64,000 nt of DNA from Clostridia bacterium (lineage in GTDB: Bacteria; Bacillota; Clostridia; Oscillospirales; Acutalibacteraceae), in NCBI GenBank assembly GCA_017403185.1, contig JAFQON010000036.1:1-64000 (forward strand), read 5' to 3'. Shown here in pieces: positions 1-64,000 of this stretch. The translations under genes and the position numbers were made by a program. Under the pieces are notes generated by a model, which was not told the origin of the DNA, searched no databases, and saw only the letters and a list, made by a program, of their open reading frames with translations. Within the stretch, counting starts at the first letter, position 1. Every line of letters starts with the position of its first letter.

Positions 1-56
1 TCTTCAACGCAGTCAGGGATTTATTCTCCCTTGCAGCTGCGTAAAACAAAACTTTT

Positions 57-140
57 CAACAAACCCTCCTTATTGCACACAGAGAACAATGGGTGTCTTG
101 CAGACAAAAGATGCCCATTCCTCTGTGCAGAGGGTTGTTG
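57..140. repeat. Long imperfect inverted repeat (hairpin)
   Basis: The outer arms CAACAAACCCT (57-67) and AGGGTTGTTG (131-140) pair. Inside them CACAGAG (78-84) pairs with CTCTGTG (121-127) and AATGGG (88-93) pairs with CCCATT (114-119). A small GTCTTGCAGAC hairpin sits at the tip. This gives one nested stem of about 84 nt. There is no T-run directly after it, so it is not an obvious terminator. It could be a structured RNA, a small mobile-element remnant or an intergenic repeat. Bases 1-355 hold no convincing protein gene; the short open frames on both strands here are products of this palindrome. Confidence 0.55.
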
Positions 141-194
141 ACAAACTATTATCTCACTTTCTGTGCAATTTTCCTTCTTTAAAAATTTGTCTGC

Positions 195-224
195 AAAGAG
201 CGTATCCGCTTGGGTACGCTCTTT
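195..224. terminator. Intrinsic terminator-like hairpin, copy 1
   Basis: AAAGAGCGTA (195-204) and TACGCTCTTT (215-224) form a perfect 10-bp stem with a small CC/GG extension in the loop. The A/T ends make it work in either direction. A near-identical hairpin is at 1533-1562. Confidence 0.6.
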
Positions 225-271
225 GTGCGCTTTCACCAGCCACAGCGCCGAATCTTTGTGCGCAATACGCG

Positions 272-301
272 TTGACGTAACAAGTTAACTCCTGGTACAA
301 T
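272..301 (+). promoter_or_regulatory. Promoter candidate for the first small-gene cluster
   Basis: TTGACG (272-277) and TACAAT (296-301) are separated by 18 bp. A CAGAAGA/TCTTCTG hairpin (309-328) lies in the leader before the AAGGAG site at 341-346. Confidence 0.45.
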
Positions 302-355
302 TATTCTGCAGAAGAAATATATCTTCTGTAATAAAAACACAAGGAGTTGATTGAT

Positions 356-430
356 TTGTTCAGCCTTTTAAAATATGCCAAAATCATCTTTTGTTTGAAA
401 AGGGGGTATGATAATGCCCGGATTCATTGA
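356..430 (+). CDS. Possible 24-residue leader protein (TTG start)
   Basis: A TTG codon at 356 lies 9 bases after AAGGAG (341-346) and opens a frame to the TGA at 428-430. The peptide begins LFSLLKYAKIIF and has a hydrophobic N-terminal half and a basic C-terminal part. It overlaps the start of the next gene at 414, which would fit translational coupling. It has no recognisable family. The support is only the well-placed Shine-Dalgarno site, so it may be a leader rather than a functional protein. Confidence 0.3.
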   Translation: MFSLLKYAKIIFCLKRGYDNARIH

Positions 431-698
431 AGAGTTTTATTATGGCAACATCGAGCCGCAAGAGCTTAACCGAGAATTCAGAGCTGAATTGAATCAAAAG
501 CTCAACAAACTGCTTTGTGTTCAGAAAGAGCTTCGTGATGCATTACCTCCCGAAAGGAAAGAACTGTTAGCTGAATACGATAAATTGAATTTGGATTTGT
601 TAACAACCTGTTCAGCAGACTCGTTTACCAGAGGGTTTAGAATCGGCTCGGAATTCACCATGGACACATTCGGCAGAACATCACGGAATAATTTATAA
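414..698 (+). CDS. Small DUF6809-like protein
   Basis: The product is 94 residues from the ATG at 414. That start lies 7 bases after GGGGG (402-406), whereas the ATG at 408 is too close to the site. The N-terminus reads MPGFIEEFYYGNIEP, and a Phe-x-x-Gly-Phe-Arg-Ile-Gly segment lies near residue 70. From memory this is the pattern of the DUF6809 family, small Firmicutes proteins of about 90 residues often found in mobile regions. The middle is charged and probably helical. No function is known to me. The gene ends TTATAAGGAG, so its stop codon is fused to the ribosome site of the next gene, indicating one transcript. Confidence 0.65.
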   Translation: MPGFIEEFYYGNIEPQELNREFRAELNQKLNKLLCVQKELRDALPPERKELLAEYDKLNLDLLTTCSADSFTRGFRIGSEFTMDTFGRTSRNNL

Positions 699-711
699 GG
701 AGTGCATTTAT

Positions 712-879
712 TTGACTAAAAATCCTCAACAAAATAATAACCGCAAGGAATTTGCTACACCCGAAGACCGCCTTATCGAAGACATCATTGCCTACGGCAA
801 AAGAGAAAGAGCAATGAAGGCAAAACTCGCAAAAATGAAAGAACAACAGCTCAAAGCAAAAGGAACTGTACTTTCATAA
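712..879 (+). CDS. Hypothetical 55-residue basic protein (TTG start)
   Basis: The frame opens with TTG at 712, 9 bases after the AAGGAG that overlaps the preceding stop codon, and closes with TAA at 877-879. The peptide is Asn/Gln-rich at the start, acidic in the middle (EDRLIEDIIAYGKRERAMK) and Lys-rich at the end, and is probably helical. I do not recognise a family. The tight spacing to the DUF6809-like gene suggests co-transcription. Bases 880-941 after it hold nothing visible. Confidence 0.5.
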   Translation: MTKNPQQNNNRKEFATPEDRLIEDIIAYGKRERAMKAKLAKMKEQQLKAKGTVLS

Positions 880-941
880 ATCACTGTGCGTTAAAAGATT
901 TATTTTGCATATAATGCTATTGTAAGCGCCTGTTTTTTATG

Positions 942-970
942 TTGACAAAATTAACAGAGTTGCTTATAAT
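942..970 (+). promoter_or_regulatory. Consensus promoter of the type III antitoxin RNA
   Basis: TTGACA (942-947), a 17-bp spacer and TATAAT (965-970) match the sigma-70/SigA consensus exactly. Transcription should start near 977 and produce the structured RNA below. Strong promoters are typical of type III antitoxins, because the RNA must be in excess over the toxin. Confidence 0.85.
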
Positions 971-976
971 AAATGT

Positions 977-1117
977 AGTGGGTGTATCTCAGCCCTTGAA
1001 TGAGAGATTTATTGAGTGAGCTTCTCTTGGCTCTATACAAGAAAGTTACAAGTGAGTGTTTCGCCACTCGTAAGTGCGAGCATAACTCAGGGGCAGGATT
1101 TTTCTTGCCCCTGTTTT
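977..1117 (+). ncRNA. Putative type III antitoxin RNA (ToxI/CptI/AntiQ-like)
   Basis: This stretch of about 140 bases lies between a perfect promoter and an intrinsic terminator, directly upstream of a ToxN/AbiQ-family toxin, which is the layout of type III toxin-antitoxin loci. It has self-complementary pieces (GAGA with TCTC around 1000-1027; GAGTG at 1054-1058 with CACTC at 1065-1069; CTCG with CGAG at 1067-1080), and the last two overlap as in a pseudoknot. I cannot see clean tandem repeats of the kind ToxI shows, so it may be one unit or diverged units. The RNA would both bind and inhibit the toxin. The name rests on position, not on a database match. Confidence 0.65.
1088..1117 (+). terminator. 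Leaky terminator between antitoxin RNA and toxin
   Basis: CAGGGGCA (1088-1095) pairs with TGCCCCTG (1106-1113), followed by TTTT. In type III loci this terminator lets most transcripts stop after the antitoxin RNA while a fraction read on into the toxin gene. Confidence 0.8.
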
Positions 1118-1133
1118 GCGTGAAGGAGAAATA

Positions 1134-1529
1134 ATGGATAACATAAAGCTTTATGAAATCAATAGCAGATATATTGATTATCTTGTGCCTTTTGCTCCGC
1201 ATTCATCGTTCAAACCCAAGCATACACAAATGAAAGAGGGCGTTGATTTCCTCAAAATAAAGAATTATGCTGTTATTAACCTCAATAATATGTTTCCCGT
1301 ACCGCTGAGCGAATGTAGCTATGTTGACATAAATAAAGTCAAAGACATGCATTACAAAGCATTGCTGCTTGCAGAATACAGATACATAAAATCAATTCAG
1401 GAAAAAATCAGAAAAAATGCTGCTACCGTTTATAACCACAAAATAAAGAACGGCAACTCAACCGCCCTTGCAAAAAGATGCAACGATTTTTCAGTATTAG
1501 AAAAAGCCTGCGTTGAATATAAAAAGTGA
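1134..1529 (+). CDS. ToxN/AbiQ-family type III toxin, apparently internally deleted
   Basis: The product is 131 residues from the ATG at 1134, 5 bases after GGAG. The N-terminus (IKLYEINSRYIDYL) matches the first strand and helix of ToxN/AbiQ endoribonucleases. The C-terminal two-thirds (KIKNYAVINLNNMFPVP, then EYRYIKSIQEKIRKNA and LAKRCNDF) also fits. Family members are about 165-170 residues, with a segment between these parts that ends in a YFAPLSS-like motif. Here residues FAPH run straight into SSFKPKH, so roughly 30 residues are absent. The missing segment is where ToxN carries conserved active-site residues. I infer the toxin may be inactive or altered. Upstream are the RNA antitoxin and terminator; downstream is a terminator. 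Confidence 0.75.
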   Translation: MDNIKLYEINSRYIDYLVPFAPHSSFKPKHTQMKEGVDFLKIKNYAVINLNNMFPVPLSECSYVDINKVKDMHYKALLLAEYRYIKSIQEKIRKNAATVYNHKIKNGNSTALAKRCNDFSVLEKACVEYKK

Positions 1530-1532
1530 TTT

Positions 1533-1562
1533 AAAGAGCGTATCCTAATGGGTGCGCTCTTT
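1533..1562. terminator. Intrinsic terminator-like hairpin, copy 2
   Basis: AAAGAGCG (1533-1540) pairs with CGCTCTTT (1555-1562), directly after the toxin stop codon. It closely repeats the hairpin at 195-224, including the following TTTGTG. Confidence 0.7.
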
Positions 1563-1636
1563 GTGTTCTGCAAGCGAGAAGATGTTAACTATTCACGCAA
1601 AAACATACGATTTTTAAAGAATTTGTCACATTTTGG

Positions 1637-2146
1637 ATGTATTATAGAAAAATAAACCCAAAGGAGATGCTTTTTATTTTACCCTATATTTTAATTCTTG
1701 CAATAATTATTTTAACTCCCTTTTATTTGGTGAATACTCCATTTACCCATGTTGATAGTGCTGTAATTGATGAAGTGAAAAAGGACGGTCTGATTCATTT
1801 CACTACTCCCGAAAATGCATCAGCAATAATGGAAAGCGGAGAGTTTATAGGTTCAACGGCTGGTTTGGTATTTCCTGCAACGGTTCTTTTAGGGAAACAG
1901 GTATGGACTTATCAGTTTAAAGGTTTTGATGATGTTGAGCAGAAACATAATTATCTTTTGAAGAAAATAAAAGTCAAGAAAGATGCAGCGAATTTCAGCG
2001 TATGCTTAAAACTTTCGGGATTTGAAGAACGCGATTGCCAAAAAATCTGCACAAGAATACTGCGCGATAAACCCATTGTTTTCAAAACCAATAATCTCAA
2101 ACCTAAACATATAGAGATTTTGAAAGAATGGGAAGTTGATGAATAA
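1637..2146 (+). CDS. Membrane-anchored protein of unknown function
   Basis: The product is 169 residues. Residues about 10-31 form one hydrophobic helix after a basic N-terminus, so the remainder is either secreted and anchored or cytoplasmic. The soluble part begins near residue 45 with GLIHFTTPENASAIMESG. This resembles the opening motif (His-hydrophobic-Thr, then a helix ending in Ile-x-x-Ser-Gly) of ADP-ribosyltransferase-fold proteins such as DarT or HYD1-type toxins. The resemblance is weak and I do not see the later catalytic motifs. The start is uncertain: AAGGAG lies inside the frame near 1660, directly before an internal ATG. A terminator follows at 2160. The gene stands alone between the toxin locus and the defence operon. 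Confidence 0.55.
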   Translation: MYYRKINPKEMLFILPYILILAIIILTPFYLVNTPFTHVDSAVIDEVKKDGLIHFTTPENASAIMESGEFIGSTAGLVFPATVLLGKQVWTYQFKGFDDVEQKHNYLLKKIKVKKDAANFSVCLKLSGFEERDCQKICTRILRDKPIVFKTNNLKPKHIEILKEWEVDE

Positions 2147-2159
2147 TAGAAAAAAGAGT

Positions 2160-2205
2160 AACCTCTATGAGTTGACTTTTAATCAGCTCATAGAGGTTGT
2201 TTCTT
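2160..2205 (+). terminator. Strong intrinsic terminator
   Basis: AACCTCTATGAG (2160-2171) pairs perfectly with CTCATAGAGGTT (2187-2198), followed by GTTTCTTT. It ends the gene at 1637-2146. An open frame that crosses it is not a gene. Confidence 0.85.
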
Positions 2206-2349
2206 TATATCAAAATATTGTTTGTAAGATTTCGAGCAAAGTTCATAGTGAATTTGCACATATTAAGCGCTTGTTTTTTGTCGAAAAAAGAGAAAAGACA
2301 ATTTTTTCAAAAATTTTTGCGTAACATTTCGCGATTTTTGTCATATATA

Positions 2350-2439
2350 TTTAGTTGAATGGTGTTTGTAACTATAATTTTAATAAAAGTATTGGAGGGA
2401 GCATATAATGCCATAAAATTTTAAAAATGAATTCATTTT
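2350..2439 (+). promoter_or_regulatory. Promoter, two-codon minigene and palindrome ahead of the sensor/UppS-like operon
   Basis: TATAAT (2373-2378) lies 17 bp after TTTAGT (2350-2355). Downstream, GGAGGG (2394-2399) sits 8 bases before ATG-CCA-TAA (2408-2416), a complete Met-Pro-stop frame with an excellent ribosome site. A perfect 16-bp palindrome AAAATGAATTCATTTT follows at 2424-2439. The remaining 130 bases up to the coding start show nothing clear. The region could hold a regulatory minigene and operator, or be the scar of a deleted gene. The whole gene-free stretch is 2147-2569. Confidence 0.5.
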
Positions 2440-2569
2440 ATTACAAAATTTGGTGCAATATTATGGTTAAATTGTGAAAGAGTTTTTGATTTAATATCTT
2501 ATATCTCTTTAGCTTATAAAATACAATTGCTCCAAACAATTAGTTTAAGTGAAAAGAGATGATTTTATT

Positions 2570-3559
2570 GTGAATACTAAAGGATTAAAAATAGGTAATG
2601 TGTGCATTAGCTCTGTATTTTCACGCGAAGCTCGGTTTAAAGATTTTCGTTATGCTGCGTATAAAGCTGCAAAGGATCTTGGGTATGAGGTTTATAGGAA
2701 TCCGGAATATACTGGCGCAACACAGGAGAGCTTTGAAAAATATTTAAAAAACAAAAGACCTATATTTGTTTTACTGGTAGGAGAAACAAAATCAAGTGTT
2801 GTAAAAGAAGAGTGTAGCATGGCATTATCGCTTGGCTTGCCAATAATCACTTTATTGAAAACAACAAACGGAAAAATCACACCTCAAACCCAAAAAATTA
2901 TGACTTCTATCTCCAAGGCAACTTTTGAAAAGTCCTGCAGTTGTTTTTCGGATTGCGAAGATTTATATGCAGCGGTTCAACAAAGATTAGCAGAGTATGA
3001 AAATGAACGCAACATTACTACCGCTAATTTTATTCCTCAACATGCTCAAATTTATACAAGTTCTGCGGAAATAGTACAAAGTGCAAAAAAACGTGTAGTA
3101 CTTTGTCAAAGAACATCTTCATTATTACTTGGACCAAGAAAAGGGGTAAGTTTTGAAAAAGAATTCTATGACAAAATATTTGAATGGATAAAAACCTCAG
3201 ATGATGAAATGGAATTATTACATATTTTTTCATGTGATGAAACAAAGAAAGAATTAAAAGGCACCAACTATAATGTTAATATTGCAGAAAAAAGACTTGT
3301 GGATTTATGCAAAAAAGCAAAACTCTCTCTTGTTATAAGAGCGGTAAAACAAGAGATAATGCCTTGCGTCATATGCGACAATGATCTAATGGTTATGTTG
3401 CATTTAGGCGTTCAAGAGTACAATTTGTTACTTTCACATTATATCACTGATGGAGCGACAGTTTCAAAAGTGGTTGCAGATCTTCAGGGAATGGATGGAG
3501 AACTACTCTATTCCAGTGAATCTTTATCAACATCAGATATTGAAAATTTTTATAAATAG
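2570..3559 (+). CDS. DUF4062/TIR-like N-terminal domain protein, putative defence sensor or effector
   Basis: The product is 329 residues from the GTG at 2570, which has AAAAGAG upstream; an in-frame GTG at 2549 lacks such a site. Residues about 7-95 have the pattern of the DUF4062/TIR-like fold: a first strand ending in VCISSVFS, a helix rich in charged residues, a strand with YEVYRNPEY, then RPIFVLLVG followed by VVKEECSMALSLGLPIITLL. DUF4062 domains occur in many bacterial conflict proteins. The remainder (about 150-329) begins IYTSSAEIVQSAKKRVVLCQRT and is an alpha/beta domain that I cannot name. No membrane segment is present. The stop is 16 bases before the UppS-like gene, so the two are one operon. 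Being AT-rich and next to a Gabija-like module suggests a defence role; the biochemical role is unknown. Confidence 0.65.
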   Translation: MNTKGLKIGNVCISSVFSREARFKDFRYAAYKAAKDLGYEVYRNPEYTGATQESFEKYLKNKRPIFVLLVGETKSSVVKEECSMALSLGLPIITLLKTTNGKITPQTQKIMTSISKATFEKSCSCFSDCEDLYAAVQQRLAEYENERNITTANFIPQHAQIYTSSAEIVQSAKKRVVLCQRTSSLLLGPRKGVSFEKEFYDKIFEWIKTSDDEMELLHIFSCDETKKELKGTNYNVNIAEKRLVDLCKKAKLSLVIRAVKQEIMPCVICDNDLMVMLHLGVQEYNLLLSHYITDGATVSKVVADLQGMDGELLYSSESLSTSDIENFYK

Positions 3560-3575
3560 AATAGAGGTTTTTGTT

Positions 3576-4223
3576 ATGGAAATCAAGCATTTGGGCATAA
3601 TTCCAGATGGTAATCGTCGTTGGGCACGAGAAAATAATGTTACATATGAAAAAGCATATGATTTGTTTTCTAATCATATTTGTAATATTATTAAAGAAGT
3701 AAACAAAAATAACATTGAAATGCTTACATTTTATGTGGTAAGCAAGGAAAATTTAAAACGAAATAACAGTGATGTTTTTGATGTTCTTCAATCAGTTAAG
3801 AATATGTTGCAAAAAAAACTTCCTTCAGTAGCCAAACAGTTAAACATTCAAGTAAAATGTATAGGTATAGATTCTGTTGGAAACGATGAATTGATAGAGG
3901 CCGCAAAGTATATAGAGAGTTTTTGCAAGACAAATACAGGAATGACTGTTAATTTACTCATTGGATATAATCCTTTTGATGAAATAAACGACATAGTTTG
4001 TAAAGGGCAAAAGATATCTATACACAACCTGTCAGTGCCTCAATATGTAGATGTATTGATAAGAACGGCGGGCGGACCGGTGCGTCTAAGTAATTTCTTA
4101 CCACTTCAGTGTGGTTATGCTAACATTGAGGTGATGGAAAATAAATTTCTTGATGTTAAATGCGAAGCTATTATTTCGGCTTTTAAAAAATATAAAAATG
4201 TTAATCCAAACTATGGAAAATAA
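3576..4223 (+). CDS. Divergent cis-prenyltransferase (UppS-like) protein
   Basis: The product is 215 residues from the ATG at 3576, with AGAGG 8 bases upstream. It aligns along its length with undecaprenyl diphosphate synthase. HLGIIPDGNRRWA matches the substrate-binding DGNGRWA motif with the catalytic Asp kept; LTFYVVSKENLKR matches LTLYAFSSENWNR; TGMTVNLLIGYN and VDVLIRTAGG..RLSNF match the C-terminal motifs. By comparison with the E. coli sequence from memory, Arg39 and His43 are both replaced by Tyr, Trp75 by Leu, and the metal-binding Glu213 by Asn. It is shorter than the usual 240-250 residues. The housekeeping uppS normally sits with cdsA/frr/pyrH, so this is not that gene. Pairing with a DUF4062/TIR-like gene suggests a specialised, perhaps defensive, role. 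Confidence 0.75.
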   Translation: MEIKHLGIIPDGNRRWARENNVTYEKAYDLFSNHICNIIKEVNKNNIEMLTFYVVSKENLKRNNSDVFDVLQSVKNMLQKKLPSVAKQLNIQVKCIGIDSVGNDELIEAAKYIESFCKTNTGMTVNLLIGYNPFDEINDIVCKGQKISIHNLSVPQYVDVLIRTAGGPVRLSNFLPLQCGYANIEVMENKFLDVKCEAIISAFKKYKNVNPNYGK

Positions 4224-4350
4224 CTAATTATCCTATCATAAACATATATGTTTGGGGCCGATACTCTCTTGAAAATTTGTATTAAAGCATGTCTCAATTT
4301 TGGAGGTTATAAAAATACAGAGTGAACTGAATATGAACAGTAAAAGCTAA

Positions 4351-4380
4351 GCCCGTAGGATTTCCTGCGGGCTTCATAAA
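4351..4380. terminator. Terminator between convergent defence operons
   Basis: GCCCGTAGG (4351-4359) pairs with CCTGCGGGC (4364-4372) with one G-T wobble. The rest of 4224-4500 shows no gene. Confidence 0.6.
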
Positions 4381-4500
4381 TATACAGAGGTTCAATAATT
4401 ATTTCATTATATTGTTTTAAATCAAGCATAAAGCACCAAATCTCTAATTAATTCTATAAGAAAGCTTTTTTCAATAGTGTAAAACATTGAGGTTATTTCT

Positions 4501-6237
4501 TTAGTTATAATCAAAACTTACGCTTCTTAATTCATCTGTCGGAGTATATTCATTCCCCTTTTTGGTAAAGTGTCCTTTTTCACTAAACAAGTATAAGTTT
4601 TCTTTTGCTCGAGACGAAAGAACATAAAGCAATTTTTGGGTTTCGTTATATCTTAGAGATTTCTTCTCAGGTTTAGTTATATAGTCCCAATGTGGCAATA
4701 TTCCATTTAACAGCCCAAAAGCAATGACTGTTTTATATTCTTCGCCTTTGACTCCGTGAATTGTATTAACCACTATTCCGTGCTTTTCTGCAAAGCAAGC
4801 AAAAAAAGCTTCATATGATGAAGAGAGTTTGTATTTCTCTATTCTTTCATTACACTTTTCTACAAAGCTTTCAAAAAGAACCATTAATGAAGTTTCTTCT
4901 TCTATTTTTAACCCCATTGCCAAAAAAATTTTTTGAACTGCATCTTTATAAAACAGCATGCCGTTTTCTAAAGTCGGAAAGCAACGATTTATAGCATTTA
5001 ACAAACTATAATTGTCGAAAGAACCATCAATACAAAGTTGGAAATCATATTTTAAAATGCTTAAAACTTCTGTTGCCGTTTTCTTTCTTGAACGAACATA
5101 TTTTCCGGATTTTGTAAACAACAGTTTTGCTAAAAGATAAAAAGGGTTCATGGGGTCATATTTAAAAGCACTAATCTCTGGAGCATCAAAACTAACAGTC
5201 GGTAAACTTTCTCTTAAGTTTTTGGCAACAGAAAAAATTTGATACCATTGTGGGGCTACGACACAGATCTCATTTTCTGAAATACCGTTTGCCAACTCTT
5301 TTTCAATTATATTTTTTATTCTGTTTGTCAATTCTGATATTCCAATTGAAGTATCATAGTTGATAACTCCAAATGTATTTTTGTTTTCAGACAAAGAGTA
5401 AACACCAGTTTTATCAATTTCAAAATTTGTATAAAAATCAACTATGCGTTGAGTTGAACGATAACATCCCGAAAGTGTATCTTCTTTAAAGTCAATGCCA
5501 AAAAGCTCTTTTATTTCTTGAGTGTTTTTAGCGACAGCTCCAATGCCGCCAAATATAGCTTGATTTGTATCGCCAACAAAAACCACATTTATTTTGCTAT
5601 TATAGTGAACTATTTCCGATAATATTTTGTACTGCAATTCATTGGTATCTTGAAATTCATCAATATGAAAACTTCTTATAATAGCTGAAATATTTTCTGC
5701 TATAAACGGGTTTTCTTTTAAAAGTTTCAGGGATAATGTTAGTATCGAATCGAAATCTATTTCTTTCCGTTCAATAAGTCTGTTTTGATATTTTTCTTTA
5801 ATTTCAGGATATTCAAGCGGATTATCATAACCATAGTCGATACTTAATTCTTCCGCAATTTCTTTACAATATGCTCTACTGATATATTCATCAATAACTT
5901 TGTAACCATTTTTTAGATTGTCGGAATACATTGCATATGGTCTTATTATGAAACTCATACAGAACTGATGGATAGTTCCGCTCCAAACAGATGATAAATC
6001 TATAGCCATATCATCAAGTCGGCGATATATCTCATCAGCTGCACGGTTAGTATAAGTGATTGCAATATTATATTTTCGGGAATTTTTATATTTCTCTTGT
6101 AAATAGGCAAGTCTATATGTTATCAAGCGTGTTTTACCGCTTCCGGGACACGCTGTAAGCACATAGTTACAATCACTCATACATATTTCACGTTGCTTAT
6201 CATTCAAATGTTCTAAAAACGTAGGTTGTTCAACCAT
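4501..6237 (-). CDS. UvrD/Rep-type superfamily 1 helicase, Gabija GajB-like
   Basis: The product is 578 residues. The motifs are Q-motif-like LNDKQREI (about 11-18), Walker A TACPGSGKTR (28-37), motif Ia TYTNRAADEI (61-70), the DEFQDTN Walker B (193-199), GDTNQAIFGG (222-231) and the C-terminal VNTIHGVKGEEY. Housekeeping PcrA/UvrD is about 720-770 residues, so this is a shorter, specialised helicase. It overlaps the OLD-family ATPase gene by 8 bp, the pairing that defines Gabija (GajA nuclease with GajB helicase). In Gabija, GajB senses DNA ends or nucleotide state and works with GajA against phage. AT-rich composition agrees with transfer. It is longer than the Bacillus GajB of about 490 residues. 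Confidence 0.8.
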   Translation of the reverse strand: MVEQPTFLEHLNDKQREICMSDCNYVLTACPGSGKTRLITYRLAYLQEKYKNSRKYNIAITYTNRAADEIYRRLDDMAIDLSSVWSGTIHQFCMSFIIRPYAMYSDNLKNGYKVIDEYISRAYCKEIAEELSIDYGYDNPLEYPEIKEKYQNRLIERKEIDFDSILTLSLKLLKENPFIAENISAIIRSFHIDEFQDTNELQYKILSEIVHYNSKINVVFVGDTNQAIFGGIGAVAKNTQEIKELFGIDFKEDTLSGCYRSTQRIVDFYTNFEIDKTGVYSLSENKNTFGVINYDTSIGISELTNRIKNIIEKELANGISENEICVVAPQWYQIFSVAKNLRESLPTVSFDAPEISAFKYDPMNPFYLLAKLLFTKSGKYVRSRKKTATEVLSILKYDFQLCIDGSFDNYSLLNAINRCFPTLENGMLFYKDAVQKIFLAMGLKIEEETSLMVLFESFVEKCNERIEKYKLSSSYEAFFACFAEKHGIVVNTIHGVKGEEYKTVIAFGLLNGILPHWDYITKPEKKSLRYNETQKLLYVLSSRAKENLYLFSEKGHFTKKGNEYTPTDELRSVSFDYN

Positions 6238-8368
6238 TTAAAAGTTCCCTTCGGTTTATTACTAATTGCGAAAACATATCAGAAGGATAATCTTCAACAA
6301 AACTATCTATTATCTTTGTTTTTTCTTCAAGTTCAACAGTGTGCTTAACTTGATCTCGTAATTCTTCAAATTCTGCATCTTCGTAGCAACTCAAACGATA
6401 GGAAAAAATTTTCCAAAGAATAGTGAAACTCAAAACATCTTGAGATGCAAAAACAATTGATTTTAATAAGTATTGCGGTAATATTGCACTACCATTAATT
6501 TCAGATGCCAAAAGAGTGGCATACCATCCTTTACCAATAGCTTTTGCTAAAGTTAAAACAGAGTCATATCTCTCTGCATCGCTTCCAAATAAATGAGACG
6601 TATGCTTTTCAATTGCATATTGTTTTTCATAATGAGATTGTATTATTGTTTTGATAAACTCTCGATTTTCTTGGATAGCCGCAAAGTCCACTTCAAATGT
6701 ATATGGTGCATAAAACATTTCAACCCAAGGATTATCGGAAAACAAGTCATTAAGTTTTTCTTTTCTCGTTTCCCCTCGTTTAGCTGCTTCTTCATTGCTT
6801 TTTTTAGCTCCAGCCACTACAGCATCTAAATCCGTAACTATTGCACAGTGCCTTCTTAACCGTTGCGGAGAAAAAATGGAGGCAATATTCTCAAATCCCA
6901 CGCTTCCGACATTGATTAATCCTATTCCTAACTCATCGAGCGAAACACCAAATATATTTTTCACTAATGAGGGCAATAAAATTTCTTCGCCGTCACCTTC
7001 AACCAGGATTACTCCTTTAGAAAACAAAAGAACAGATCTTTTTGCATCTAAATATCGCTCTAAACACAAACTCAATGGAAATTCTTTTTGTTTAAGTCTG
7101 TCAAATCCAAAATCATCTAATCCAGCACTTGGATACATTACTTCGGTTATTGAATTATTAATTTTCAACACATTAACTTTTGTTATATCAGAAACCTCAG
7201 ATATTTGATTAGAATGAGTTGTCATAATAACTTGAGTATAATCTTTAGCTACTTTTAAATTATCAAACAATGTTTTCTGAATATGTGTGTGGATGTGAGC
7301 TTCTGGCTCTTCTATAATCATTATGTTGAGTATTTCATGATTTCTGTTATACTCAAACTCTACAAGTTTCAATGCAATATATAAAATATTTAAATGGCCC
7401 AAACCCAACGAATCAACATCATCTTGATTTGAAGGAGAAACAGCTAAATATTTTGCTAAAGAGTCTATACTCTCTTTCAACTTGGACTCAACCTTGATCT
7501 CCGGTGAATACACCAGTCCAGCTATTTCATTTAGTTTTCCGTTTACTTCCTTACCAATATTTGAAATCTGCGGAATAGACGAAATAATTTGGTTAAGCTC
7601 TTGTATCTTTTGAGTTATGGAGTCTTTTGATTCGTTGGCAACATCTTTTTGTATTGTGTCAAAAACTCTTCTAATAGGATTGCGTGGCTTTCTGAGTTCA
7701 GATTCAACATCTCTTAAAGCATCAATAAATACTAAAGATACATGTTGCCAAACGCTCAAAATGTCAATTCTATTACCCATAATCTCATAATCAATTTTTT
7801 CTGGATCTACATATTCGCCCTGTTCGAGATCGCCAACTAAAGCATTATAAATTTCCGGATTGGTATAATCAGCTTGTGACCGAGATGTGTAAAAGAATTC
7901 ATAATCAGTTAACGAAATACCTGCTCTGATACGTTCAAATTCCTCTTTGGTTTTTGCTTTATGTAAATCGTTTCGAATTTTTTTGATTGGCCTAATGAAA
8001 AGCGTTACCGTTCCATAATTGTTGTCTTCACACCTTATGAAAGACTTTAAAAAGTTTTGGTTTTCTTCAGAAGGAATAATCTCTGCACATATCTCATTTG
8101 TTTTGTCGTCATCTGTTATTTCATCAAAAAAAGCAGATACAATAATCCAGTGTCCTCTCCAATCACCCAATGAATCAGAGAAATCACTTTCTTTTAGCCT
8201 TTTTGTATTATAAAAGAAAGTACTATCAAGTAAAACTCTAATAGCAGTCATAGCATTGCTTTTTCCAGAATCATTTTCCCCAATTATTGTGTTAGCACCC
8301 TTATCAAATTTAAAAACAGAAGATTTTAAATTCTTATAATTTACGATTTGTATGTACTTGAGATACAT
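6230..8368 (-). CDS. OLD-family ATP-dependent endonuclease with TOPRIM domain, Gabija GajA-like
   Basis: The product is 712 residues. The ABC-type ATPase half has Walker A GENDSGKSNA (30-39), a degenerate signature DSLGLGHLNI (319-328), Walker B IMIIEEPEAHIH (349-360) and the H-loop His in TTHSN (around 385). The TOPRIM half has the conserved Glu in ILVEGDGEE (454-462) and TDLDA (512-516), supplying the DxD metal site. This order is that of OLD nucleases and GajA. GajA cuts DNA when nucleotide levels fall during phage replication. It is longer than the characterised GajA (about 578), mostly in the C-terminal helical tail. It lies 44 bases after the HEPN gene and overlaps the helicase gene, forming one operon. 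Confidence 0.82.
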   Translation of the reverse strand: MYLKYIQIVNYKNLKSSVFKFDKGANTIIGENDSGKSNAMTAIRVLLDSTFFYNTKRLKESDFSDSLGDWRGHWIIVSAFFDEITDDDKTNEICAEIIPSEENQNFLKSFIRCEDNNYGTVTLFIRPIKKIRNDLHKAKTKEEFERIRAGISLTDYEFFYTSRSQADYTNPEIYNALVGDLEQGEYVDPEKIDYEIMGNRIDILSVWQHVSLVFIDALRDVESELRKPRNPIRRVFDTIQKDVANESKDSITQKIQELNQIISSIPQISNIGKEVNGKLNEIAGLVYSPEIKVESKLKESIDSLAKYLAVSPSNQDDVDSLGLGHLNILYIALKLVEFEYNRNHEILNIMIIEEPEAHIHTHIQKTLFDNLKVAKDYTQVIMTTHSNQISEVSDITKVNVLKINNSITEVMYPSAGLDDFGFDRLKQKEFPLSLCLERYLDAKRSVLLFSKGVILVEGDGEEILLPSLVKNIFGVSLDELGIGLINVGSVGFENIASIFSPQRLRRHCAIVTDLDAVVAGAKKSNEEAAKRGETRKEKLNDLFSDNPWVEMFYAPYTFEVDFAAIQENREFIKTIIQSHYEKQYAIEKHTSHLFGSDAERYDSVLTLAKAIGKGWYATLLASEINGSAILPQYLLKSIVFASQDVLSFTILWKIFSYRLSCYEDAEFEELRDQVKHTVELEEKTKIIDSFVEDYPSDMFSQLVINRRELLNG

Positions 8369-8412
8369 TGTTTATTCCCTCTAATCACATATTTTCTTTT
8401 TATCATTGTTTT

Positions 8413-9369
8413 CTATATAATGATATTTTCTGGAATCCAACCATTTTGCTCACAAATAAATTCATATACTCTTTTAAACGCAACTTTAATATCTGTAATA
8501 TCTTTTTTCAGAGATTCAGTTCCGTAATCTACGTTTATTTCTGTTTTATGAATCATTGCGTGTCGACATTCAAACAATCGATTTATTTGTTCATACAAGG
8601 ATTCTTTTCTGTTTTTGTACGGCTTCTTAAGTACTCTTCCCAAATCATATTTTTTATCAATATCCATAAAATTGGAGTTGATTTTTTTAATGTTTTGAAA
8701 AGACAATGTTCTTGCGAGTGCTTCTTCTAAAGATTTGTTACCATTACTTATATCTATCAAATCAAACGGAGATAATTTTACATTTTTAATTATTTTTTCT
8801 TTGTTTTCTGAATATTTCAAGAGCGCAACATAAGTAGAACGAAAAAAGTCTTCCATCAAAGAACAAAGATATGCTAAATAAACATTAGCATTAAAAACAC
8901 TTGGTGTGGGGATTCCCCAAGAACTCATCTGTATCTCGCCTTCATTGTCGAGGGGATATTTGCTTAACGAATATAACAAGAGCGAAAAATTGTTATCTAA
9001 TTTTTTAATAGCAAAACAGCAACCGCTTTCTGCTCCTTTAACCAATTTTTCAACTTTAAAATAACGATTTTTCCCCATATCTCCAACAAACCAAGCATTA
9101 CAGTACTTTTTAAAAGCTCTTATTGTATCGTTTTGTTTCTTTATATCATAACCACTTGCAAAGATTTGTGTTCGAACTCTATAGATCAATTCATCAGTGT
9201 TCTCATCACATTTCCATACACATACTCCCGAAAAATACTTATACTCTTCATCGTTTCCAAAATAATAAAAATCGTTACGCTTTTCAAAATCTAACATAAA
9301 CAAAAGATTTTCAATGGATTTAACAGAATGATTCTTTTTATCTATGTGTACATAAGCATCATTTCCCAT
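8413..9369 (-). CDS. HEPN-domain protein linked to the Gabija-like module
   Basis: The product is 318 residues and begins MGNDAYVHIDKK. The first about 170 residues form no family I know. The C-terminal helical part contains CRHAMIHK, with R269 and H274, the R-polar-x3-His motif of HEPN ribonucleases, followed by a long helix. HEPN domains often act as RNA-cleaving toxins or structural partners in defence systems. The gene has a ribosome site (AAGGAG) before its ATG and is first in the minus-strand operon with the OLD nuclease and the helicase. I infer an accessory toxin or sensor; the classical Gabija has only two genes. Co-transcription with rlmD upstream (36-base gap) is possible but unlikely to be functional. 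Confidence 0.65.
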   Translation of the reverse strand: MGNDAYVHIDKKNHSVKSIENLLFMLDFEKRNDFYYFGNDEEYKYFSGVCVWKCDENTDELIYRVRTQIFASGYDIKKQNDTIRAFKKYCNAWFVGDMGKNRYFKVEKLVKGAESGCCFAIKKLDNNFSLLLYSLSKYPLDNEGEIQMSSWGIPTPSVFNANVYLAYLCSLMEDFFRSTYVALLKYSENKEKIIKNVKLSPFDLIDISNGNKSLEEALARTLSFQNIKKINSNFMDIDKKYDLGRVLKKPYKNRKESLYEQINRLFECRHAMIHKTEINVDYGTESLKKDITDIKVAFKRVYEFICEQNGWIPENIII

Positions 9370-9405
9370 ATATTCTCCTTATAAAAAGACAACACCTAAA
9401 TTTAA

Positions 9406-11034
9406 TTATACCATCTTAAAATACTTCAACGCATCGGTAATGGCGTCTTCTTTTTCTTTCGGGCAGTTGGGGACACGGTGGCCGTCTTTGCCTTTATTAT
9501 AGCATTCTCTTTCGATGATTCCGTGTTTTACTTTAACCTGAGCTATATATAACGAAGAAACCTTCAGTCCGAACTTTTTGAACACATATTCCTTGATTTC
9601 GTCATAGGTAGCTTTACTTTCAGCGGCTGTAATATCCAGCTCATCAAGGTCTAAATCTATGTCAATATACGCGTCGGGTTTGCGTTGGGACAACTGGACA
9701 ACCGTTTCGCAATGCCCTGTTCTCGGGAACATATCGACGGGGGTGGCTTTTTCGGCGGTATAGCCGAGGTCTTTGAAAATTCCGCAGTCCCTCGCAAGGG
9801 TTGCGGGGTCGCACGAAACATAGACAATTCTTTCAGGGTTCATCTGCACCGCCGTGCTTATCATCTCGGGGCTGCAGCCCTTTCTTGGCGGGTCAAGAAT
9901 GATAACATCGGGGCGGACTCCCTCGTTTTTCAGCATCTCCGCCGCCTGCGCTGCATCGCCGCAGATGAAGCGGGCATTCTTTATTCCGTTAAGCTGCGCA
10001 TTGATTTTGGCATCTTCTATTGCCTCGGGCACGATTTCTACGCCGATTATTTCCTTGGCGTTTTTTGCCATTGAAAGACCGATTGTGCCCGCACCGCAGT
10101 AGAGGTCAAGCACGGTTTCACCGCCCGTAAGCTGAGCATATTCAGCCGCCTTATTATAAAGCTTTTCTGCCTGATTGCGGTTGACCTGATAGAATGAAAG
10201 CGGTGAAATCCTGAATTTCAGCCCGCAGAGAATATCCGTTATGCAGTCGTCGCCCCACAGCGTGCGGCATTCACCGCCGAGAATAACATTCGTATCCTTT
10301 GTGTTTGAATTTACAAGGATGCTTCTTATTGAATTTTCTTTTTTCAAAAGAGCTTCAATCAGCCTGTCCTCTGCAGGCAGCTTTTTGCCGTTGATAACGG
10401 CGCAGACCATGATTTCTCCGCTCGCAGTGCCTTTCCTTATATAAATATGCCTCAGCAACCCCTTGTGCGTTGTTTCATCATAAACCGAAACACCGTTTTC
10501 TTTGATGTAATCCGAAAAAATGCCGAGAATACCCTCAAACTCCTCGGGCTGAAGCAGGCAGCCGGGGCAATGCACAACCCTGTGGCTGTGAGGTGAATAA
10601 AAGCCCGTTCTGATTTCGCCGTTTTCATATGCCACGGGGTATTGCGCCTTGTTGCGGTAATGTTTGTCGCTTTGCGCAGCAATAATCGGCTCAAATTCGG
10701 GCATTACTCCGCCTATGCGTCTGAAGCATTCGGCAACATGGTCCGCTTTTATTTTTGCCTCTGCTTCATATGTCATATGCGAAAAAACACAGCCTCCGCA
10801 CCTGAGATAAACGGGGCATTCGGGCTGAATGCGGTCATGTGACGGGGTAATGACGCTCTCAACCTTTGCAAAGGCATAGGTTTTTTTCACCTTAAGAATA
10901 TGCGCCGTTATTTCGTCACCCACTGCCGTTGCAGGCACGAATATTGCCATGCCCTCATGCCTGCCCACTCCGCTGCCGTTTGACGAGCAGGACTCTATCT
11001 TAAGTTTAATTCTGTCATTCTTTTTAAGCTCCAC
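9406..11034 (-). CDS. rlmD: 23S rRNA (uracil-C5)-methyltransferase RlmD/RumA with C-terminal extension
   Basis: The product is 542 residues. An N-terminal TRAM domain (about 1-60) is followed by the iron-sulfur ligands in CPVYLRCGGC (C-x5-C-x2-C) and a later HCPGC. The SAM motif is LDLYCGAGTIGLS, with the DPPRKGC motif and the catalytic Cys in YVSCDPATLARD. It methylates a uracil C5 in 23S rRNA. The last about 90 residues (from DAYIDIDLDLDELD) are not part of the E. coli enzyme: an acidic linker and then a basic domain ending HRVPNCPKEKEDAI. I recall this tail from clostridial homologues; its function is unknown to me. The GC-richer composition marks the start of the core genome after the island. 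Confidence 0.85.
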   Translation of the reverse strand: MELKKNDRIKLKIESCSSNGSGVGRHEGMAIFVPATAVGDEITAHILKVKKTYAFAKVESVITPSHDRIQPECPVYLRCGGCVFSHMTYEAEAKIKADHVAECFRRIGGVMPEFEPIIAAQSDKHYRNKAQYPVAYENGEIRTGFYSPHSHRVVHCPGCLLQPEEFEGILGIFSDYIKENGVSVYDETTHKGLLRHIYIRKGTASGEIMVCAVINGKKLPAEDRLIEALLKKENSIRSILVNSNTKDTNVILGGECRTLWGDDCITDILCGLKFRISPLSFYQVNRNQAEKLYNKAAEYAQLTGGETVLDLYCGAGTIGLSMAKNAKEIIGVEIVPEAIEDAKINAQLNGIKNARFICGDAAQAAEMLKNEGVRPDVIILDPPRKGCSPEMISTAVQMNPERIVYVSCDPATLARDCGIFKDLGYTAEKATPVDMFPRTGHCETVVQLSQRKPDAYIDIDLDLDELDITAAESKATYDEIKEYVFKKFGLKVSSLYIAQVKVKHGIIERECYNKGKDGHRVPNCPKEKEDAITDALKYFKMV

Positions 11035-11137
11035 AGGTATGCCTCCGATAATTAATACTTTATTATATCACAAACCGCTGCAAAGAGTAAATAAATATTT
11101 GTATTATATTGATGTTTTGTTAAAAAGCAAAAAGCTC

Positions 11138-11166
11138 TTGATTTTTTTCCTTTTTTTTGATATCAT
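11138..11166 (+). promoter_or_regulatory. Promoter of the secreted BIG2/DUF4474 gene
   Basis: TTGATT (11138-11143), 17 bp, TATCAT (11161-11166), 30 bases before the ATG at 11196, which has GGAGG upstream. Confidence 0.5.
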
Positions 11167-11195
11167 TAGATGATTTGTTTAAACGGAGGTAAGCT

Positions 11196-12353
11196 ATGAA
11201 AAAGTTAACGGTTAAATTTACGGCGATTTTTCTTGTGCTGCTGTTCATAAGCACAAGCATGGCAACTGTTTTTGCTTCGGCTGAAAATTCCGCTCTTCCC
11301 GATGCAACTGACCCCGAAGCAGGCCATGCACTTGTTCTCACCAGTGAAAGCCTTGATGTTGTAAAAGGCAAAAAAATTCAGATGGAGGCTTCGGTAACAA
11401 ATGTTGAAACCCAGCCTCAGTTCTTTTGGAAATCCACTGACGAATCCGTTGCAACAGTTGATGAAAACGGTGTTGTAAAGGGTGTTGATGTGGGCAGAAC
11501 GCTGATTACGGTTACCGCTTATGTTGACGGCGAAACACTCAGAGGCGAATTTGCCATCAGCGTTGTCACACGAGGCAATTTCCTCAAGGATTTGCTCGAA
11601 AAGCAGCAGATACTCAGCTATCAGTACAGCTATGTTGACGATTACTACTACACAAACGATAAGGAAGCATGGCAGTACAACTTCGGCTTTGGCAAAATAT
11701 ACGATTTCGTTTCACCCTATATTCTGCTTGAATATGACTACATCCGAGTTTTCTTCACCTATGAGGATAAGGACTGGATGCTTCAGATGTGGAAGGGTCA
11801 GTACGGCATGGTATTCTACGGCGGTGAAATCGGCATCTATAACAGACCGCATTCAGATGACGGCATTAACGATTGGACCTTCTTCAACTGCCCCGCAGAA
11901 GAGGATTGGCTCAACATGGAAATGACGCTTTGGCACGAAGAGCTTGACGGCACATGGACCCGTGAATTCACCAGAGAATACGACAAATACTGGTGGTGCA
12001 CAGGCTTCAAAAACGGCCATGTCCGTCAGGAAGAACCCTGCGATGAGCTTCGACTTGAAGGCAGAATCACCTTTAAGGATGAAAAAATGGCACAGCTTGT
12101 TGCCGACGGCCTCAAGGAATGCGGCTTCGGTGTAAGCGAAACAAAAGACGGTCTCGGTCTTGACGAATATTATATTGAAGGCAGCGACATCCGTTTCATC
12201 TGGCAGAATATCTCAGAAGCAGAAAGCACAATGTTTATCAAGGTAAGCTTCGGCGCACTCACCGCTCTGACCGTGCTGCCTCTGTGGCCTCTGATTATGC
12301 CTTTCGTCAATATCTTCTCGGTGCTTGTTCTTCTTGTATCGGTAATCCTTTAA
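11196..12353 (+). CDS. Secreted Ig-like (BIG2) and DUF4474 protein
   Basis: The product is 385 residues. A signal peptide (residues 1-28, ending VFASA) precedes a bacterial Ig-like group 2 domain (about 45-120; STDESVATVDENGVVKGVD is typical BIG2). The next 200 residues are rich in Trp and Tyr with WMLQMWKGQYG and GGEIGIYNRP, the hallmark of DUF4474, a family of Clostridia exported proteins of unknown function. Residues about 355-385 are hydrophobic and could anchor the C-terminus in the membrane. The next gene is also exported and follows a terminator. I infer an envelope-surface role only. Confidence 0.75.
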   Translation: MKKLTVKFTAIFLVLLFISTSMATVFASAENSALPDATDPEAGHALVLTSESLDVVKGKKIQMEASVTNVETQPQFFWKSTDESVATVDENGVVKGVDVGRTLITVTAYVDGETLRGEFAISVVTRGNFLKDLLEKQQILSYQYSYVDDYYYTNDKEAWQYNFGFGKIYDFVSPYILLEYDYIRVFFTYEDKDWMLQMWKGQYGMVFYGGEIGIYNRPHSDDGINDWTFFNCPAEEDWLNMEMTLWHEELDGTWTREFTREYDKYWWCTGFKNGHVRQEEPCDELRLEGRITFKDEKMAQLVADGLKECGFGVSETKDGLGLDEYYIEGSDIRFIWQNISEAESTMFIKVSFGALTALTVLPLWPLIMPFVNIFSVLVLLVSVIL

Positions 12354-12365
12354 TGTAAAAAAATT

Positions 12366-12400
12366 ACTCCGTCGGGCTTGACCTCGGCGGAGTTTTGTTT
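12366..12400 (+). terminator. Intrinsic terminator
   Basis: ACTCCG (12366-12371) pairs with CGGAGT, followed by TTTTGTTTT, immediately after the DUF4474 gene. Confidence 0.7.
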
Positions 12401-12445
12401 TATACTTTATATATTCCCGTAACCAAAAAATCCGGAGGTAAAGAA

Positions 12446-13822
12446 ATGAAAAAATTCAGAAAAATCCTGAGCATAATGCTCACAGCGCTGCTTATTATGC
12501 AGCTTGGTTCGGTTTGCATGGGCGCATTTGCCGCAAACGACTACAAAATCGTTTCACCCTATGAGAATGTTAAGTGGAGCGGTGATGACGCATGGGGCGC
12601 ATACAAAGGCACCCTTCACACCCACACAACCTACAGCGATGCAGACGACACTCTTCCTGTTATGATTAAGGAATATTATAATCAGGATTATGATTTTGTT
12701 GCAAACGCAGACCACGGCATCACAGGCGTTGAATGGAATAAAGAGCCCGACACTCAGCTCCTTTACACATATCAGCTCCTTATTGACAACCCCTATGAGC
12801 ACCTCACTGACGAGGAATTTGAGCAGATCACCTCAGGCAAATATCCTCTTTATGACGGCACAATCCGCAATAAGGAAATGACCTGCGTTACCGGCGCAAA
12901 CGAATTCAACAACCTTTCACTCACCAAAAACCATGTTAACGGCTACTTCCTTCCTGCAGACAAGGGCAACGGCTTCCCCGGCGCTGAGAATGAGCTCGGC
13001 TATGAGCAGGCAATCAAGTATATTGAAGACAACGGCGGCCTTTCACACATCAACCATCCCGGTGACTGGCTCGACAGCAACTCCGATATGAACAATGTAA
13101 ACGACAAGGAAGCCGTTGAATTCTTCGGCAACCTTATCCTTAAATACGACAGCTGCCTCGGCACAGAAGTTTTCAATGAGAGAAACGGCACAACCGGCTA
13201 TGACAGAATTCTCTGGGATAACCTTCTCATGTACACTCTGCCCTACGGCAAGAATGTTATCGGCTTCAGCAACACAGACGCCCACAACACAGATAATGTT
13301 GACACATCCTTCAGCATCTTCATGATGGAAAAGAATGATGTTGACCACATCAAAGCAACCATGCAGAGCGGCGCATTCTTCGGTGTTACAAGAAGGCTCC
13401 GCCCCAACCCCATTCTCGGTCCCTCAAACGAAATTGATGCCATGAACAAGGATATCCCCTATCCCATGTTCTCATCACTCACCGTTGACGGCCACAAGAT
13501 TACCGCAGGCGTTACCGATGCAACAAGCGTTCAGTTCATTGCAAACGGCACTGTAATTTACAGCGCACCCGTAAACGGCAACGGCACAGTTACTCTTGAC
13601 CTTGACACAATCAAGGATGCTGCAAGCTATCAGTATGTAAGAGTTGAAATCTTCGGCGAAGGCGGTCTTTGCATCTCACAGGCAATGATTATTGACGACG
13701 GCACTGCTCCCCTTGAATTTGAGGCACCCAAGCCCACAATCATTGATACCATTATCAATATCTTCAAGGGCTCAAAGCTTTACACAATCGCAATTGAGCT
13801 TATCAGATTAATCAAAGGATAA
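12446..13822 (+). CDS. Secreted PHP-domain phosphoesterase-like protein
   Basis: The product is 458 residues from the ATG at 12446, with GGAGG 8 bases upstream. A signal peptide (1-29, ending AFAAN) is followed by a PHP domain: LHTHTTYSDA supplies the first metal ligands, NADHGITG the next, then HINHPGDW and SNTDAHNT. PHP domains use three metals to cleave phosphoesters. An exported PHP protein would act on extracellular phosphoesters, possibly nucleotides or sugar phosphates; the substrate cannot be read from the sequence. The C-terminal about 100 residues (from VDGHKITAGV) look like a small beta domain followed by a hydrophobic helix near the end (SKLYTIAIELIRLI). Confidence 0.75.
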   Translation: MKKFRKILSIMLTALLIMQLGSVCMGAFAANDYKIVSPYENVKWSGDDAWGAYKGTLHTHTTYSDADDTLPVMIKEYYNQDYDFVANADHGITGVEWNKEPDTQLLYTYQLLIDNPYEHLTDEEFEQITSGKYPLYDGTIRNKEMTCVTGANEFNNLSLTKNHVNGYFLPADKGNGFPGAENELGYEQAIKYIEDNGGLSHINHPGDWLDSNSDMNNVNDKEAVEFFGNLILKYDSCLGTEVFNERNGTTGYDRILWDNLLMYTLPYGKNVIGFSNTDAHNTDNVDTSFSIFMMEKNDVDHIKATMQSGAFFGVTRRLRPNPILGPSNEIDAMNKDIPYPMFSSLTVDGHKITAGVTDATSVQFIANGTVIYSAPVNGNGTVTLDLDTIKDAASYQYVRVEIFGEGGLCISQAMIIDDGTAPLEFEAPKPTIIDTIINIFKGSKLYTIAIELIRLIKG

Positions 13823-13828
13823 TAACAC

Positions 13829-13860
13829 AGCGGCTTGCATGAGCAAGCCGCTTTTTTTAT
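13829..13860 (+). terminator. Intrinsic terminator
   Basis: AGCGGCTTGC (13829-13838) pairs with GCAAGCCGCT (13843-13852), followed by a run of T. Confidence 0.85.
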
Positions 13861-13877
13861 CAGTGTTGAGCATATAA

Positions 13878-13903
13878 AAAGGGGCTGTGAAAAACAGCCC
13901 CTC
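13878..13903 (-). terminator. Intrinsic terminator of the sugar operon
   Basis: AGGGGCTG and CAGCCCCT (13880-13902) form an 8-bp GC-rich stem. In minus orientation it is followed by TTTTTAT, closing the operon that ends at 13913. Confidence 0.75.
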
Positions 13904-13912
13904 ATTTCGTTA

Positions 13913-14983
13913 TCACATAATATCCTTGAATTCAACAACCTTGTTTGTCTTGCCCGATTCAAAAATCGCTTCAACAAGGCGCATGAGCCTGCGCTGCTGG
14001 TTGTGGGTTACGATGATATTCTCTTCACCTCTGAGATAGGCGAAAATGTTTTTGTAATATTCTCCCCAATCCGCCTTCTGAACAGGAAGCGGGTAGGTGT
14101 CAATGGTGTCATCGGTTCTCGGTGCCATTGTTTTTGTTATGCCTGCACCTGCAACGATGGGCACGGCATCCCTGTTTTCCCAATCCGAAACCATAACGAT
14201 TTTGCCGTCACAATCCCAATTATTCACAACAGCCGAGCCGTTTTCGCCGAGCATATACCATAAGGGCAGCTCAATGAAATTGCTGGTTGTAACCTCAACA
14301 TAGAACGAAAGACCGTCATCAAAAATAAGCGTTGTGCGGAAACCGTCATCGCAGTTTTCGTTGGTAACATTGGTAAGCTCGGCATAAACGGTTTTCAGCT
14401 TTCGGGGCATTGTCATCATAAGCGCCTGGTCAAGCAGATGAATTCCCCAATCATACACCATGCCGCCGCCGTGCTCAGGCTGATTTCTCCAATCGCCGGG
14501 CACACCTCTTGAGCCCTGAACTCTTGACTCAATGCGGAACACATTGCCGAGAGTGTTGTCATCGAGCAGCTTTTTCATTGTGAGGTAATCCTCATCCCAG
14601 CGTCTGTTCTGATGAACGGTGAAAAGCTTGCCGCATTCCTCAGCGCAGGCAATCATCTCTTCGAGGTCTGCGGAACAGAGGGTAACGGGCTTTTCGCTGA
14701 TAACATTTTTGCCGTGACGCATTGCATCAATGGCAATTTCCTTATGCACATCGTTGGGCGTTGCAATTGTTACAAGGTCAATACGCTCATCACTGAGCAG
14801 TTCTTCGCGGGATGAGTATGCGTGAATTCCGTTTTCCTCAGCCTTAAGGCATCTCTGAGGGTTAATGTCATAAATACCGATGAGCTCGGCATATTCTCCC
14901 ATTTCATTTTTTATTTTTCTCGTGTGCCAATTTCCCATGCCGCCGTAGCCGATAACGGCACAGCCGATTTTGTTGTTTATCAT
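13913..14983 (-). CDS. Gfo/Idh/MocA-family NAD(P)-dependent oxidoreductase
   Basis: The product is 356 residues. The N-terminal Rossmann fold starts CAVIGYGGMGNWH (about 8-20). The family's signature Lys is in VISEKPVTL (about 95-103). The C-terminal substrate domain has GGGMVYDWGIHLLDQ, which supplies the usual Asp and His. Such enzymes oxidise or reduce a ring hydroxyl of sugars or inositols. It is the last gene of a minus-strand set with two TIM-barrel isomerases/epimerases and a second oxidoreductase, separated from them by a repeat-containing gap of about 110 bp. The sugar substrate cannot be read from the sequence. Confidence 0.85.
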   Translation of the reverse strand: MINNKIGCAVIGYGGMGNWHTRKIKNEMGEYAELIGIYDINPQRCLKAEENGIHAYSSREELLSDERIDLVTIATPNDVHKEIAIDAMRHGKNVISEKPVTLCSADLEEMIACAEECGKLFTVHQNRRWDEDYLTMKKLLDDNTLGNVFRIESRVQGSRGVPGDWRNQPEHGGGMVYDWGIHLLDQALMMTMPRKLKTVYAELTNVTNENCDDGFRTTLIFDDGLSFYVEVTTSNFIELPLWYMLGENGSAVVNNWDCDGKIVMVSDWENRDAVPIVAGAGITKTMAPRTDDTIDTYPLPVQKADWGEYYKNIFAYLRGEENIIVTHNQQRRLMRLVEAIFESGKTNKVVEFKDIM

Positions 14984-14999
14984 AGTATTCGCTTCCTTA

Positions 15000-15092
15000 T
15001 AAAACGGGTAAGGGCAAAGCCCTTCCGAAACTCGCCGTAAGGCAAGAATATCACACGCCGCAGGCGTATTTCACTGTTTTGCTTTTCAAAAC
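15000..15092. repeat. Dispersed intergenic repeat, family A, partial copy
   Basis: It contains GGGCAAAGCCCTTCCGAAA, shared with copies near 25 kb, 40.4 kb and 50.7 kb, and a second small inverted pair CGCCG..CGGCG-like around 15050. Confidence 0.5.
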
Positions 15093-16058
15093 TCATACCC
15101 ACCACATTTCGCCTGTGGATTCGGTAACAAGAACTTCTTTGAGGAATGATACCGCCTTTGAAAGACCTTCATTCTGGCTCATGAGCGAATCTTCATGCTC
15201 AATGCTGATTGCATAGTCATAGCCGATCATGCGAAGGTTTGAGATAATATCCTTCCAATAGGAATAGTCGTTACCGTAGCCGACAGAGCGGAAAATCCAC
15301 GAACGGTTGATTTCATCGCCGTAGGGCTTTGTGTCAAGCACGCCGTTGACTGCGGTGTTGTATTTGTCGATTTTTGTATCCTTTGCGTGGAAGTGGAAGA
15401 TTGCATCGCCGAGCTTGCGGATGCAGGCAACAGGATCCATTCCCTGCCAGATAAGGTGGCTGGGGTCAAAGTTTGCACCGATTTCGGGGCCTACCGCCTC
15501 ACGCAGACGAAGAAGGCTGTCTGTATTATAAACACAGAAGCCGGGATGAAGCTCAAGAGCGATTTTGTTAACGCCGTGAGCCTTTGCAAACTCAACAAGA
15601 TTCTTCCAATAAGGGATAAGAACCTCGTTCCACTGCCAGTCAAGAATTTCGCCGAAATCGTTGGGCCAGGGGCAGGTTACCCAGTTGGGATATTTTGCGG
15701 TTTCGCAGTCACCGGGGCAGCCCGAGAAGGTGTTGATCTGGCTCAGACCGAGCTTTTCGGCAAGCAGAATCGTGTTTCTGATTGTCTTGTCAAAATCAGC
15801 GGCAATTTCCTTGTTGGGGTGCACGGGGTTGCCGTGGCAGGAAAGCGCGCTTATCTGCATATCATATTTCTTGATGAGTGCCTTGAATTCCTCAAGCTTT
15901 GCTTCGTCATTGAGAAGGATTTCGGGGTCTGCATGAGCGTTGCCGGGGTAGCCGCCGCAGCCGATTTCAACCATTTCAATGCCGAGTGACTTGAAATATT
16001 TGAGTGACTCTTCAAGAGAGAGGTTTGAAAGTAAAGTTGTAAATACACCGAGTTTCAT
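15093..16058 (-). CDS. Sugar phosphate isomerase/epimerase, TIM-barrel family
   Basis: The product is 321 residues of the xylose isomerase-like TIM-barrel family (AP endonuclease 2 superfamily). The pattern is MKLGVFTTLLSNLSLEESL, EMVEIGCGGYPG, SALSCHGNPVHP, KIALELHPGFCVYNT, GANFDPSHLIWQG, IFHFHAKDTKID and ISIEHEDS. The Glu, Asp, His and Glu of these strands would bind a divalent metal. Such proteins act on keto or aldo sugars and inositol derivatives and are routinely neighbours of Gfo/Idh/MocA oxidoreductases. The 14-base gap to the next gene upstream supports one operon. Confidence 0.83.
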   Translation of the reverse strand: MKLGVFTTLLSNLSLEESLKYFKSLGIEMVEIGCGGYPGNAHADPEILLNDEAKLEEFKALIKKYDMQISALSCHGNPVHPNKEIAADFDKTIRNTILLAEKLGLSQINTFSGCPGDCETAKYPNWVTCPWPNDFGEILDWQWNEVLIPYWKNLVEFAKAHGVNKIALELHPGFCVYNTDSLLRLREAVGPEIGANFDPSHLIWQGMDPVACIRKLGDAIFHFHAKDTKIDKYNTAVNGVLDTKPYGDEINRSWIFRSVGYGNDYSYWKDIISNLRMIGYDYAISIEHEDSLMSQNEGLSKAVSFLKEVLVTESTGEMWWV

Positions 16059-16072
16059 TATGCTTTATCTCC

Positions 16073-16798
16073 TTAAATAATGCTCTTCAAATATTTGAGG
16101 CTTCTTGTGATATCCTCAAAGCCTGTGGGTACGGGGTCATCGTTTTCAACGATAAGCCATTCCATGCCGATTTCCTTTGCTGCCTTCACAACAGCGGGGA
16201 TATCGCAGTTGCCCTCGCCGAGAGCCTTGGGCTTGCCGTCGATGCCGTCTTTGACATGAAGAAGGATGATGTTATCCTTGTTTTCGGTGATGAATTTGTA
16301 GTTATCCATGCCTGCGTGGAAGCTCCAGTATGTATCAATTTCAAGTGAGCAGCAGCCTCCGATAACATCGATGGGCAGAATGCCCTTATCCATAGCCTCA
16401 AACTCTTCGCAATGGTTATGATAATAAACCTTCATGCCGTATTTTTCCATTGCATATTCCTGAGCCTTGCCGAGCACACAGCCTGTGTGTGCGCATTCAA
16501 GCATCGTGCTGTGGGGTGCACCGCCGACGCCGATTGCCTTAACGCCGAGAATGTTCTGGAATTCGATGGTTTTTTCAAGATTTTCGCCCTCGAAATCGCC
16601 CAGACCGATGTGACCGCCCACTGCAACAAGGCCGAGCTCATCAAGCTTTGCCTTGATTGTTGCAGCATCTGTGTTGAAGTAACCTGCAAACTCAACGCCG
16701 TCATAGCCGATTTTCTTGATTTCTTCAAGAGCTTTGAGCAGAGTTTCGGTATCGTTTATATGTTCTCTTACTGAATAAACCTGAACTGCTATTTTCAT
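16073..16798 (-). CDS. Sugar phosphate isomerase/epimerase, TIM-barrel family (shorter)
   Basis: The product is 241 residues of the same superfamily as its downstream neighbour but a different subfamily. It starts MKIAVQVYSVREHINDTETL, then YDGVEFAGYF, VGGHIGLGDFE, VYYHNHCEEFE, CSLEIDTYWSFHAG, ILLHVKDG and WLIVENDD. The His and acidic residues that would bind metal are present. The ribosome site GAGGTAAAAAA precedes the ATG, and the upstream oxidoreductase stops 11 bases earlier. Two different isomerases in one operon suggest a multi-step rearrangement of an oxidised sugar. Confidence 0.83.
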   Translation of the reverse strand: MKIAVQVYSVREHINDTETLLKALEEIKKIGYDGVEFAGYFNTDAATIKAKLDELGLVAVGGHIGLGDFEGENLEKTIEFQNILGVKAIGVGGAPHSTMLECAHTGCVLGKAQEYAMEKYGMKVYYHNHCEEFEAMDKGILPIDVIGGCCSLEIDTYWSFHAGMDNYKFITENKDNIILLHVKDGIDGKPKALGEGNCDIPAVVKAAKEIGMEWLIVENDDPVPTGFEDITRSLKYLKSII

Positions 16799-16809
16799 TT
16801 TTTTACCTC

Positions 16810-17901
16810 TTAGTCGTTGTTAATGTAAACGGGCTTGCCTGTTTTTGCGGATTCATAGATTGCTTCAAGAATCTGAGTTACAACCATAGCCTGCTCGGGC
16901 TTGGTGCGAAGCTCCGCACCGTTGAGCACTGCATCATAGAACGCACGGCACTCAAGCTCTTCGGGCTTATCGCTTGCGCCGTCATAGAATGCAACGCCGC
17001 CTGCATCAAAGTTAGGTGTTTCAATAACCTGTCTGCCGTTCTTTACATAGTTGATGCGAAGGTCGTCGCCGAGCATATCCGCGCCGCCCTTAACGCCTGC
17101 GATAAGAGTTGAAGCCTCGCAGGGGTCTGCAATGTTGATTGCCCAGCTTGATTCAACGCTTACGGTTGCACCGTTTTCCATAACAACAAATCCGAACGCC
17201 GAATCCTCAACGGTATACTTTTCGGGATCCCAGTCACCCCATGCGTTTGCGGTGTTCTTCTGATCGCCGAGCTTCTTATATTTTGTGCCTACAACCATCT
17301 TGGGCTTGTAGTTATCCATCATCCAGAGAGTGAGGTCAAGAGCGTGTGTGCCGATATCGATAAGCGGACCGCCGCCCTGCTCTTCTTCATTAAGGAACAC
17401 GCCCCATGTGGGAACGGCTCTTCTGCGCAGAGCAAGAGCTCTTGCGTAGTAGATTTCGCCGAATTCGCCGTTTTCGCAGCACTCTTTAAGATAAAGAGAA
17501 TCGCTTCTCCAGCGTGACTGATAGCCGATTGAAAGCACCTTGCCTGTTCTTACCGAGGCTTCATACATTGCCTTTGCCTCTGCATAGGTTTTAGCCATGG
17601 GCTTTTCACAAAGAACATGCTTGCCTGCCTCAAGAGCATCAATTGTGATGAAGCTGTGTGAGCGGTTGGGAGTACAAACATGAACGGCTACGATGCTCTC
17701 ATCCTTGAGAAGCTCTTTGTAGTCGGTGTAAACCTTGGCATCGGGTGAACCGTATTTTTCAGCTGTTTTAACAGCTCTTTCTTCAATAATATCACAGAAT
17801 GCAACGGGCTCAAGAAAATCAATGTTTTCGATTGCACGAAGGTGCTTGCCGTTTGCGATGCCGCCGCATCCGATTATACCGATTTTAACTTTTTCTGCCA
17901 T
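16810..17901 (-). CDS. Gfo/Idh/MocA-family NAD(P)-dependent oxidoreductase (first gene of the operon)
   Basis: The product is 363 residues. The Rossmann motif is GIIGCGGIANGKH (about 8-20), the signature LCEKPMAKTY (about 95-104), and GGGPLIDIGTHALDL supplies the Asp and His of the active site. It differs clearly from the oxidoreductase at 13913, so the operon carries two distinct dehydrogenases. Paired oxidation and reduction with isomerases in between is a layout known from inositol catabolism and from pathways that open unusual glycosides through 3-keto intermediates. No kinase or aldolase of the inositol pathway is present, which favours the second idea, but this is inference. Confidence 0.85.
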   Translation of the reverse strand: MAEKVKIGIIGCGGIANGKHLRAIENIDFLEPVAFCDIIEERAVKTAEKYGSPDAKVYTDYKELLKDESIVAVHVCTPNRSHSFITIDALEAGKHVLCEKPMAKTYAEAKAMYEASVRTGKVLSIGYQSRWRSDSLYLKECCENGEFGEIYYARALALRRRAVPTWGVFLNEEEQGGGPLIDIGTHALDLTLWMMDNYKPKMVVGTKYKKLGDQKNTANAWGDWDPEKYTVEDSAFGFVVMENGATVSVESSWAINIADPCEASTLIAGVKGGADMLGDDLRINYVKNGRQVIETPNFDAGGVAFYDGASDKPEELECRAFYDAVLNGAELRTKPEQAMVVTQILEAIYESAKTGKPVYINND

Positions 17902-17951
17902 TTCAAACTCTCCTTAAATACATATTGCGGTTTACCCGCTCATTCAGTTTT

Positions 17952-17979
17952 ATTATAATACTTTATCACAGTAAATCAA
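17952..17979 (-). promoter_or_regulatory. Promoter of the sugar operon
   Basis: On the minus strand, TTGATT (17979-17974) and TATAAT (17957-17952) are 16 bp apart, about 50 bases before the ATG at 17901. Confidence 0.6.
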
Positions 17980-18049
17980 GAAAAATATTTTTAACAGGCG
18001 TAAAAAATGAGCTGTAATTTTTGGTTAAATTAAACAAATAATATTATTC

Positions 18050-18078
18050 TTGACGGACCTCTGCCATGTTGATATAAT
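18050..18078 (+). promoter_or_regulatory. Promoter of cysK
   Basis: TTGACG (18050-18055), 17 bp, TATAAT (18073-18078). The coding start is at 18105, so the leader is only about 20 bases and leaves no room for a riboswitch or T-box. Confidence 0.75.
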
Positions 18079-18104
18079 TTAACTTATGAAATGAGGCGAT
18101 TAAT

Positions 18105-19031
18105 ATGAAAATCTATAATAATGCCGCTGAAACCATAGGCAGCACTCCGCTTGTGCGCTTTTCGGCTTATGCAAAAAAGGCGGGTGCCGAAGCGGAAATT
18201 CTTGCAAAGCTCGAATACAGAAACCCTGCGGGCAGCGCAAAGGACAGAGTGGGCTTTGAGATGCTGCGTGCCGCTATGGAAGAGGGCAAAATCAACGAAA
18301 ATTCGGTTATAATTGAGCCTACAAGCGGCAACACAGGTATAGGAATTGCCTCCGTTGCGGCTCAGATGGGTCTGAAAGTTATAATCATAATGCCCGAAAC
18401 AATGAGTATTGAGCGCAGAAAGCTGCTTGCCGCCTACGGTGCGGAGCTTGTGCTTACCGAAGGCTCAAAGGGCATGGCGGGCGCAATCGAAAAAGCAAAT
18501 GAGCTTGCTGCAGAGATTGAAAACAGCTTCATCCCCGCTCAGTTTGATAACCCCGCAAACGCCGATGCACATTACAAAACAACGGGCCCCGAAATTTGGG
18601 CGGACACCGACGGCGGAGTTGATATTCTTGTTGCGGGCGTCGGCACGGGCGGCACAATAACGGGCGTTGGCAGATATCTCAAAGAAAGAAATCCAAATAT
18701 AAAAATCATTGCGGTTGAGCCTGCGGATTCGCCGTTTCTTTCGCAGGGCAAAGCGGGTGCGCACGGCTTGCAGGGCATCGGGGCAGGCTTTGTGCCGAAG
18801 ATTCTCGACACAAATATATATGATGAAATAATAACCGTCACCACCGATGAAGCGTATGCCGCAGCAAGACTTACGGTTAAAACCGAAGGCATTCTTGTCG
18901 GAATTTCATCAGGTGCGGCACTTCATGCGGCGACTGTAATTGCTCAAAAAGAAGAAAACAAAGGCAAAAATATTGTTGTTCTCCTCCCCGACGGCGGTGA
19001 GAGATATATGTCAACGGGAATGTTTGATTAA
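18105..19031 (+). CDS. cysK: Cysteine synthase (O-acetylserine sulfhydrylase)
   Basis: The product is 308 residues, the usual length. It makes cysteine from O-acetylserine and sulfide with PLP. The Schiff-base Lys is in NPAGSAKDRVG (about 41-51), the substrate loop is PTSGNTGIG, the phosphate-binding glycines are in VAGVGTGGTITG, and ISSGAA lies near the C-terminus. It is monocistronic from its own promoter. After the stop, 95 bases without a gene lead to the promoter of the next gene. Confidence 0.92.
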   Translation: MKIYNNAAETIGSTPLVRFSAYAKKAGAEAEILAKLEYRNPAGSAKDRVGFEMLRAAMEEGKINENSVIIEPTSGNTGIGIASVAAQMGLKVIIIMPETMSIERRKLLAAYGAELVLTEGSKGMAGAIEKANELAAEIENSFIPAQFDNPANADAHYKTTGPEIWADTDGGVDILVAGVGTGGTITGVGRYLKERNPNIKIIAVEPADSPFLSQGKAGAHGLQGIGAGFVPKILDTNIYDEIITVTTDEAYAAARLTVKTEGILVGISSGAALHAATVIAQKEENKGKNIVVLLPDGGERYMSTGMFD

Positions 19032-19126
19032 ACGGAATTTTTACGAAAAAAACAAAAAAGTTTGCAATTTTGTTCAAAATTTCTTAAAAAATTGTTTCTG
19101 TTTGGATAAAAAAAGCTCCGTGACCA

Positions 19127-19155
19127 TTGACATATCATTCAAAAAGTGCTAATAT
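19127..19155 (+). promoter_or_regulatory. Promoter of the secreted zinc-finger gene
   Basis: TTGACA (19127-19132), 17 bp, TAATAT (19150-19155). Confidence 0.65.
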
Positions 19156-19218
19156 TAGTTATCTTTGAATGCGGATTACCGCAAAAAGAAAAATTCATCC
19201 ATGAAAGGACAAAAGAAA

Positions 19219-19740
19219 ATGAAAAAGTTTTTAGCAATCGTTTTCTCACTCATCTTCGCTCTCTCAGCTTGCACAGTAGCATTTGCAGCTGCAGATTTCA
19301 AGTGCCCTAACTGTCTCGCAATCCTTGAGGATCAGAAGGCTCTTGACAAGCACCTCAACGGCGGCTGCCAGGTTGCTTTCAAGGACTGCAAGTATGGTTG
19401 CGGCGTTAAGGTTTCTGCAGATGAGCTTGCAGACCACTATGCAGTTTGCCCCAAGTATTCAGAAACTTGCGAATACTGCGGTGAGAAGTTCGACACAGCA
19501 GCTAAGAATGACGCTCACGAATGCAAGATTCTCGAACTTGCAGGCGGCAACGAAACAATCGCCGGCCTTATCGCAAAGCTTATCGACGCTCTTAAGAACA
19601 TCGACTGGGCAGAGCTTGCAAACAAGGTTATCGACTTTGTTAAGGGCATCAAGATCGACGAAATCGTTGGTAAGGTTAAGCCCGTAATCGAGAAGGTTGT
19701 AGATTTTGTTGGTAAAATCGAGCTTCCCGCAGCAAAATAA
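19219..19740 (+). CDS. Secreted protein with three zinc-finger-like motifs
   Basis: The product is 173 residues from the ATG at 19219, 9 bases after AAAGGA; an in-frame ATG at 19201 is less well placed. A signal peptide (1-23, ending TVAFA) is followed by three Cys/His units: CPNC..H..C (about 28-48), CKYGC..H..C (about 56-75) and CEYC..HEC (about 82-99). The spacing resembles TRAF-type or C2HC fingers. The remainder is a series of amphipathic helices (LIAKLIDALKNID, ANKVIDFVKGIK, GKVKPVIEKVVDFV). Zinc fingers are rare in exported bacterial proteins, and the cysteines could form disulfides instead. The codons are strongly biased, suggesting high expression. Function unknown. Confidence 0.75.
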   Translation: MKKFLAIVFSLIFALSACTVAFAAADFKCPNCLAILEDQKALDKHLNGGCQVAFKDCKYGCGVKVSADELADHYAVCPKYSETCEYCGEKFDTAAKNDAHECKILELAGGNETIAGLIAKLIDALKNIDWAELANKVIDFVKGIKIDEIVGKVKPVIEKVVDFVGKIELPAAK

Positions 19741-19759
19741 TTTAAAAAACCAATACATA

Positions 19760-19786
19760 AGCCGCTCGTTTTCGGGCGGCTTTTTG
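19760..19786 (+). terminator. Intrinsic terminator
   Basis: AGCCGC and GCGGCT around a CGTTTTCG loop (19760-19781), then TTTTT. Confidence 0.8.
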
Positions 19787-19876
19787 TTGTTCACAAACAG
19801 CTTATGTTTCATAATTGTTATTGCCATGGCTGAAAAATTATGGTAATATATTATCATAAACAAAGGATGTGATAAT

Positions 19877-21262
19877 ATGAACAAGGTTTCTCTGAGAGAA
19901 AAGCTTGGCTACGGCGTGGGCGCGATAGGTCTTGACCTGAGCTACGGAATGTTCTATTCCTACCTTTCGCTCTATCTCACAAATGCGCTCGGAATCAAGC
20001 CCGCATTTCTGCTCATCATTACTCCGCTCGCAAGGCTGTGGGACGGCTTTAATGACCCGATGATGGGTATGATAGTTGATAAAACCAAAACAAAAATGGG
20101 CAAATACCGCCCATGGATTTTTATCGGTGCACTGCTCAATGCCATTGTGCTCTGCCTGCTTTTCAACAACCCCGGTCTGTCGGGTACGGCTCTTTCCGTT
20201 TATGCCGCCGTTCTCTATGTATTCTGGGGCATGACCAACACTCTCGCCGACATCCCCTTCTGGTCAATGGTGCCCTCGTTTGCAAGCGAAGAGAAGGACA
20301 GAAACCTCGTTTCCACCATTGCAAGAGCTTTTTCGGGTCTCGGTCAGGGCATTGTTTCGATTTTCACGCCCATTGCCGTTGCGTATTTCGGCGGCGTTGC
20401 AGGCAGCAAGCTTGATGCAATGGGTGCCGAAAACCTCAGAACAGGCTTCGGCAAATGGTCGCTGATTATGGCGGCCGGTCTTGTTGTTTTTGCTTTGATA
20501 AGCGTGCTTTCAACGAAAGAAAGAAGAATCGTTGAGAATAATGAAAAGTTCTCGTTCAAAGCAGCACTCAATGTTATAAAAAGCAACGACCAGCTTCTCA
20601 TTTTTATGCTTTTTGCAATGATTTCCAATGCGGGCTTCTACATGACCTCAGGCATAAGCAGCTATTATTTCACATCGGTGCTCGGCGATTTAAAGCTTCA
20701 GTCGAGCTTCACAACAATGGGCACAGTCGGCTCAGTGCTTTCCATTCTCGTTGTTCCCATCTGTTCAAAATTCATGAACAACCGCACAATTTATAAGCTT
20801 TCACTCTGCATGGCAACGGCAGGATACATCGGCATGGCGATTGTCGGCTACGCCTTCGGTGAAAATGTGAGCGTTACCCTTCTCGGTGTATTCTATATTC
20901 TCACCTCACTCGGCACGGGCAGTATGTTTGTTAATCAGACAGTTATGCTTGCAGACTGTGTTGACTACGGCGAATACAAATCGGGCAAACGCAACCAGAG
21001 CCTCACCTTCTCAATGAAGGGCTTTTTGCAGAAGATGGCATACACCGTGCAGGCGATTATTATGTATTCAGCCTTCACCGTTACGGGCTATGACGGCGAG
21101 GCGCTTGTGCAGACAGCTCAGGCAAAAAGCGCAATCTCCTTCCTCATGTTTATTGTGCCGCCCGTTATGATGATTGTGTCTCTCATTATCTTCTCAAAGA
21201 AATACAAAATTCACGGCGAATTCAAGCAGGAAGTGCTCAAAGCCGTGAGTGAAAAATCATAA
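19877..21262 (+). CDS. GPH-family sugar:cation symporter (MFS)
   Basis: The product is 461 residues with about 12 membrane helices. MelB/LacS-type signatures are visible: GYGVGAIGLDLSYGMFYSYL at the start, LARLWDGFNDPMMGMIVDKTKTKMGKYRPW in loop 2-3 (family motif RxWDxxNDPxxG..D+T+++.G+.RPW), and LADCVDYGEYKSGKRNQS near helix 10-11. It imports glycosides, pentosides or hexuronides with Na+ or H+. It has its own ribosome site and is followed by a terminator. Its proximity to the oxidoreductase/isomerase operon suggests it may supply that pathway, but it is transcribed the other way. Confidence 0.87.
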   Translation: MNKVSLREKLGYGVGAIGLDLSYGMFYSYLSLYLTNALGIKPAFLLIITPLARLWDGFNDPMMGMIVDKTKTKMGKYRPWIFIGALLNAIVLCLLFNNPGLSGTALSVYAAVLYVFWGMTNTLADIPFWSMVPSFASEEKDRNLVSTIARAFSGLGQGIVSIFTPIAVAYFGGVAGSKLDAMGAENLRTGFGKWSLIMAAGLVVFALISVLSTKERRIVENNEKFSFKAALNVIKSNDQLLIFMLFAMISNAGFYMTSGISSYYFTSVLGDLKLQSSFTTMGTVGSVLSILVVPICSKFMNNRTIYKLSLCMATAGYIGMAIVGYAFGENVSVTLLGVFYILTSLGTGSMFVNQTVMLADCVDYGEYKSGKRNQSLTFSMKGFLQKMAYTVQAIIMYSAFTVTGYDGEALVQTAQAKSAISFLMFIVPPVMMIVSLIIFSKKYKIHGEFKQEVLKAVSEKS

Positions 21263-21268
21263 ACAAAA

Positions 21269-21298
21269 AACGCCGCCTCATCCGAGACGGCGTTCTTT
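21269..21298 (+). terminator. Intrinsic terminator
   Basis: AACGCCG and CGGCGTT arms with an inner CTC/GAG (21269-21294), followed by CTTTG. Confidence 0.75.
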
Positions 21299-21422
21299 GC
21301 GAAAAATGTTATGAGGAATCGACATATTCAGGAGAAATATGACTATGTAAGTTAGTCGCAACTAACTGTAGATATATCATACCATACATTTTGCAGCTTG
21401 TCAATAGTTTTTTAAAGGAAAA

Positions 21423-21450
21423 AACAGGGAGCTTAAAGCAGCCCCCTGTT
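21423..21450 (-). terminator. Intrinsic terminator of the RHH gene
   Basis: AACAGGG (21423-21429) and CCCTGTT (21444-21450) pair. In minus orientation TTTTCCTTT follows. The stem touches the stop codon of the RHH gene. Confidence 0.65.
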
Positions 21451-21614
21451 TAATCATCTTTTTCGAGATTTTCCAAAGCATATTTGCAGCACTGTATAAC
21501 AAGCTGATTCAGCGAAATCTGTTTTGACTGAGCAAGCGTTTCTAATTCTGCTATCAGATTGCTTGGCATACGAAATGTTTTATTTGTATATTCCGGTTTC
21601 TCTATTTTGAACAA
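21450..21614 (-). CDS. Small ribbon-helix-helix-like protein (TTG start)
   Basis: The product is 54 residues, starting with TTG at 21614, 5 bases after AGGTGA, and ending with TAA at 21450. The order is a short strand (NKTFRMPSNLI), helix (AELETLAQSKQ) and helix (SLNQLVIQCCKYALENLE), which is the MetJ/Arc ribbon-helix-helix fold. The strand residues would contact DNA. Such small proteins are often antitoxins or plasmid-type repressors. It is divergent from the XRE gene at 21740 and shares its 125-bp regulatory gap. No toxin gene is adjacent. Confidence 0.65.
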   Translation of the reverse strand: MFKIEKPEYTNKTFRMPSNLIAELETLAQSKQISLNQLVIQCCKYALENLEKDD

Positions 21615-21671
21615 CTGAATCACCTCACATATATTTTAACAAAAACACTTGTTGTAATATACACGCGCAAT

Positions 21672-21717
21672 TTACACTTAATTTTATCTTGTAAATTCAA
21701 GTGTAAGATGCTATAAT
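21672..21717. promoter_or_regulatory. Promoter and operator candidate between divergent regulators
   Basis: TTACACTT (21672-21679) and AAGTGTAA (21699-21706) form an inverted repeat. CTTGTAAATTCAAG lies inside it. TTGTAA (21690-21695) and TATAAT (21712-21717) 16 bp apart make a promoter toward the XRE gene, so a protein bound at the repeat would block it. Confidence 0.55.
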
Positions 21718-21739
21718 ATATTAAAGTGAGGTAATGATT

Positions 21740-21961
21740 ATGAATAATCTTAAAATATTGCGAGAAGAAAAAGGACTTTCTCAACAACAGCTTTGCAATA
21801 AGCTTGAATTATCAGGCTGTTTTATTTCTCGCAGTGCATATTCACGGTATGAAACGGGAAGCAGAAACATTCCGTGTGACCTTTTAATAATTTTTGCCCG
21901 GTTTTTTGAAACCACAACCGATAATGTGTTGGGATTGCAACATATTAAAATAACAAAATAA
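21740..21961 (+). CDS. XRE-family HTH regulator
   Basis: The product is 73 residues from the ATG at 21740; GAGG is 8 bases upstream, while the ATG at 21734 is too close. A single helix-turn-helix domain covers the whole protein: NLKILREEKGLSQQQLCNKL, then the recognition helix around ISRSAYSRYETGSRNIP, and LLIIFARFFETTTDNVLGL. The length is typical of stand-alone Cro/CI-like proteins. It probably regulates itself or the divergent RHH gene through the inverted repeat in between. Confidence 0.85.
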   Translation: MNNLKILREEKGLSQQQLCNKLELSGCFISRSAYSRYETGSRNIPCDLLIIFARFFETTTDNVLGLQHIKITK

Positions 21962-21989
21962 CAGGTCATAATTGTGACAGCAGGCTTTG

Positions 21990-22112
21990 CGTGCAGCGCC
22001 GCAAGGCGGAAGTTGCCGCCGTCAGCAGAGATTCCTCGCTTCGCTCAGAATGACAAAATTTTAATAATTTGCAGTCACAATCCGTAGGGGAGGCGTTTCG
22101 CCTCCCGCAAAA
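21990..22112. repeat. Dispersed intergenic repeat, family B
   Basis: It contains GAGATTCCTCGCTTCGCTCA and AGGGGAGGCGTTTCGCCTCC, both repeated with small changes at 43965-44056. The second part is a hairpin. The gap 21962-22149 otherwise shows nothing. Confidence 0.6.
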
Positions 22113-22149
22113 TATAATCTCGCTTGTATTTCAGCAACTCTATCAACAG

Positions 22150-22175
22150 AAAAAACCGCCCGAAGGCGGTTTTTG
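22150..22175 (-). terminator. Intrinsic terminator of secA
   Basis: AAAAACCGCC and GGCGGTTTTT around CGAA; U-run in the secA direction. Confidence 0.85.
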
Positions 22176-24932
22176 TTATTTCTGCTGTTTTCTTACATCG
22201 CCGCAGCAATTCTTATACTTTTTGCCGCTGCCGCAGGGGCAAGGCTCGTTGGGGCCGACCTTAACCTTTTTCTTGACGGGCTGCTTTTTATCCGTGCCGT
22301 CGCTTGCGCCGCTTGTTGCGGTTATCTTGGCAGTCTGCTCACGCTTTGTTTCTTCCTGACTCTTAATCATAACGGTGAGAATCTGCCTTGCGGTATCCTC
22401 ACGGATAGCCTCAATCATGCCGTCAAACATCTCTGAGCCGATGTTTCTGTAAGCAACAACGGGGTCCGTCTGACCGTATGCACGCAGACCGATACCTCTG
22501 CGGAGCTGATCCATGGCGTCGATATGGTCCATCCACTGCCTGTCAACATTGCGAAGAAGAATCATCTTTTCAAGCTCACGCATAACGGGCTCGCCGTTTT
22601 CGCCTGTGCCGAAGAGCTCTTCACGCTCGGTATATCTTGTATCCGCTCTTTCAAGAAGAAGCTCCCTTGCCTCTTCCTTGTCAAAGCCGTCGGTGAAATC
22701 GTCATCGGATGTGAGCCAGCCCTTGAACTTATTCTTAAGCCCTTCAATATTCCAATCATTCTTTGAAAGGCTTGATGAGCAGAAGAAGTCAACCGCTTCG
22801 TTGATTGTGTCATTGACCATTTTTGTGATAACGGGCTTAAGCTCCTCGCCGTCGAGCACCTGATTGCGCTGAGTATAGATAAGCTCTCTCTGACGGTTCA
22901 TAACATCGTCATACTGAAGAACGCTCTTTCTGATTGCGAAGTTTCTGCCCTCAATCTTCTTCTGGGCATTTTCAATGGAGCTTGTTATCATCTTTGCCTC
23001 AATGGGCATATCCTCGGGAGTTTTGAGGGTGTTCATAACATTTGTGAGCCTGTCACCGCCGAAAAGACGCATAAGGTCATCATCGAGTGAAAGGAAGAAA
23101 CGGCTTGCGCCGGGGTCACCCTGACGGCCCGCACGGCCTCGGAGCTGATTGTCGATTCGTCTTGATTCGTGGCGCTCGGTGCCGATTATAAACAGACCGC
23201 CCGCTTCACGCACCTGCTCCGCTTCGGGCGCAATCTGCTCATCATATTTCTTCTCGAGAGCTGCATATTCTGCTCTTGCGCCGAGAATTTCTTCGTTATC
23301 CGTTTCGGCAAAGCCCGTTGCCTCTGCAATAAGCTCCTCGGAATAGCCCTTTTTGCGAAGCTCCGATTTTGCAAGATACTCGGAGTTACCGCCGAGCTTG
23401 ATATCGGTACCACGGCCTGCCATATTAGTTGCAATTGTTACGGCATAGGGCTTGCCTGCCTGAGCAACGATTTCCGCTTCCTTTTCGTGATGTTTTGCGT
23501 TGAGCACCTCATGCTTGATGCCCTTTCTCTTGAGAAGAGCACTGAGAAGCTCTGATTTTTCAATCGAAACGGTACCTACAAGCACGGGCTGACCCTTTTC
23601 GTGGCACTCCTCGATTGTCTGAATAACCGCAAGATACTTCGCCTTCTCTGTCTTATAGACAACATCGGGCATATCTTTTCTTATCATCGGCTTGTTGGTG
23701 GGGATTTCAATAACATCAAGGTTGTAAATCTGATTGAATTCCGTTTCCTCGGTCATGGCGGTACCCGTCATGCCCGAAAGCTTCTTGTAAAGGCGGAAGT
23801 AATTCTGGAAGGTGATTGTTGCAAGGGTCTTGCTTTCATGCTCAACATTAACATTTTCCTTCGCTTCAATCGCCTGATGCAGACCCTCATTATAGCGTCT
23901 GCCCTGCATGATACGGCCCGTGAATTCGTCAACGATAAGCACCTGATTATCCTTGACAACATAGTCAACATCACGGCGCATAACGCCGTTTGCCTTGATA
24001 GCCTGATTGATGTGGTGCTGAATTGTCATATTCTCGGCATCCATAAGGTTTTCAAGGTTGAAGAAAGCCTCTGCCTTGGCAACACCGCTCTTTGTGAGGG
24101 TTGCGGTCTTTGCCTTTTCGTCAACAACATAATCGCAATCGTCATCAACAAGGTCTTCCACATTCTCTTTGGAGTTGACCTCCTTGATTCTTGTGCACTT
24201 GAGCGAGGCTGCAAAGCGGTTTGCCATTTTATAAAGGTCGGTTGACTTTTCGCCCCTGCCCGAAATGATAAGGGGAGTTCTCGCCTCGTCGATAAGGATT
24301 GAGTCAACCTCGTCAACAATTGCAAAGTTGTGACCTCTCTGCACCTTATGTTCCTTATATACAACCATATTATCACGAAGATAGTCAAAGCCCATTTCGT
24401 TGTTTGTGCCGTATGTGATATCTGCGGCATAGGCTTCTTTTCTCTCGGGATTCTCTTTTTCGTGAATGATAAGACCGACGGTAAGACCCATGAAGCGGTA
24501 AACCTTGCCCATCCACTCGCTGTCACGGCGTGCAAGGTAATCGTTAACGGTAACGATGTGAACGCCGTTGCCTGAAAGTGCGTTGAGATATGCGGGAAGG
24601 GTTGCAACAAGGGTTTTACCTTCACCCGTTCTCATCTCGGCGATTCTGCCCTGATGCAGGATGATGCCGCCGATAATCTGCACGGGGAAATGCTTAAGAC
24701 CGAGCACACGCCACGATGCCTCACGGCAGGCGGCAAATGCCTCGGGGAGAATATCGTCAAGCGTTTCGCCCTTTGCAAGTCTTTCTTTGAATTCGGGAGT
24801 TTTTGCCTGAAGCTGCTCATCGGTAAGCTTTGAAAACTCCTTTTCAAGGCCGAGAACCTTATCACAAAGCGGGCGGATTCGCTTAATTTCTTTTGTTGAA
24901 TAGTCGCCGAAAATTTTGGTTAAAAGACCCAT
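22176..24932 (-). CDS. secA: Preprotein translocase ATPase SecA
   Basis: The product is 918 residues. SecA drives export of unfolded preproteins through SecYEG. Visible are Walker A in [11 protein letters not shown] (about 98-108), the DEAD-type [17 protein letters not shown], the preprotein cross-linking region, [14 protein letters not shown], the second nucleotide-binding fold with [14 protein letters not shown] and [23 protein letters not shown], and the C-terminal zinc-binding tail [15 protein letters not shown] that binds SecB or ribosomes. GAGGTGATTCAAA precedes the ATG. The many exported proteins in this window would depend on it. Confidence 0.97.
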
Positions 24933-24954
24933 TTTGAATCACCTCAGAGGTATT

Positions 24955-25084
24955 TTATTTTTAAGTGTAAAGTGCAGAGTGCAAAGTGCAAAGTTTCGGA
25001 AAGGCTTCGCCATTACCCGAACATATTGGGTGTAGTCAACGCCCACCCTTAACTGTTCACTTTTCATTATTCACTATTCACTTG
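24955..25084. repeat. Dispersed intergenic repeat, family A
   Basis: The left part has the tandem AGTGCAGAGTGCAAAGTGCAAAG, then TTCGGAAAGGCTTCGCC, and the right end TTCACTTTTCATTATTCACT. Similar elements lie at 25650-25766, 40405-40523 and 50697-50756, always between genes. Confidence 0.6.
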
Positions 25085-25148
25085 AAATATTTTTAAAGTT
25101 GTTGTATTATTATGACAGCATCCAAATTAAACTTAAGGAGTGTCCGTT

Positions 25149-25646
25149 ATGCCGAAAAGAAACGATTATATTTCATGGGATGAATATTTCATGGGCATCG
25201 CCCTTCTTTCAGCCCGCCGCAGCAAGGACCCCAGCACGCAGGTCGGTGCCTGCATAGTTAACAGCCGCAACAAGATTATGTCCGTTGGCTACAACGGCTT
25301 CCCGCAGGGCTGCAGCGATGACGATTTCCCGTGGGAGCGCTCGGGCGATGAATTCGACACCAAGTATCCCTATGTGTGCCATGCAGAGCTCAACGCCATT
25401 CTCAACAGCGGCGGCTCAAGCCTTGAAGGCTGCAAGATTTATGTTGCGCTCTTCCCCTGCAACGAATGCGCAAAGGCAATCATTCAGTGCGGAATCAAAG
25501 AGGTGTATTACCTCTCCGATAAATACGCTGATACCGTTGGCGTAAGAGCATCAAAAAGAATGTTTGACAGCGCAGGGGTAAAGTATACTCAGCTTAACCC
25601 CGTCAGCGAAGAGCTTGTGATTGATTTCAGGAAAGAGAACATTTAA
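25149..25646 (+). CDS. dCMP deaminase (ComEB-like)
   Basis: The product is 165 residues from the ATG at 25149, 8 bases after AAGGAG. It converts dCMP to dUMP for thymidylate synthesis. The zinc site is the HAELNAI motif (His ligand, catalytic Glu) and FPCNECAKAI (two Cys ligands). DPSTQVGACIV and YNGFPQGCSDD match the deoxycytidylate deaminase family. It is flanked on both sides by family A repeats, so it is probably transcribed alone. Confidence 0.9.
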   Translation: MPKRNDYISWDEYFMGIALLSARRSKDPSTQVGACIVNSRNKIMSVGYNGFPQGCSDDDFPWERSGDEFDTKYPYVCHAELNAILNSGGSSLEGCKIYVALFPCNECAKAIIQCGIKEVYYLSDKYADTVGVRASKRMFDSAGVKYTQLNPVSEELVIDFRKENI

Positions 25647-25649
25647 TTA

Positions 25650-25766
25650 ATGAACAATGAAGAGTGAATAGTGAAGAATTAAGGACGGGTTTCACCCGTA
25701 CCCGATATATTCGGTCATAGGCGAAGCCTATCCGAAATTTTTCATTATTCACTTTTAATTTTTCAC
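25650..25766. repeat. Dispersed intergenic repeat, family A
   Basis: It begins ATGAACAATGAAGAGTGAAT and ends TTCATTATTCACTTTTAATT, so the ends are roughly inverted. The centre GGGTTTCACCC and TAGGCGAAGCCTA are small hairpins. Confidence 0.6.
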
Positions 25767-27071
25767 TTAAAATGTATACACAACGCTTCCTGCCGTTTTG
25801 CCGTCTGCCGAAACAGCACGCACGCTCATAACGCTTGAATTATCAAGCCACACAAAACCTGCGCTTTCGCTGAAGAGCATGGGCTCGGTGAAGGTTACGG
25901 GCTCTGCCGAGCCGTCAACGGTGCAATATGTGATGCTCTGCACGGGTGTGCCGTTTGCGTTCATTTCACCGTATGAGGCAAAAACCGCTTTTTTGCCGTC
26001 GGGGCTAACGGAGAAAACATCCGCCGATTCAATATTTATACCGCTGAGAGTCTGTGATGTGCCTTTGAGAAGGTCAATCATCGCAAGGCTCTTTTTGTTT
26101 ATCAGATATCTGCCGCACTGCAGGTAATCAGTTGACCAGTCACCCTCAAATTCGGTGAGCACGGTCTCTTTATCGCCTGCCTTATACACATTTGCAAAGC
26201 CGTTATCGGTTTTTCTGAGGTAGTGCATTCCTGCAGAATCGTTGACAAACCACAGGCCGAGAATGTCTTTGACGGCAATCGAGGGTCTGTAGGCATTTGA
26301 GAGCACCATAATATCCGCTCTTTCGCCTTTTTCGCTTTCGTTATAATATCTTGATGAGATAAAATACTTTGCGCCGCCGAGATTATTAATAAAATCATCG
26401 GTAAGCATTGTCCAATCCTGGCGGAAGGTGCCGTTTTTATCAATCAGCCTTGTGTTGTTTGAAACATAGGTTGATGCCGTGCCGTTTGAAAGATTGAAGT
26501 TATAGATTTCGGAATAGAGCTTGTCTGCCTTGTGGAAATTATCCTTGTCAAAATCTGCAAGAAGAAGGTAGCCGTCGCCGTAGCCCGAGGGCTTTGCGGT
26601 GAGCTTGACAAACGCATATGCGTAAGCATCGACATCCTTATCCATATCGGCTGTAAACACGCCGTAGCCGCACGCCTTGCCGTCTTTTTCAATATAATTC
26701 ACGGTTACGGGGATTGTTTCACGGCTTGCCTTGATTTTCGCTTTGACCTGCTTGGGTGCAAGGGTGCTTGCAACCATCTGACCGCCGGCATACTCATAGA
26801 AATTCACCTTGCCGTCAAGCGTTGCAGTGTAATAAATATTCTCAAAATCGGTGGGCAGATAGATTTCGCCGTTTGCACCTTTGACGGAAAGAGCGGTGCT
26901 TGTTGTATATGCACTCTGCTCATATGAGAATTCAACAGGCTCGGGAGCCTTTGTTGAAGTGTTATCCGCAGCGGGAGCATCATTCTTCATTGATAAAAAG
27001 AAAACAACGCCCGATGCAACCGTAACAACCGCCAGAACGGCACAGATTATTTTTATAGCTTTACTGTTCAT
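25767..27071 (-). CDS. Membrane-anchored extracytoplasmic protein of unknown function
   Basis: The product is 434 residues. An N-terminal membrane helix or uncleaved signal (about 6-27: IICAVLAVVTVASGVVFFLSM) is followed by a short low-complexity linker and a long beta-rich domain. Several segments (YISSRYYNESEKGERADIMV, SVSPDGKKAVFASYG, FVWLDNSSVMSVRAV) read like blades of a TolB/WD-type beta-propeller. No catalytic motif is visible. It lies 14 bases after xthA, with AAAAAGGAG before its ATG, and may be co-transcribed with it, though the functions seem unrelated. Confidence 0.55.
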   Translation of the reverse strand: MNSKAIKIICAVLAVVTVASGVVFFLSMKNDAPAADNTSTKAPEPVEFSYEQSAYTTSTALSVKGANGEIYLPTDFENIYYTATLDGKVNFYEYAGGQMVASTLAPKQVKAKIKASRETIPVTVNYIEKDGKACGYGVFTADMDKDVDAYAYAFVKLTAKPSGYGDGYLLLADFDKDNFHKADKLYSEIYNFNLSNGTASTYVSNNTRLIDKNGTFRQDWTMLTDDFINNLGGAKYFISSRYYNESEKGERADIMVLSNAYRPSIAVKDILGLWFVNDSAGMHYLRKTDNGFANVYKAGDKETVLTEFEGDWSTDYLQCGRYLINKKSLAMIDLLKGTSQTLSGINIESADVFSVSPDGKKAVFASYGEMNANGTPVQSITYCTVDGSAEPVTFTEPMLFSESAGFVWLDNSSVMSVRAVSADGKTAGSVVYTF

Positions 27072-27085
27072 ATATAAACTCCTTT

Positions 27086-27850
27086 TTACAGTTCAATTTC
27101 CAGCTCAACGGGGCAATGGTCTGAACCGAAGATTTCGTTATGAATTTTTGCATCCTTCATTTTCTCTTTTAATTTTTCTGATACGACAAAATAGTCGATT
27201 CTCCAGCCGGCATTCTTTGCCCTTGCCGAGAAACGGTATGACCACCAGCTGTAAATTCCTTCAAGGTCGGGATAAAAGTATCTGAACGAATCCACAAATC
27301 CGCTTTCGAGAAGCTGAGTGAATTTGCCTCTTTCTTCGTCGGTGAAGCCCGGGTTTTTGCGGTTGGTTTTGGGATTTTTAAGGTCAATTTCGTTGTGAGC
27401 AACATTCAGGTCGCCGCAAAAGATAACGGGCTTTTTTTCATCGAGAGCACAAATATATTCTCTGAAAGCATCCTCCCACTGCATACGGTAATCAAGCCTC
27501 ACAAGCCCGTCACGCGCATTGGGCACATAAACGGTTATGAAATAGTAATTTTCAAATTCAAGAGTGATTACTCTGCCCTCGGTATCGTGCTCGGGAATTC
27601 CGAGACCGTATGAAACGGAAATCGGCTCTTCCCTTGAAAAAACGGCAGTGCCCGAGTAGCCCTTCTTCTCGGCATAGCACCAATACTGGTTGTAGCCGTC
27701 AAGCGTCAGCTCTGCCTGACCCTGCTGCATCTTCGTTTCCTGCAGGCAGAAGATATCCGCATCGAGCGCCGCAAAGCTTTCATAAAAATCCTTCTGAAGG
27801 CAAGCCCTTATTCCGTTAACATTCCAGGAAACAAACCTCTTGATTGCCAT
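27086..27850 (-). CDS. xthA: Exodeoxyribonuclease III / AP endonuclease
   Basis: The product is 254 residues. It cleaves DNA at abasic sites and degrades 3' ends in base-excision repair. Family motifs in order are FVSWNVNGIRA, IFCLQETKMQQ (catalytic Glu), YWCYAEKKGYSGTAVF, FITVYVPNAR, PVIFCGDLNVAHNEID (Asp, Asn), WRIDYFVVS and FGSDHCPVELEI (catalytic His). The length is standard. A GGAGG lies 10 bases before the ATG. Confidence 0.93.
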   Translation of the reverse strand: MAIKRFVSWNVNGIRACLQKDFYESFAALDADIFCLQETKMQQGQAELTLDGYNQYWCYAEKKGYSGTAVFSREEPISVSYGLGIPEHDTEGRVITLEFENYYFITVYVPNARDGLVRLDYRMQWEDAFREYICALDEKKPVIFCGDLNVAHNEIDLKNPKTNRKNPGFTDEERGKFTQLLESGFVDSFRYFYPDLEGIYSWWSYRFSARAKNAGWRIDYFVVSEKLKEKMKDAKIHNEIFGSDHCPVELEIEL

Positions 27851-27975
27851 GCCGCATAATCCTCCATTTTATAATTGATTTATTATAACATAAATTTTTA
27901 ATTCTGTCACCATTAAATATTAATATTATGTAAACATTCGTAAAATTTATCTGATTTATCAGACAAACGGTTGCA

Positions 27976-28013
27976 ATAATCCACTTGACAAATTGCGGAT
28001 TATGAGGTATTTT
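27976..28013 (+). promoter_or_regulatory. Promoter with overlapping inverted repeat
   Basis: TTGACA (27985-27990), 17 bp, TATTTT (28008-28013). ATAATCC (27976-27982) and GGATTAT (27997-28003) flank the -35 box as a possible operator for the lipoprotein gene. Confidence 0.45.
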
Positions 28014-28073
28014 TATAATAAGAAATGTGCGGCTTGCACACAAAACAAAAACATATTTTCAGGAGGAAAAACC

Positions 28074-28955
28074 ATGAAAAAGCTTCTCGCAATTCTCCTT
28101 GCAGCTTCAATGCTCTTCGCATTTGCAGCTTGCGGCGGCAACACAGAAGAAGAAACAACAACCACAACAGCAGCAGAAGAAATCACAGATGCTCCTGTTG
28201 AAGACACAGACGCTCCCGTTGAAGACACTGATGCTCCTGCAGCAGATGACACAACAGCAGCAGACACTTCAGACGCTTCAGCAGAAGACCCCTCAGCAGC
28301 AACAGACGGCACAACAGTTGCCGCAGCTGAAATGACAAAGGCTGATTTCGTTAAGTTCCTTAACGCTGAAACAGCTAAGGCAGCTAAGGGTACATACAAG
28401 TACAACAGAAACTGCTCATACACAGACCCTATCGATGTTGGTAACGCTACAGATACTCTCAACAAAATCATTCAGGGTATTGACGAAAACTCAAACCTTG
28501 ACACTGTTGTTGGCGGTTTCCTCGGTATTGGCACAAAAACAGGCACATACCCCAAGGATGAGGTTGACAGCGACTATGCTCTTAAGGCTACAACTCTTAA
28601 AGAGGCTGATCTCGGTTCATTCAGCTACAAGGACGGCGTTTACAGCTTCACACTTGCTAAAGCTAACAACCCCAAGAAGACAGGCGCTACACCTCTCTCA
28701 AGATTCACAAATGACTTCATCACACACGAAGAAGTTGTAGACGGTATTGCTGAATTTACAACACTTATCAAGGTTAACAGCACAAACGTTAACTATGATA
28801 ACATCAAGGTTGAAGTTACTGTTGCAGAAGGCAAGATCACAAACATCAAGTATTCATACAACTTCGATGCAACTCTTCAGCTTAAGGCTATCGTTACCAT
28901 TAACGGTAACGGCGCTGCAAAGACAGTTGCAACTTACTCAGACTTCAAATATTAA
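28074..28955 (+). CDS. Lipoprotein with Thr/Asp-rich linker, paralogue of 54024-54932
   Basis: The product is 293 residues from the ATG at 28074 (AGGAGG 8 bases upstream). The signal peptide ends in the lipobox FAFAAC with the lipidated Cys near residue 21. A linker of about 65 residues follows, with TTTTTAAEE and the tandem EDTDAPV repeat, then a globular beta-rich domain (about 90-293) with no family that I recognise. The first about 60 codons are nearly identical in DNA to those of the lipoprotein at 54024, while the C-terminal domains differ. I infer a surface-exposed protein tethered by a flexible stalk, perhaps substrate-binding. Confidence 0.75.
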   Translation: MKKLLAILLAASMLFAFAACGGNTEEETTTTTAAEEITDAPVEDTDAPVEDTDAPAADDTTAADTSDASAEDPSAATDGTTVAAAEMTKADFVKFLNAETAKAAKGTYKYNRNCSYTDPIDVGNATDTLNKIIQGIDENSNLDTVVGGFLGIGTKTGTYPKDEVDSDYALKATTLKEADLGSFSYKDGVYSFTLAKANNPKKTGATPLSRFTNDFITHEEVVDGIAEFTTLIKVNSTNVNYDNIKVEVTVAEGKITNIKYSYNFDATLQLKAIVTINGNGAAKTVATYSDFKY

Positions 28956-28965
28956 TTAAAAAACG

Positions 28966-28995
28966 AAATGCACCGCTTCGGCGGTGCATTTTTTT
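28966..28995. terminator. Bidirectional terminator
   Basis: AAATGCACCGC and GCGGTGCATTT around TTCG, followed by a T-run. It serves the lipoprotein gene and touches the end of the opposing gene at 28994. Confidence 0.85.
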
Positions 28996-29239
28996 ACTCC
29001 GTTATGATGTTTGTGTCCGATGCGGTGCTGTCAAAGCTGTCGCTGACATCATCCGAAACATTGTCGGTGAACATATTCTCAATATCCGTTGCCGCATCGG
29101 TCATCATCTCTTCAAGTGTTGTGAGGATGGGGTCATCGTGGTTTGTGTCGCTGACCTTGCCCGACTCAGTGCCGTTACAGGCGGTGAATAAAACGGCAAT
29201 AAGAAGAGCGGCAATAATTGCAAATGACATCTTTTTCAT
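28994..29239 (-). CDS. Small lipoprotein
   Basis: The product is 81 residues from the ATG at 29239, with AAAGGAGC 8 bases upstream. The signal peptide MKKMSFAIIAALLIAVLFTAC has a good lipobox (LFTAC). The mature part is short and acidic (TLEEMMTDAATDIENMFTD), probably helical, with no known family. The ribosome site lies in one arm of a 12-bp inverted repeat (29246-29313), which could hide it. Confidence 0.65.
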   Translation of the reverse strand: MKKMSFAIIAALLIAVLFTACNGTESGKVSDTNHDDPILTTLEEMMTDAATDIENMFTDNVSDDVSDSFDSTASDTNIITE

Positions 29240-29245
29240 AAAAAT

Positions 29246-29313
29246 AGCTCCTTTACGCAAAATTTCAAGGGAATCAAATTTCCGTTTGGAAGTATTTTTG
29301 CCGTAAAGGAGCT
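29246..29313 (-). promoter_or_regulatory. Leader hairpin covering the Shine-Dalgarno site of the small lipoprotein
   Basis: AGCTCCTTTACG (29246-29257) and CGTAAAGGAGCT (29302-29313) are perfect 12-bp complements. In the minus-strand transcript the 3' arm is the AAAGGAGC ribosome site of the gene starting at 29239, so pairing would block its translation. The 44-base loop is AT-rich. Confidence 0.6.
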
Positions 29314-29366
29314 TTTTATACTTTGAACAGCAGAAAATGAATTGCCTCACGGCAAAAAAGACTCTG

Positions 29367-30191
29367 TCATAAATTGCAAAACGAATTTTTTTGATTTTCC
29401 ACTGCGGAGCGGATATTCCAACCGCTTTCTTCAAGCAGCTTCTCCGCTTTTTCTTCGGAGCAATCAAGAATTTCGGTAACTATGCCTATCATTCTTCTGC
29501 GAAGCTTTTTGTTGGTGGGCCTGAGATTTATCATCAGATTTTCATAAACACAGCCGCATTTGACCATGGCTGCGGTTGAAATCATGTTAAGAATTATTTT
29601 TTGAGCGGTGCCCGCCTTCATCCTCGTCGAACCCGTGATAACCTCGGGTCCCGTGTCGGCGCAGATATCAATTTCTGCCGCCTTACCCAATTCCGTGTCA
29701 GGATTATTTGTTATTGAAACCGTTTTTGCGCCCATGCTTTTTGCGTAATTTACGGCTGAAATAACATAAGCCGCCGAACCCGAAGCGGAAATCCCGATTA
29801 ATATATCCTTCCCGCAGAAGCTTCGGTTTTTCAAATCGCTGACAGCCATTTCTGCGTTGTCCTCGGCATTTTCGGCAGCCTTGAACATACATTTTTCTCC
29901 GCCTGCAATTATTCCGTTGAACAAATCGCAGGGAACGCCGAAGGTTGGCGGGCACTCCGCAGCATCACACACGCCGAGCCTGCCCGATGTTCCGCTGCCG
30001 ATATAGAAAACTCTGCCGCCTGCCTTTATTGCATCTGCTGCGGCGTCGCAGGCTGCTTCGATTTGCGGCAGTGCCGCATCAACGGCAGCCGTCACCACGG
30101 CATTTTCACCGTTGATTACCTTCAGCATATCGTGTGTTGACATCCTATCAATGTCATGTGTGTTCGGATTTCTCATTTCTGTTTTCAGCAT
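29367..30191 (-). CDS. murQ: N-acetylmuramic acid 6-phosphate etherase
   Basis: The product is 274 residues, slightly under the usual about 300. It splits the lactyl ether of MurNAc-6-phosphate to give GlcNAc-6-phosphate in cell-wall recycling. The SIS domain shows VFYIGSGTSGRLGVCDAAECPPTFG, ILIGISASGSAAYV and EVITGSTRMKAGTAQKIILNM, all hallmark MurQ motifs, and a C-terminal helical part. Its start overlaps the stop of the kinase gene by 7 bp, so the two are translationally linked. Confidence 0.92.
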   Translation of the reverse strand: MLKTEMRNPNTHDIDRMSTHDMLKVINGENAVVTAAVDAALPQIEAACDAAADAIKAGGRVFYIGSGTSGRLGVCDAAECPPTFGVPCDLFNGIIAGGEKCMFKAAENAEDNAEMAVSDLKNRSFCGKDILIGISASGSAAYVISAVNYAKSMGAKTVSITNNPDTELGKAAEIDICADTGPEVITGSTRMKAGTAQKIILNMISTAAMVKCGCVYENLMINLRPTNKKLRRRMIGIVTEILDCSEEKAEKLLEESGWNIRSAVENQKNSFCNL

Positions 30192-31087
30192 GAATTTTTC
30201 ACCGCCCCGTAAGCAATTGATAACGCACCGTTGACCATAGGCTCATCCGAAAATATAAGCGGAAAAGTCTCGCCAAGATGCCTGAGCAAAAACGGCTTTA
30301 ATATATCCTTCTGCCTGCAAAGTCCGCCGCAGATAACCGTTTTTTCATCACTCTTAAGAAAACTGTGAGCGGCAGTAATTAATTTCGCCGCTTCCCGGGC
30401 ATTGCGGTCCAGAATTTTCTCCGCCTCGGCATCACCCTGCTCATACGCTTCAAAAATCACCGGAGCAAAAGAGGCAACAAAGGCTGCTCCGCCCGCATAA
30501 ATCTCCGAAACCGAGCTTTCAAGGCTTTTGCCGAGCCTTTTTTCAACAAGCTTCAGAATAAGCCCGCTTCCGCCTCTGCCGTCGAGGAATTCAAAGGCAG
30601 AGTTAAGCGCATCCGAGCCGAAGCAGAAGCCGCTTGTGCCCTTGTCTATCATATAACCACGCCCGCCAATTCGGTGAAGCTCACCTTGTGAACGGCTGAA
30701 GGCGACAATCCCCGTTCCCATGATAACGGCTGCCCCGTTTTCGCCTTTTAAAGCAGCCTCCAATGCGCTGTCGGCATCGCTGCCGTTTGAATATGCGCCA
30801 AAGTGAAAGCTGCCGAGAAAGCTGTGAATTTCAGCCTTAAGATTCTCAGCGCTGCTGCCGGCAAGACCTGCAAACACGGACACTTCGGAATAATCCATAC
30901 CCTCGCATACTTCCGAAATGCCCTGTCTGAGAACTGATTTGCAACTTTCAATTCCTGTATTAACGGGGTTTGAGGTGCCGAGCACAGTCCGCCTGATTTT
31001 TGCCTTGCATAAATCCGTGAGCAAAAACTCGGTTTTTGTTCCGCCGCCGTCAATGCCCAGAAGATACTTTATCTTGTTTTCGCTCAT
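30185..31087 (-). CDS. MurNAc/GlcNAc kinase, BadF/BcrA-type ATPase family (MurK-like)
   Basis: The product is 300 residues. It has the ASKHA phosphate-1 motif LLGIDGGGTKTEFLL (about 8-22), the second phosphate motif GENGAAVIMGTGIVAFS, and the adenosine motif EKTVICGGLCRQ. The family includes eukaryotic-type GlcNAc kinase and clostridial MurK, which phosphorylates MurNAc and GlcNAc. The overlap with murQ makes a MurNAc-to-MurNAc-6P role likely: cytoplasmic phosphorylation followed by MurQ cleavage, as in Clostridium rather than the PTS route. It is also acceptable as N-acetylglucosamine kinase. Confidence 0.82.
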   Translation of the reverse strand: MSENKIKYLLGIDGGGTKTEFLLTDLCKAKIRRTVLGTSNPVNTGIESCKSVLRQGISEVCEGMDYSEVSVFAGLAGSSAENLKAEIHSFLGSFHFGAYSNGSDADSALEAALKGENGAAVIMGTGIVAFSRSQGELHRIGGRGYMIDKGTSGFCFGSDALNSAFEFLDGRGGSGLILKLVEKRLGKSLESSVSEIYAGGAAFVASFAPVIFEAYEQGDAEAEKILDRNAREAAKLITAAHSFLKSDEKTVICGGLCRQKDILKPFLLRHLGETFPLIFSDEPMVNGALSIAYGAVKNSC

Positions 31088-31106
31088 AAGCTCTCCTCAC
31101 ACCGTT

Positions 31107-31721
31107 TTATTTGTTCACGCAGCGAAGCACCGTGTTGCCGTCACGGCAAAAATCAACGGCAGTGATTGAAATGTTATCAAGAGAAAACCTGAATTTGTGC
31201 GGCTCAACTCCGAGCGCCGTGGGGATAAGATATTCAAGAAATCCGTGGTGGCTGAAAACCGCAACTCTGCCGCCCGACGAAAATCTGTTTTTTATGTAAG
31301 AAATAACCTTTCGGGCACGGATAACATTATCTTCATACGCTTCGCAGCCGAATTCATATTTCTCAGTGCCGAAGAGCTTTTCGCACATTTTTGTGTTTTG
31401 GTAATACCTCTGAAGATATTCCTCGCTGCAGCCGTAATAGCCGGGTGTGCAGCCGCACTCAACAAGCTCGGGGCAGATTTCAAGCAGCGGCTCATCCGCC
31501 TTTGCTCTGCAGACGCCCGTTGCGGTTTTGAAGCTTCTCAGAAGTGAGCTTGTAATATACGCATCAATGGGCAAATCCTTGAGCTTTTCGCCCAATTCGG
31601 CGCACTGACACTCACCTGCAGCGGTAAGCTCACCGTCGCTCGGGTCACGGTCGCCGATATTGTCATACTGAGTTTCAGCGTGGCGGATAAAAAGAATTTC
31701 CAGAACATCGGTTTTTTCCAT
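31107..31721 (-). CDS. Histidine phosphatase family protein
   Basis: The product is 204 residues. The catalytic RHAE motif is in LFIRHAETQYDN (about 10-21), and the second His in VAVFSHHGFLEYL near residue 160. Family members remove phosphates from sugars, glycerate or cofactors, so the substrate is open. It ends 19 bases upstream of the MurK-like gene in the same direction, so a link to amino-sugar phosphate metabolism is possible. GAAGGTGAAA precedes the ATG. Confidence 0.83.
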   Translation of the reverse strand: MEKTDVLEILFIRHAETQYDNIGDRDPSDGELTAAGECQCAELGEKLKDLPIDAYITSSLLRSFKTATGVCRAKADEPLLEICPELVECGCTPGYYGCSEEYLQRYYQNTKMCEKLFGTEKYEFGCEAYEDNVIRARKVISYIKNRFSSGGRVAVFSHHGFLEYLIPTALGVEPHKFRFSLDNISITAVDFCRDGNTVLRCVNK

Positions 31722-31897
31722 ATTTTCACCTTCGGAAGATTTTTTTGCAGTGATATACCTGAATAATAACAGATAATCACAAATCAGTCAATCACGGTGA
31801 GAACGAAAATATCGCATGAATTTGCATCGTGATGTATTTACAGACGGAACAAAAATGTGATATGATTATGATATATAATTCAAAAGGAGAGATTTTT

Positions 31898-34081
31898 GTG
31901 GATAAAAAAACAGCGGTTCAGCGAGCCGAAGAATTGCTCGCCAAGCTCTCTCTTGAAGAAAAGCTCTGCCAGCTTTCCTGCCAGATGTTATATCCGATAC
32001 GGGAGGATTACGAGCAGCGGCGTCTTTATAAATTCGGCAATTTTCGCAATCCCGGCCATTTTTTGCATGAGCACAGGGGCGGACCCGTTTCGCCTGCAGA
32101 GGTTACGGACGCAATAAACCGTGATATACGCCTGAGCATGGAGTGTAACTCACAGTGCGTGCCGCCGATTGAGCACGCCGAGGCGCTTCACGGCGCTCAG
32201 TGGGGCATGGCAACCTGCTTCCCGCAGCCGATAGGAATGGCTTCGATGTTTGACGCTGACCTTGTTGAGCGAATAGGCGATGTTATCGGCAAGGAATGCG
32301 CCGTTGTCGGCGTGAGGCAGGCACTCACCCCCGTGGTCAACATTGTGCGTGACTGCCGCTGGGGCAGAACAATAGAAAGCTTTGGCGAAGATGTGCTGTT
32401 AAGCTCCGATATGGGTGTTGCAATCTGTAAAGGTCTGCAAAAAAACGGCGTTATCGCAACCCCCAAGCACTATGCGGATAACTATTCCTACGGCGGCAGG
32501 GATTCCAATGTTTCGGACACCTGCGAACGCACAATGCGTGAGGTGTATCTCAAGCCCTTCGAGAGGTGCATCAAAGAGGGCGGTGCAATGTCTATTATGG
32601 CCGCTTACAACAGTTGGGACGGCGTTCCCTGCACCTGCAACGAGCGTCTTCTTACCGATATCCTGCGCAACGAATGGGGCTTTGAGGGCTTTGTTGTGTC
32701 CGACTACAACTCGGTTGAGGGTGTATGGGAAGCGCACAGACTCTATGATGCTGAATGGAAGGCTCAGGCGGCAAGCCTGAAGGCGGGCATGGATGTTGAC
32801 CTGCCGCAGAATTCCTATGACGATCTGATGATTGCATACAACGAGGGTTGGATTAACGAAGAGGATGTTGACCGTGCGCTTTTGCGTGTGCTGACGGCAA
32901 AATTCAGCATCGGACTTATGGATAAGCCCTTTGCAGACAGGGATGAGGCGCAGAGCCTTGTGCGCTGTGACGGGCATAAGCAGCTTGCGCTTGAAACAGC
33001 ACGCAGAGCAATGGTGCTGCTTAAAAATGAGGGTGTTCTGCCCTTTAAGAAAAACGAAATCAAAAAGCTCGCCGTGTTCGGCATGGGTGCAGATGTTTTC
33101 CCCGTTGGCGAGAATTATTCGGGCCCGTATGAGGTTCAGTGGACTGCCGAGGATGCAAAAACTCCGCTTCAATACCTGCGTGAATACCTTGACGGCTTTG
33201 CCGAGGTGGTTTTTGCTCCCGATGAGTGCATAGAGCAGATTGCCGCCGAGTGCGATGCCGCCGTGTATATGACAGCCATTGTTGAGGGCGAAGGTCTTGA
33301 CCGCTCGGATATCCGCCTGCCCGGCGTAACACGCAAAGCGCAGGAGGATGAGAGTGCCGTTATCGTGGGCAAAATCGAATTTGAGGTTAAAACCGACCAG
33401 GAAGAAAGCATCCGCAGAATGACCGCCGCCAACCCCAACTCGGCAGTTGTGCTCCTCAACGGCTCACCCGTGGATATGAGCGGCTGGCTTGACGGCTGCG
33501 GTGCGGTGCTTGAGGCGTGGTACCCCGGTGAGCAGGGTGCGCAGGCAATCTGCGAGCTGCTTTTCGGCGAGATAAGCCCGAGCGGCAAGCTCCCCATTAC
33601 TTTCCCGAAAACCGTGGGTCAGCTTCCGCTGTTCTATTCATTCAAGCCCTCGGGCAGAGGCTACGGCTATATTGAGAATGACGGCTCACCGCTCTATCCG
33701 TTCGGCTACGGTCTGAGCTACACCTCATTTGCACTTGATAATTTTGAGTGTGTCAGCAGCGGCAGCAGCCTGAGCGTTAAGCTTACCGTTGAGAACACGG
33801 GCGATTATGACGGCGCAGAGGTTATACAGGTTTATCTTTCGGGCAGAAACTGTGATGTTGTTATGCCCGTAAAGGAGCTCAAGGCATACAAGCGTGTTGA
33901 GCTGAAAAAGGGCGAAAAAGCCGAGCTGAACATATCAATCCCAAATGAAGCATTCCTCTATTATGACCGCCGCATGGCTTTGGGTATGCACGACGGCGAC
34001 TACACGGTCCTGATAGGAACCTCAAGCACGGATATACACAAGGAATTTGAAGTCCGTGTGCGTGATAAAAAGCTGATATAA
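31898..34081 (+). CDS. Glycoside hydrolase family 3 (beta-glucosidase/beta-xylosidase type)
   Basis: The product is 727 residues from the GTG at 31898, 7 bases after AAAGGAG. No signal peptide, so it acts in the cytoplasm on imported oligosaccharides. The N-terminal TIM barrel has VVNIVRDCRWGRTIESFGED, GVIATPKHYADN and the nucleophile Asp269 in FVVSDYNSV. The (alpha/beta)6 domain follows (LKNEGVLPFKK, VVLLNGSPVDMS, LPITFPKTVGQLP), and a fibronectin III-like domain at the C-terminus (YPFGYGLSYTSF, YTVLIGTSS). It removes terminal beta-linked glucose or xylose. It could serve with the GPH symporter in sugar uptake, though they are 10 kb apart. Confidence 0.9.
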   Translation: MDKKTAVQRAEELLAKLSLEEKLCQLSCQMLYPIREDYEQRRLYKFGNFRNPGHFLHEHRGGPVSPAEVTDAINRDIRLSMECNSQCVPPIEHAEALHGAQWGMATCFPQPIGMASMFDADLVERIGDVIGKECAVVGVRQALTPVVNIVRDCRWGRTIESFGEDVLLSSDMGVAICKGLQKNGVIATPKHYADNYSYGGRDSNVSDTCERTMREVYLKPFERCIKEGGAMSIMAAYNSWDGVPCTCNERLLTDILRNEWGFEGFVVSDYNSVEGVWEAHRLYDAEWKAQAASLKAGMDVDLPQNSYDDLMIAYNEGWINEEDVDRALLRVLTAKFSIGLMDKPFADRDEAQSLVRCDGHKQLALETARRAMVLLKNEGVLPFKKNEIKKLAVFGMGADVFPVGENYSGPYEVQWTAEDAKTPLQYLREYLDGFAEVVFAPDECIEQIAAECDAAVYMTAIVEGEGLDRSDIRLPGVTRKAQEDESAVIVGKIEFEVKTDQEESIRRMTAANPNSAVVLLNGSPVDMSGWLDGCGAVLEAWYPGEQGAQAICELLFGEISPSGKLPITFPKTVGQLPLFYSFKPSGRGYGYIENDGSPLYPFGYGLSYTSFALDNFECVSSGSSLSVKLTVENTGDYDGAEVIQVYLSGRNCDVVMPVKELKAYKRVELKKGEKAELNISIPNEAFLYYDRRMALGMHDGDYTVLIGTSSTDIHKEFEVRVRDKKLI

Positions 34082-34135
34082 GCTCCGTTTTTGCGGGTGT
34101 CACAAATAAACGGCACGACACTTTTGCATTTTTCA

Positions 34136-34168
34136 AACACTTCCGATTTATGTCGGGAGTGTTTTTTT
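34136..34168 (+). terminator. Intrinsic terminator of the GH3 gene
   Basis: AACACTTCCGA and TCGGGAGTGTT (one wobble) around TTTATG, then seven T. Confidence 0.85.
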
Positions 34169-34210
34169 GTTTCAAACCATTCACAAAAAGGCAAAATAAT
34201 GATAAAAAAG

Positions 34211-34239
34211 TGGACTTTTGTCACCAACAATGATATAAT
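34211..34239 (+). promoter_or_regulatory. Promoter of the EpsG-like/GT39-like pair
   Basis: TGGACT (34211-34216), 17 bp, TATAAT (34234-34239); the ATG is at 34298. Confidence 0.5.
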
Positions 34240-34297
34240 TTAATTTGATTTAATCAGCAGTTCCCCCGAAACTAATTTTGTTCATTGAGGAGTCCGT

Positions 34298-35407
34298 ATG
34301 GTTTATTATGCACCGGCGATTGCCATGTCGCTTATTATGGCATACTTCTTTTCAACTGAATATGAGCTGCCTAACGGCGTGAAGGTAAGACTGCTGCGCA
34401 CCTTCAAAATCGCATTTCTGGTTTTGCTTCCGCTTGCTTTCGTTGCGGCATTCCGTTGGGAGGTTGGCTCGGATACATGGTATGGAGCTTCTTATTGGGA
34501 ATCCTATCAAGCGGCAAAAGAAGGCGAAAACATCCGTGATTTTGAGCCGCTTTTTTATCTTTTCACATGGCTGGTGGCAAAACTTGATGTGCCGTATTTT
34601 TGGTATATATTTATTCACAGCTTGGTTTTTATGCTCTGCGTTGCCTACAGTATACCGAGAGGCAGCATACAGCCCGTATGGACCGTTGCCGTTTTTTTTC
34701 TGCTTTATATTTTCTTTGATTCGTTCTCGGCACTCAGGCAAGCTCTTGCAACCGGTTTTGTGATAATCGCATTAGCAAACATAATTTATATGCCTGCGTC
34801 AAAAAAGAAAGATATAAGCATTATTGCGCTTATCACCTGCGCATCATTGTTTCATTCGATTGCCTTTATATTTATTCCGATATATATTATGTGCCGCTTC
34901 AGGCTCAGCAGAGATGCCTTGTTAAAAGCGGCTGTAGTTGGTGTTCTGGCATATCCGCTGCTTCAGGTTCTTCTTGGTTTTCTGAACAGATTCATTAAAA
35001 GTGAGGGCACATATACATATTCAACAAACGGCGTTGCTCTGGTTAATCTTGTGCTGTCTTTCGGAATTTTTGTTTTATGCTGGTATTTTTATGATTCAAT
35101 TAATGAGCTTGATGAAAACGCATACATATATATGAATATGTCACTTGTTGTTTTCATTCTTATGTTGAATTCCGGTGCGCTTTACCTTGCTTTCAGATAT
35201 TTTGATATGCTGAAAACGCTTTACCTGTTTACTGTTCCCTTTATAGTGAAAGGAATCAAAAACAGCAGAACACGGCTTTTGGTGCAAACCGTTTTGCTTA
35301 TGGTTTTCCTTCTTTGGTTTATAAATGCTTTTTTTATACAGGCTAACTACGCCTCACAGTATCACTCAGCACTTTCGGATTGGGAAAAAATTTCAAATCT
35401 GCCTTAA
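34298..35407 (+). CDS. EpsG-family polysaccharide polymerase-like membrane protein
   Basis: The product is 369 residues with about 9-10 membrane helices. The EpsG signature FVAAFRWEVGSDTWYGASYWE lies after the second helix (family: A-F-R-x2-V-G-x-D-x2-Y), and SFSALRQALATGFVIIA follows in a later helix. EpsG/Wzy-type proteins join repeat units of exopolysaccharide. Only one further glycan gene follows directly, so this is not a full polysaccharide operon. GAGGAG stands before the ATG. Confidence 0.75.
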   Translation: MVYYAPAIAMSLIMAYFFSTEYELPNGVKVRLLRTFKIAFLVLLPLAFVAAFRWEVGSDTWYGASYWESYQAAKEGENIRDFEPLFYLFTWLVAKLDVPYFWYIFIHSLVFMLCVAYSIPRGSIQPVWTVAVFFLLYIFFDSFSALRQALATGFVIIALANIIYMPASKKKDISIIALITCASLFHSIAFIFIPIYIMCRFRLSRDALLKAAVVGVLAYPLLQVLLGFLNRFIKSEGTYTYSTNGVALVNLVLSFGIFVLCWYFYDSINELDENAYIYMNMSLVVFILMLNSGALYLAFRYFDMLKTLYLFTVPFIVKGIKNSRTRLLVQTVLLMVFLLWFINAFFIQANYASQYHSALSDWEKISNLP

Positions 35408-35449
35408 GCGCTTGCAGATAATAACTTAATCATTTGAGGAGCATAACTA

Positions 35450-36931
35450 ATGAAAAAAACAAAAAGCTTTTTAAAAACCGAAACGGGTCAGGTGCTTTTG
35501 TTGGGTGCATTTTTTGTTGCCGCCATGTTTGTGTTCTCTATGAGCACCAGTCCGGTAACTCCCAATCGGTTGGGTCTTGATTCTTCAATTTTTTCACTGC
35601 TCGGAAAGGGCATAGTGTCCGGAAAAACCCTTTATATTGATTTATTTGACCACAAAGGACCGCTGATTTTTTTTGTTAATGCTTTGGGATATTTTATCGG
35701 CGGGCGAACAGGTATATTTATTGTTCAATGTATAACCGGTCTGATATGTCTTGGCTTTATTTATAAAACAGTCAGATTATTGCAGCCCGAAGGAAGCTGC
35801 CTGCCTGCAAAAACGGTTTTATGCGTTTTTGTTCCGGCATACACATATTTTTTCTATACCTTTGAGTGCGGAAACCTTACGGAAGAATACTCGCTGCTGT
35901 TTATCTGCGCTTCTTTGTTTCTTTTTTGTAAATATGCAAAAAAATCAGACAGTAATCCCGCACATCCTCCGCTTTTTGCAGCTGTTTACGGTATTTCATT
36001 TGCTGCGCTTGCATTTTTCAGGCTGAACAATGCAGTGACTGTATGTGCAGGAATATTTGTTATTTTTTGCAATCTTTTACACAAAAAACAATTCAAGAAC
36101 CTGTTTCTGAATCTTTTGTCAGGTCTTGCAGGCATGGCTGTTATTATTGTTCCGACAGTTATTTATTTTCACTCCCGTTCTGCGCTGGACGAAATGATTT
36201 ACGCCACTTTTTTGCATAATTTTAAAATTGCGGCAAACACGGGGCATGATGCCATATTCAGCAAGCCTCAGATTTTTTTGATTCTTTACGCTCCCGTTGC
36301 GGTCTCGGCTTTCCTTTGGGCTGCAAATATAATAAAGGAAAAGAAGCTTGTTCTGTTTGATTTTCTCATGGCAACAATACTTTTGCTGAACTTCGCTTCT
36401 CTTTGGATTGCCAACAGATACCCGCATTATTTCACGGTGTTTATGCCTGTTTTTGTTGTATCTGTTGCTAAGTATTACCCTTCGGTTTCATGCAAAAAAC
36501 TGAGCGCCTTTGCTTTGAGCTGCTGCCTGATTCTCAGCTTTATCGGATTGGGATACTATAATTATTATAAAAACTTTACTTCGTATTTTATTGAGAAAGA
36601 GACAGATAAGCGCTATGAAATTATTGCGGAAGATTTGAAAATAATTCCTCAGGACGAAAAGGATTCTGTTATAGGATATCAGATAAAGCCTGATATATAT
36701 CACTATGGTGATATTATCCCCTGCTACAAATATTACACACTGCAGGAAACATGGGCCATAACAAATGTGCAGATTCTTGAGGATTTTTTGATATGGGCGG
36801 AAGAACAAAAGCCGCTTTGGATACTTAAAGACTCCGAAAGTGAAAACGGCTTGTTTGAAGATATTCTTGAAAAAAACTACGAAGAAAAATGCAGAAATGA
36901 ATATATTGTTATCTACAGGCTGAACGATTAG
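35450..36931 (+). CDS. GT39/ArnT-like lipid-linked glycosyltransferase
   Basis: The product is 493 residues with many membrane helices. After the first helix, LGLDSSIFSLLGKGIVSGKTLYIDLFDHKGPLIF matches the first extracytoplasmic loop of the PMT/GT39 and ArnT fold, where the acidic residues (DSS, DLFDHKGP) take part in catalysis. A soluble C-terminal part of about 100 residues follows. Such enzymes transfer a sugar from a polyprenyl-phosphate donor to protein or glycolipid outside the membrane. It follows the EpsG-like gene by 42 bases. Confidence 0.72.
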   Translation: MKKTKSFLKTETGQVLLLGAFFVAAMFVFSMSTSPVTPNRLGLDSSIFSLLGKGIVSGKTLYIDLFDHKGPLIFFVNALGYFIGGRTGIFIVQCITGLICLGFIYKTVRLLQPEGSCLPAKTVLCVFVPAYTYFFYTFECGNLTEEYSLLFICASLFLFCKYAKKSDSNPAHPPLFAAVYGISFAALAFFRLNNAVTVCAGIFVIFCNLLHKKQFKNLFLNLLSGLAGMAVIIVPTVIYFHSRSALDEMIYATFLHNFKIAANTGHDAIFSKPQIFLILYAPVAVSAFLWAANIIKEKKLVLFDFLMATILLLNFASLWIANRYPHYFTVFMPVFVVSVAKYYPSVSCKKLSAFALSCCLILSFIGLGYYNYYKNFTSYFIEKETDKRYEIIAEDLKIIPQDEKDSVIGYQIKPDIYHYGDIIPCYKYYTLQETWAITNVQILEDFLIWAEEQKPLWILKDSESENGLFEDILEKNYEEKCRNEYIVIYRLND

Positions 36932-36958
36932 ATTAACAGATTTTGTTTCACAAAAAAC

Positions 36959-37000
36959 AAACGGTTTACAAAGGAATTCTCCGATGTAAACCGTTTATTT
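36959..37000. terminator. Terminator between convergent genes
   Basis: AAACGGTTTACA and TGTAAACCGTTT (36959-36996) form a 12-bp stem followed by ATTTT. Confidence 0.8.
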
Positions 37001-37039
37001 TAGGAATTAATCGCATCACTGTGCCCGTTCATTCTTCTG

Positions 37040-38191
37040 TCAGCCGTAAAGATATTCATTGACTCTTTTGGCTGCCGAATCAATATCAAACGATATTATC
37101 GCCATGCCGTTGTAGTATTCGTAGCTGTAATCGTCGCTGAAGGGTACATGCTGTGAATCGATTGAAAGTGACGAAGCCTTCATGGCAATTGAGGTCACAA
37201 AAGACAGAAGAGTGGAAACGGAAATATTTGTTTTTACCAATGTGAAAGAATAGTTTGTCAGGTCATATATCTCGGCAAGGCTTTTTTCATTGATAATCTT
37301 TTTTGCGAGTGTAACAATAACATTTCGCTGACGCTCTGTTCTTTTGAAATCGTTATCAACATAACGGGTGCGCATATAAACAAGAGCACGCTCTCCGTTC
37401 ATATGGAACGGACCTTCCTTCAGCTTAACCCTGCCCATGTATCCCGTGTGATTATAGAAATCCGCTTCTTTTTGTGTCAGGTTGATTTCAACCCCGCCAA
37501 CCTTATCAACAAAGTTTCTTGCTCCGTTAAAATCAATAACAACAAAATGCTGAATATCAAGGTCAAACAGCTCATTAACCGTGTTCACTGCAAGGCCCAC
37601 TCCGTCGAAGGAATATGCGGCATTTATTCTGTTCCAATTGTGACCCTCTATGGGAATAAGAGAATCTCTCAACACGGAAACCATCTTTATTTTTCCCGTG
37701 CGTTTGTTGTATGACAGAACAATAATGCTGTCGCTTCTGCCTCGCTCCTTTGTTACATTTCTCGAATCTGTGCCGAGAACAAGAATGTTGATAACATCGG
37801 GGTCCTTTTGCTCTACACGGTATATCGGCGTTTTGCCGTAAACACTGATCGCATTGGGAGAATCGCCGAATGAAACATCATAATCAAAGGGCTTTTTGTA
37901 AAGGACCGTGTCCGGGTCCTGCACATTCTGTGCCCCGCCTTTCTCGGAAACCGAAGGTGAGCCGGAGCTGCTCTGAACAGCAGTCGTTTCTTCAACTCCC
38001 CACAAATCGGGATTTGTTGACGGCTCAACATATTCCTCGGAGCGATCCTCAATTTCTCTGCCCTCATAGGCATTTCTGATATACCCTGACACAAGTGAAA
38101 CCGCAACTCCGGCAACCGCTGCAGTGAACAGCAAAACCGGAATCAGAATACACAAAACAATTATTTTTTTTGTTTTCTTTTTTTCTTTCAT
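37040..38191 (-). CDS. LytR-CpsA-Psr (LCP) family protein
   Basis: The product is 383 residues. A cytoplasmic KEKKKTKK tail, one membrane helix (about 9-33), a Ser/Glu-rich stalk, then the LCP domain: DVINILVLGTDSRNVTKERGRSDSIIVLSYN (Asp/Arg of the pyrophosphate site), MVSVLRDSLIPI, NRINAAYSFDGVGLAVNTVNELFDL, VGGVEINL and ALVYMRTRYVDNDFKRTERQRNVI. LCP proteins ligate polyprenyl-linked glycopolymers to peptidoglycan outside the membrane. Nearby EpsG-like, GT39-like, GalU and sugar-transferase genes supply a plausible substrate pathway. Confidence 0.9.
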   Translation of the reverse strand: MKEKKKTKKIIVLCILIPVLLFTAAVAGVAVSLVSGYIRNAYEGREIEDRSEEYVEPSTNPDLWGVEETTAVQSSSGSPSVSEKGGAQNVQDPDTVLYKKPFDYDVSFGDSPNAISVYGKTPIYRVEQKDPDVINILVLGTDSRNVTKERGRSDSIIVLSYNKRTGKIKMVSVLRDSLIPIEGHNWNRINAAYSFDGVGLAVNTVNELFDLDIQHFVVIDFNGARNFVDKVGGVEINLTQKEADFYNHTGYMGRVKLKEGPFHMNGERALVYMRTRYVDNDFKRTERQRNVIVTLAKKIINEKSLAEIYDLTNYSFTLVKTNISVSTLLSFVTSIAMKASSLSIDSQHVPFSDDYSYEYYNGMAIISFDIDSAAKRVNEYLYG

Positions 38192-38225
38192 TTCAAAACT
38201 TCTTTTTAATTTATATTTTGTTTTG

Positions 38226-38254
38226 TTGACAACCGTGTTTTTTCGGTTTACAAT
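38226..38254 (+). promoter_or_regulatory. Promoter of the VanY-like gene
   Basis: TTGACA (38226-38231), 17 bp, TACAAT (38249-38254). Confidence 0.75.
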
Positions 38255-38271
38255 AGACGAGGTGATTTATT

Positions 38272-39177
38272 ATGAAAAAAACTTTATCTCTCGCTCTTCT
38301 CGGCATACTTGCCGTTGTGCTTCTCGGCTACGGAATAGTTTCTCTTACGACCGAAAAGCCCGATAAGGCTGCAACAACAACCTCATCTGCCTTAACAACT
38401 GCCCAAAAAACAACAGCACAAAAAACTACTCAGGAAACTACAGAAGAAACCACAAAAAAATCAGGCGGTTTCTTTGAAAATCTTTTTTCTCCCGAAGAAA
38501 AAGAAACGGAGCCTCAGACCGAAGCCGCAACCGAAAACCCTTATTACAGCACAGAAAAAATTGAGGACTACGCCTACGCATATGCAGGCTTTGAGCCCGC
38601 TTATGCCAATATGGAAATAAGAGATTGGAATATGATTCTTGTTAACAGGGATTATATACTCCCTGACGGCTATATGCCTGAGCTTGCGCCCTGCATAACC
38701 GATGACCCCGACAGCCTTAAGCTTGACCGCCGTGTCGCCCCCCATTACAACGAGATGTATCTCGCCGCTCTTGAAGACGGAATTGAGCTCACTCCCGTTT
38801 CAGGCTACCGCTCGGTTGAGAGGCAGACAAGGAATTTTGAAAATAAAATTCAGAAGTATATCGACGAGGGCTACGGTAAAATCGAAGCAACGCAGATGGC
38901 GGCAACGATTATTCTGCCCCCGGGCACAAGTGAGCACAATGCAGGTCTCGCAATGGATATCTGCAGCCTTTATGAAAGCTTTGAGAATACCGATGAGTTT
39001 GAGTGGTTGAGCGAAAACGCTGCGGACTACGGCTTTATTCTTCGCTATCCCAAAGATAAGCAGGATATCACAAAAATCATCTATGAGCCGTGGCACTGGC
39101 GCTATGTAGGCGTTGAAGCCGCAAAAGAAATGAAGGCAAGCGGCGAGTGCCTTGAAGAATATTTAGGAGTTGCCTGA
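38272..39177 (+). CDS. Membrane-anchored D,D-carboxypeptidase, VanY/M15 family
   Basis: The product is 301 residues. An N-terminal helix (4-24) anchors it, followed by a Thr/Lys-rich linker (AQKTTAQKTTQETTEETTKK). The M15B domain has SGYRSVERQTRNFE, PPGTSEHNAGLAMDIC (zinc His and Asp) and YEPWHWRYVG (catalytic Glu and zinc His). It trims the terminal D-Ala from peptidoglycan stem peptides. It is monocistronic; its last 15 bases overlap the convergent sugar-transferase gene. Confidence 0.88.
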   Translation: MKKTLSLALLGILAVVLLGYGIVSLTTEKPDKAATTTSSALTTAQKTTAQKTTQETTEETTKKSGGFFENLFSPEEKETEPQTEAATENPYYSTEKIEDYAYAYAGFEPAYANMEIRDWNMILVNRDYILPDGYMPELAPCITDDPDSLKLDRRVAPHYNEMYLAALEDGIELTPVSGYRSVERQTRNFENKIQKYIDEGYGKIEATQMAATIILPPGTSEHNAGLAMDICSLYESFENTDEFEWLSENAADYGFILRYPKDKQDITKIIYEPWHWRYVGVEAAKEMKASGECLEEYLGVA

Positions 39178-39762
39178 GTTATATTTGTTATCAGGCTCTC
39201 CGCCCTCTGCAATATTTTCTCTTTTGAGCACAACCGTAACGGTTTTAATCATTATTTTTATATCAAAAGCAATGCTCTGTTTGTCAATGTATTCCTTGTC
39301 AAACAGGGCTTTTTCTTCGTCTGAAAGCATATCCCTGCCGTTGACCTGAGCCCAACCTGTTATGCCCGGTCTGACGGAATAAATGCCGTATTCCTTGCGG
39401 AGGTTTCTGATTTCCTTCTCCTCGGGGATGAGCGGTCTGGGACCCACGAAGCTCATGTCGCCCCTGAGCACATTGAAGAGCTGCGGCAGCTCGTCAAGGC
39501 TTGTTTTGCGCAGAAATCTGCCGCTTTTGGTAATCACGCTGTCCGCCTCGGTCAAATCCTTTGTGGCGGCAAGGCGTGTGTTGTTTTTCATAGTGCGGAA
39601 TTTATAAATATAGAAAAGCTTGTTATCCTTGCCCACACGGTACTGCTTATAAATTACGGGGTTGCCCGCATCAATTGCAATGATTATGCTTATTATAAGG
39701 AATACCGGCAGCAGCATGATGATGAGCAAAAGACTCACCGTAAAATCAAATAAGCGTTTCAT
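39163..39762 (-). CDS. Undecaprenyl-phosphate sugar phosphotransferase (bacterial sugar transferase)
   Basis: The product is 199 residues from the ATG at 39762 (MKRLFDF), with GAGGTGTGA upstream; a longer frame to 39822 lacks a site. The pattern is a re-entrant helix (LFDFTVSLLLIIMLLPVFLII) followed by VIYKQYRVGKDNKLFYIYKFRTM, LRKTSLDELPQLFNVLRGDMSFVGPRP and YSVRPGITGWAQVNGR, all diagnostic of the PglC/WbaP catalytic domain. It is the small (PglC-like) form. It starts lipid-linked glycan synthesis by moving phospho-sugar from a UDP-sugar to the carrier lipid. It ends tail-to-tail with the VanY-like gene. Confidence 0.88.
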   Translation of the reverse strand: MKRLFDFTVSLLLIIMLLPVFLIISIIIAIDAGNPVIYKQYRVGKDNKLFYIYKFRTMKNNTRLAATKDLTEADSVITKSGRFLRKTSLDELPQLFNVLRGDMSFVGPRPLIPEEKEIRNLRKEYGIYSVRPGITGWAQVNGRDMLSDEEKALFDKEYIDKQSIAFDIKIMIKTVTVVLKRENIAEGGEPDNKYNSGNS

Positions 39763-39784
39763 TTCACACCTCATTTTGAGTGCA

Positions 39785-40393
39785 TTATGTGTTTTTGCCC
39801 GACCAAAAGATATAATCCTCAATCAACACCGCTCTTACAGGCGCTCCTTCAAGCCCGTTGTAGCACACGGGCGGAGCAAAAAGAAAATAATTGCCCGGCT
39901 TTACCGCAGAGAGATCAAGGCCTTCGAGCACCGCAACATTATTCTGCAAAAAAGCCTTGTGAGGACCCGTCTGATTACCCTTGCAGCCGACGGAAAGCGA
40001 ATCCGTACCGATGAGAATAAGCCCTCTGTCTGCAAGCTCCTGAGCGGAGGAATCCATAAAAAACGCCCTTCCGCCGCCCTTTATGAGCAGCCTTTCGCAT
40101 TTTTTGGGGAAGTGGCGGTCAACATATTCGCCCGTAATAACCCCTGCGGGCACCTGAATAACCGTGCACGGGCCGACAAAGGTTTCAACCGGCAGATTTT
40201 CAATCGTTTCGCCGTTTGAAAGAAAGTGCAACGGAGCATCAACATGGGTTGCATTGTGAACGCAGGCATGAATAACAGAGAGATTGCACTCGGATTTTTC
40301 GCCGATTTCGCAAATCTGCTCCGAAACAGGCTCGGGGTCGCCGGGGTAAACCTCCCCGCCAAAAAATTTTCTCGAAATATCAATCAGTTTCAC
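39785..40393 (-). CDS. Cyclase family / kynurenine-formamidase-like metal hydrolase
   Basis: The product is 202 residues. The family motif H-x-G-T-H-x-D-A-P-x-H appears as HNATHVDAPLHF (Asn-Ala replacing Gly), which binds the metal. GRAFFMDSSAQELADRGLILIGTDSLSV and FLFAPPVCYNGLEGAPVRAVLI complete the fold. The family includes arylformamidases and other amidases or lactonases; the substrate is not clear and no tryptophan-degradation genes are near. It is 22 bases from the sugar-transferase gene. Confidence 0.78.
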   Translation of the reverse strand: MKLIDISRKFFGGEVYPGDPEPVSEQICEIGEKSECNLSVIHACVHNATHVDAPLHFLSNGETIENLPVETFVGPCTVIQVPAGVITGEYVDRHFPKKCERLLIKGGGRAFFMDSSAQELADRGLILIGTDSLSVGCKGNQTGPHKAFLQNNVAVLEGLDLSAVKPGNYFLFAPPVCYNGLEGAPVRAVLIEDYIFWSGKNT

Positions 40394-40404
40394 GCTCTCA
40401 CCCC

Positions 40405-40523
40405 AGTCTTTAATGAATAGTGAATAATGAAAAATAAATAATTAAGGGTCTGCGACGCTTATTATAATCGGGCAAGGGCAGAGCCCTTCCGAAATTTTTC
40501 ATTCTTCATTTTTAATTTATCAC
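40405..40523. repeat. Dispersed intergenic repeat, family A
   Basis: The left end TGAATAGTGAATAATGAAAA and the right end TTTTTCATTCTTCATTTTTA are imperfect inverted repeats. The centre GGGCAAGGGCAGAGCCCTTC is shared with 15000-15030. Confidence 0.65.
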
Positions 40524-41642
40524 TTAATTTGCGTTATCCTTAAGCGATTCCATCTTGAGATAGGCGTTGATGAAGCCGTCAATATCGCCGTCCATAACAG
40601 CGTTGATGTTGCCCGCTTCAAAGCCCGTTCTGTGGTCCTTTGCGAGGGTGTAGGGCATGAATACATATGAACGAATCTGGCTGCCCCATGCAATCTCCCT
40701 CTGCTCACCCTTGATATCGTCAATCTTGTCAAGATGCTCTCTTTCCTTGATTTCAATAAGCTTGGATTTGAGCATTTTCATTGCAACATCCCTGTTCTGA
40801 TGCTGGCTTCTTTCAACCTGACAGGCGCATACAATGCCTGTGGGGATATGTGTGATACGGACTGCAGACGAGGTTTTGTTAACCTTCTGACCGCCTGCGC
40901 CGCTTGAACGGTAATAGTCGATTCTCAAATCGTCGGGGTTGATTTCCACCTCAACGGTGTCGTCAATTTCAGGCATAACCTCAAGTGAAGCGAAGGATGT
41001 GTGGCGTCTGCCCGATGAATCAAAGGGTGAAACACGCACAAGGCGGTGAACACCCATCTCACCCTTAAGGTAGCCGTAAGCATTTTCGCCCTCAACAAGC
41101 AGAACGGCGGATTTGAGACCCGCTTCATCGCCGTCAAGGAAGTCAAGCATACTGATTTTGAAGCCGTGCTTTTCGCCCCAGTGCTGATACATTCTCACAA
41201 GCATCTGGTTCCAGTCCTGAGCCTCGGTGCCGCCTGCGCCTGCATGAAAGGTGAGAATTGCATTCTTTGAATCGTATTCACCCGAAAGCAGGGTGCTCAG
41301 AGTCATTGCATCAAGCTTTGACACAAAGCCGTCAACGCCCGCCTTGCATTCATCAAGCATATCAAGGTCTTCCTCTTCGTTTGAAAGCTCGATAAGCACA
41401 AGGGTATCGTTGAATTCATTTTCAAGTGAGTTGTAAGCTCCGACCTTGTTTTTGAGCTGGCTTATTCTCTGCTGAACTCTCTGTGAATTTGCAAGGTCAT
41501 TCCAGAAGCCCTCCTCTGCGGTCTGAGCCTCGAGCGTTTCTATTTCGGAGTTCATGTCATCAAGACCGAGCGCTTCACGGAGCTGCTTTAATTTTTCTTC
41601 ATAATCAAGAAGTGAAAGTCTTAATTCTTCAAATTGAATCAT
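40524..41642 (-). CDS. prfB: Peptide chain release factor 2
   Basis: The product is 372 residues from the ATG at 41642, 6 bases after GGGAG. It releases peptides at UGA and UAA. The anticodon-like SPF tripeptide is in VRVSPFDSSGRRHTS, and the catalytic GGQ is in SSGAGGQKVNKTSS. The gene is one continuous frame: the usual in-frame UGA of the autoregulatory +1 frameshift near codon 25 is absent, and this stretch reads LREALGLDDMN. RF2 levels here are therefore not controlled by frameshifting. Confidence 0.95.
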   Translation of the reverse strand: MIQFEELRLSLLDYEEKLKQLREALGLDDMNSEIETLEAQTAEEGFWNDLANSQRVQQRISQLKNKVGAYNSLENEFNDTLVLIELSNEEEDLDMLDECKAGVDGFVSKLDAMTLSTLLSGEYDSKNAILTFHAGAGGTEAQDWNQMLVRMYQHWGEKHGFKISMLDFLDGDEAGLKSAVLLVEGENAYGYLKGEMGVHRLVRVSPFDSSGRRHTSFASLEVMPEIDDTVEVEINPDDLRIDYYRSSGAGGQKVNKTSSAVRITHIPTGIVCACQVERSQHQNRDVAMKMLKSKLIEIKEREHLDKIDDIKGEQREIAWGSQIRSYVFMPYTLAKDHRTGFEAGNINAVMDGDIDGFINAYLKMESLKDNAN

Positions 41643-41809
41643 ATTAATCTCCCGATACATAATATTTCATCTTATATTATAACGAAAAAAATAAAATTGT
41701 AAAGAAGATGCAAATATTTTTTAATTAATAATTGAAATTTTAACAATTATTAGGTAGAATATAGTTTGTATATTCATGTATAATCACGGCAAGAAGGAGA
41801 TGATACTCC

Positions 41810-42925
41810 GTGGATTATAATAATCAGCCCTGCCCTGCCTGCGGGAATCCGTTGACAGACGGCGAGGATGTTGTTGTTTGCCCCGTGTGCGCAACGCCCC
41901 AGCACAGAGAATGCTGGCATAAAAACGGCAGGTGCGCAAACGATGAGCTTCACGCCTCGGGCTATGTGTGGAAAAGAGAAAATAACGAGCCGCCACCGGT
42001 CGAAAAGGAAGAAGAAAAAAGCAGTGTGAGAATCTGCCACATATGCGGCAGCGAGAATCCTGAGGATATGCTGCACTGCGGCAACTGCGGCGCACTGTTG
42101 GGCGAGCAGAAAAAACCTGACGCGAGCGAAAGAAAATGCTCTTACTGCGGAAAAATCAACCCGGAAGACGCCCTTCACTGCAATCAATGCGGTGCGCCTC
42201 TCGGCACAAACGCCTCATCAACAGCATTTTTCGGCGGCACTCCCTACATTGCAGGCACAAATATTTCCGCTGACGAAAAAATCGGCGAATACACTGCGGG
42301 CGACCTTGCGATTTATACCCGCACAAGCGCAAAAAACTATATAAAGAAATTCAAGAGGTTTGAGAGCGGCAAAAAGCTCAGCTTCAATTTTGCGGCATTC
42401 TTTTTTGCCCCCGGCTGGTTTTTTTACAGAAAGCTTTACAAGGTCGGAATTTTCTTTCTCGTTGCCTTCACCACCGTTGCGATTCTCACCTCAAATCAAT
42501 ACACCATAGTTGAAAATGCCGCAGAAAAATATTCCGAGCCTATCGAAAGCGCATACAGTGAATACTATGACGCCTTCTCAGACAAGGACACAACCGAGGA
42601 AGAGATTAATGCAAAGATGAAAGCCGTGTATTCTCTTCTCATAAAATACTCGAAAGAGGTTGCCAAGCCCTATCTTCTGATATACGGCCCCACGCTGCTT
42701 CTTTCTCTCATCTGCGCACTGATTGCAGACCGTATGTATTACAAAAAAGTCCTTGAGGATATGGCAAAAATCAAAGAAGAAGCACCTGATATTCCTGTGA
42801 AAAGATTAATGCTTGCCCAAAAGGGCGGCACCTCGGTGCTTGCGTTCATCATTTGCTCTCTCGGCGAAAATATGCTTGTAAATATGCTGTATTCCGCAGC
42901 GATTATGATTAAAGAATTATTTTAA
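41810..42925 (+). CDS. RING-like/zinc-ribbon membrane protein with DUF2628-like region
   Basis: The product is 371 residues from a GTG at 41810 (GGAG upstream). The first 35 residues (CPACGNPLTDGEDVVVCPVC..H.ECW....RC) resemble a prokaryotic RING finger. Two double-Cys zinc ribbons follow (CHICGSENPEDMLHCGNCGALLG and CSYCGKINPEDALHCNQCGAPLG). After a linker, FNFAAFFFAPGWFFYRKLYKVGI begins a DUF2628-type membrane region with about four helices. Bacterial zinc-ribbon/DUF2628 proteins are common but uncharacterised. It is 16 bases upstream of galU and likely co-transcribed. Confidence 0.75.
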   Translation: MDYNNQPCPACGNPLTDGEDVVVCPVCATPQHRECWHKNGRCANDELHASGYVWKRENNEPPPVEKEEEKSSVRICHICGSENPEDMLHCGNCGALLGEQKKPDASERKCSYCGKINPEDALHCNQCGAPLGTNASSTAFFGGTPYIAGTNISADEKIGEYTAGDLAIYTRTSAKNYIKKFKRFESGKKLSFNFAAFFFAPGWFFYRKLYKVGIFFLVAFTTVAILTSNQYTIVENAAEKYSEPIESAYSEYYDAFSDKDTTEEEINAKMKAVYSLLIKYSKEVAKPYLLIYGPTLLLSLICALIADRMYYKKVLEDMAKIKEEAPDIPVKRLMLAQKGGTSVLAFIICSLGENMLVNMLYSAAIMIKELF

Positions 42926-42941
42926 TTTTGGAGGAACCACC

Positions 42942-43826
42942 ATGAAAGTCAGAAAAGCGATTATCCCCGCAGCAGGTCTTGGCACAAGAGTGCTCCCCGC
43001 ATCAAAATCCGTGCCCAAGGAGATGCTCAACATCGTTGACAAGCCTGCGATCCAGTATATTGTTGAAGAGGCTGTTGCAGCGGGAATTGAAGATATTCTC
43101 ATTATCACAAACAGAGGCAAGGGTGCGATTGAGGACCACTTTGACCATTCATTTGAGCTTGAAGCGGGTCTTAAGGGCGTTGCATCAAAAGAAAAGCTCT
43201 ATGAGGATATCAAAGCCGTTGCAAACCTTGCAAACATATATTTTATCCGCCAGAAGGAAACAAAGGGTCTTGCCCACGCACTTCTCTGCGGTAAATCCTT
43301 TGTCGGCAACGAGCCCTTTGCGGTGCTCTACGGCGATGATGTTATCATTTCAGAGGACCCCGTTACTGCTCAGCTTACCCGCTGCTACGAAAAATACGGC
43401 AAGGGCGTTGTTGGCGTTAACGAAGTGCCCGAAGAGCTTATCCGCCTTTACTGCACTCTCGATGTTTCACCCATTGAGGGCGAAGAAAGAGCAATGAACT
43501 GCACAAAAATCATTGAAAAGCCCACACCCGATCAGATTCTCTCACTCTATGCAATCCTCGGCAGAATCGTTATGCCGCCCGAAACCTTTGACCTGATTGA
43601 AAAGGGTCTTGCAGCTACTCCCGAGGGCAAGGAATTCTATCTCACCGATGTATTCACTGAACTCGGTCAGGCAGGCAAGCTGCTTGCTTATGATTTTGAC
43701 GGCAAACGCTATGACATGGGCAACAAGCTCGGTATTATGAAGGCAAACTGCGAGGTTGCGCTCAATCACGGCGAAATCGGCGAGGATTTCAAGGCATACC
43801 TCAAAGAGCTTGTAAAAACATTCTGA
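42942..43826 (+). CDS. galU: UTP-glucose-1-phosphate uridylyltransferase
   Basis: The product is 294 residues. It makes UDP-glucose for envelope glycans. The nucleotide-binding motif is AIIPAAGLGTRVLPASKSVPKEML (5-28), DKPAIQYIVEEAV follows, then VLYGDDVIIS (metal-binding Asp) and KIIEKPTPDQ. GGAGG lies 8 bases before the ATG. The length is standard. A terminator follows. Confidence 0.95.
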   Translation: MKVRKAIIPAAGLGTRVLPASKSVPKEMLNIVDKPAIQYIVEEAVAAGIEDILIITNRGKGAIEDHFDHSFELEAGLKGVASKEKLYEDIKAVANLANIYFIRQKETKGLAHALLCGKSFVGNEPFAVLYGDDVIISEDPVTAQLTRCYEKYGKGVVGVNEVPEELIRLYCTLDVSPIEGEERAMNCTKIIEKPTPDQILSLYAILGRIVMPPETFDLIEKGLAATPEGKEFYLTDVFTELGQAGKLLAYDFDGKRYDMGNKLGIMKANCEVALNHGEIGEDFKAYLKELVKTF

Positions 43827-43834
43827 TAAAAATT

Positions 43835-43864
43835 AAGGAGCTGTTCAAACAGCTCCTTTTTGTT
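43835..43864 (+). terminator. Intrinsic terminator of galU
   Basis: AAGGAGCTGTT and AACAGCTCCTT flanking a CA loop, then TTTT. Confidence 0.85.
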
Positions 43865-43959
43865 TATACGAAAAAAACATATTCGCTACAGTTATACGTA
43901 AAAAAGTTACATGGCTCACAGACAAATTCAAGGATAATAAATAGGAATAATTTTGGAAA

Positions 43960-44090
43960 AGAGCTGAGATTCTTCGCATCCGCTCAGAATAACATCTTTA
44001 TAAAACACGGTCAAAAAATCAGGGGAGGCATTTCGCCTCCCCTGAAAATATAATTGCATCTTTGGAGGGTGACCCCTCCCCTGCGGTGTA
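43960..44090. repeat. Dispersed intergenic repeat, family B
   Basis: GAGATTCTTCGCATCCGCTC and AGGGGAGGCATTTCGCCTCC repeat the elements at 21990-22112. GGAGGGTGACCCCTCC adds a further hairpin. The gap 43865-44097 holds no gene. Confidence 0.6.
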
Positions 44091-44097
44091 ACCCGTT

Positions 44098-46413
44098 TTA
44101 TGCAGGTATGTACTCAACCGTGAAGCAATGAGAGCGAATCTGATAGCTCATAACATCCGCTCTGAAGGCGTTGCCCCTCATGGTGTAGTTACCTACGCGC
44201 ATTTTTGTAACATAGCCGCAGCCTGAGCCTCTGCACGAGTCGTGCTCCTCAACCTCAAGCCATTCGGCGGGGTTATCACTCAGGGTTATATCCTTGCCCT
44301 TTGCTTTCGCATAATCCTCAATGATTTTTTTCATTTCCTCAGTTGTGAATTCAACCTCGGTTGCACCCGCATCCTCGGGGCTTGAAACTCCGCCCCTGAG
44401 ATAAGGGTATTTATCCGTGCCCCACACCGATGCCGCAGATGCCGTTTTGCCCGCCGCCGTTGAGAAGTAGCAGGTAAACGCCGCTGCACCGTTATAGTCA
44501 ACATAGGGTGCGGCAGGCTTATCCTCTTCAGTGCTCATGCCAAGCAATTCAAGGCAGATATCATAAAGCCTTGAGCCCTTATAATCGAAGCTCTCGCTGT
44601 AGGCGTGCTTGGATTTGGGCACAACAAAGCCGCTGTCCTTGGCAAAGGTATAAATCGCAACCATCTGCGCCTTTACCGCCTCTGTGCCTGCGCTGCTGTA
44701 GCCCATCTCCTGCTTAGTGGTTTTGCAAAGATACTCAACAATGGGGATATCCTTGCCTGCATAGTTGATTTTTTCAGGTGTTGCCGAATCGGTTTTAACG
44801 CTTGTGCCGGGATAATAATGAGTGAGAATTTCAGTGTATGTTTTGCCGTTTTTCGCCATTTCCATAGCACCGTGCTGGCTCATGCCCACACCGTGCCCGT
44901 AGCCGTAGACTTTAAAAACAAAGGTGCCTTTTTCGGATTTCTTCTTTGTTGTGGTCTCTTTTTCGGTCGGCTTCTGAGTGGTAGTAACGGCCTTTTTTGT
45001 TGTCGTTTCAGTGGTTTCTTTAGTTGTGGTTGCTTTTGTTGAAGCATTGGTCGTTGCCTTGGTGGTCGCTTTGGCAGTTTCCTTTTCAGTTTCCCTTGCG
45101 GTGGTTGCTTTGGTCAGTATTTCAGTCACCCTTTGGGTGATTTTTTCTTTTGTTGTTGATGCTGCCGTAATCAGAGTGCTTGTCCCGAAAGAAAACGAGC
45201 TTTCAGCCGTCGTTTGCTCGGGAATTATCGCAACCGCCTCCATATCGGGGCTGTCAAGCCCGCTGCCGCCGTGATTATATTCGTTAAAAGAATATTCAAA
45301 CACCGCCTGCGTAACCCTGTCCGCACCCGCCTGAGCGTTGGCAAGCGTGGAATCGGTCATTCTGTCCCTGAAAAGCATTGCCAGCAGAAGGCAGACCGTA
45401 AGACCGAGAGCAACTGCAATTATTGCGATGATAAGCGGCTTTTTGCTGCTTTTTTTCTTTTCTGCATCGGGATTCACAAGACCTGCGGGGCCCGAAAGCT
45501 CCTCAAGCATTGAGCAGAGCTGCACAACCGCCGCCGCAATCAGATATTTTTTCTCTTCGCCGGGCACGGCAAAAACTCTTGCCGCCTTCGCCCTTTCGGA
45601 ATCGGCAACGCATACGGTAACATATTCTTCACCGTTTTCGCTCACCGTCACATCGGAAATACCGATTGCAAGGTCGGTTTTCGCATTTTCTTTTGCAAAA
45701 CGGGCACTCTGAGCAAGGTAGTCCTCGGCACCTTCGCCCTCTGCCCTTTCCTTTACGGCTGACACGGGCACAAAGGCATCATCGGCATCAGGCACCGCCG
45801 AAATAACCGAGAGAAGTGCCTTTGCACTGCCGCAGGGGGAAACCGCAACGGTCTTTTTGCTTGCGATAACCTTTTCAATGCTCTGCTTCACCTTTTCAAG
45901 GCTCGGCTTTTCGGGGCTTGCAGCCCGCGAGAAAGCGTTTGAAAGAAAATCGCCGAGCCCGAGCCCGAAGGCCTCGCCTATCCTGCCCTCATCAAGCGGC
46001 ATAAACACAACAAGAGAGCTGTTGAGCTCCTTTGCAAAAGCGGAATACTTGCCGTCTTTTGAAGTGAAAACCCTTGATTTTTCAGGCACGGCGGCGTGAA
46101 GATCTTTTTCTTTGCCGTCAACGGGAGCAAAGTCGCCCATAGCGGAAATCACAGAGCTGCTCCTGACAATTTTTGAAGAGAAGAGCTTTACAATGTGTAC
46201 CTTTGCTTTAAGGAAATCCGAAACGGGGGCAGCGGCAAATACTATTCCGCCCTCACGGGCAGACTGTGCAACTGCATCGGCAAATGCGGCTTCATTGCCG
46301 CAATCGGCAGATGAAACCTCGGGGCCGTATTCCCTGAGCCTTTGCTCAAGATAATACGCCGCTCCCTGCGCCGACTGAGCGCAAAGAGTGCATATGCTCA
46401 CCTTTCTCATCAT
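44098..46413 (-). CDS. Membrane protein with degenerate CinA-like cytoplasmic half and permuted SpoIID/LytB-like external half
   Basis: The product is 771 residues. Residues 1-310 are cytoplasmic. Residues 170-306 (KKTVAVSPCGSAKALLSVIS, KTDLAIGISDVTVSENGEE, ARVFAVPGEEKKYLIAAAVV) follow the CinA C-terminal domain in order, but the catalytic Ser-containing motif is lost; residues 15-160 loosely follow CinA's MoCF and middle domains. A membrane helix spans 326-347, then a Thr/Lys-rich stalk (about 420-495). The external domain begins with VYGYGHGVGMSQHGAMEMAK (502-521), normally at the end of SpoIID, and continues with the usually N-terminal YLCKTTKQEMGY (Glu569), STAAGKTASAASVWG and RSHCFTVEY, i.e. 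a circular permutation. SpoIID-type domains cleave peptidoglycan glycan strands. It follows two sortase genes and cinA in the same direction. Confidence 0.7.
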   Translation of the reverse strand: MMRKVSICTLCAQSAQGAAYYLEQRLREYGPEVSSADCGNEAAFADAVAQSAREGGIVFAAAPVSDFLKAKVHIVKLFSSKIVRSSSVISAMGDFAPVDGKEKDLHAAVPEKSRVFTSKDGKYSAFAKELNSSLVVFMPLDEGRIGEAFGLGLGDFLSNAFSRAASPEKPSLEKVKQSIEKVIASKKTVAVSPCGSAKALLSVISAVPDADDAFVPVSAVKERAEGEGAEDYLAQSARFAKENAKTDLAIGISDVTVSENGEEYVTVCVADSERAKAARVFAVPGEEKKYLIAAAVVQLCSMLEELSGPAGLVNPDAEKKKSSKKPLIIAIIAVALGLTVCLLLAMLFRDRMTDSTLANAQAGADRVTQAVFEYSFNEYNHGGSGLDSPDMEAVAIIPEQTTAESSFSFGTSTLITAASTTKEKITQRVTEILTKATTARETEKETAKATTKATTNASTKATTTKETTETTTKKAVTTTQKPTEKETTTKKKSEKGTFVFKVYGYGHGVGMSQHGAMEMAKNGKTYTEILTHYYPGTSVKTDSATPEKINYAGKDIPIVEYLCKTTKQEMGYSSAGTEAVKAQMVAIYTFAKDSGFVVPKSKHAYSESFDYKGSRLYDICLELLGMSTEEDKPAAPYVDYNGAAAFTCYFSTAAGKTASAASVWGTDKYPYLRGGVSSPEDAGATEVEFTTEEMKKIIEDYAKAKGKDITLSDNPAEWLEVEEHDSCRGSGCGYVTKMRVGNYTMRGNAFRADVMSYQIRSHCFTVEYIPA

Positions 46414-46443
46414 TTTACCACCGTTCCTTAATTCTTTTCAGCC

Positions 46444-48438
46444 TTACCAGCGTGCATCCTCTGCAAAAGGATTGTTGGCTTTTTTGTTCACATCATACCA
46501 TTTCTGGGGATACTTGGGGTTGGGATTTTCATATGCCTTTGAGGTGTCAACGCTCACGCTTTCGCCGTCTCTCCTGAGCCTTGCAACAACAACAAGCCTT
46601 GCCCCGTCAAAATCGTAGCTGCAGGTTGAAAGTGTGAGAAGCTTGTCACTTGTGTTGATGTCAACACCCGTTGTGTAAAGCTTGCGTTTATCAATTTCTT
46701 TGATGTAGGATTCAAACTTGCTCTCGGACACATCAATGAAGTTATAGGGGAAGAAGTAGCCGTTATCGTCCTCTTCCTCTGCGTTGGTGATGAACACGGC
46801 ATAGACAAACCATGTGTAATCGCCGTAAATCGTGTTGCACTCTATAACGGGTGCCTGCTCAAAGCCTTCGATTGTGCGGTAATTCTCAAGCATACCGAAG
46901 ATATAGTCATCCGAACGCATATTGTGGCCGTAGATAACATTATTCATGTGAAGATTTTGGAAATCAACCATTCTGTAATCAAAGAAAGGCACGCCGTAGG
47001 TGGTGTATTTGCCGAAAACATCCTTTTTGAGGTAGTATTCGTTATCTTCACCCTGAACAACGGGCAGGTCGATTTCATAGCCGGGGATTTTTACCCAGCC
47101 TCTCAGGTCTTCGTTTGAGGCGTAGAGCTGAGCATATTTTGCGAGCATACCGTCGGGGAAATCAACGCCGGGGAACTCACTTTCAAGGCCCGTGTCAACA
47201 ACCGCAGTAACATCGTGCTGAGCCATGTTTTCGCTCATCTGAGCCGAAAGCTCATCCGCCGCCTTGCGGTGCATCATGGGGCTGATAATATATGTGTTCG
47301 CAAGAATGCCGATACACACAACACACACAATGCAGGAAACTATAAGAATAGCCGTTCTGATTTTATCGCCTGCTGTTGCCTTCTTTTTGCCCTTGGGAGC
47401 TTCTTTCTTCTTTGCTTCAAGATTTTTTTGCTCCTCACGGGAGATTTTCTCTTCATACTCCTCCTGCGTGAAGTATGAAATTCCGCCGCTCATGGGCTTT
47501 GACTCATAGAGCTTTTCGGGCTGGGCTGCAGCCGCATCATAATCGTTGCCGTCATCGGGAATGTCAATAACAAAGCCCGCAGGCTGAGAAGGCTCTTTTT
47601 CAGACTCGGGAATAGTGATTACGGGCTCGTCATCTGCAAGAATGCGTGCAAGCTCGCTCTCATAATCCTCCTGCATATTGATTTGCGCATCAATATCATT
47701 TTCGTCGGGAGCTTTTTCCGGTTCATCGGGAATGCTGATGAATTTTTCCGCCTCGTCACGGGGCAATAAATCCTCCGTGCCTTCGGTGCCGAAATCTGTT
47801 TCTTCATATGCGGCAGGGCTTGTAACAAGCTGAGATGCCGCCGAAAGACCGCCCTCAACGGGAGCAATGCCTTCATTCGACTCGATCTCGGAGAGGATGC
47901 TGCCGAAGCCGCTTTCGTCAGACTCTGCCTTAAGCATATCAATCATGCTGAAAATATCGTCTTTTGCCGCATCTGCGGTTTCCTCCTGAGGCTCAACAGC
48001 AGCTTCGGGGGCAAAAAACGCCTCCTGCGGAACAGACTCCTGAGCGGAGCTTGCAATTTCCTCTTCGTCAAGAGATACAACGGGAATATCCGCCTCAAAA
48101 TACTCCTCGGGATTCATCCACAGCTCGCCGAGGGCACTGTTTTCGTGCACGGGGGGCTCGGGCTCGCTTGAGGTGAGCACTGACATGGGCTTGGGCACAA
48201 TTGTTTCGGGGCCGCTGCCCATAATATCGTCATAAAGGCTCTGAAGCTCATTTTCGATGCTTTTCTCGGTGTTTTTTATATCCTCACCGAAGCCGTCAAA
48301 AACAGGTGCGGAGCCGTTGTTATTCTCTTCAAGAAAATCCGTAAGATTAATTTCGGTTATTGCCTCATCATCCGCAATGGAGCTGAGACCTTCGGGAAAA
48401 GCCGAAGGATTTTTGTTCTGATTGTCATTGTTGGGCAT
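46444..48438 (-). CDS. Class B-type sortase with long acidic N-terminal region
   Basis: The product is 664 residues from the ATG at 48438 (GGAGG 8 bases upstream). About 360 N-terminal residues are acidic and low-complexity (predicted cytoplasmic), then KKKATAGDKIR and a membrane helix (about 362-385). The sortase domain has NNVIYGHNM (catalytic His), LLTLSTCSYDF (catalytic Cys) and ARLVVVARL (catalytic Arg). Sortase B enzymes are usually 230-280 residues, so the extension is remarkable. It lies 14 bases after another sortase gene and 30 before the SpoIID-like gene. No obvious sortase substrate (LPxTG/NPxTN) lies in this window. Confidence 0.8.
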   Translation of the reverse strand: MPNNDNQNKNPSAFPEGLSSIADDEAITEINLTDFLEENNNGSAPVFDGFGEDIKNTEKSIENELQSLYDDIMGSGPETIVPKPMSVLTSSEPEPPVHENSALGELWMNPEEYFEADIPVVSLDEEEIASSAQESVPQEAFFAPEAAVEPQEETADAAKDDIFSMIDMLKAESDESGFGSILSEIESNEGIAPVEGGLSAASQLVTSPAAYEETDFGTEGTEDLLPRDEAEKFISIPDEPEKAPDENDIDAQINMQEDYESELARILADDEPVITIPESEKEPSQPAGFVIDIPDDGNDYDAAAAQPEKLYESKPMSGGISYFTQEEYEEKISREEQKNLEAKKKEAPKGKKKATAGDKIRTAILIVSCIVCVVCIGILANTYIISPMMHRKAADELSAQMSENMAQHDVTAVVDTGLESEFPGVDFPDGMLAKYAQLYASNEDLRGWVKIPGYEIDLPVVQGEDNEYYLKKDVFGKYTTYGVPFFDYRMVDFQNLHMNNVIYGHNMRSDDYIFGMLENYRTIEGFEQAPVIECNTIYGDYTWFVYAVFITNAEEEDDNGYFFPYNFIDVSESKFESYIKEIDKRKLYTTGVDINTSDKLLTLSTCSYDFDGARLVVVARLRRDGESVSVDTSKAYENPNPKYPQKWYDVNKKANNPFAEDARW

Positions 48439-48452
48439 TTTGCATTCCTCCA

Positions 48453-49439
48453 TCAGTTAGGGCTGGGTTCCCATTTTGCGGAATCCTTGTAGGGGTTGGT
48501 TTTACCTTTGCTGTTATACCACACCTGCGGTCTGCGGTAATCGGGGTTATCCTTGACGAGAGAGGTGTCGATCTGCTCACTCTCGCCCTCGTGCAGAAGC
48601 CTGCCCACAACAACAAGCCTTGTGTCAACGCTCTTGCCGTAGTCATAAATACAGGTTGAAAGTGTGATTATCTTATCCGTCGGCTCAAGTGAAACGCCCG
48701 TTTCATAGAGCTTGCGCTGGTTGACCTGCTCAATGTAGCCGACCATATTGTTGTCGCTCATATCGGGATAGATATAGTTGAACATATAGCCGTTATCATC
48801 TTTTTTCTGGGTTGTTGAAAGAAAAACGGCGCAGATTTTATAGGTGTATTCTTCAGTGAGAGTGCTGTATTTTATGATGGGATTTTTGATGAAATGCTCC
48901 TTATCCCTGTAATCATAAAGCGAGCGGAATGCCTGCTTGGGCACGCCCGAAGCCCTGCCCGTTGTGTGACCGTGGATTATCATATTCTTTGAAAGACCGT
49001 CAGAAAGGCAGCGGTAGTCGAGATAGATGTTGCCGTAGTTATCCGACGAGGTTTCGTATGTTGTTCTCTCATAGAAATCCTTGGCAAGGTAGTAGTTATT
49101 GTCGCTGCTCTGCAGGACCGCAGTGTCAAGCTCGGTGCCGGGAAGTGAAAGCCAGCCGACAAGGTTGTTATTTATCGCATAAGCAGGCTTAAGCTCTTCA
49201 AGAATGCCTGCGGGGAATTCATTCTGATTTTTCATGTTGTTTGAAACAACTCCGTCAAGCTCTGCCGAGGGAGCATCCGCTTCAACACCCTGAGCGAGCA
49301 CAAGACCCGCTGTCTTTTCGTCAATCACACCGTTTTCTCCGTCTGATTTCTTTGTGAAATTCATAACGGAAAGCACAATTAAAACCACGGATACCGCAGC
49401 AAAAACGGCGCATAAAATTGCAGGTAATTTTTTACTCAT
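48453..49439 (-). CDS. Class B-type sortase
   Basis: The product is 328 residues. The N-terminal membrane helix (about 5-27) is followed by the sortase fold: LVGWLSLPGTELDTAVLQSSDNNYYL, KNMIIHGHTT (catalytic His), IITLSTCIYDY (catalytic Cys) and DTRLVVVGRL (catalytic Arg). It joins surface proteins to the cell wall or to each other. Its ATG overlaps the stop of cinA by 4 bp. It shares the KTNPYKDSAKW-like C-terminal tail with the next sortase (NPFAEDARW), so the pair are duplicates. Confidence 0.88.
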   Translation of the reverse strand: MSKKLPAILCAVFAAVSVVLIVLSVMNFTKKSDGENGVIDEKTAGLVLAQGVEADAPSAELDGVVSNNMKNQNEFPAGILEELKPAYAINNNLVGWLSLPGTELDTAVLQSSDNNYYLAKDFYERTTYETSSDNYGNIYLDYRCLSDGLSKNMIIHGHTTGRASGVPKQAFRSLYDYRDKEHFIKNPIIKYSTLTEEYTYKICAVFLSTTQKKDDNGYMFNYIYPDMSDNNMVGYIEQVNQRKLYETGVSLEPTDKIITLSTCIYDYGKSVDTRLVVVGRLLHEGESEQIDTSLVKDNPDYRRPQVWYNSKGKTNPYKDSAKWEPSPN

Positions 49440-50677
49440 TTCTTTTCCTCCAGATAAATTCTCACAAGATTGAGGGCACGGGAGCCGTTGACATAGCGGT
49501 TATACTCCCTGTCATTCCTGCCCGTTTCAATTTTTTCGCATACTTGCCTGTCCCCCGCATCAAGGGCAATATAGCTCAGACCGACGGGCTTGCTTGTGCC
49601 GTCGCTGCCGGGCCCTGCGATGCCGGTTACGGATATTCCGATATCCGCACCCGAAACACGGCGTATTCCCGCCGCCATTTCTCTTGCGGTCTGCTCACTG
49701 ACCGCACCGTATGCTTCAAGCGTTTCATTTTTAACGCCGAGCATTTTATGCTTTATTTCATTTGAATAAGACACCACGCCGCAGCCGAAAACGCTGCTTG
49801 CACCAGGTATATCCGTTATCCTTTTGGGGATGTAACCCGCAGTGCAGCTTTCAGCGGTTGCGAGGGTCATTTTTTTCTCTTTGAGAAGCTCAACAACTCT
49901 TTCTTCAATGCTTTCGCTGTCAACACCGTAAACATAATTGCCGAGCCTTGACTTTATCTCTTCAACAACGGGCACACAAAGCTTTTCAGCCTCTGCTTCG
50001 CTCTGCGCCTTTGCGGTAACCCTGAGCAATGCCTCCCCTTTTTTTGCATAGGGCGCAACGGTGGGATTTTCATTTTCAAGCAAATCCGCACACAGCTCCG
50101 CCATTGCGCTTTCGCCTATCACCATAGTCCTCACCGTGTGAGAAACAATAGCGCCGTCGGAGTATTCGGCAAGGTAGGGCACAACATATTCCTTATACAT
50201 CGGAGCCATCTCATAAGGCGGACCGGGCAGAATAACAACACATTTGCCGTTTTTCTTAAGCCCCAGACCGGGTGCGGTGCCGTTGTGATTTTCAAAAACA
50301 TCGCCGCCGACAGGCACATAAGCCTGCCTCAGGTTGCTCTCAGGCATTTCGTAGCCCTTTGAGTCAAAATAAGCCTTTATTCCGTCTGCGATTTCTTCGC
50401 TCATGCGCATTTCAAAGCCCATGACCTCGCAGCACACATCTCTCGTTATATCGTCTGCCGTGGGGCCGAGACCGCCTGTTGCGATAACGATATCACTGCG
50501 TTCAAGAGCAGTGGTGAGTGCGGCGGCAAGCCTTTCGTGATTATCGCCGACGGTTGTGTGGCGGAGAACGGATATGCCGAGCTTTGCAAGCTCAAGCGAA
50601 AGATATCTTGAATTTGTGTTAAGAATATCGCCGAGCAATATCTCCGTGCCTACGGAAAGAATTTCGCAAACGGACAT
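49436..50677 (-). CDS. cinA: CinA: nicotinamide-nucleotide amidase / competence-damage protein
   Basis: The product is 413 residues from the ATG at 50677, 7 bases after GGAG. The MoCF domain has SVGTEILLGDILNTNSRYL and ATGGLGPTADDITRD; a middle domain follows; the C-terminal amidase domain has LATAESCTAGYIPKRIT and ISVTGIAGPGSDGTSKPVG with its Ser and Lys. It deamidates nicotinamide mononucleotide in NAD salvage, and in some species is linked to competence. It overlaps the sortase gene by 4 bp. The gene at 44098 carries a degenerate copy of the same architecture. Confidence 0.92.
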   Translation of the reverse strand: MSVCEILSVGTEILLGDILNTNSRYLSLELAKLGISVLRHTTVGDNHERLAAALTTALERSDIVIATGGLGPTADDITRDVCCEVMGFEMRMSEEIADGIKAYFDSKGYEMPESNLRQAYVPVGGDVFENHNGTAPGLGLKKNGKCVVILPGPPYEMAPMYKEYVVPYLAEYSDGAIVSHTVRTMVIGESAMAELCADLLENENPTVAPYAKKGEALLRVTAKAQSEAEAEKLCVPVVEEIKSRLGNYVYGVDSESIEERVVELLKEKKMTLATAESCTAGYIPKRITDIPGASSVFGCGVVSYSNEIKHKMLGVKNETLEAYGAVSEQTAREMAAGIRRVSGADIGISVTGIAGPGSDGTSKPVGLSYIALDAGDRQVCEKIETGRNDREYNRYVNGSRALNLVRIYLEEKK

Positions 50678-50696
50678 ATGAGTTCTCCTTTCAGTC

Positions 50697-50756
50697 GAAG
50701 TGCAAAGTTTCGGAAGGGCAACGCCCACCCTTAACTGTTCACTTTTCATTATTCAC
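50697..50756. repeat. Dispersed intergenic repeat, family A, short copy
   Basis: AAGTGCAAAGTTTCGGAAGG and TTCACTTTTCATTATTCACT match the ends of the copy at 24955-25084, with the centre shortened. Confidence 0.6.
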
Positions 50757-51932
50757 TCAATAAGCATTTATAGGCACAAACCTTGCGTTTTCTGCCGCTT
50801 CCTTAACAAGCCTGTCCACATCAAGCGCCTTTTCGCATTCTTCAACATAGTCGATGGTGGGTCTTGTTTTGGGATGCTTGGGTGTAAACACCGTGCAGCA
50901 ATCCTCATAGGGCAGGATTGATATATCAAAGGTTTCTATTTTTCTTGAAATTGCAACAACCTCATCCTTATCCATGCCGATAAGGGGGCGGAACACGGGC
51001 ATTTCGCACACCGCATCCGTGCAGGCAATTGCAGGCATCGTCTGACTCGCAACCTGACCGACGCTTTCGCCCGTGATAAGTGCGCCTGCATTATCCTTTG
51101 CTGCGATAATCTGCGACACTCTCATCATCATGCGGCGCATAATGACGGTGAAGATATCCTCGGGGCAGTTATCCTTGATAAGCTCCTGAATCTCCGTAAA
51201 CGGAACAACCCACAGCGTTATTCTGCCCGAATACTTGCTCACCTGCCTGAGAAGCGAATGCACCTTCTGCTCGGCTCTTTCGCTTGTGTAAGGGGGCGAT
51301 GCAAAATGGATTGCGATAAGCTCCAGACCTCTCTTTGCCATCATGTAGGCGGCAACAGGGCTGTCAATACCGCCCGAGATAAGCACCGCCGCTCTGCCTG
51401 CAGAGCCCGTGGGCATACCGCCGGCACCTTTAATCTGCTTGCCGTGGATGTATGCGTGGGAATCCCTGATTTCAACGGTGACAACCATATCGGGGTTATG
51501 CACATCAACAACGAGATGAGGGAATTTGCGAAGAAGATACCCGCCCGTTTCCCTGCAGATTTCGGGGGAGGTGAGGGGGAATTTTTTATCTGAACGCTTC
51601 GCCTCAACCTTGAAGCTTCTGATACCGAGAAGCTGGGGAGCCAGATATTCTTCGGCACTTCTCAGTATTGTTTCCATATCCTTTTCAACCGCCGCAGCCC
51701 TTGAAAAGCCTGCAATGCCGAAAACCTTGCTGATGCGCTCGATTGCTTCGTCAAGGTCGGCATCATCATTTTCGGGCTCTGCGATTATTGTTGACTGTGC
51801 AATGGTAAACTTGAATTTGCCCGCACTTTCAAGCCTGCGGCGCATATTTTTAACAAGCATATCCTCAAAAGTTCTTCTGTTAAGACCCTTGAGCGCAAGC
51901 TCACCGTTTTTTATAAGAATAATTTCTTTCAT
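50757..51932 (-). CDS. thiI: tRNA 4-thiouridine synthase ThiI
   Basis: The product is 391 residues. It uses persulfide sulfur to make s4U8 in tRNA and, in some organisms, thiazole. The N-terminal ferredoxin-like and THUMP domains (1-165) are followed by the PP-loop LISGGIDSPVAAYMMAKRG (about 183-201), which binds ATP for adenylation. There is no rhodanese extension, the usual form in Firmicutes. It starts 12 bases after the cysteine desulfurase gene, which supplies the sulfur. Confidence 0.93.
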   Translation of the reverse strand: MKEIILIKNGELALKGLNRRTFEDMLVKNMRRRLESAGKFKFTIAQSTIIAEPENDDADLDEAIERISKVFGIAGFSRAAAVEKDMETILRSAEEYLAPQLLGIRSFKVEAKRSDKKFPLTSPEICRETGGYLLRKFPHLVVDVHNPDMVVTVEIRDSHAYIHGKQIKGAGGMPTGSAGRAAVLISGGIDSPVAAYMMAKRGLELIAIHFASPPYTSERAEQKVHSLLRQVSKYSGRITLWVVPFTEIQELIKDNCPEDIFTVIMRRMMMRVSQIIAAKDNAGALITGESVGQVASQTMPAIACTDAVCEMPVFRPLIGMDKDEVVAISRKIETFDISILPYEDCCTVFTPKHPKTRPTIDYVEECEKALDVDRLVKEAAENARFVPINAY

Positions 51933-51944
51933 TTTTCTCTCCGT

Positions 51945-53081
51945 TTATTTTATTGCTCTTATCACTTTTTTGCCTTCGGCTATGCCGAGAATGAGAGCGT
52001 CAATTTCCTGAACCGTTGTAAACCTTGAAAAGCTGATTCTCAGCGGGCTGTCAAGCCTTCTGCGGTCAAGACCCATCTGCATAAGAATATGGCTTTTTTT
52101 GCCCTTTGAGCACGCCGAGCCGCTTGAAACGCAAATTCCTTTTTCCGAAAGGAAGTTGAGCATCGGCTCCGATTTTATTCCGAGAACTGAAATATTGGTC
52201 ACATAAGGCAGTGCATCGGGCGGCGAATTTATTGCAATATCGCCGAGCTCCTCGAGCTTTGACACCATGTAGTCCCTGAGCATTCTGATGTGCTCCAGCT
52301 CCTTCTGAGGGTCGGGCAAGGCTCTTGCGGCAGCAGCAAAGCCTGCGATTGCGGGCATTGCTTCCGTGCCGGGTCTGATTTTATTTTCCTGCTCTCCGCC
52401 GAAGGTGCGGGGCTTGATTTTTACGCCCTTGCGTATATAGATTGCACCCACGCCCTTGGGACCGTGAATTTTATGGGAGCTTATTGTCATCAGGTCAACG
52501 CCGAGTGTTGCGGGCTTGACGGGCATTTTGCCGAACGCCTGCACGGCATCGCAATGAATGAGTGCGGGCGAGCGTGCCATCATTGCTGCACGCTTTGCAG
52601 CCTGAACGGGCATTACCGTGCCCACCTCATTGTTGACGAGCATCATTGAAATAAGAATGGTGTTTGAATTGACTGCGGCATAAAGATCCTTTTCGTTTAT
52701 TCTGCCGTAATTGTCAACCTTCAGCCTGATAACCTCAAAGCCCTCGGCTTCAAGGCGGCTGAGGGTATCGTCAATGCTTGAATGCTCAACACTTGTTGAA
52801 ACGATCCGCCTGCCCATGCGGCGTATCTGATATGCCGCACCGTAAAGGGCAAGGTTGTTGCTCTCCGTGCCGCCTGAGGTAAAGAAAATCTCTTCAGGGC
52901 TGCAGGAAAGACGCTTTGCGATATCCTCTCTTGATTTATCAAGCAATTCCTTGGCTTCGTTGCCGATTCTGTGAAGTGATGACGGGTTGCCCCAACACCT
53001 TGTCATTGCATCCGCAACGGCGTTAACCGCTTCGCAGCACGGTGCAGTTGTTGCGCTGTTATCAAAATAGGCACACATCAT
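51945..53081 (-). CDS. Cysteine desulfurase (NifS/IscS family, ThiI partner)
   Basis: The product is 378 residues. PLP-dependent removal of sulfur from cysteine. The PLP Lys is in TISSHKIHGPKGVGAIY, the persulfide Cys loop is in CVSSGSACSKGKK, and FDNSATTAPC starts the protein. No Fe-S scaffold gene follows; the next gene is thiI, so it is probably the IscS/NifZ type dedicated to tRNA thiolation. GAGGGG precedes the ATG. Confidence 0.92.
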   Translation of the reverse strand: MMCAYFDNSATTAPCCEAVNAVADAMTRCWGNPSSLHRIGNEAKELLDKSREDIAKRLSCSPEEIFFTSGGTESNNLALYGAAYQIRRMGRRIVSTSVEHSSIDDTLSRLEAEGFEVIRLKVDNYGRINEKDLYAAVNSNTILISMMLVNNEVGTVMPVQAAKRAAMMARSPALIHCDAVQAFGKMPVKPATLGVDLMTISSHKIHGPKGVGAIYIRKGVKIKPRTFGGEQENKIRPGTEAMPAIAGFAAAARALPDPQKELEHIRMLRDYMVSKLEELGDIAINSPPDALPYVTNISVLGIKSEPMLNFLSEKGICVSSGSACSKGKKSHILMQMGLDRRRLDSPLRISFSRFTTVQEIDALILGIAEGKKVIRAIK

Positions 53082-53133
53082 CTCACATCCCCTCTGTCGG
53101 CACTAATCCCATTATAATAATCATATTTAAAAC

Positions 53134-53162
53134 ATTATACACTATTTTTTCCCCACTTGCAA
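53134..53162 (-). promoter_or_regulatory. Promoter of the iscS-thiI operon
   Basis: On the minus strand, TTGCAA (53162-53157), 17 bp, TATAAT (53139-53134), about 50 bases before the start codon. The rest of 53163-53326 shows nothing. Confidence 0.65.
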
Positions 53163-53326
53163 TAGATTTTTTGCCGTGAACGGAGGTAATCTTCACGAAA
53201 CGGGGATACATTACATTATATGCCGCAAAATTTGAACGGATATAAACATAATACATTCTTTTGTTTAACAAACTTGCGGATATTTGTTAACATATTTGAA
53301 AGATTAGTTTGCCTTAAAACAAAAAA

Positions 53327-53360
53327 ACGGTGCATCATCGCATTGATGATGCACCGTTGA
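53327..53360 (-). terminator. Terminator of pduL
   Basis: AACGGTGCATCATC and GATGATGCACCGTT form a 14-bp stem; in minus orientation a TTTTTTTG run follows. Confidence 0.85.
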
Positions 53361-53370
53361 GCTGCTTATA

Positions 53371-53943
53371 TTAAAGGATTTCACCCATCATGCCGGGCTT
53401 TGCGCCTGCAGCATTTGATTCGTCTGTATCAATGTGCATTGCGAGAGCAAAGTTGGGGTTAACTCTTACAACAACATCGTCAAAAACAAGGCTTCTGCCG
53501 TCTGACTCAACCTTAACGCAGACAATCTGCTTATCCTCAAGACCGTATTTTTCGGCATCGGCGGGAGTTGCGTGGATATGTCTTTTTGCGGAGATAACGC
53601 CGCAATCAATTTCAACCTCACCCTTGGGACCTACAAGCTTGCAGGCACCTGAGCCTGCAATATCGCCGCTCTCTCTTACGGGAGCAACTGCACCGATGCT
53701 GCGTGCGTCTGTGAGTGAAAGCTCAACCTGAGTTGAGGGACGGATGGGACCGAGGATTGAAACAGCGGGGAAGCTGCCCTTTGCGCCTACAACGGCAACT
53801 CTTTCTTCGCAGGCAAACTGACCGGGCTGTGAAAGATCTTTTTTGTGGGTAAGCTCATAGCCTTCGCCGAAAAGAACATCGAGGTCGGCACGGCTTACAT
53901 GAACATGGCGGGCTGAAGTTTCAACAAGAACTTCCTTTTTCAT
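53371..53943 (-). CDS. pduL: Phosphate propanoyl/acetyltransferase PduL
   Basis: The product is 190 residues. It exchanges CoA and phosphate on acyl groups (acetyl- or propanoyl-CoA to acyl phosphate). The two zinc-binding motifs are ETSARHVHVSRADLD (residues about 8-22) and ISAKRHIHATPADAEKYG in the second beta-barrel domain; the length is typical. There is no microcompartment shell gene nearby and no encapsulation peptide, so it is likely the free housekeeping phosphotransacetylase. AAGGTGATTTACT precedes the ATG. Confidence 0.9.
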   Translation of the reverse strand: MKKEVLVETSARHVHVSRADLDVLFGEGYELTHKKDLSQPGQFACEERVAVVGAKGSFPAVSILGPIRPSTQVELSLTDARSIGAVAPVRESGDIAGSGACKLVGPKGEVEIDCGVISAKRHIHATPADAEKYGLEDKQIVCVKVESDGRSLVFDDVVVRVNPNFALAMHIDTDESNAAGAKPGMMGEIL

Positions 53944-53985
53944 AGTAAATCACCTTTTTATTGAAATTTATTTTTACGCAATAAT

Positions 53986-54015
53986 GGTGACCGCCGCAAT
54001 GACGGTCACCGATTT
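53986..54015 (-). terminator. Terminator-like hairpin after the lipoprotein gene
   Basis: GGTGACCG and CGGTCACC (53986-54010) pair. The U-run in the minus direction is weak. Confidence 0.5.
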
Positions 54016-54023
54016 TTAACTAT

Positions 54024-54932
54024 TTACCAGTTGATGTTGTAGTCGTTCTCTGTTGAGAAGGGAAGAACAACGACATTGTCACCAAGGTGGATGTTGATTG
54101 TCCAGTACATCATGTAGTTTGCGTGTGTTACATTGCCTGTTGCGGGGTCAACTGTAACCTTGATTGTGCCTGAGGGATAGTTCATCTCTGTTGTGCCGAT
54201 GCTGAAGAGCTTAGCAACTGCGCCGGGGATGTTTTCGTCAACAACTGCGGGAAGAACAACGTTGAAAGCCTTGGGAGCATGGCCTGCGCCGTGCTTAACA
54301 TTTGAGCTCTTGCCGTCAGCAACGGTCTTGATTGTGATTTCCCACTTGCCGTTCTTTTCAGCGATTTTTGCATCCTTAACATCTGCAGCGGTGAGCTTTG
54401 ATGCCCATGTTTCGCCTTCAACGGGGAAGAACTTATTCTTATCTGCTGTTGATGACCATGTAACATTTGCCTTGCTTTCATCGGGACCCATGAAGCCGCT
54501 GATGAAGTTGCCTGTGCCGCCGAGAACTGTATCAATAAGACCGGGAACACCTGTAACTTCGCCTGCAACAGCGTGAATCATATAATTTGACTTGATGCTC
54601 TTTGACTTGGGCTTAACATTGTTGATAGCTGTGTTGAAATAAGCAACGATTGCTTCCTTGCCTTCGGGCATTTTTGTTGCATCTGCAGCTGTTGTTTCTT
54701 CTGAAACAGCTGAGGTGTCTGCTGATGAAGCGTCTGTTGTGTCTGCTGCTGAGGGGTCAACTGCGGGAGCATCTGTGTCTTCAACGGGAGCGTCTGTGTC
54801 TTCAACGGGAGCGTCCGTGATTTCTTCGGCTGCTGTGGTGGTTGTTGTTTCGTCTTCTGTGTTGCCGCCGCAAGCTGCGAAAGCAAATACGAAGCTGAGT
54901 GCAAGAAGAACTGCGAGAATTTTCTTTGACAT
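54024..54932 (-). CDS. Lipoprotein with Thr/Asp-rich linker, paralogue of 28074-28955
   Basis: The product is 302 residues. The signal peptide ends VFAFAAC, a lipobox with the lipidated Cys near residue 21. The linker (TTTTTAAEE, tandem EDTDAPV) is almost the same as in the lipoprotein at 28074. The globular part (about 90-302) differs: AIVAYFNTAINNVKPKSKSI, FISGFMGPDESKANVTW and SGTIKVTVDPATGNVTHANYMMYW. I do not know the family. AGGAGG lies 8 bases before the ATG. Confidence 0.75.
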   Translation of the reverse strand: MSKKILAVLLALSFVFAFAACGGNTEDETTTTTAAEEITDAPVEDTDAPVEDTDAPAVDPSAADTTDASSADTSAVSEETTAADATKMPEGKEAIVAYFNTAINNVKPKSKSIKSNYMIHAVAGEVTGVPGLIDTVLGGTGNFISGFMGPDESKANVTWSSTADKNKFFPVEGETWASKLTAADVKDAKIAEKNGKWEITIKTVADGKSSNVKHGAGHAPKAFNVVLPAVVDENIPGAVAKLFSIGTTEMNYPSGTIKVTVDPATGNVTHANYMMYWTINIHLGDNVVVLPFSTENDYNINW

Positions 54933-55009
54933 GGTTTTTCCTCCTAAAATATCTTATGGTTTGCCGTGTGAAAACTCTGTCGGATTTCAGCACGGTCATG
55001 TGCATGATA

Positions 55010-55038
55010 ATTATAGTATAAACTTATTGCAAATGCAA
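55010..55038 (-). promoter_or_regulatory. Promoter of the lipoprotein gene
   Basis: On the minus strand, TTGCAT (55038-55033), 17 bp, TATAAT (55015-55010). Confidence 0.65.
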
Positions 55039-55158
55039 GTAAAAAATTAACATCTTGTGTTTAATTTTGTTTTTGTAATGTTAAACAGGCTGTTTTTTTG
55101 CTGTATTAAACAATTTCAGACCGTAGATTTTGCGGTATTTCACTTTTGCGAAGTAAAA

Positions 55159-55184
55159 AACGCCCTGCAGCTGCAAGGCGTTGA
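55159..55184 (-). terminator. Terminator of the radical SAM gene
   Basis: AACGCC and GGCGTT with an inner TGCAGCTGCA palindrome; TTTTTTAC follows in the minus direction. Confidence 0.75.
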
Positions 55185-55186
55185 TT

Positions 55187-56611
55187 TTATTTATTCTGCT
55201 GTGCTTTGCCCTCGGGTGTGTCACGGTAATACTGCGTTTTGGGGTTGGGATGCTTGGTTGAATTCCACAGCTCATCCGCAACGGGCTTCCACGCCGCCGC
55301 AAACTTGTCACACTTTGAGCAGAGCTGCTCTGCACTCTCAGGCTCGATAAGATTGGTTGACTTTGCGCCCGTCTGAGCAATAATTTTGCGCAGACAGTCG
55401 GGATTCTCGAGCATGGGGCAGGGTCTGAGGTGATTATCGTTGAAGGGCTGATTGTGATAATACGCCATAAAGAGCGGGCTTCTCAAGCCTTCAAGAAGCG
55501 TTTTCTCCCTGATATTCGAATCCGAATAATGAATGAAAACGCAGGGCTCCATGTCGCCCTCGGAGTTGATGTGAAAATAGTTCCTGCCGCCCGCAATGCA
55601 GCCGCCCACAAATTCGCCGTCATCCTGAAAATCCATTGTGAACAGAGGGTGACCCGTTTTGCCGTTTCTTGCCCTGCGAATCCATTTATACATATAGGCT
55701 CTTTGCTCGGGCGAAGGAATAAGGTCAACAACCGCATCGCCGCCAACGGGCATATAGTTGAAATAAAGGGCAAAAAGCGCACCCTTTTCAACCATAAGGT
55801 CAAGGAATTCCCTGCTCGTTACATAGGGAATGTTTTCGCTTGTATAGCAAACGGAAATGCCGAAGAAAAGACCGTTTTTCTTAAGCAGCTCCATAGCTTC
55901 AACCGTGGTTTTGTATGCACCGTCGCCGCGCCTTGAATCGTTGCTCTCCTCAGTGCCTTCAATGCTCAGTGCAAGGGCAAGGTTGCCCACGCTCTTCATC
56001 TCGTCACAAAGCGCCTGATCAATAAGAGTTGCGTTTGTGTAGGCAAGGAATGCGCAGTCGGGATTCTCTCGGCAGAGGGCGATTATCTCTTTTTTCTTAA
56101 TCAAAGGCTCACCGCCCGTGAGCATATAAAGATGCGTGCCGAGCTCGGTGCCCTGATTGATGATGCTTCTCATTTCGTCAAGAGTAAGGTTAGACTTATG
56201 ACCGTATTCGGCAGACCAGCAGCCCTTGCACTTGAGGTTGCAGGCGCTTGTGGGGTCAAAAAGAATTGTGAAAGGCACATTGCACTTGTATTTTTCTCTG
56301 TTTGCACGCACTGCCTTTGTGCCGTTTACACCTGCACCGAGACCCAGTGCAAGCAGCATATTCTTGATAACCGAGCCGTCAACATTTTCGATTATATTCA
56401 TCGCAAAGGTGCGCCATACATTGTCTTTATCCTGAATCGCCTTGCGGAAGGCATCATAATTCTTTTCGGGGAAAGCGCCGCCCATAAGCTTCTGAGCAAG
56501 GTCAATAAGCTTGACAATATTCTCCTCGGGGTTCTTTTTAACGTATTTGTATATGCCGTCAAAGGCAACTGCTGCAGAGGCTCTTTCTATTTTTTCCTTC
56601 ATTGTCATCAT
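55187..56611 (-). CDS. Radical SAM protein with SPASM-like C-terminal cysteines
   Basis: The product is 474 residues; GGAGGG lies 9 bases before the ATG at 56611. The [4Fe-4S] motif CNLKCKGC (C124, C128, C131) is followed by HLYMLTGGEPLIKKKEII, the SAM-binding GGE motif. The C-terminal half has further cysteines (GDMEPCVFIH, RPCPMLENPDCL, LCSKCDKF) as in SPASM or twitch domains that hold auxiliary clusters. About 105 N-terminal helical residues precede the core. Related enzymes modify peptides or cofactors; no small precursor-peptide gene is beside it. I know close homologues only as uncharacterised clostridial proteins. Confidence 0.8.
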   Translation of the reverse strand: MMTMKEKIERASAAVAFDGIYKYVKKNPEENIVKLIDLAQKLMGGAFPEKNYDAFRKAIQDKDNVWRTFAMNIIENVDGSVIKNMLLALGLGAGVNGTKAVRANREKYKCNVPFTILFDPTSACNLKCKGCWSAEYGHKSNLTLDEMRSIINQGTELGTHLYMLTGGEPLIKKKEIIALCRENPDCAFLAYTNATLIDQALCDEMKSVGNLALALSIEGTEESNDSRRGDGAYKTTVEAMELLKKNGLFFGISVCYTSENIPYVTSREFLDLMVEKGALFALYFNYMPVGGDAVVDLIPSPEQRAYMYKWIRRARNGKTGHPLFTMDFQDDGEFVGGCIAGGRNYFHINSEGDMEPCVFIHYSDSNIREKTLLEGLRSPLFMAYYHNQPFNDNHLRPCPMLENPDCLRKIIAQTGAKSTNLIEPESAEQLCSKCDKFAAAWKPVADELWNSTKHPNPKTQYYRDTPEGKAQQNK

Positions 56612-56706
56612 AGCGGATTCCCTCCTTTTTCATACGCATATGAATTAAATATATCACAAGTTTTGCATTGTGTCTACAAAAATTTATTACAATTATGTTA
56701 ATTTTC

Positions 56707-56735
56707 TTGCTTTACGGATGATTTTGGAGTATTAT
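56707..56735 (+). promoter_or_regulatory. Promoter of the VTT-family gene
   Basis: TTGCTT (56707-56712), 17 bp, TATTAT (56730-56735). Confidence 0.5.
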
Positions 56736-56766
56736 TTATAAAGCTCAGAACAAAACGGAGGTAATT

Positions 56767-57492
56767 ATGAAAGGCTTGTCCCAAAAAGTTTCATATATTT
56801 TCGGGCTTGCGGCAAGAATTGCCGTTTCGGTGATTATTATTACCGTAATTATCCTGAAATATGAGGATTTCAGAACACTTGATGTGAGAGGACTTGTTGA
56901 AGCGAGCTCAAGCGTGCTCACGGCGGTGCTGACCATATGGGGAATATATCTGCTCAAATCCATGGTGTTTGTAATCCCCGCATCTCTCATTTACATTGCG
57001 GTAGGCATGGCATTCCCCGCTCATTGGGCAATTCTCATAAACGCTGCGGGGATTTTTGTTGAGGTTGCCGCATCATACCTTTTCGGCAGAGTTATGGGCG
57101 GCGATTATGTGGTAAAAAAGCTGAAAAAGGCAAAACACGGCGACAAAATCCTTGAGCTTTACGGCAAAAATAAGCTCTCTGCGATTTTTGCAATCAGATT
57201 TCTGCCCGTGTTTCCCATCGACCTTGTGAGCCTTTTTCTCGGCACGGTAAAAATGAAATTCCTGCCCTATTTTCTTGTTTCCGTGGGCGGAATCCTGCCC
57301 AGAGTGATTCTGTTTACCATTCTCGGTGACGGGCTTTACGACTACGTGCCCATTGATAAAATCGCACTTGCAGCAGCAATCCTTCTGCCTGCCGCACTCA
57401 TCGTGTGGGTGGTAAGATATGCGATAAAGGCAAAAAAAGGCAAAAAAACAGACAACGAAAAATCCGAAGAAAACACGGAGGAAAAGGAGTAA
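56767..57492 (+). CDS. TVP38/TMEM64 (VTT/DedA superfamily) membrane protein
   Basis: The product is 241 residues with about 5-6 membrane segments. The VTT core is seen in IPASLIYIAVGMAFPAHWAIL (first re-entrant hairpin), GIFVEVAASYLFGRVMGGDYV, and AIFAIRFLPVFPIDLVSLFLGT with the conserved Arg and Pro. The family moves lipids such as undecaprenyl phosphate or phospholipids across membranes. The C-terminal tail is very Lys/Glu-rich (KAKKGKKTDNEKSEENTEEKE). The stop codon is followed directly by an open frame coding for another membrane helix in the -1 frame. Confidence 0.83.
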   Translation: MKGLSQKVSYIFGLAARIAVSVIIITVIILKYEDFRTLDVRGLVEASSSVLTAVLTIWGIYLLKSMVFVIPASLIYIAVGMAFPAHWAILINAAGIFVEVAASYLFGRVMGGDYVVKKLKKAKHGDKILELYGKNKLSAIFAIRFLPVFPIDLVSLFLGTVKMKFLPYFLVSVGGILPRVILFTILGDGLYDYVPIDKIALAAAILLPAALIVWVVRYAIKAKKGKKTDNEKSEENTEEKE

Positions 57493-57494
57493 TT

Positions 57495-57593
57495 ATTTTT
57501 GTAATATCAATTGCGCTTCTTGTTATCACAGTTAAAAAAGCAAAAAAGAAAAATGAACTCAAAAAAGAAATGAACAGGCTCGGAATCAACTGA
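57495..57593 (+). CDS. Possible small single-helix membrane peptide (non-ATG start or frameshift product)
   Basis: Directly after the VTT gene stop, the -1 frame reads IIFVISIALLVITVKKAKKKNELKKEMNRLGIN and stops at 57593. This is a clear membrane helix followed by a basic amphipathic tail, so it looks like real coding sequence. There is no ATG, GTG or TTG in a suitable place; ATT at 57495 is 5 bases after GGAG. Either it starts at ATT, or it is reached from the VTT frame by slippage on the A-run at 57432-57438. Evidence is sequence character only. Confidence 0.35.
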   Translation: MFVISIALLVITVKKAKKKNELKKEMNRLGIN

Positions 57594-57610
57594 ACACAAG
57601 CAAAGCTTTA

Positions 57611-57652
57611 AAAGACTTGCACGGGATTGCTCCCATGCAAGTCTTTCTTTAT
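57611..57652. terminator. Terminator between convergent genes
   Basis: AAAGACTTGCA and TGCAAGTCTTT (57611-57646), with GGGA/TCCC inside, then CTTT. Confidence 0.8.
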
Positions 57653-58578
57653 ATTGCGGTGAATACCGATTCAATTATCTTCGGGCTTTCGGCAGGGGAA
57701 TAAATCCAGCTGTCGATATGCCCGTTTTTTATGAAATATCTGGGCACCGTAACCGGATAATCCGCATCGAAGCAGTCAACAATAATCAGCTTTATCTTCA
57801 TTTTTGAGGGAATGATACTCTTGATGTAAACTCCCGCATGGCTGCCCGCCTCAACTCCGTCAGAGAATTCGGCAAGCCCTGCAAGGTTAGGCGACAGCTC
57901 AACAAAAATACCGTATTTTTCAACCGAGCGCACGATTCCCGGCACTGTTTCACCCACTGAAAACATTGACGCATTCTCCTCCCATGTGCCGAGCAGCTCC
58001 TTGTGACTGAGAGTGATTCTGCCGGCCTCATCAACGCTTTTCACAACCGCAAAAATGCTCTGACCCGTCACAAACCTTGCGCTCGGGTGAGGAATTCTCG
58101 ACACCGAAATGCTGTCTATCGGCATAAGCGCACTGATACCTGCACCGATGTCGCAGAACACTCCAAAGCCCTCGATATGCGACACGGTTGCGGGGATAAC
58201 ATCGCCCGCTTTAAGGTGTGAAATGTAGCCTGCCATGCAGTCCTCCTGCACTCTGCGGCGGCTTAAAACTGCGGTGTTTTCGCCGTTTTCGGTGCGAAAT
58301 CCCGTTATGACAAAGGCAACGGGCTTGTTGACTCTTGAAATAAGAGCAATATCCCTCACGCTGCCGTCACCTATGCCGACTGCACCCTCCACACGGGGAA
58401 TAATTCCCTTCATACAGCCCAGATCCACATGAAGATTGTGCTCACTGTCGCAGCGTATCACCCTTCCCTCAAGCACCGCCTCGGCATAGAATGCGTCACG
58501 CAGCGAAAACGGGCTTGAAAGATATCTCTTGTTCTCTTCTGTTGATATAAGCTGACCTTCAGGTTTGAAATTTCTCAT
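57649..58578 (-). CDS. S1 RNA-binding domain protein
   Basis: The product is 309 residues. It appears to carry three S1/OB-fold units: about 33-105 (LEGRVIRCDSEHNLHVDLGCMKGIIPRVE), about 120-195 (GDVIPATVSHIEGFGVFCDIGAGISALMP) and about 205-275 (GETVPGIVRSVEKYGIFVELSPNLAGLAE). It resembles the truncated ribosomal protein S1-like proteins of Firmicutes. It likely binds mRNA or the ribosome. The tail from YPVTVPRYF is not S1-like. It stands alone and ends next to a terminator. Confidence 0.8.
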   Translation of the reverse strand: MRNFKPEGQLISTEENKRYLSSPFSLRDAFYAEAVLEGRVIRCDSEHNLHVDLGCMKGIIPRVEGAVGIGDGSVRDIALISRVNKPVAFVITGFRTENGENTAVLSRRRVQEDCMAGYISHLKAGDVIPATVSHIEGFGVFCDIGAGISALMPIDSISVSRIPHPSARFVTGQSIFAVVKSVDEAGRITLSHKELLGTWEENASMFSVGETVPGIVRSVEKYGIFVELSPNLAGLAEFSDGVEAGSHAGVYIKSIIPSKMKIKLIIVDCFDADYPVTVPRYFIKNGHIDSWIYSPAESPKIIESVFTAI

Positions 58579-58731
58579 TGCCTATCACCGTTCCGTAGTT
58601 CATTTTCTTTATCACTTGAATTATATGGATGTTATATGAAATAAATTCCAAAAAAATTTGCTTCTGCCGTATACTTTCGGCACAATTTATGTTATATTAT
58701 AATGAAAAGTATTTTTTTAGGAGGATAATTT

Positions 58732-58920
58732 ATGGATGTCAGACTCGGCGATACCCTTCTTATGAAAAAAAAGCACCCGTGCGGCTGCGACAAATTCACC
58801 GTTCTGCGCATCGGTGCGGATTTTCGCATAAAATGCCTTCAGTGCGGCAGAGAGGTCATGCTCGAAAGAGTAAAGGTTGAAAAAAACATCAAAAAAATTA
58901 TCCGTGACGAAGAGGAGTAA
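58732..58920 (+). CDS. DUF951 family protein
   Basis: The product is 62 residues: DVRLGDTLLMKKKHPCGCDKFTVLRIGADFRIKCLQCGREVML. The CGC and CxxC cysteines suggest one bound zinc. DUF951 proteins are small, conserved in Firmicutes and uncharacterised, usually beside translation or chromosome-partition genes. AGGAGG lies 8 bases upstream. The stop is 3 bases before the prfA start codon, so they are co-transcribed. Confidence 0.88.
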   Translation: MDVRLGDTLLMKKKHPCGCDKFTVLRIGADFRIKCLQCGREVMLERVKVEKNIKKIIRDEEE

Positions 58921-58923
58921 TCC

Positions 58924-59991
58924 ATGCTTGACAAACTGATAAAAGTAGAAGAAAAATTTGAGGATATCAACGAAAAGCTTTGTCAGCCCGATATTGTGGC
59001 GGATATTGCTCAATACAAAAAGCTTATGCAGGAGCTGAAGGTGTTAACACCCATTGTTGAAAAATTCCGTCAGCTAAAAGCTGCTCAGGCTACGCTTGCA
59101 GAGGCAAAGGAAATGCTTGAGGCAGGCGGCCTTGAAAAGGACTTCCGTGAAATGGTTCAGGAGGAATACGAGCAGGCTGCCGGGGATGCTGCCGTTTTTC
59201 AGGAGGAGCTCAAGGTGCTGCTTCTGCCCCGTGACCCCAACGATGATAAGAATGTTATTGTTGAAATAAGGGGCGGCGCAGGCGGTGAAGAGGCATCGCT
59301 TTTTGCGGGCGTGCTGTTCAGGATGTATTCCATGTATGCCGAAACAAAGGGCTGGAAGGCGGAGATTCTGAACTCCAATCCCACGGAGCTCGGCGGATTC
59401 AAAGAAATCAGCTTCAGCATTTCGGGCGACGGCGCATATTCCCGCTTCAAGTTTGAAAGCGGCGTGCACCGAGTTCAGCGTGTGCCCGAAACCGAAAGTC
59501 AGGGCAGAATACACACTTCAACGGTAACCGTTGCGGTGCTCCCCGAAGCGGAAGAGGTTGATGTTGAAATCAACCCCGCAGATTTGCAGATTGATACTTA
59601 CCGCTCGGGCGGTGCAGGCGGTCAGCATGTTAACAAAACAGAAAGCGCAATCCGCATAACGCATATCCCGACGGGCACGGTCGTTGAGTGCCAGGATGAA
59701 CGCAGTCAGCACAAAAACAAGGACAGGGCAATGAAAATCCTGCGCTCAAAAATCCTTGAGGCTGAGCGTGAAAAGCAGCACGACGCAATTGCAGGTGAGC
59801 GTAAAGCGCAGGTCGGCACGGGCGACAGAAGCGAGAGAATCCGCACTTATAACTACCCTCAGGGCAGGGTAAGCGACCACAGAATAAACCTCACTCTTTA
59901 CAGAATTGAAGCTATCCTCAACGGCGACCTTGATGAGATTATTGACGCTTTGGTGACTGCCGATACAGCGGAGAAGCTGAAAAATGAGTAA
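58924..59991 (+). CDS. prfA: Peptide chain release factor 1
   Basis: The product is 355 residues. It releases peptides at UAA and UAG. The PxT codon-recognition tripeptide is in QRVPETESQGRIHTS, and GGQ in YRSGGAGGQHVNKTES. The ribosome site GAGGAG is inside the end of the DUF951 gene. The stop codon overlaps the start of the next gene by 8 bp. In many Firmicutes prfA is followed by prmC and a tsaC gene; here prmC is missing from that place. Confidence 0.95.
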   Translation: MLDKLIKVEEKFEDINEKLCQPDIVADIAQYKKLMQELKVLTPIVEKFRQLKAAQATLAEAKEMLEAGGLEKDFREMVQEEYEQAAGDAAVFQEELKVLLLPRDPNDDKNVIVEIRGGAGGEEASLFAGVLFRMYSMYAETKGWKAEILNSNPTELGGFKEISFSISGDGAYSRFKFESGVHRVQRVPETESQGRIHTSTVTVAVLPEAEEVDVEINPADLQIDTYRSGGAGGQHVNKTESAIRITHIPTGTVVECQDERSQHKNKDRAMKILRSKILEAEREKQHDAIAGERKAQVGTGDRSERIRTYNYPQGRVSDHRINLTLYRIEAILNGDLDEIIDALVTADTAEKLKNE

Positions 59992-61579
59992 AATTATGAA
60001 AACACTTTATTTAAAAGAACAGGATACAAATTCAATACAGACTGCCGCAGAAATTCTCAGAAACGGCGGCCTTGTTGCCATACCCACCGAAACGGTCTAC
60101 GGGCTTGCGGCAAATGCGCTTGACGGCGGGGCGGTCAAAAAAATCTTTCTTGCCAAGGGCAGACCGCAGGATAATCCGCTGATTGTTCATGTTTCTTCTC
60201 TTGAAGAAATCACACCGCTTGTTGAGAGTGTTGACCCCCGTCTTTATGCTCTTGCAGAGAAATATTGGCCCGGTCCGCTGACGGTGATAATGAAAAAATC
60301 CGCACTCATCCCCGATGAGGTCAGCGCAGGGCTTGACACGGTTGCAATCCGTATGCCGTCGCATGAAGGGGCAAGAAAAATCATTGCCGCATCAGGTCTG
60401 CCGCTTGCCGCACCGAGCGCAAACGCATCGGGCAAACCCAGCCCCACAAGGGCGGCTCATGTTATTGAGGACCTTGACGGCAAAATTGATGCCGTTGTTG
60501 ACGGCGGCGAATGCTCCGTTGGCGTTGAATCAACGGTTGTAACCCTCGTTACAAATCCGCCCACCCTTCTCAGACCCGGAGGAATTACACCCGAGCAGCT
60601 TGAAGAGGTGCTCGGAGCAATTCAGATTTCACCTGCAGTTTTTGAAAAGCTCAGGGATAACGAAAAAGCGGAATCTCCCGGCATGAAATACAAGCACTAT
60701 GCTCCTTCGGCTCAGGTTACGATTGTCAAGGGCAGCTTTGAAAAATACAAAAAATTCGTGCTCGCTCAGAAAGGCCCGGTCTGCGCCGTCTGCTTTGAGG
60801 GCGAGGGCAGGAATTTTGAAAAATATATAGAATACGGCAAAGAAAACGACGATTTGTCACAGGCACATCATATTTTTGATGCCCTTCGAGAGGTTGATGC
60901 AATGGGCTGCGACAAAGCGTTTGTGCGTTGCCCGACCTCAAGCGGCGTAGGGCTTGCGGTATACAACAGGCTTCTGCGCTCGGCAGCATTCAGAGTTATT
61001 GACCTTGATATCGGAATCCCCGTTATCGGTCTGACGGGTCAGACGGGCGCAGGCAAAACCACGGTTGCCGCCATGCTCCGTGAAAAGGGCTGTTATATTG
61101 TTGACACCGATATTCTTGCACGCAGGGCGGTTGAAAATCCCGAGGTTATTGATTTGCTCAAAAAACGCTTCGGCGATGATATTGTAAATAACGGCGTGCT
61201 TGACCGCCGTGAGCTTGCAAGGCGTGCGTTTGCAACCGAAGAGGGCACCGCTGCCCTGAGCGCAATCACTCACCCCGAAATAACCCGCCTTGCCGTTGAG
61301 GAAATCCACATTGCTCAAAAAGAGGGTGCAAAAGCGGCGGTTATTGATGCCGCCCTGCTGTTTGACAGCCCGCTTCATGCGATATGTCAAAAAAACATCA
61401 GCGTTATTGCCGATGAAAAAATCCGCCTTGAAAGAATAATTGCCCGTGACGGCATAAGCGAGAGCGATGCAATGCTCCGCATCAATGCTCAGCCGCCTGC
61501 GGAATATTACATAAAAAAAGCGGATATAATTATAGATAATAACGGCGAAGATTTAGAAGAACAGATTGATTTTATATAA
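59984..61579 (+). CDS. Fusion of threonylcarbamoyl-AMP synthase (TsaC/Sua5) and dephospho-CoA kinase (CoaE)
   Basis: The product is 531 residues in one frame. Residues about 10-210 are the YrdC/Sua5 domain (NGGLVAIPTETVYGLAANAL, AKGRPQDNPLIVHV, YWPGPLTVIMKKS, PLAAPSANASGKPSPT, GVESTVV), which makes threonylcarbamoyl-AMP for tRNA t6A. About 210-340 is the Sua5 C-terminal domain (ESPGMKYKHYAP). From about 346 to the end is CoaE: IGLTGQTGAGKTTVAAMLREKG (P-loop), IVDTDILARRAV, THPEI, VIDAALLFDS and RLERIIARDG; it phosphorylates dephospho-CoA as the last step of CoA synthesis. The usual CoaE length of about 190 is kept. Two unrelated activities are thus joined. Confidence 0.88.
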   Translation: MSKIMKTLYLKEQDTNSIQTAAEILRNGGLVAIPTETVYGLAANALDGGAVKKIFLAKGRPQDNPLIVHVSSLEEITPLVESVDPRLYALAEKYWPGPLTVIMKKSALIPDEVSAGLDTVAIRMPSHEGARKIIAASGLPLAAPSANASGKPSPTRAAHVIEDLDGKIDAVVDGGECSVGVESTVVTLVTNPPTLLRPGGITPEQLEEVLGAIQISPAVFEKLRDNEKAESPGMKYKHYAPSAQVTIVKGSFEKYKKFVLAQKGPVCAVCFEGEGRNFEKYIEYGKENDDLSQAHHIFDALREVDAMGCDKAFVRCPTSSGVGLAVYNRLLRSAAFRVIDLDIGIPVIGLTGQTGAGKTTVAAMLREKGCYIVDTDILARRAVENPEVIDLLKKRFGDDIVNNGVLDRRELARRAFATEEGTAALSAITHPEITRLAVEEIHIAQKEGAKAAVIDAALLFDSPLHAICQKNISVIADEKIRLERIIARDGISESDAMLRINAQPPAEYYIKKADIIIDNNGEDLEEQIDFI

Positions 61580-61594
61580 GGAAGGATGAATAAA

Positions 61595-62995
61595 ATGTCA
61601 GAAAAAACTCAGGCTGAAATCCTTAAGGAAGAGCTTTTTTATGCTCCCGACCACGCATCGTATCTCTGCGATGAGGCGGAGATTGCTCAGGCAGATGATT
61701 TTTGCGAAGGCTACAAGGATTTTCTCGACACCTGCAAAACAGAGAGAGAGGCTGCGGCGTATGTGACCGCCCTTGCCCGTAACGAGGGCTATGTGCCGTT
61801 TGATGCAAAGGCATCATATATGGCAGGCGACAAGGTTTATTACCTCAACCGCTCAAAGGCTCTCATTCTGTGCACCTTCGGCACCGAAAGCCTTGAAAAC
61901 GGCGTGAAAATCGTTGCGTCACATATTGATTCACCCCGCCTTGACTTGAAGCCCAATCCCCTTTATGAGGACAGCGAGCTTGCATTCTTCAAAACCCACT
62001 ATTACGGCGGAATCAAGAAATATCAGTGGACAGCAATACCTCTTTCCCTTCACGGTGTGATTTGCCGCCGTGACGGCAGCAGCGTAACCGTTAATTTAGG
62101 CGAAGATGAGGGCGACCCGCAGTTTGTTGTGACCGACCTTCTTCCCCATCTTGACAGAAAGCAGGCTTCAAAGCCGCTTGAAGAAGCGATTGCAGGCGAA
62201 AACCTCAACATTCTTGTGGGCAGCAGACCCTTCGGCACAGATAAGGGCAGCGAAATGGTGAAGCTCAACATTATGAAGCTTCTCAATGAAAAATACGGCA
62301 TCACCGAGGCGGATTTTCTCTCGGCAGAGCTTGAGATTGTGCCTGCTTTCAAGGCAAGGGATATCGGCTTTGACCGCAGCATGATAGGCTCCTACGGCCA
62401 TGACGACAGAGTGTGCGCCTACCCCTCTGTTATGGCTGAATTTGCGGTTAAGAATCCCAAATACACAACCGTTACCGTTATCACCGATAAGGAAGAAACC
62501 GGCTCAGACGGCAACACGGGTCTGCAATCTGCTTATCTCAAGCATTTTATTGCCGATATCGCAAAAACTCAGGGGCTCTGCGGCAGAGATGTGCTCAGAG
62601 CATCCGAATGCCTCTCGGCAGATGTAAACGCAGGCTTCGACCCCACCTATCCTTCGGTGCACGACAAGCTCAATGCCGCATTTATCAACAAGGGCATCGT
62701 TGTCACAAAATACACCGGCTCAAGGGGCAAAGGCGGCACAAGCGATGCAAACGCCGAATATATGGCGAAAATCAGAAATATTTTTGACAGCGGCAAGGTT
62801 GCATGGCAGACGGGCGAGCTCGGCAAGGTTGATGAGGGCGGCGGAGGCACCGTTGCAAAATATGTTGCAAACCTCGGCGTTGAGGTTGTTGATGTGGGCG
62901 TGCCCGTGCTCTCAATGCACGCACCCTTCGAGGTCGTTTCAAAGCTCGATGTCTATATGGCATACAAGGGCTTCAGGGCATTTCTTGAGCAGTAA
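61595..62995 (+). CDS. M18 family aminopeptidase (aspartyl aminopeptidase type)
   Basis: The product is 466 residues from the ATG at 61595, with GGAAGG 8 bases upstream; the ATG at 61586 is too close to it. Metal ligands and signatures are KIVASHIDSPRLDLKPNP (His, Asp), TDKEETGSDGNTG (catalytic Glu and metal ligands), LSADVNAGFDPTY and the C-terminal PVLSMHAPFEVVSKLD (His). It removes N-terminal residues from peptides in the cytoplasm. The 15-base gap to the fusion gene suggests it is the last gene of the DUF951-prfA operon. Confidence 0.9.
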   Translation: MSEKTQAEILKEELFYAPDHASYLCDEAEIAQADDFCEGYKDFLDTCKTEREAAAYVTALARNEGYVPFDAKASYMAGDKVYYLNRSKALILCTFGTESLENGVKIVASHIDSPRLDLKPNPLYEDSELAFFKTHYYGGIKKYQWTAIPLSLHGVICRRDGSSVTVNLGEDEGDPQFVVTDLLPHLDRKQASKPLEEAIAGENLNILVGSRPFGTDKGSEMVKLNIMKLLNEKYGITEADFLSAELEIVPAFKARDIGFDRSMIGSYGHDDRVCAYPSVMAEFAVKNPKYTTVTVITDKEETGSDGNTGLQSAYLKHFIADIAKTQGLCGRDVLRASECLSADVNAGFDPTYPSVHDKLNAAFINKGIVVTKYTGSRGKGGTSDANAEYMAKIRNIFDSGKVAWQTGELGKVDEGGGGTVAKYVANLGVEVVDVGVPVLSMHAPFEVVSKLDVYMAYKGFRAFLEQ

Positions 62996-63041
62996 TATAA
63001 AACACACAATTTAATTTAGGCAGCGAACAAAATTTGACTGA

Positions 63042-63213
63042 TTTGTCTATTTATTTACAAATTGTTCACATTTCTACAACAAAAACAAAGAAATGATGCA
63101 ATATTATACAGATAGACAAACATCTGTTGGTCTTTCAGATTGACAACTTCTTTTTTCATTTTTATTTTCTCTTTCCCCAAGCACTGCCGTTCGCTGCACA
63201 CGGACGGCAGTGC
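63042..63213 (+). promoter_or_regulatory. Inverted repeats upstream of the M24 peptidase gene
   Basis: TTTGTCTAT (63042-63050) and ATAGACAAA (63112-63120) are a perfect 9-bp pair 61 bases apart. GCACTGCCGT (63181-63190) and ACGGCAGTGC (63204-63213) form a 10-bp hairpin ending 12 bases before the ribosome site at 63223. The second may be an attenuator or the terminator of the preceding operon; there is no strong T-run. Confidence 0.4.
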
Positions 63214-63232
63214 TCCCTTTATAGGAGAATTT

Positions 63233-64000
63233 ATGAACATTCAGAATTTACAGTCTTCACTCAGCAACAATCAGGCATACCTCATTATTTCAGCCGAAAA
63301 CCGTCGTTACCTCACGGGCTTCCCCTCCTCGGCAGGTTATTTGCTCACAACTCAGAATGAGGCATTTTTTCTCATTGACAGCCGATATTTTGAGGCGGCA
63401 AAGAAAGCCGTTAACGAATGTGAAGTTGTTCTTTTAACAGATTTCTCAAAGCAGCTTGACGGATATATTAAAATTTTCGGCATAAAAAAGCTTTTTCTTG
63501 AGGGCGAATCCCTCAGCGTGGCAAAGGCGGAATCGGTCAAAAAAATCTGCGGCTGCGAATGCGATTTCGAGAAGGCAGACAAAGAAATCTCCGCTCTGCG
63601 CCGCACAAAAACCGAAGACGAGAAGAAAAAAATTCTTGCCGCACAGTCGATTGCCGAAAAAGCCTTCAACCATATCCTCTCCTTTATAAAAGAAGGCGTT
63701 ACGGAGCGTGAAATTGCGCTCACGCTTGATTTTTTCATGCTCAGAAACGGCGCAGAGGATATTTCTTTTCAGACAATTGCCGTCAGCGGCAAAAATTCCT
63801 CAATGCCCCACGGCGTGCCGTCTGACAAAAAAATTGAAAAAGGCGATTTTATCACCATGGATTTCGGCGCTGTTGTTGACGGATATCACAGCGATATGAC
63901 CCGCACCGTTGCGGTGGGTGAGGTCTCGTCAAAGCAGGCGGAGGTTTATGAAACCGTGCTTTCGGCGCAGAAAGGCTGCCTTGAAATTCTCGGGGCAGGT
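63233..64000 (+). CDS. M24 family aminopeptidase P (Xaa-Pro peptidase), cut by window end
   Basis: The first 256 residues are present, from the ATG at 63233 (AGGAG 7 bases upstream), and the frame is still open at base 64000. The N-terminal creatinase-like domain (1-125: ENRRYLTGFPSSAGYLL, AFFLIDSRYF) is followed by the pita-bread catalytic domain: FQTIAVSGKNSSMPHGVPSD (substrate His) and FITMDFGAVVDGYHSDMTRTVAVG (two metal-binding Asp). It cleaves an N-terminal residue from Xaa-Pro peptides. A complete protein should be about 355-360 residues, so roughly 100 residues lie outside the window. Confidence 0.9.
   Translation, partial: MNIQNLQSSLSNNQAYLIISAENRRYLTGFPSSAGYLLTTQNEAFFLIDSRYFEAAKKAVNECEVVLLTDFSKQLDGYIKIFGIKKLFLEGESLSVAKAESVKKICGCECDFEKADKEISALRRTKTEDEKKKILAAQSIAEKAFNHILSFIKEGVTEREIALTLDFFMLRNGAEDISFQTIAVSGKNSSMPHGVPSDKKIEKGDFITMDFGAVVDGYHSDMTRTVAVGEVSSKQAEVYETVLSAQKGCLEILGAG

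Follow-up and report, generated by a model that had tools for sequence, protein, structure and literature searches.

Two adjacent genes near the start of a Clostridia bacterium contig (JAFQON010000036.1, of which positions 1 to 64,000 form the window analysed here) are a candidate two-gene abortive-infection defence module carried on a mobile island. Gene A would provide a TIR-like NAD-processing arm and gene B an isoprenoid-enzyme arm. We tentatively give this reading a probability of about 0.4. The tight gene layout, the family and retained residues of protein B, the controls of the TIR profile match, the island and its defence cargo argue for it. Against it stand the lack of independent recurrence, the weak TIR signal, the changed near-invariant residues of B and the C-terminal domain of A, which has no family match.

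Genes A and B are co-oriented and both frames are intact (Table 1). An upstream in-frame GTG at 2549 offers an alternative start for A, which adds seven residues and yields a 336-residue version of the protein. The sequence-only reading had placed a cis-prenyltransferase homologue 16 bases behind the first gene; the coordinates are confirmed and B belongs to PF01255. The two-gene operon proposed there is likewise upheld as an operon-like layout, with both genes on the same strand, a 16-nt gap and no terminator-like site in that gap in the scan of 2100-4600. A promoter scan of the locus returned 11 matches, compared with 12.4 expected from shuffles, and a promoter claim is therefore withheld. 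Rfam and tandem-repeat scans of the locus were empty. In the leader of A, a strong Shine-Dalgarno sequence (GGAGGG) is followed by a Met-Pro-stop mini-ORF (2394-2416), which is either a leader element or a gene remnant.

Table 1. Positions of the A-B genes, the surrounding defence genes and the island in the window.
Feature	Position	Strand	Basis or remark
Low-GC transferred island	1-9405	.	GC content, identity to genome G1019; left end out of view, contig begins at base 1
ToxN/AbiQ toxin of type III toxin-antitoxin locus	1116-1529	+	profile match
Two terminator-like hairpins upstream of A	2156-2202, 2317-2334	+	terminator scan of 2100-4600
Gene A (ORF A)	2570-3559	+	329-aa protein, GTG start
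Domains of protein A	residues ~1-145 (putative divergent TIR-like N-domain); ~155-329 (C-terminal domain without family match)	+	local TIR profile
A-B gap, 16 nt	3560-3575	+	Shine-Dalgarno-like AGAGG at 3563-3567, 8 nt before B start
Gene B (ORF B)	3576-4223	+	215-aa protein, ATG start
GajB, Gabija helicase (UvrD)	4501-6237	-	defence-model match
GajA, Gabija ATPase with OLD-like TOPRIM domain	6230-8368	-	defence-model match
Weak RiboL-PSP-HEPN similarity	8413-9369	-	21.1 bits, below cut-off 28.4
RlmCD/RumA-like 23S rRNA methyltransferase	9406-11034	-	named from sequence by eye; 3' end borders island

Positions 1-9405 are a recently transferred low-GC island. The GC content of this segment is 32.7%, compared with 46.6% for positions 9406-64000, and the AT-richness previously ascribed to both genes is borne out (33.6% GC in A and 31.2% in B). 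The first 9.8 kb of the window match contig C5 of a same-genus genome, G1019, at 96.5-97.8% identity, and the island itself is 97.8% identical over 8,661 bases. The remaining parts of the window that are alignable to the compared 100 kb of C5 show 74-85% identity and lie in a different order. Between the two genomes, A differs at 2 of 990 bases and B at 1 of 648.

The right end of the island likely marks its integration site, the 3' end of the RlmCD/RumA-like gene. In both genomes, the island adjoins the 3' end of such a gene, but the two genes are different paralogues: the gene in the window is 80% identical to G1019:C5:207936-209288, whereas the island of G1019 sits at C5:59823-61235, which is only 53% identical to the gene in the window. 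Identity at the island edge is 99-100% before the stop codon, falls to approximately 90% in a shared C-terminal extension and then to approximately 60%. This extension of approximately 90 residues is common to the different paralogues (window 9406-9680; G1019:C5:59823-61235), as if integrating elements re-supplied the end of the gene. Among five other RlmCD-like genes of relatives with readable ends, it is absent in four (L063, L065, L066 and L070) and present in L061, which comes from a genome without A. Upstream in G1019 are a 643-residue serine-recombinase-like ORF and a tyrosine-integrase-like ORF, both named by eye. The 3' end of rumA is described as an established site at which mobile elements insert, among them integrative and conjugative elements (ICEs) with serine recombinases (PMC11578063), and ICEs are reported in rumA of Streptococcus suis (PMC12218517). 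The low GC content, the approximately 98% identity and the position at the RumA/RlmCD 3' end therefore indicate that A-B travels on a mobile island.

The strongest case for a role of A-B in defence comes from this setting. As first read from the sequence, the pair lies between a type III toxin-antitoxin locus, represented by ToxN/AbiQ, and a Gabija-like module (4501-8368). The GajB-GajA pair was matched with E-values of 1e-193 and 2.6e-236 on the strand opposite to A-B, with an OLD-like TOPRIM domain in GajA and a UvrD helicase in GajB. The HEPN-like gene is located on the Gabija strand just upstream of gajA and is possibly a Gabija add-on. Compared with its counterpart in the otherwise near-identical island of G1019, the ToxN of the window lacks 31 residues, in frame, and the type III toxin may therefore be inactive here; the ToxI repeats expected near ToxN were not detected by the Rfam and tandem-repeat scans of the locus. 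Elsewhere in the same genome, three ThsB_TIR-type genes occur, none of which is A (G000:C31:114350-114610, C20:79269-79544 and C17:10530-10676); the C31 gene exceeds the cut-off only if the frame takes in its neighbours.

Sequence comparison assigns B to the cis-prenyltransferases as a very divergent member that is distinct from the housekeeping UppS. B matches Pfam PF01255 over residues 9-214 of 215 with 115.6 bits (cut-off 27; E 3e-33), and its best matches in the PDB are UppS enzymes, the first of which is 3ugs (E 2.8e-20). The score of 92.6 bits against the UppS equivalog TIGR00055 is below the cut-off of 109.55. The genome has its own UppS on another contig (G000:C10:36164-36835; 280.4 bits), so B is an extra copy. 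In 391 same-class genomes, the best other match of B reaches E 1e-19 with 33% identity, and the 29 best others lie at 30-36%. In a tree of 51 sequences, comprising B, 28 UppS-type proteins and 22 proteins of a clade of short cis-prenyltransferases, B forms a branch of 4.26 changes per site that is close to neither group, a placement that the tree program flagged as unsure.

Thirty alignment columns show at least 95% conservation among 50 other cis-prenyltransferases, and B retains 23 of them; each of the 50, tested in the same way, retains no less than 91% of such columns, with a median of 100%. The near-invariant columns retained include D11, G12, N13, R15, W16, A17, N59, R62, R163, R170 and S172. 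B carries R14 as well, with the DGNRRWA motif and a C-terminal NYGK end. Conversely, B departs from the housekeeping UppS by His to Tyr28, Trp to Leu60, Glu to Asp66 and Glu to Asn183, and from a near-universal residue by Phe to Val55. The lost near-invariant positions could mean weak or altered activity, and an altered substrate or product seems likelier than a dead enzyme. Retention of 23 of 30 such columns at this divergence suggests long selection on B. B resembles UppS and other cis-prenyltransferases in its PF01255 family, DGNRRWA motif, R163/R170/S172 and C-terminal xGK tail, and differs from UppS in its score below the equivalog cut-off, its changed conserved residues and its location beside a TIR-like gene in a defence island.

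Comparison with the DHDDS complex is consistent with a catalytic B. In a collinear phmmer range (query 4-82 on 27-105 of 6w2l), D11, R14, R15 and R62 of B correspond to D34, R37, R38 and R85 of DHDDS, and R170/S172 probably correspond to R211/S213, as judged by motif only. As described in the available text of PMC7573591, D34 of DHDDS holds Mg2+, R37, R38 and R85 bind the pyrophosphate of FPP, and mutation of D34, R37 or R38 lowers the activity. The Mg/pyrophosphate residue set of cis-prenyltransferases (D, RR, R, R and S) is present in B as D11, R14, R15, R62, R163, R170 and S172. According to the same text, the tail of NgBR consists of an RxG motif with a terminal Lys after it, and in yeast Nus1 the Arg is replaced by Asn (PMC7573591), to which the NYGK end of B can be compared. 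Unlike the NgBR/Nus1-DHDDS complex, B has its active-site residues and its tail together on a single chain, which gives it the look of a homodimer-type enzyme. An inactive NgBR-like subunit was considered and is unlikely, as D and RR are kept. The part of PMC8131916 available describes a cis-prenyltransferase of Methanosarcina mazei, MM_0014, that O-prenylates small alcohols; cis-prenyltransferases thus accept acceptors other than IPP, and an unusual product of B is chemically possible.

Protein A is more difficult to place. No model of Pfam or NCBIfam scored above its cut-off, and the sole PADLOC match was ThsB (E 0.02; residues 63-104 of the 336-residue version). A local TIR profile was built from 19 of the 23 ThsB_TIR loci of the same order; L099 and L114 (no sequence) and L100 and L101 (fragmentary or misread) were left out, and two members, L097 and L110, are neighbours on one contig. 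The N-domain of A scores 11.0 bits against this profile, which 0 of 400 shuffles matched (best shuffle, 5.0), and full-length A scores 8.5 bits. When 338 ORFs of at least 120 residues from the window and other loci were ranked, the two copies of A occupied the first and second positions (8.5 and 8.1 bits), followed by an ORF with 3.6 bits. The match spans only the second half of the TIR domain. Within it, SSVVKEECSMAL of A is aligned with the profile segment SkwVnkEielAl, and this weak profile match puts Glu81 on the position of the TIR catalytic Glu; in a MAFFT alignment, Glu81 also meets the Glu of DUF4062 proteins. A divergent TIR-like N-domain with Glu81 at the catalytic position is therefore supported, not proved, and the shuffle and ORF controls leave room for another alpha/beta fold.

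The N-domain had been described from sequence as DUF4062/TIR-like. The TIR-like half of that description stands as a weak signal above the shuffle and ORF controls, and the DUF4062 half is rejected. Pfam DUF4062 gave no match at a reporting limit of E 10, with the HMMER filters removing most matches above approximately 0.1, and pairwise comparisons of the N-domain with four DUF4062-type proteins were not significant (in the best, 40 of 500 shuffles were as good). A local DUF4062 profile of six sequences scored A at 2.1 bits, which 6 of 400 shuffles equalled, and A was outside the top ten of the 338 ORFs ranked with it. The C-domain (residues ~155-329) is a slight outlier against L075, a protein below the DUF4062 cut-off, with 10 of 500 shuffles as good in one of eight pairwise tests. 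Searches gave no convincing match for this domain. A PLD-like fold, an impression gained from the strand pattern alone, was set aside because no search backs it.

The distribution of A is very narrow. At the level of the order, A was found in 1 of 394 genomes, and in the class in 1 of 321 at E <= 0.001, in both cases its own. Within the family it occurs in 2 of 398 genomes, its own and G1019, and is absent from five other same-genus genomes searched. A further 29 genomes of the class gave weak matches only (E 0.003-0.87); nine of 19 weak-match loci were translated and look like sugar-binding or unrelated proteins, none of them resembling a relative. At the sensitivity used, tblastn detected no A in plasmids or phages, and a search of viral contigs, which reaches close relatives only, was likewise negative. 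Over all collections, the G1019 copy on JAFSFB010000001 is the only relative found, with the assembled-contig search covering close relatives. The single spread of A-B is a recent transfer and not an independent pairing. No TIR-like ORF was present beside 49 other cis-prenyltransferase loci, and no cis-prenyltransferase was present at 32 TIR/DUF4062 loci, within flanks that are only approximately 1.5 kb long in many cases. Given one transfer-linked relative and no pairing at other loci, there is no independent recurrence of A-B, and recurrence in many unrelated genomes, which the sequence-only reading had named as support, is not seen, as A occurs only in its own genome and one of the same genus among those searched.

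The relatives of B bear on an unlikely alternative, in which B is accessory housekeeping-type cargo, such as a spare or antibiotic-bypass polyprenyl synthase or an enzyme that alters the envelope, and A, though adjacent, is unrelated to it. Of 391 same-class genomes, 19 have more than one cis-prenyltransferase match (two or three) at E <= 1e-12; six of 20 short-clade loci were read and have ordinary metabolic surroundings, and isoprenyl transferases occur on plasmids with no visible defence context in the one plasmid locus read. However, B lies 16 nt behind A inside a defence block and groups closely with neither UppS nor the short clade (placement unsure). A link of B to the short clade itself was rejected, as the six loci read are metabolic and the tree, with the same reservation about the long branch, places B outside. 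The 22 short proteins of the same class (L015, L030 and L035-L054) have Tyr for the UppS His and Asp for a UppS Glu. No close relatives of B were found in viral contigs. Searches of plasmids and phages returned 96 and 18 records, respectively, all distant and below 60% identity, with best identities of 28.1% and 27.9% among the matches listed. One phage protein (L123), the product of gene 102 of Streptomyces phage Gilgamesh, is an unlabelled cis-prenyltransferase homologue that is 22.9% identical to B, and its gene adjoins membrane-protein genes.

In the two-gene defence module that we favour, A is assigned the sensing and NAD-processing arm because Swarozyc follows that pattern. As described in the available text of a preprint, Swarozyc is a bacterial TIR-like NADase of the DUF4062 type; it carries an auxiliary domain, senses a phage portal and acts by NAD+ loss (PMC13174449). 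It resembles A in combining a TIR-like domain, which is putative in A, and its conserved Glu with an auxiliary domain, and A-B in its patchy, horizontally moved occurrence within defence islands; in contrast, KpSwz works on its own and its auxiliary domain is of the HTH/winged type (PMC13174449, in the same text), and A precedes a cis-prenyltransferase gene. A further difference is that A has no DUF4062 match. Thoeris, composed of the TIR protein ThsB and its partner ThsA, is a two-gene TIR-based layout, as in the proposed A-B module. The only PADLOC match of A is ThsB (E 0.02), and the TIR profile derives from ThsB_TIR loci. However, the partner in A-B is a prenyltransferase, and no ThsA (SIR2-SLOG) partner and no SIR2 or SLOG domain was found in the eight proteins scanned (A, B and six neighbours).

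The C-domain of A would receive an infection cue or a small molecule, after which the TIR-like domain would consume NAD+ and the cell would stop. Because the main pyrophosphate residues are kept, B would most simply be the chemical partner, taking part in this response as an active enzyme with prenyl pyrophosphates of the FPP/IPP type as its substrates. In CBASS, a nucleotidyltransferase controls a TIR effector. Our first choice is that B would control A in this manner by making or removing an isoprenoid, and disturbed envelope-precursor metabolism during infection would then release A.

The same components could also act in the reverse, Thoeris-like order, which is somewhat improbable. A would then make an NAD-derived signal, and B would be the effector that drains FPP/IPP or makes a polyprenyl pyrophosphate of the wrong length, thereby halting wall synthesis. 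TIR proteins that signal are known from Thoeris, wall synthesis depends on the C55 carrier, B retains most of its active site and its changed residues could suit a different product. This order is less consistent with the large C-domain that A bears, which simple signal-makers of the ThsB type are not known to have, and with the composition of B, in which PF01255 covers residues 9-214 of 215 and no ligand-binding domain is added.

A toxin-antitoxin-like defence or addiction pair, in which B would bind A and hold the TIR-like domain inactive whatever the chemistry of B, is improbable. Such a pair would be compatible with the adjacency of the genes and with the presence of a toxin-antitoxin locus on the same transferred island; however, the active-site residues kept in B point to chemistry rather than mere binding, and A has an unusual size for a member of a toxin-antitoxin system. 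The least probable of these readings is that A-B is not a working unit but has decayed or was left on the island by chance: no more than two copies are known, and their two (A) and one (B) base differences are too few to show selection, yet both frames are intact and the near-invariant columns kept by B despite its high divergence point to long selection.

The two-gene defence module would join TIR-based defence, which is known, to a candidate new partner, a cis-prenyltransferase. Among the papers listed from the literature searched, in which subscription papers were mostly outside coverage, none links a phage-defence, toxin-antitoxin or TIR system to a cis-prenyltransferase, UppS, prenyl or undecaprenyl, which agrees with the earlier statement that no described antiviral system was known to use a cis-prenyltransferase fold; no paper on a lipid-carrier pool guarded in this way was found within the same coverage. 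Immunity in bacteria, plants and animals relies on TIR proteins as a main arm, and what is sensed is set by the partners of these proteins. If the module is real, a prenyl-transferring partner would connect immunity with the lipid-carrier cycle supplying the cell wall. A bolder version is doubtful, namely an isoprenoid-based immunity in which a TIR-like NAD-processing protein works with a dedicated cis-prenyltransferase, and either the product of this enzyme or its substrate pool would serve as the signal or as what is guarded; disturbance of the undecaprenyl/prenyl-pyrophosphate pool by a phage would then lead to NAD loss. A-B is easily testable, as it consists of two small genes with one predicted key residue each. 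If the isoprenoid-gated reading is true, A-B would be an immune system based on isoprenoid chemistry, the first of its kind.
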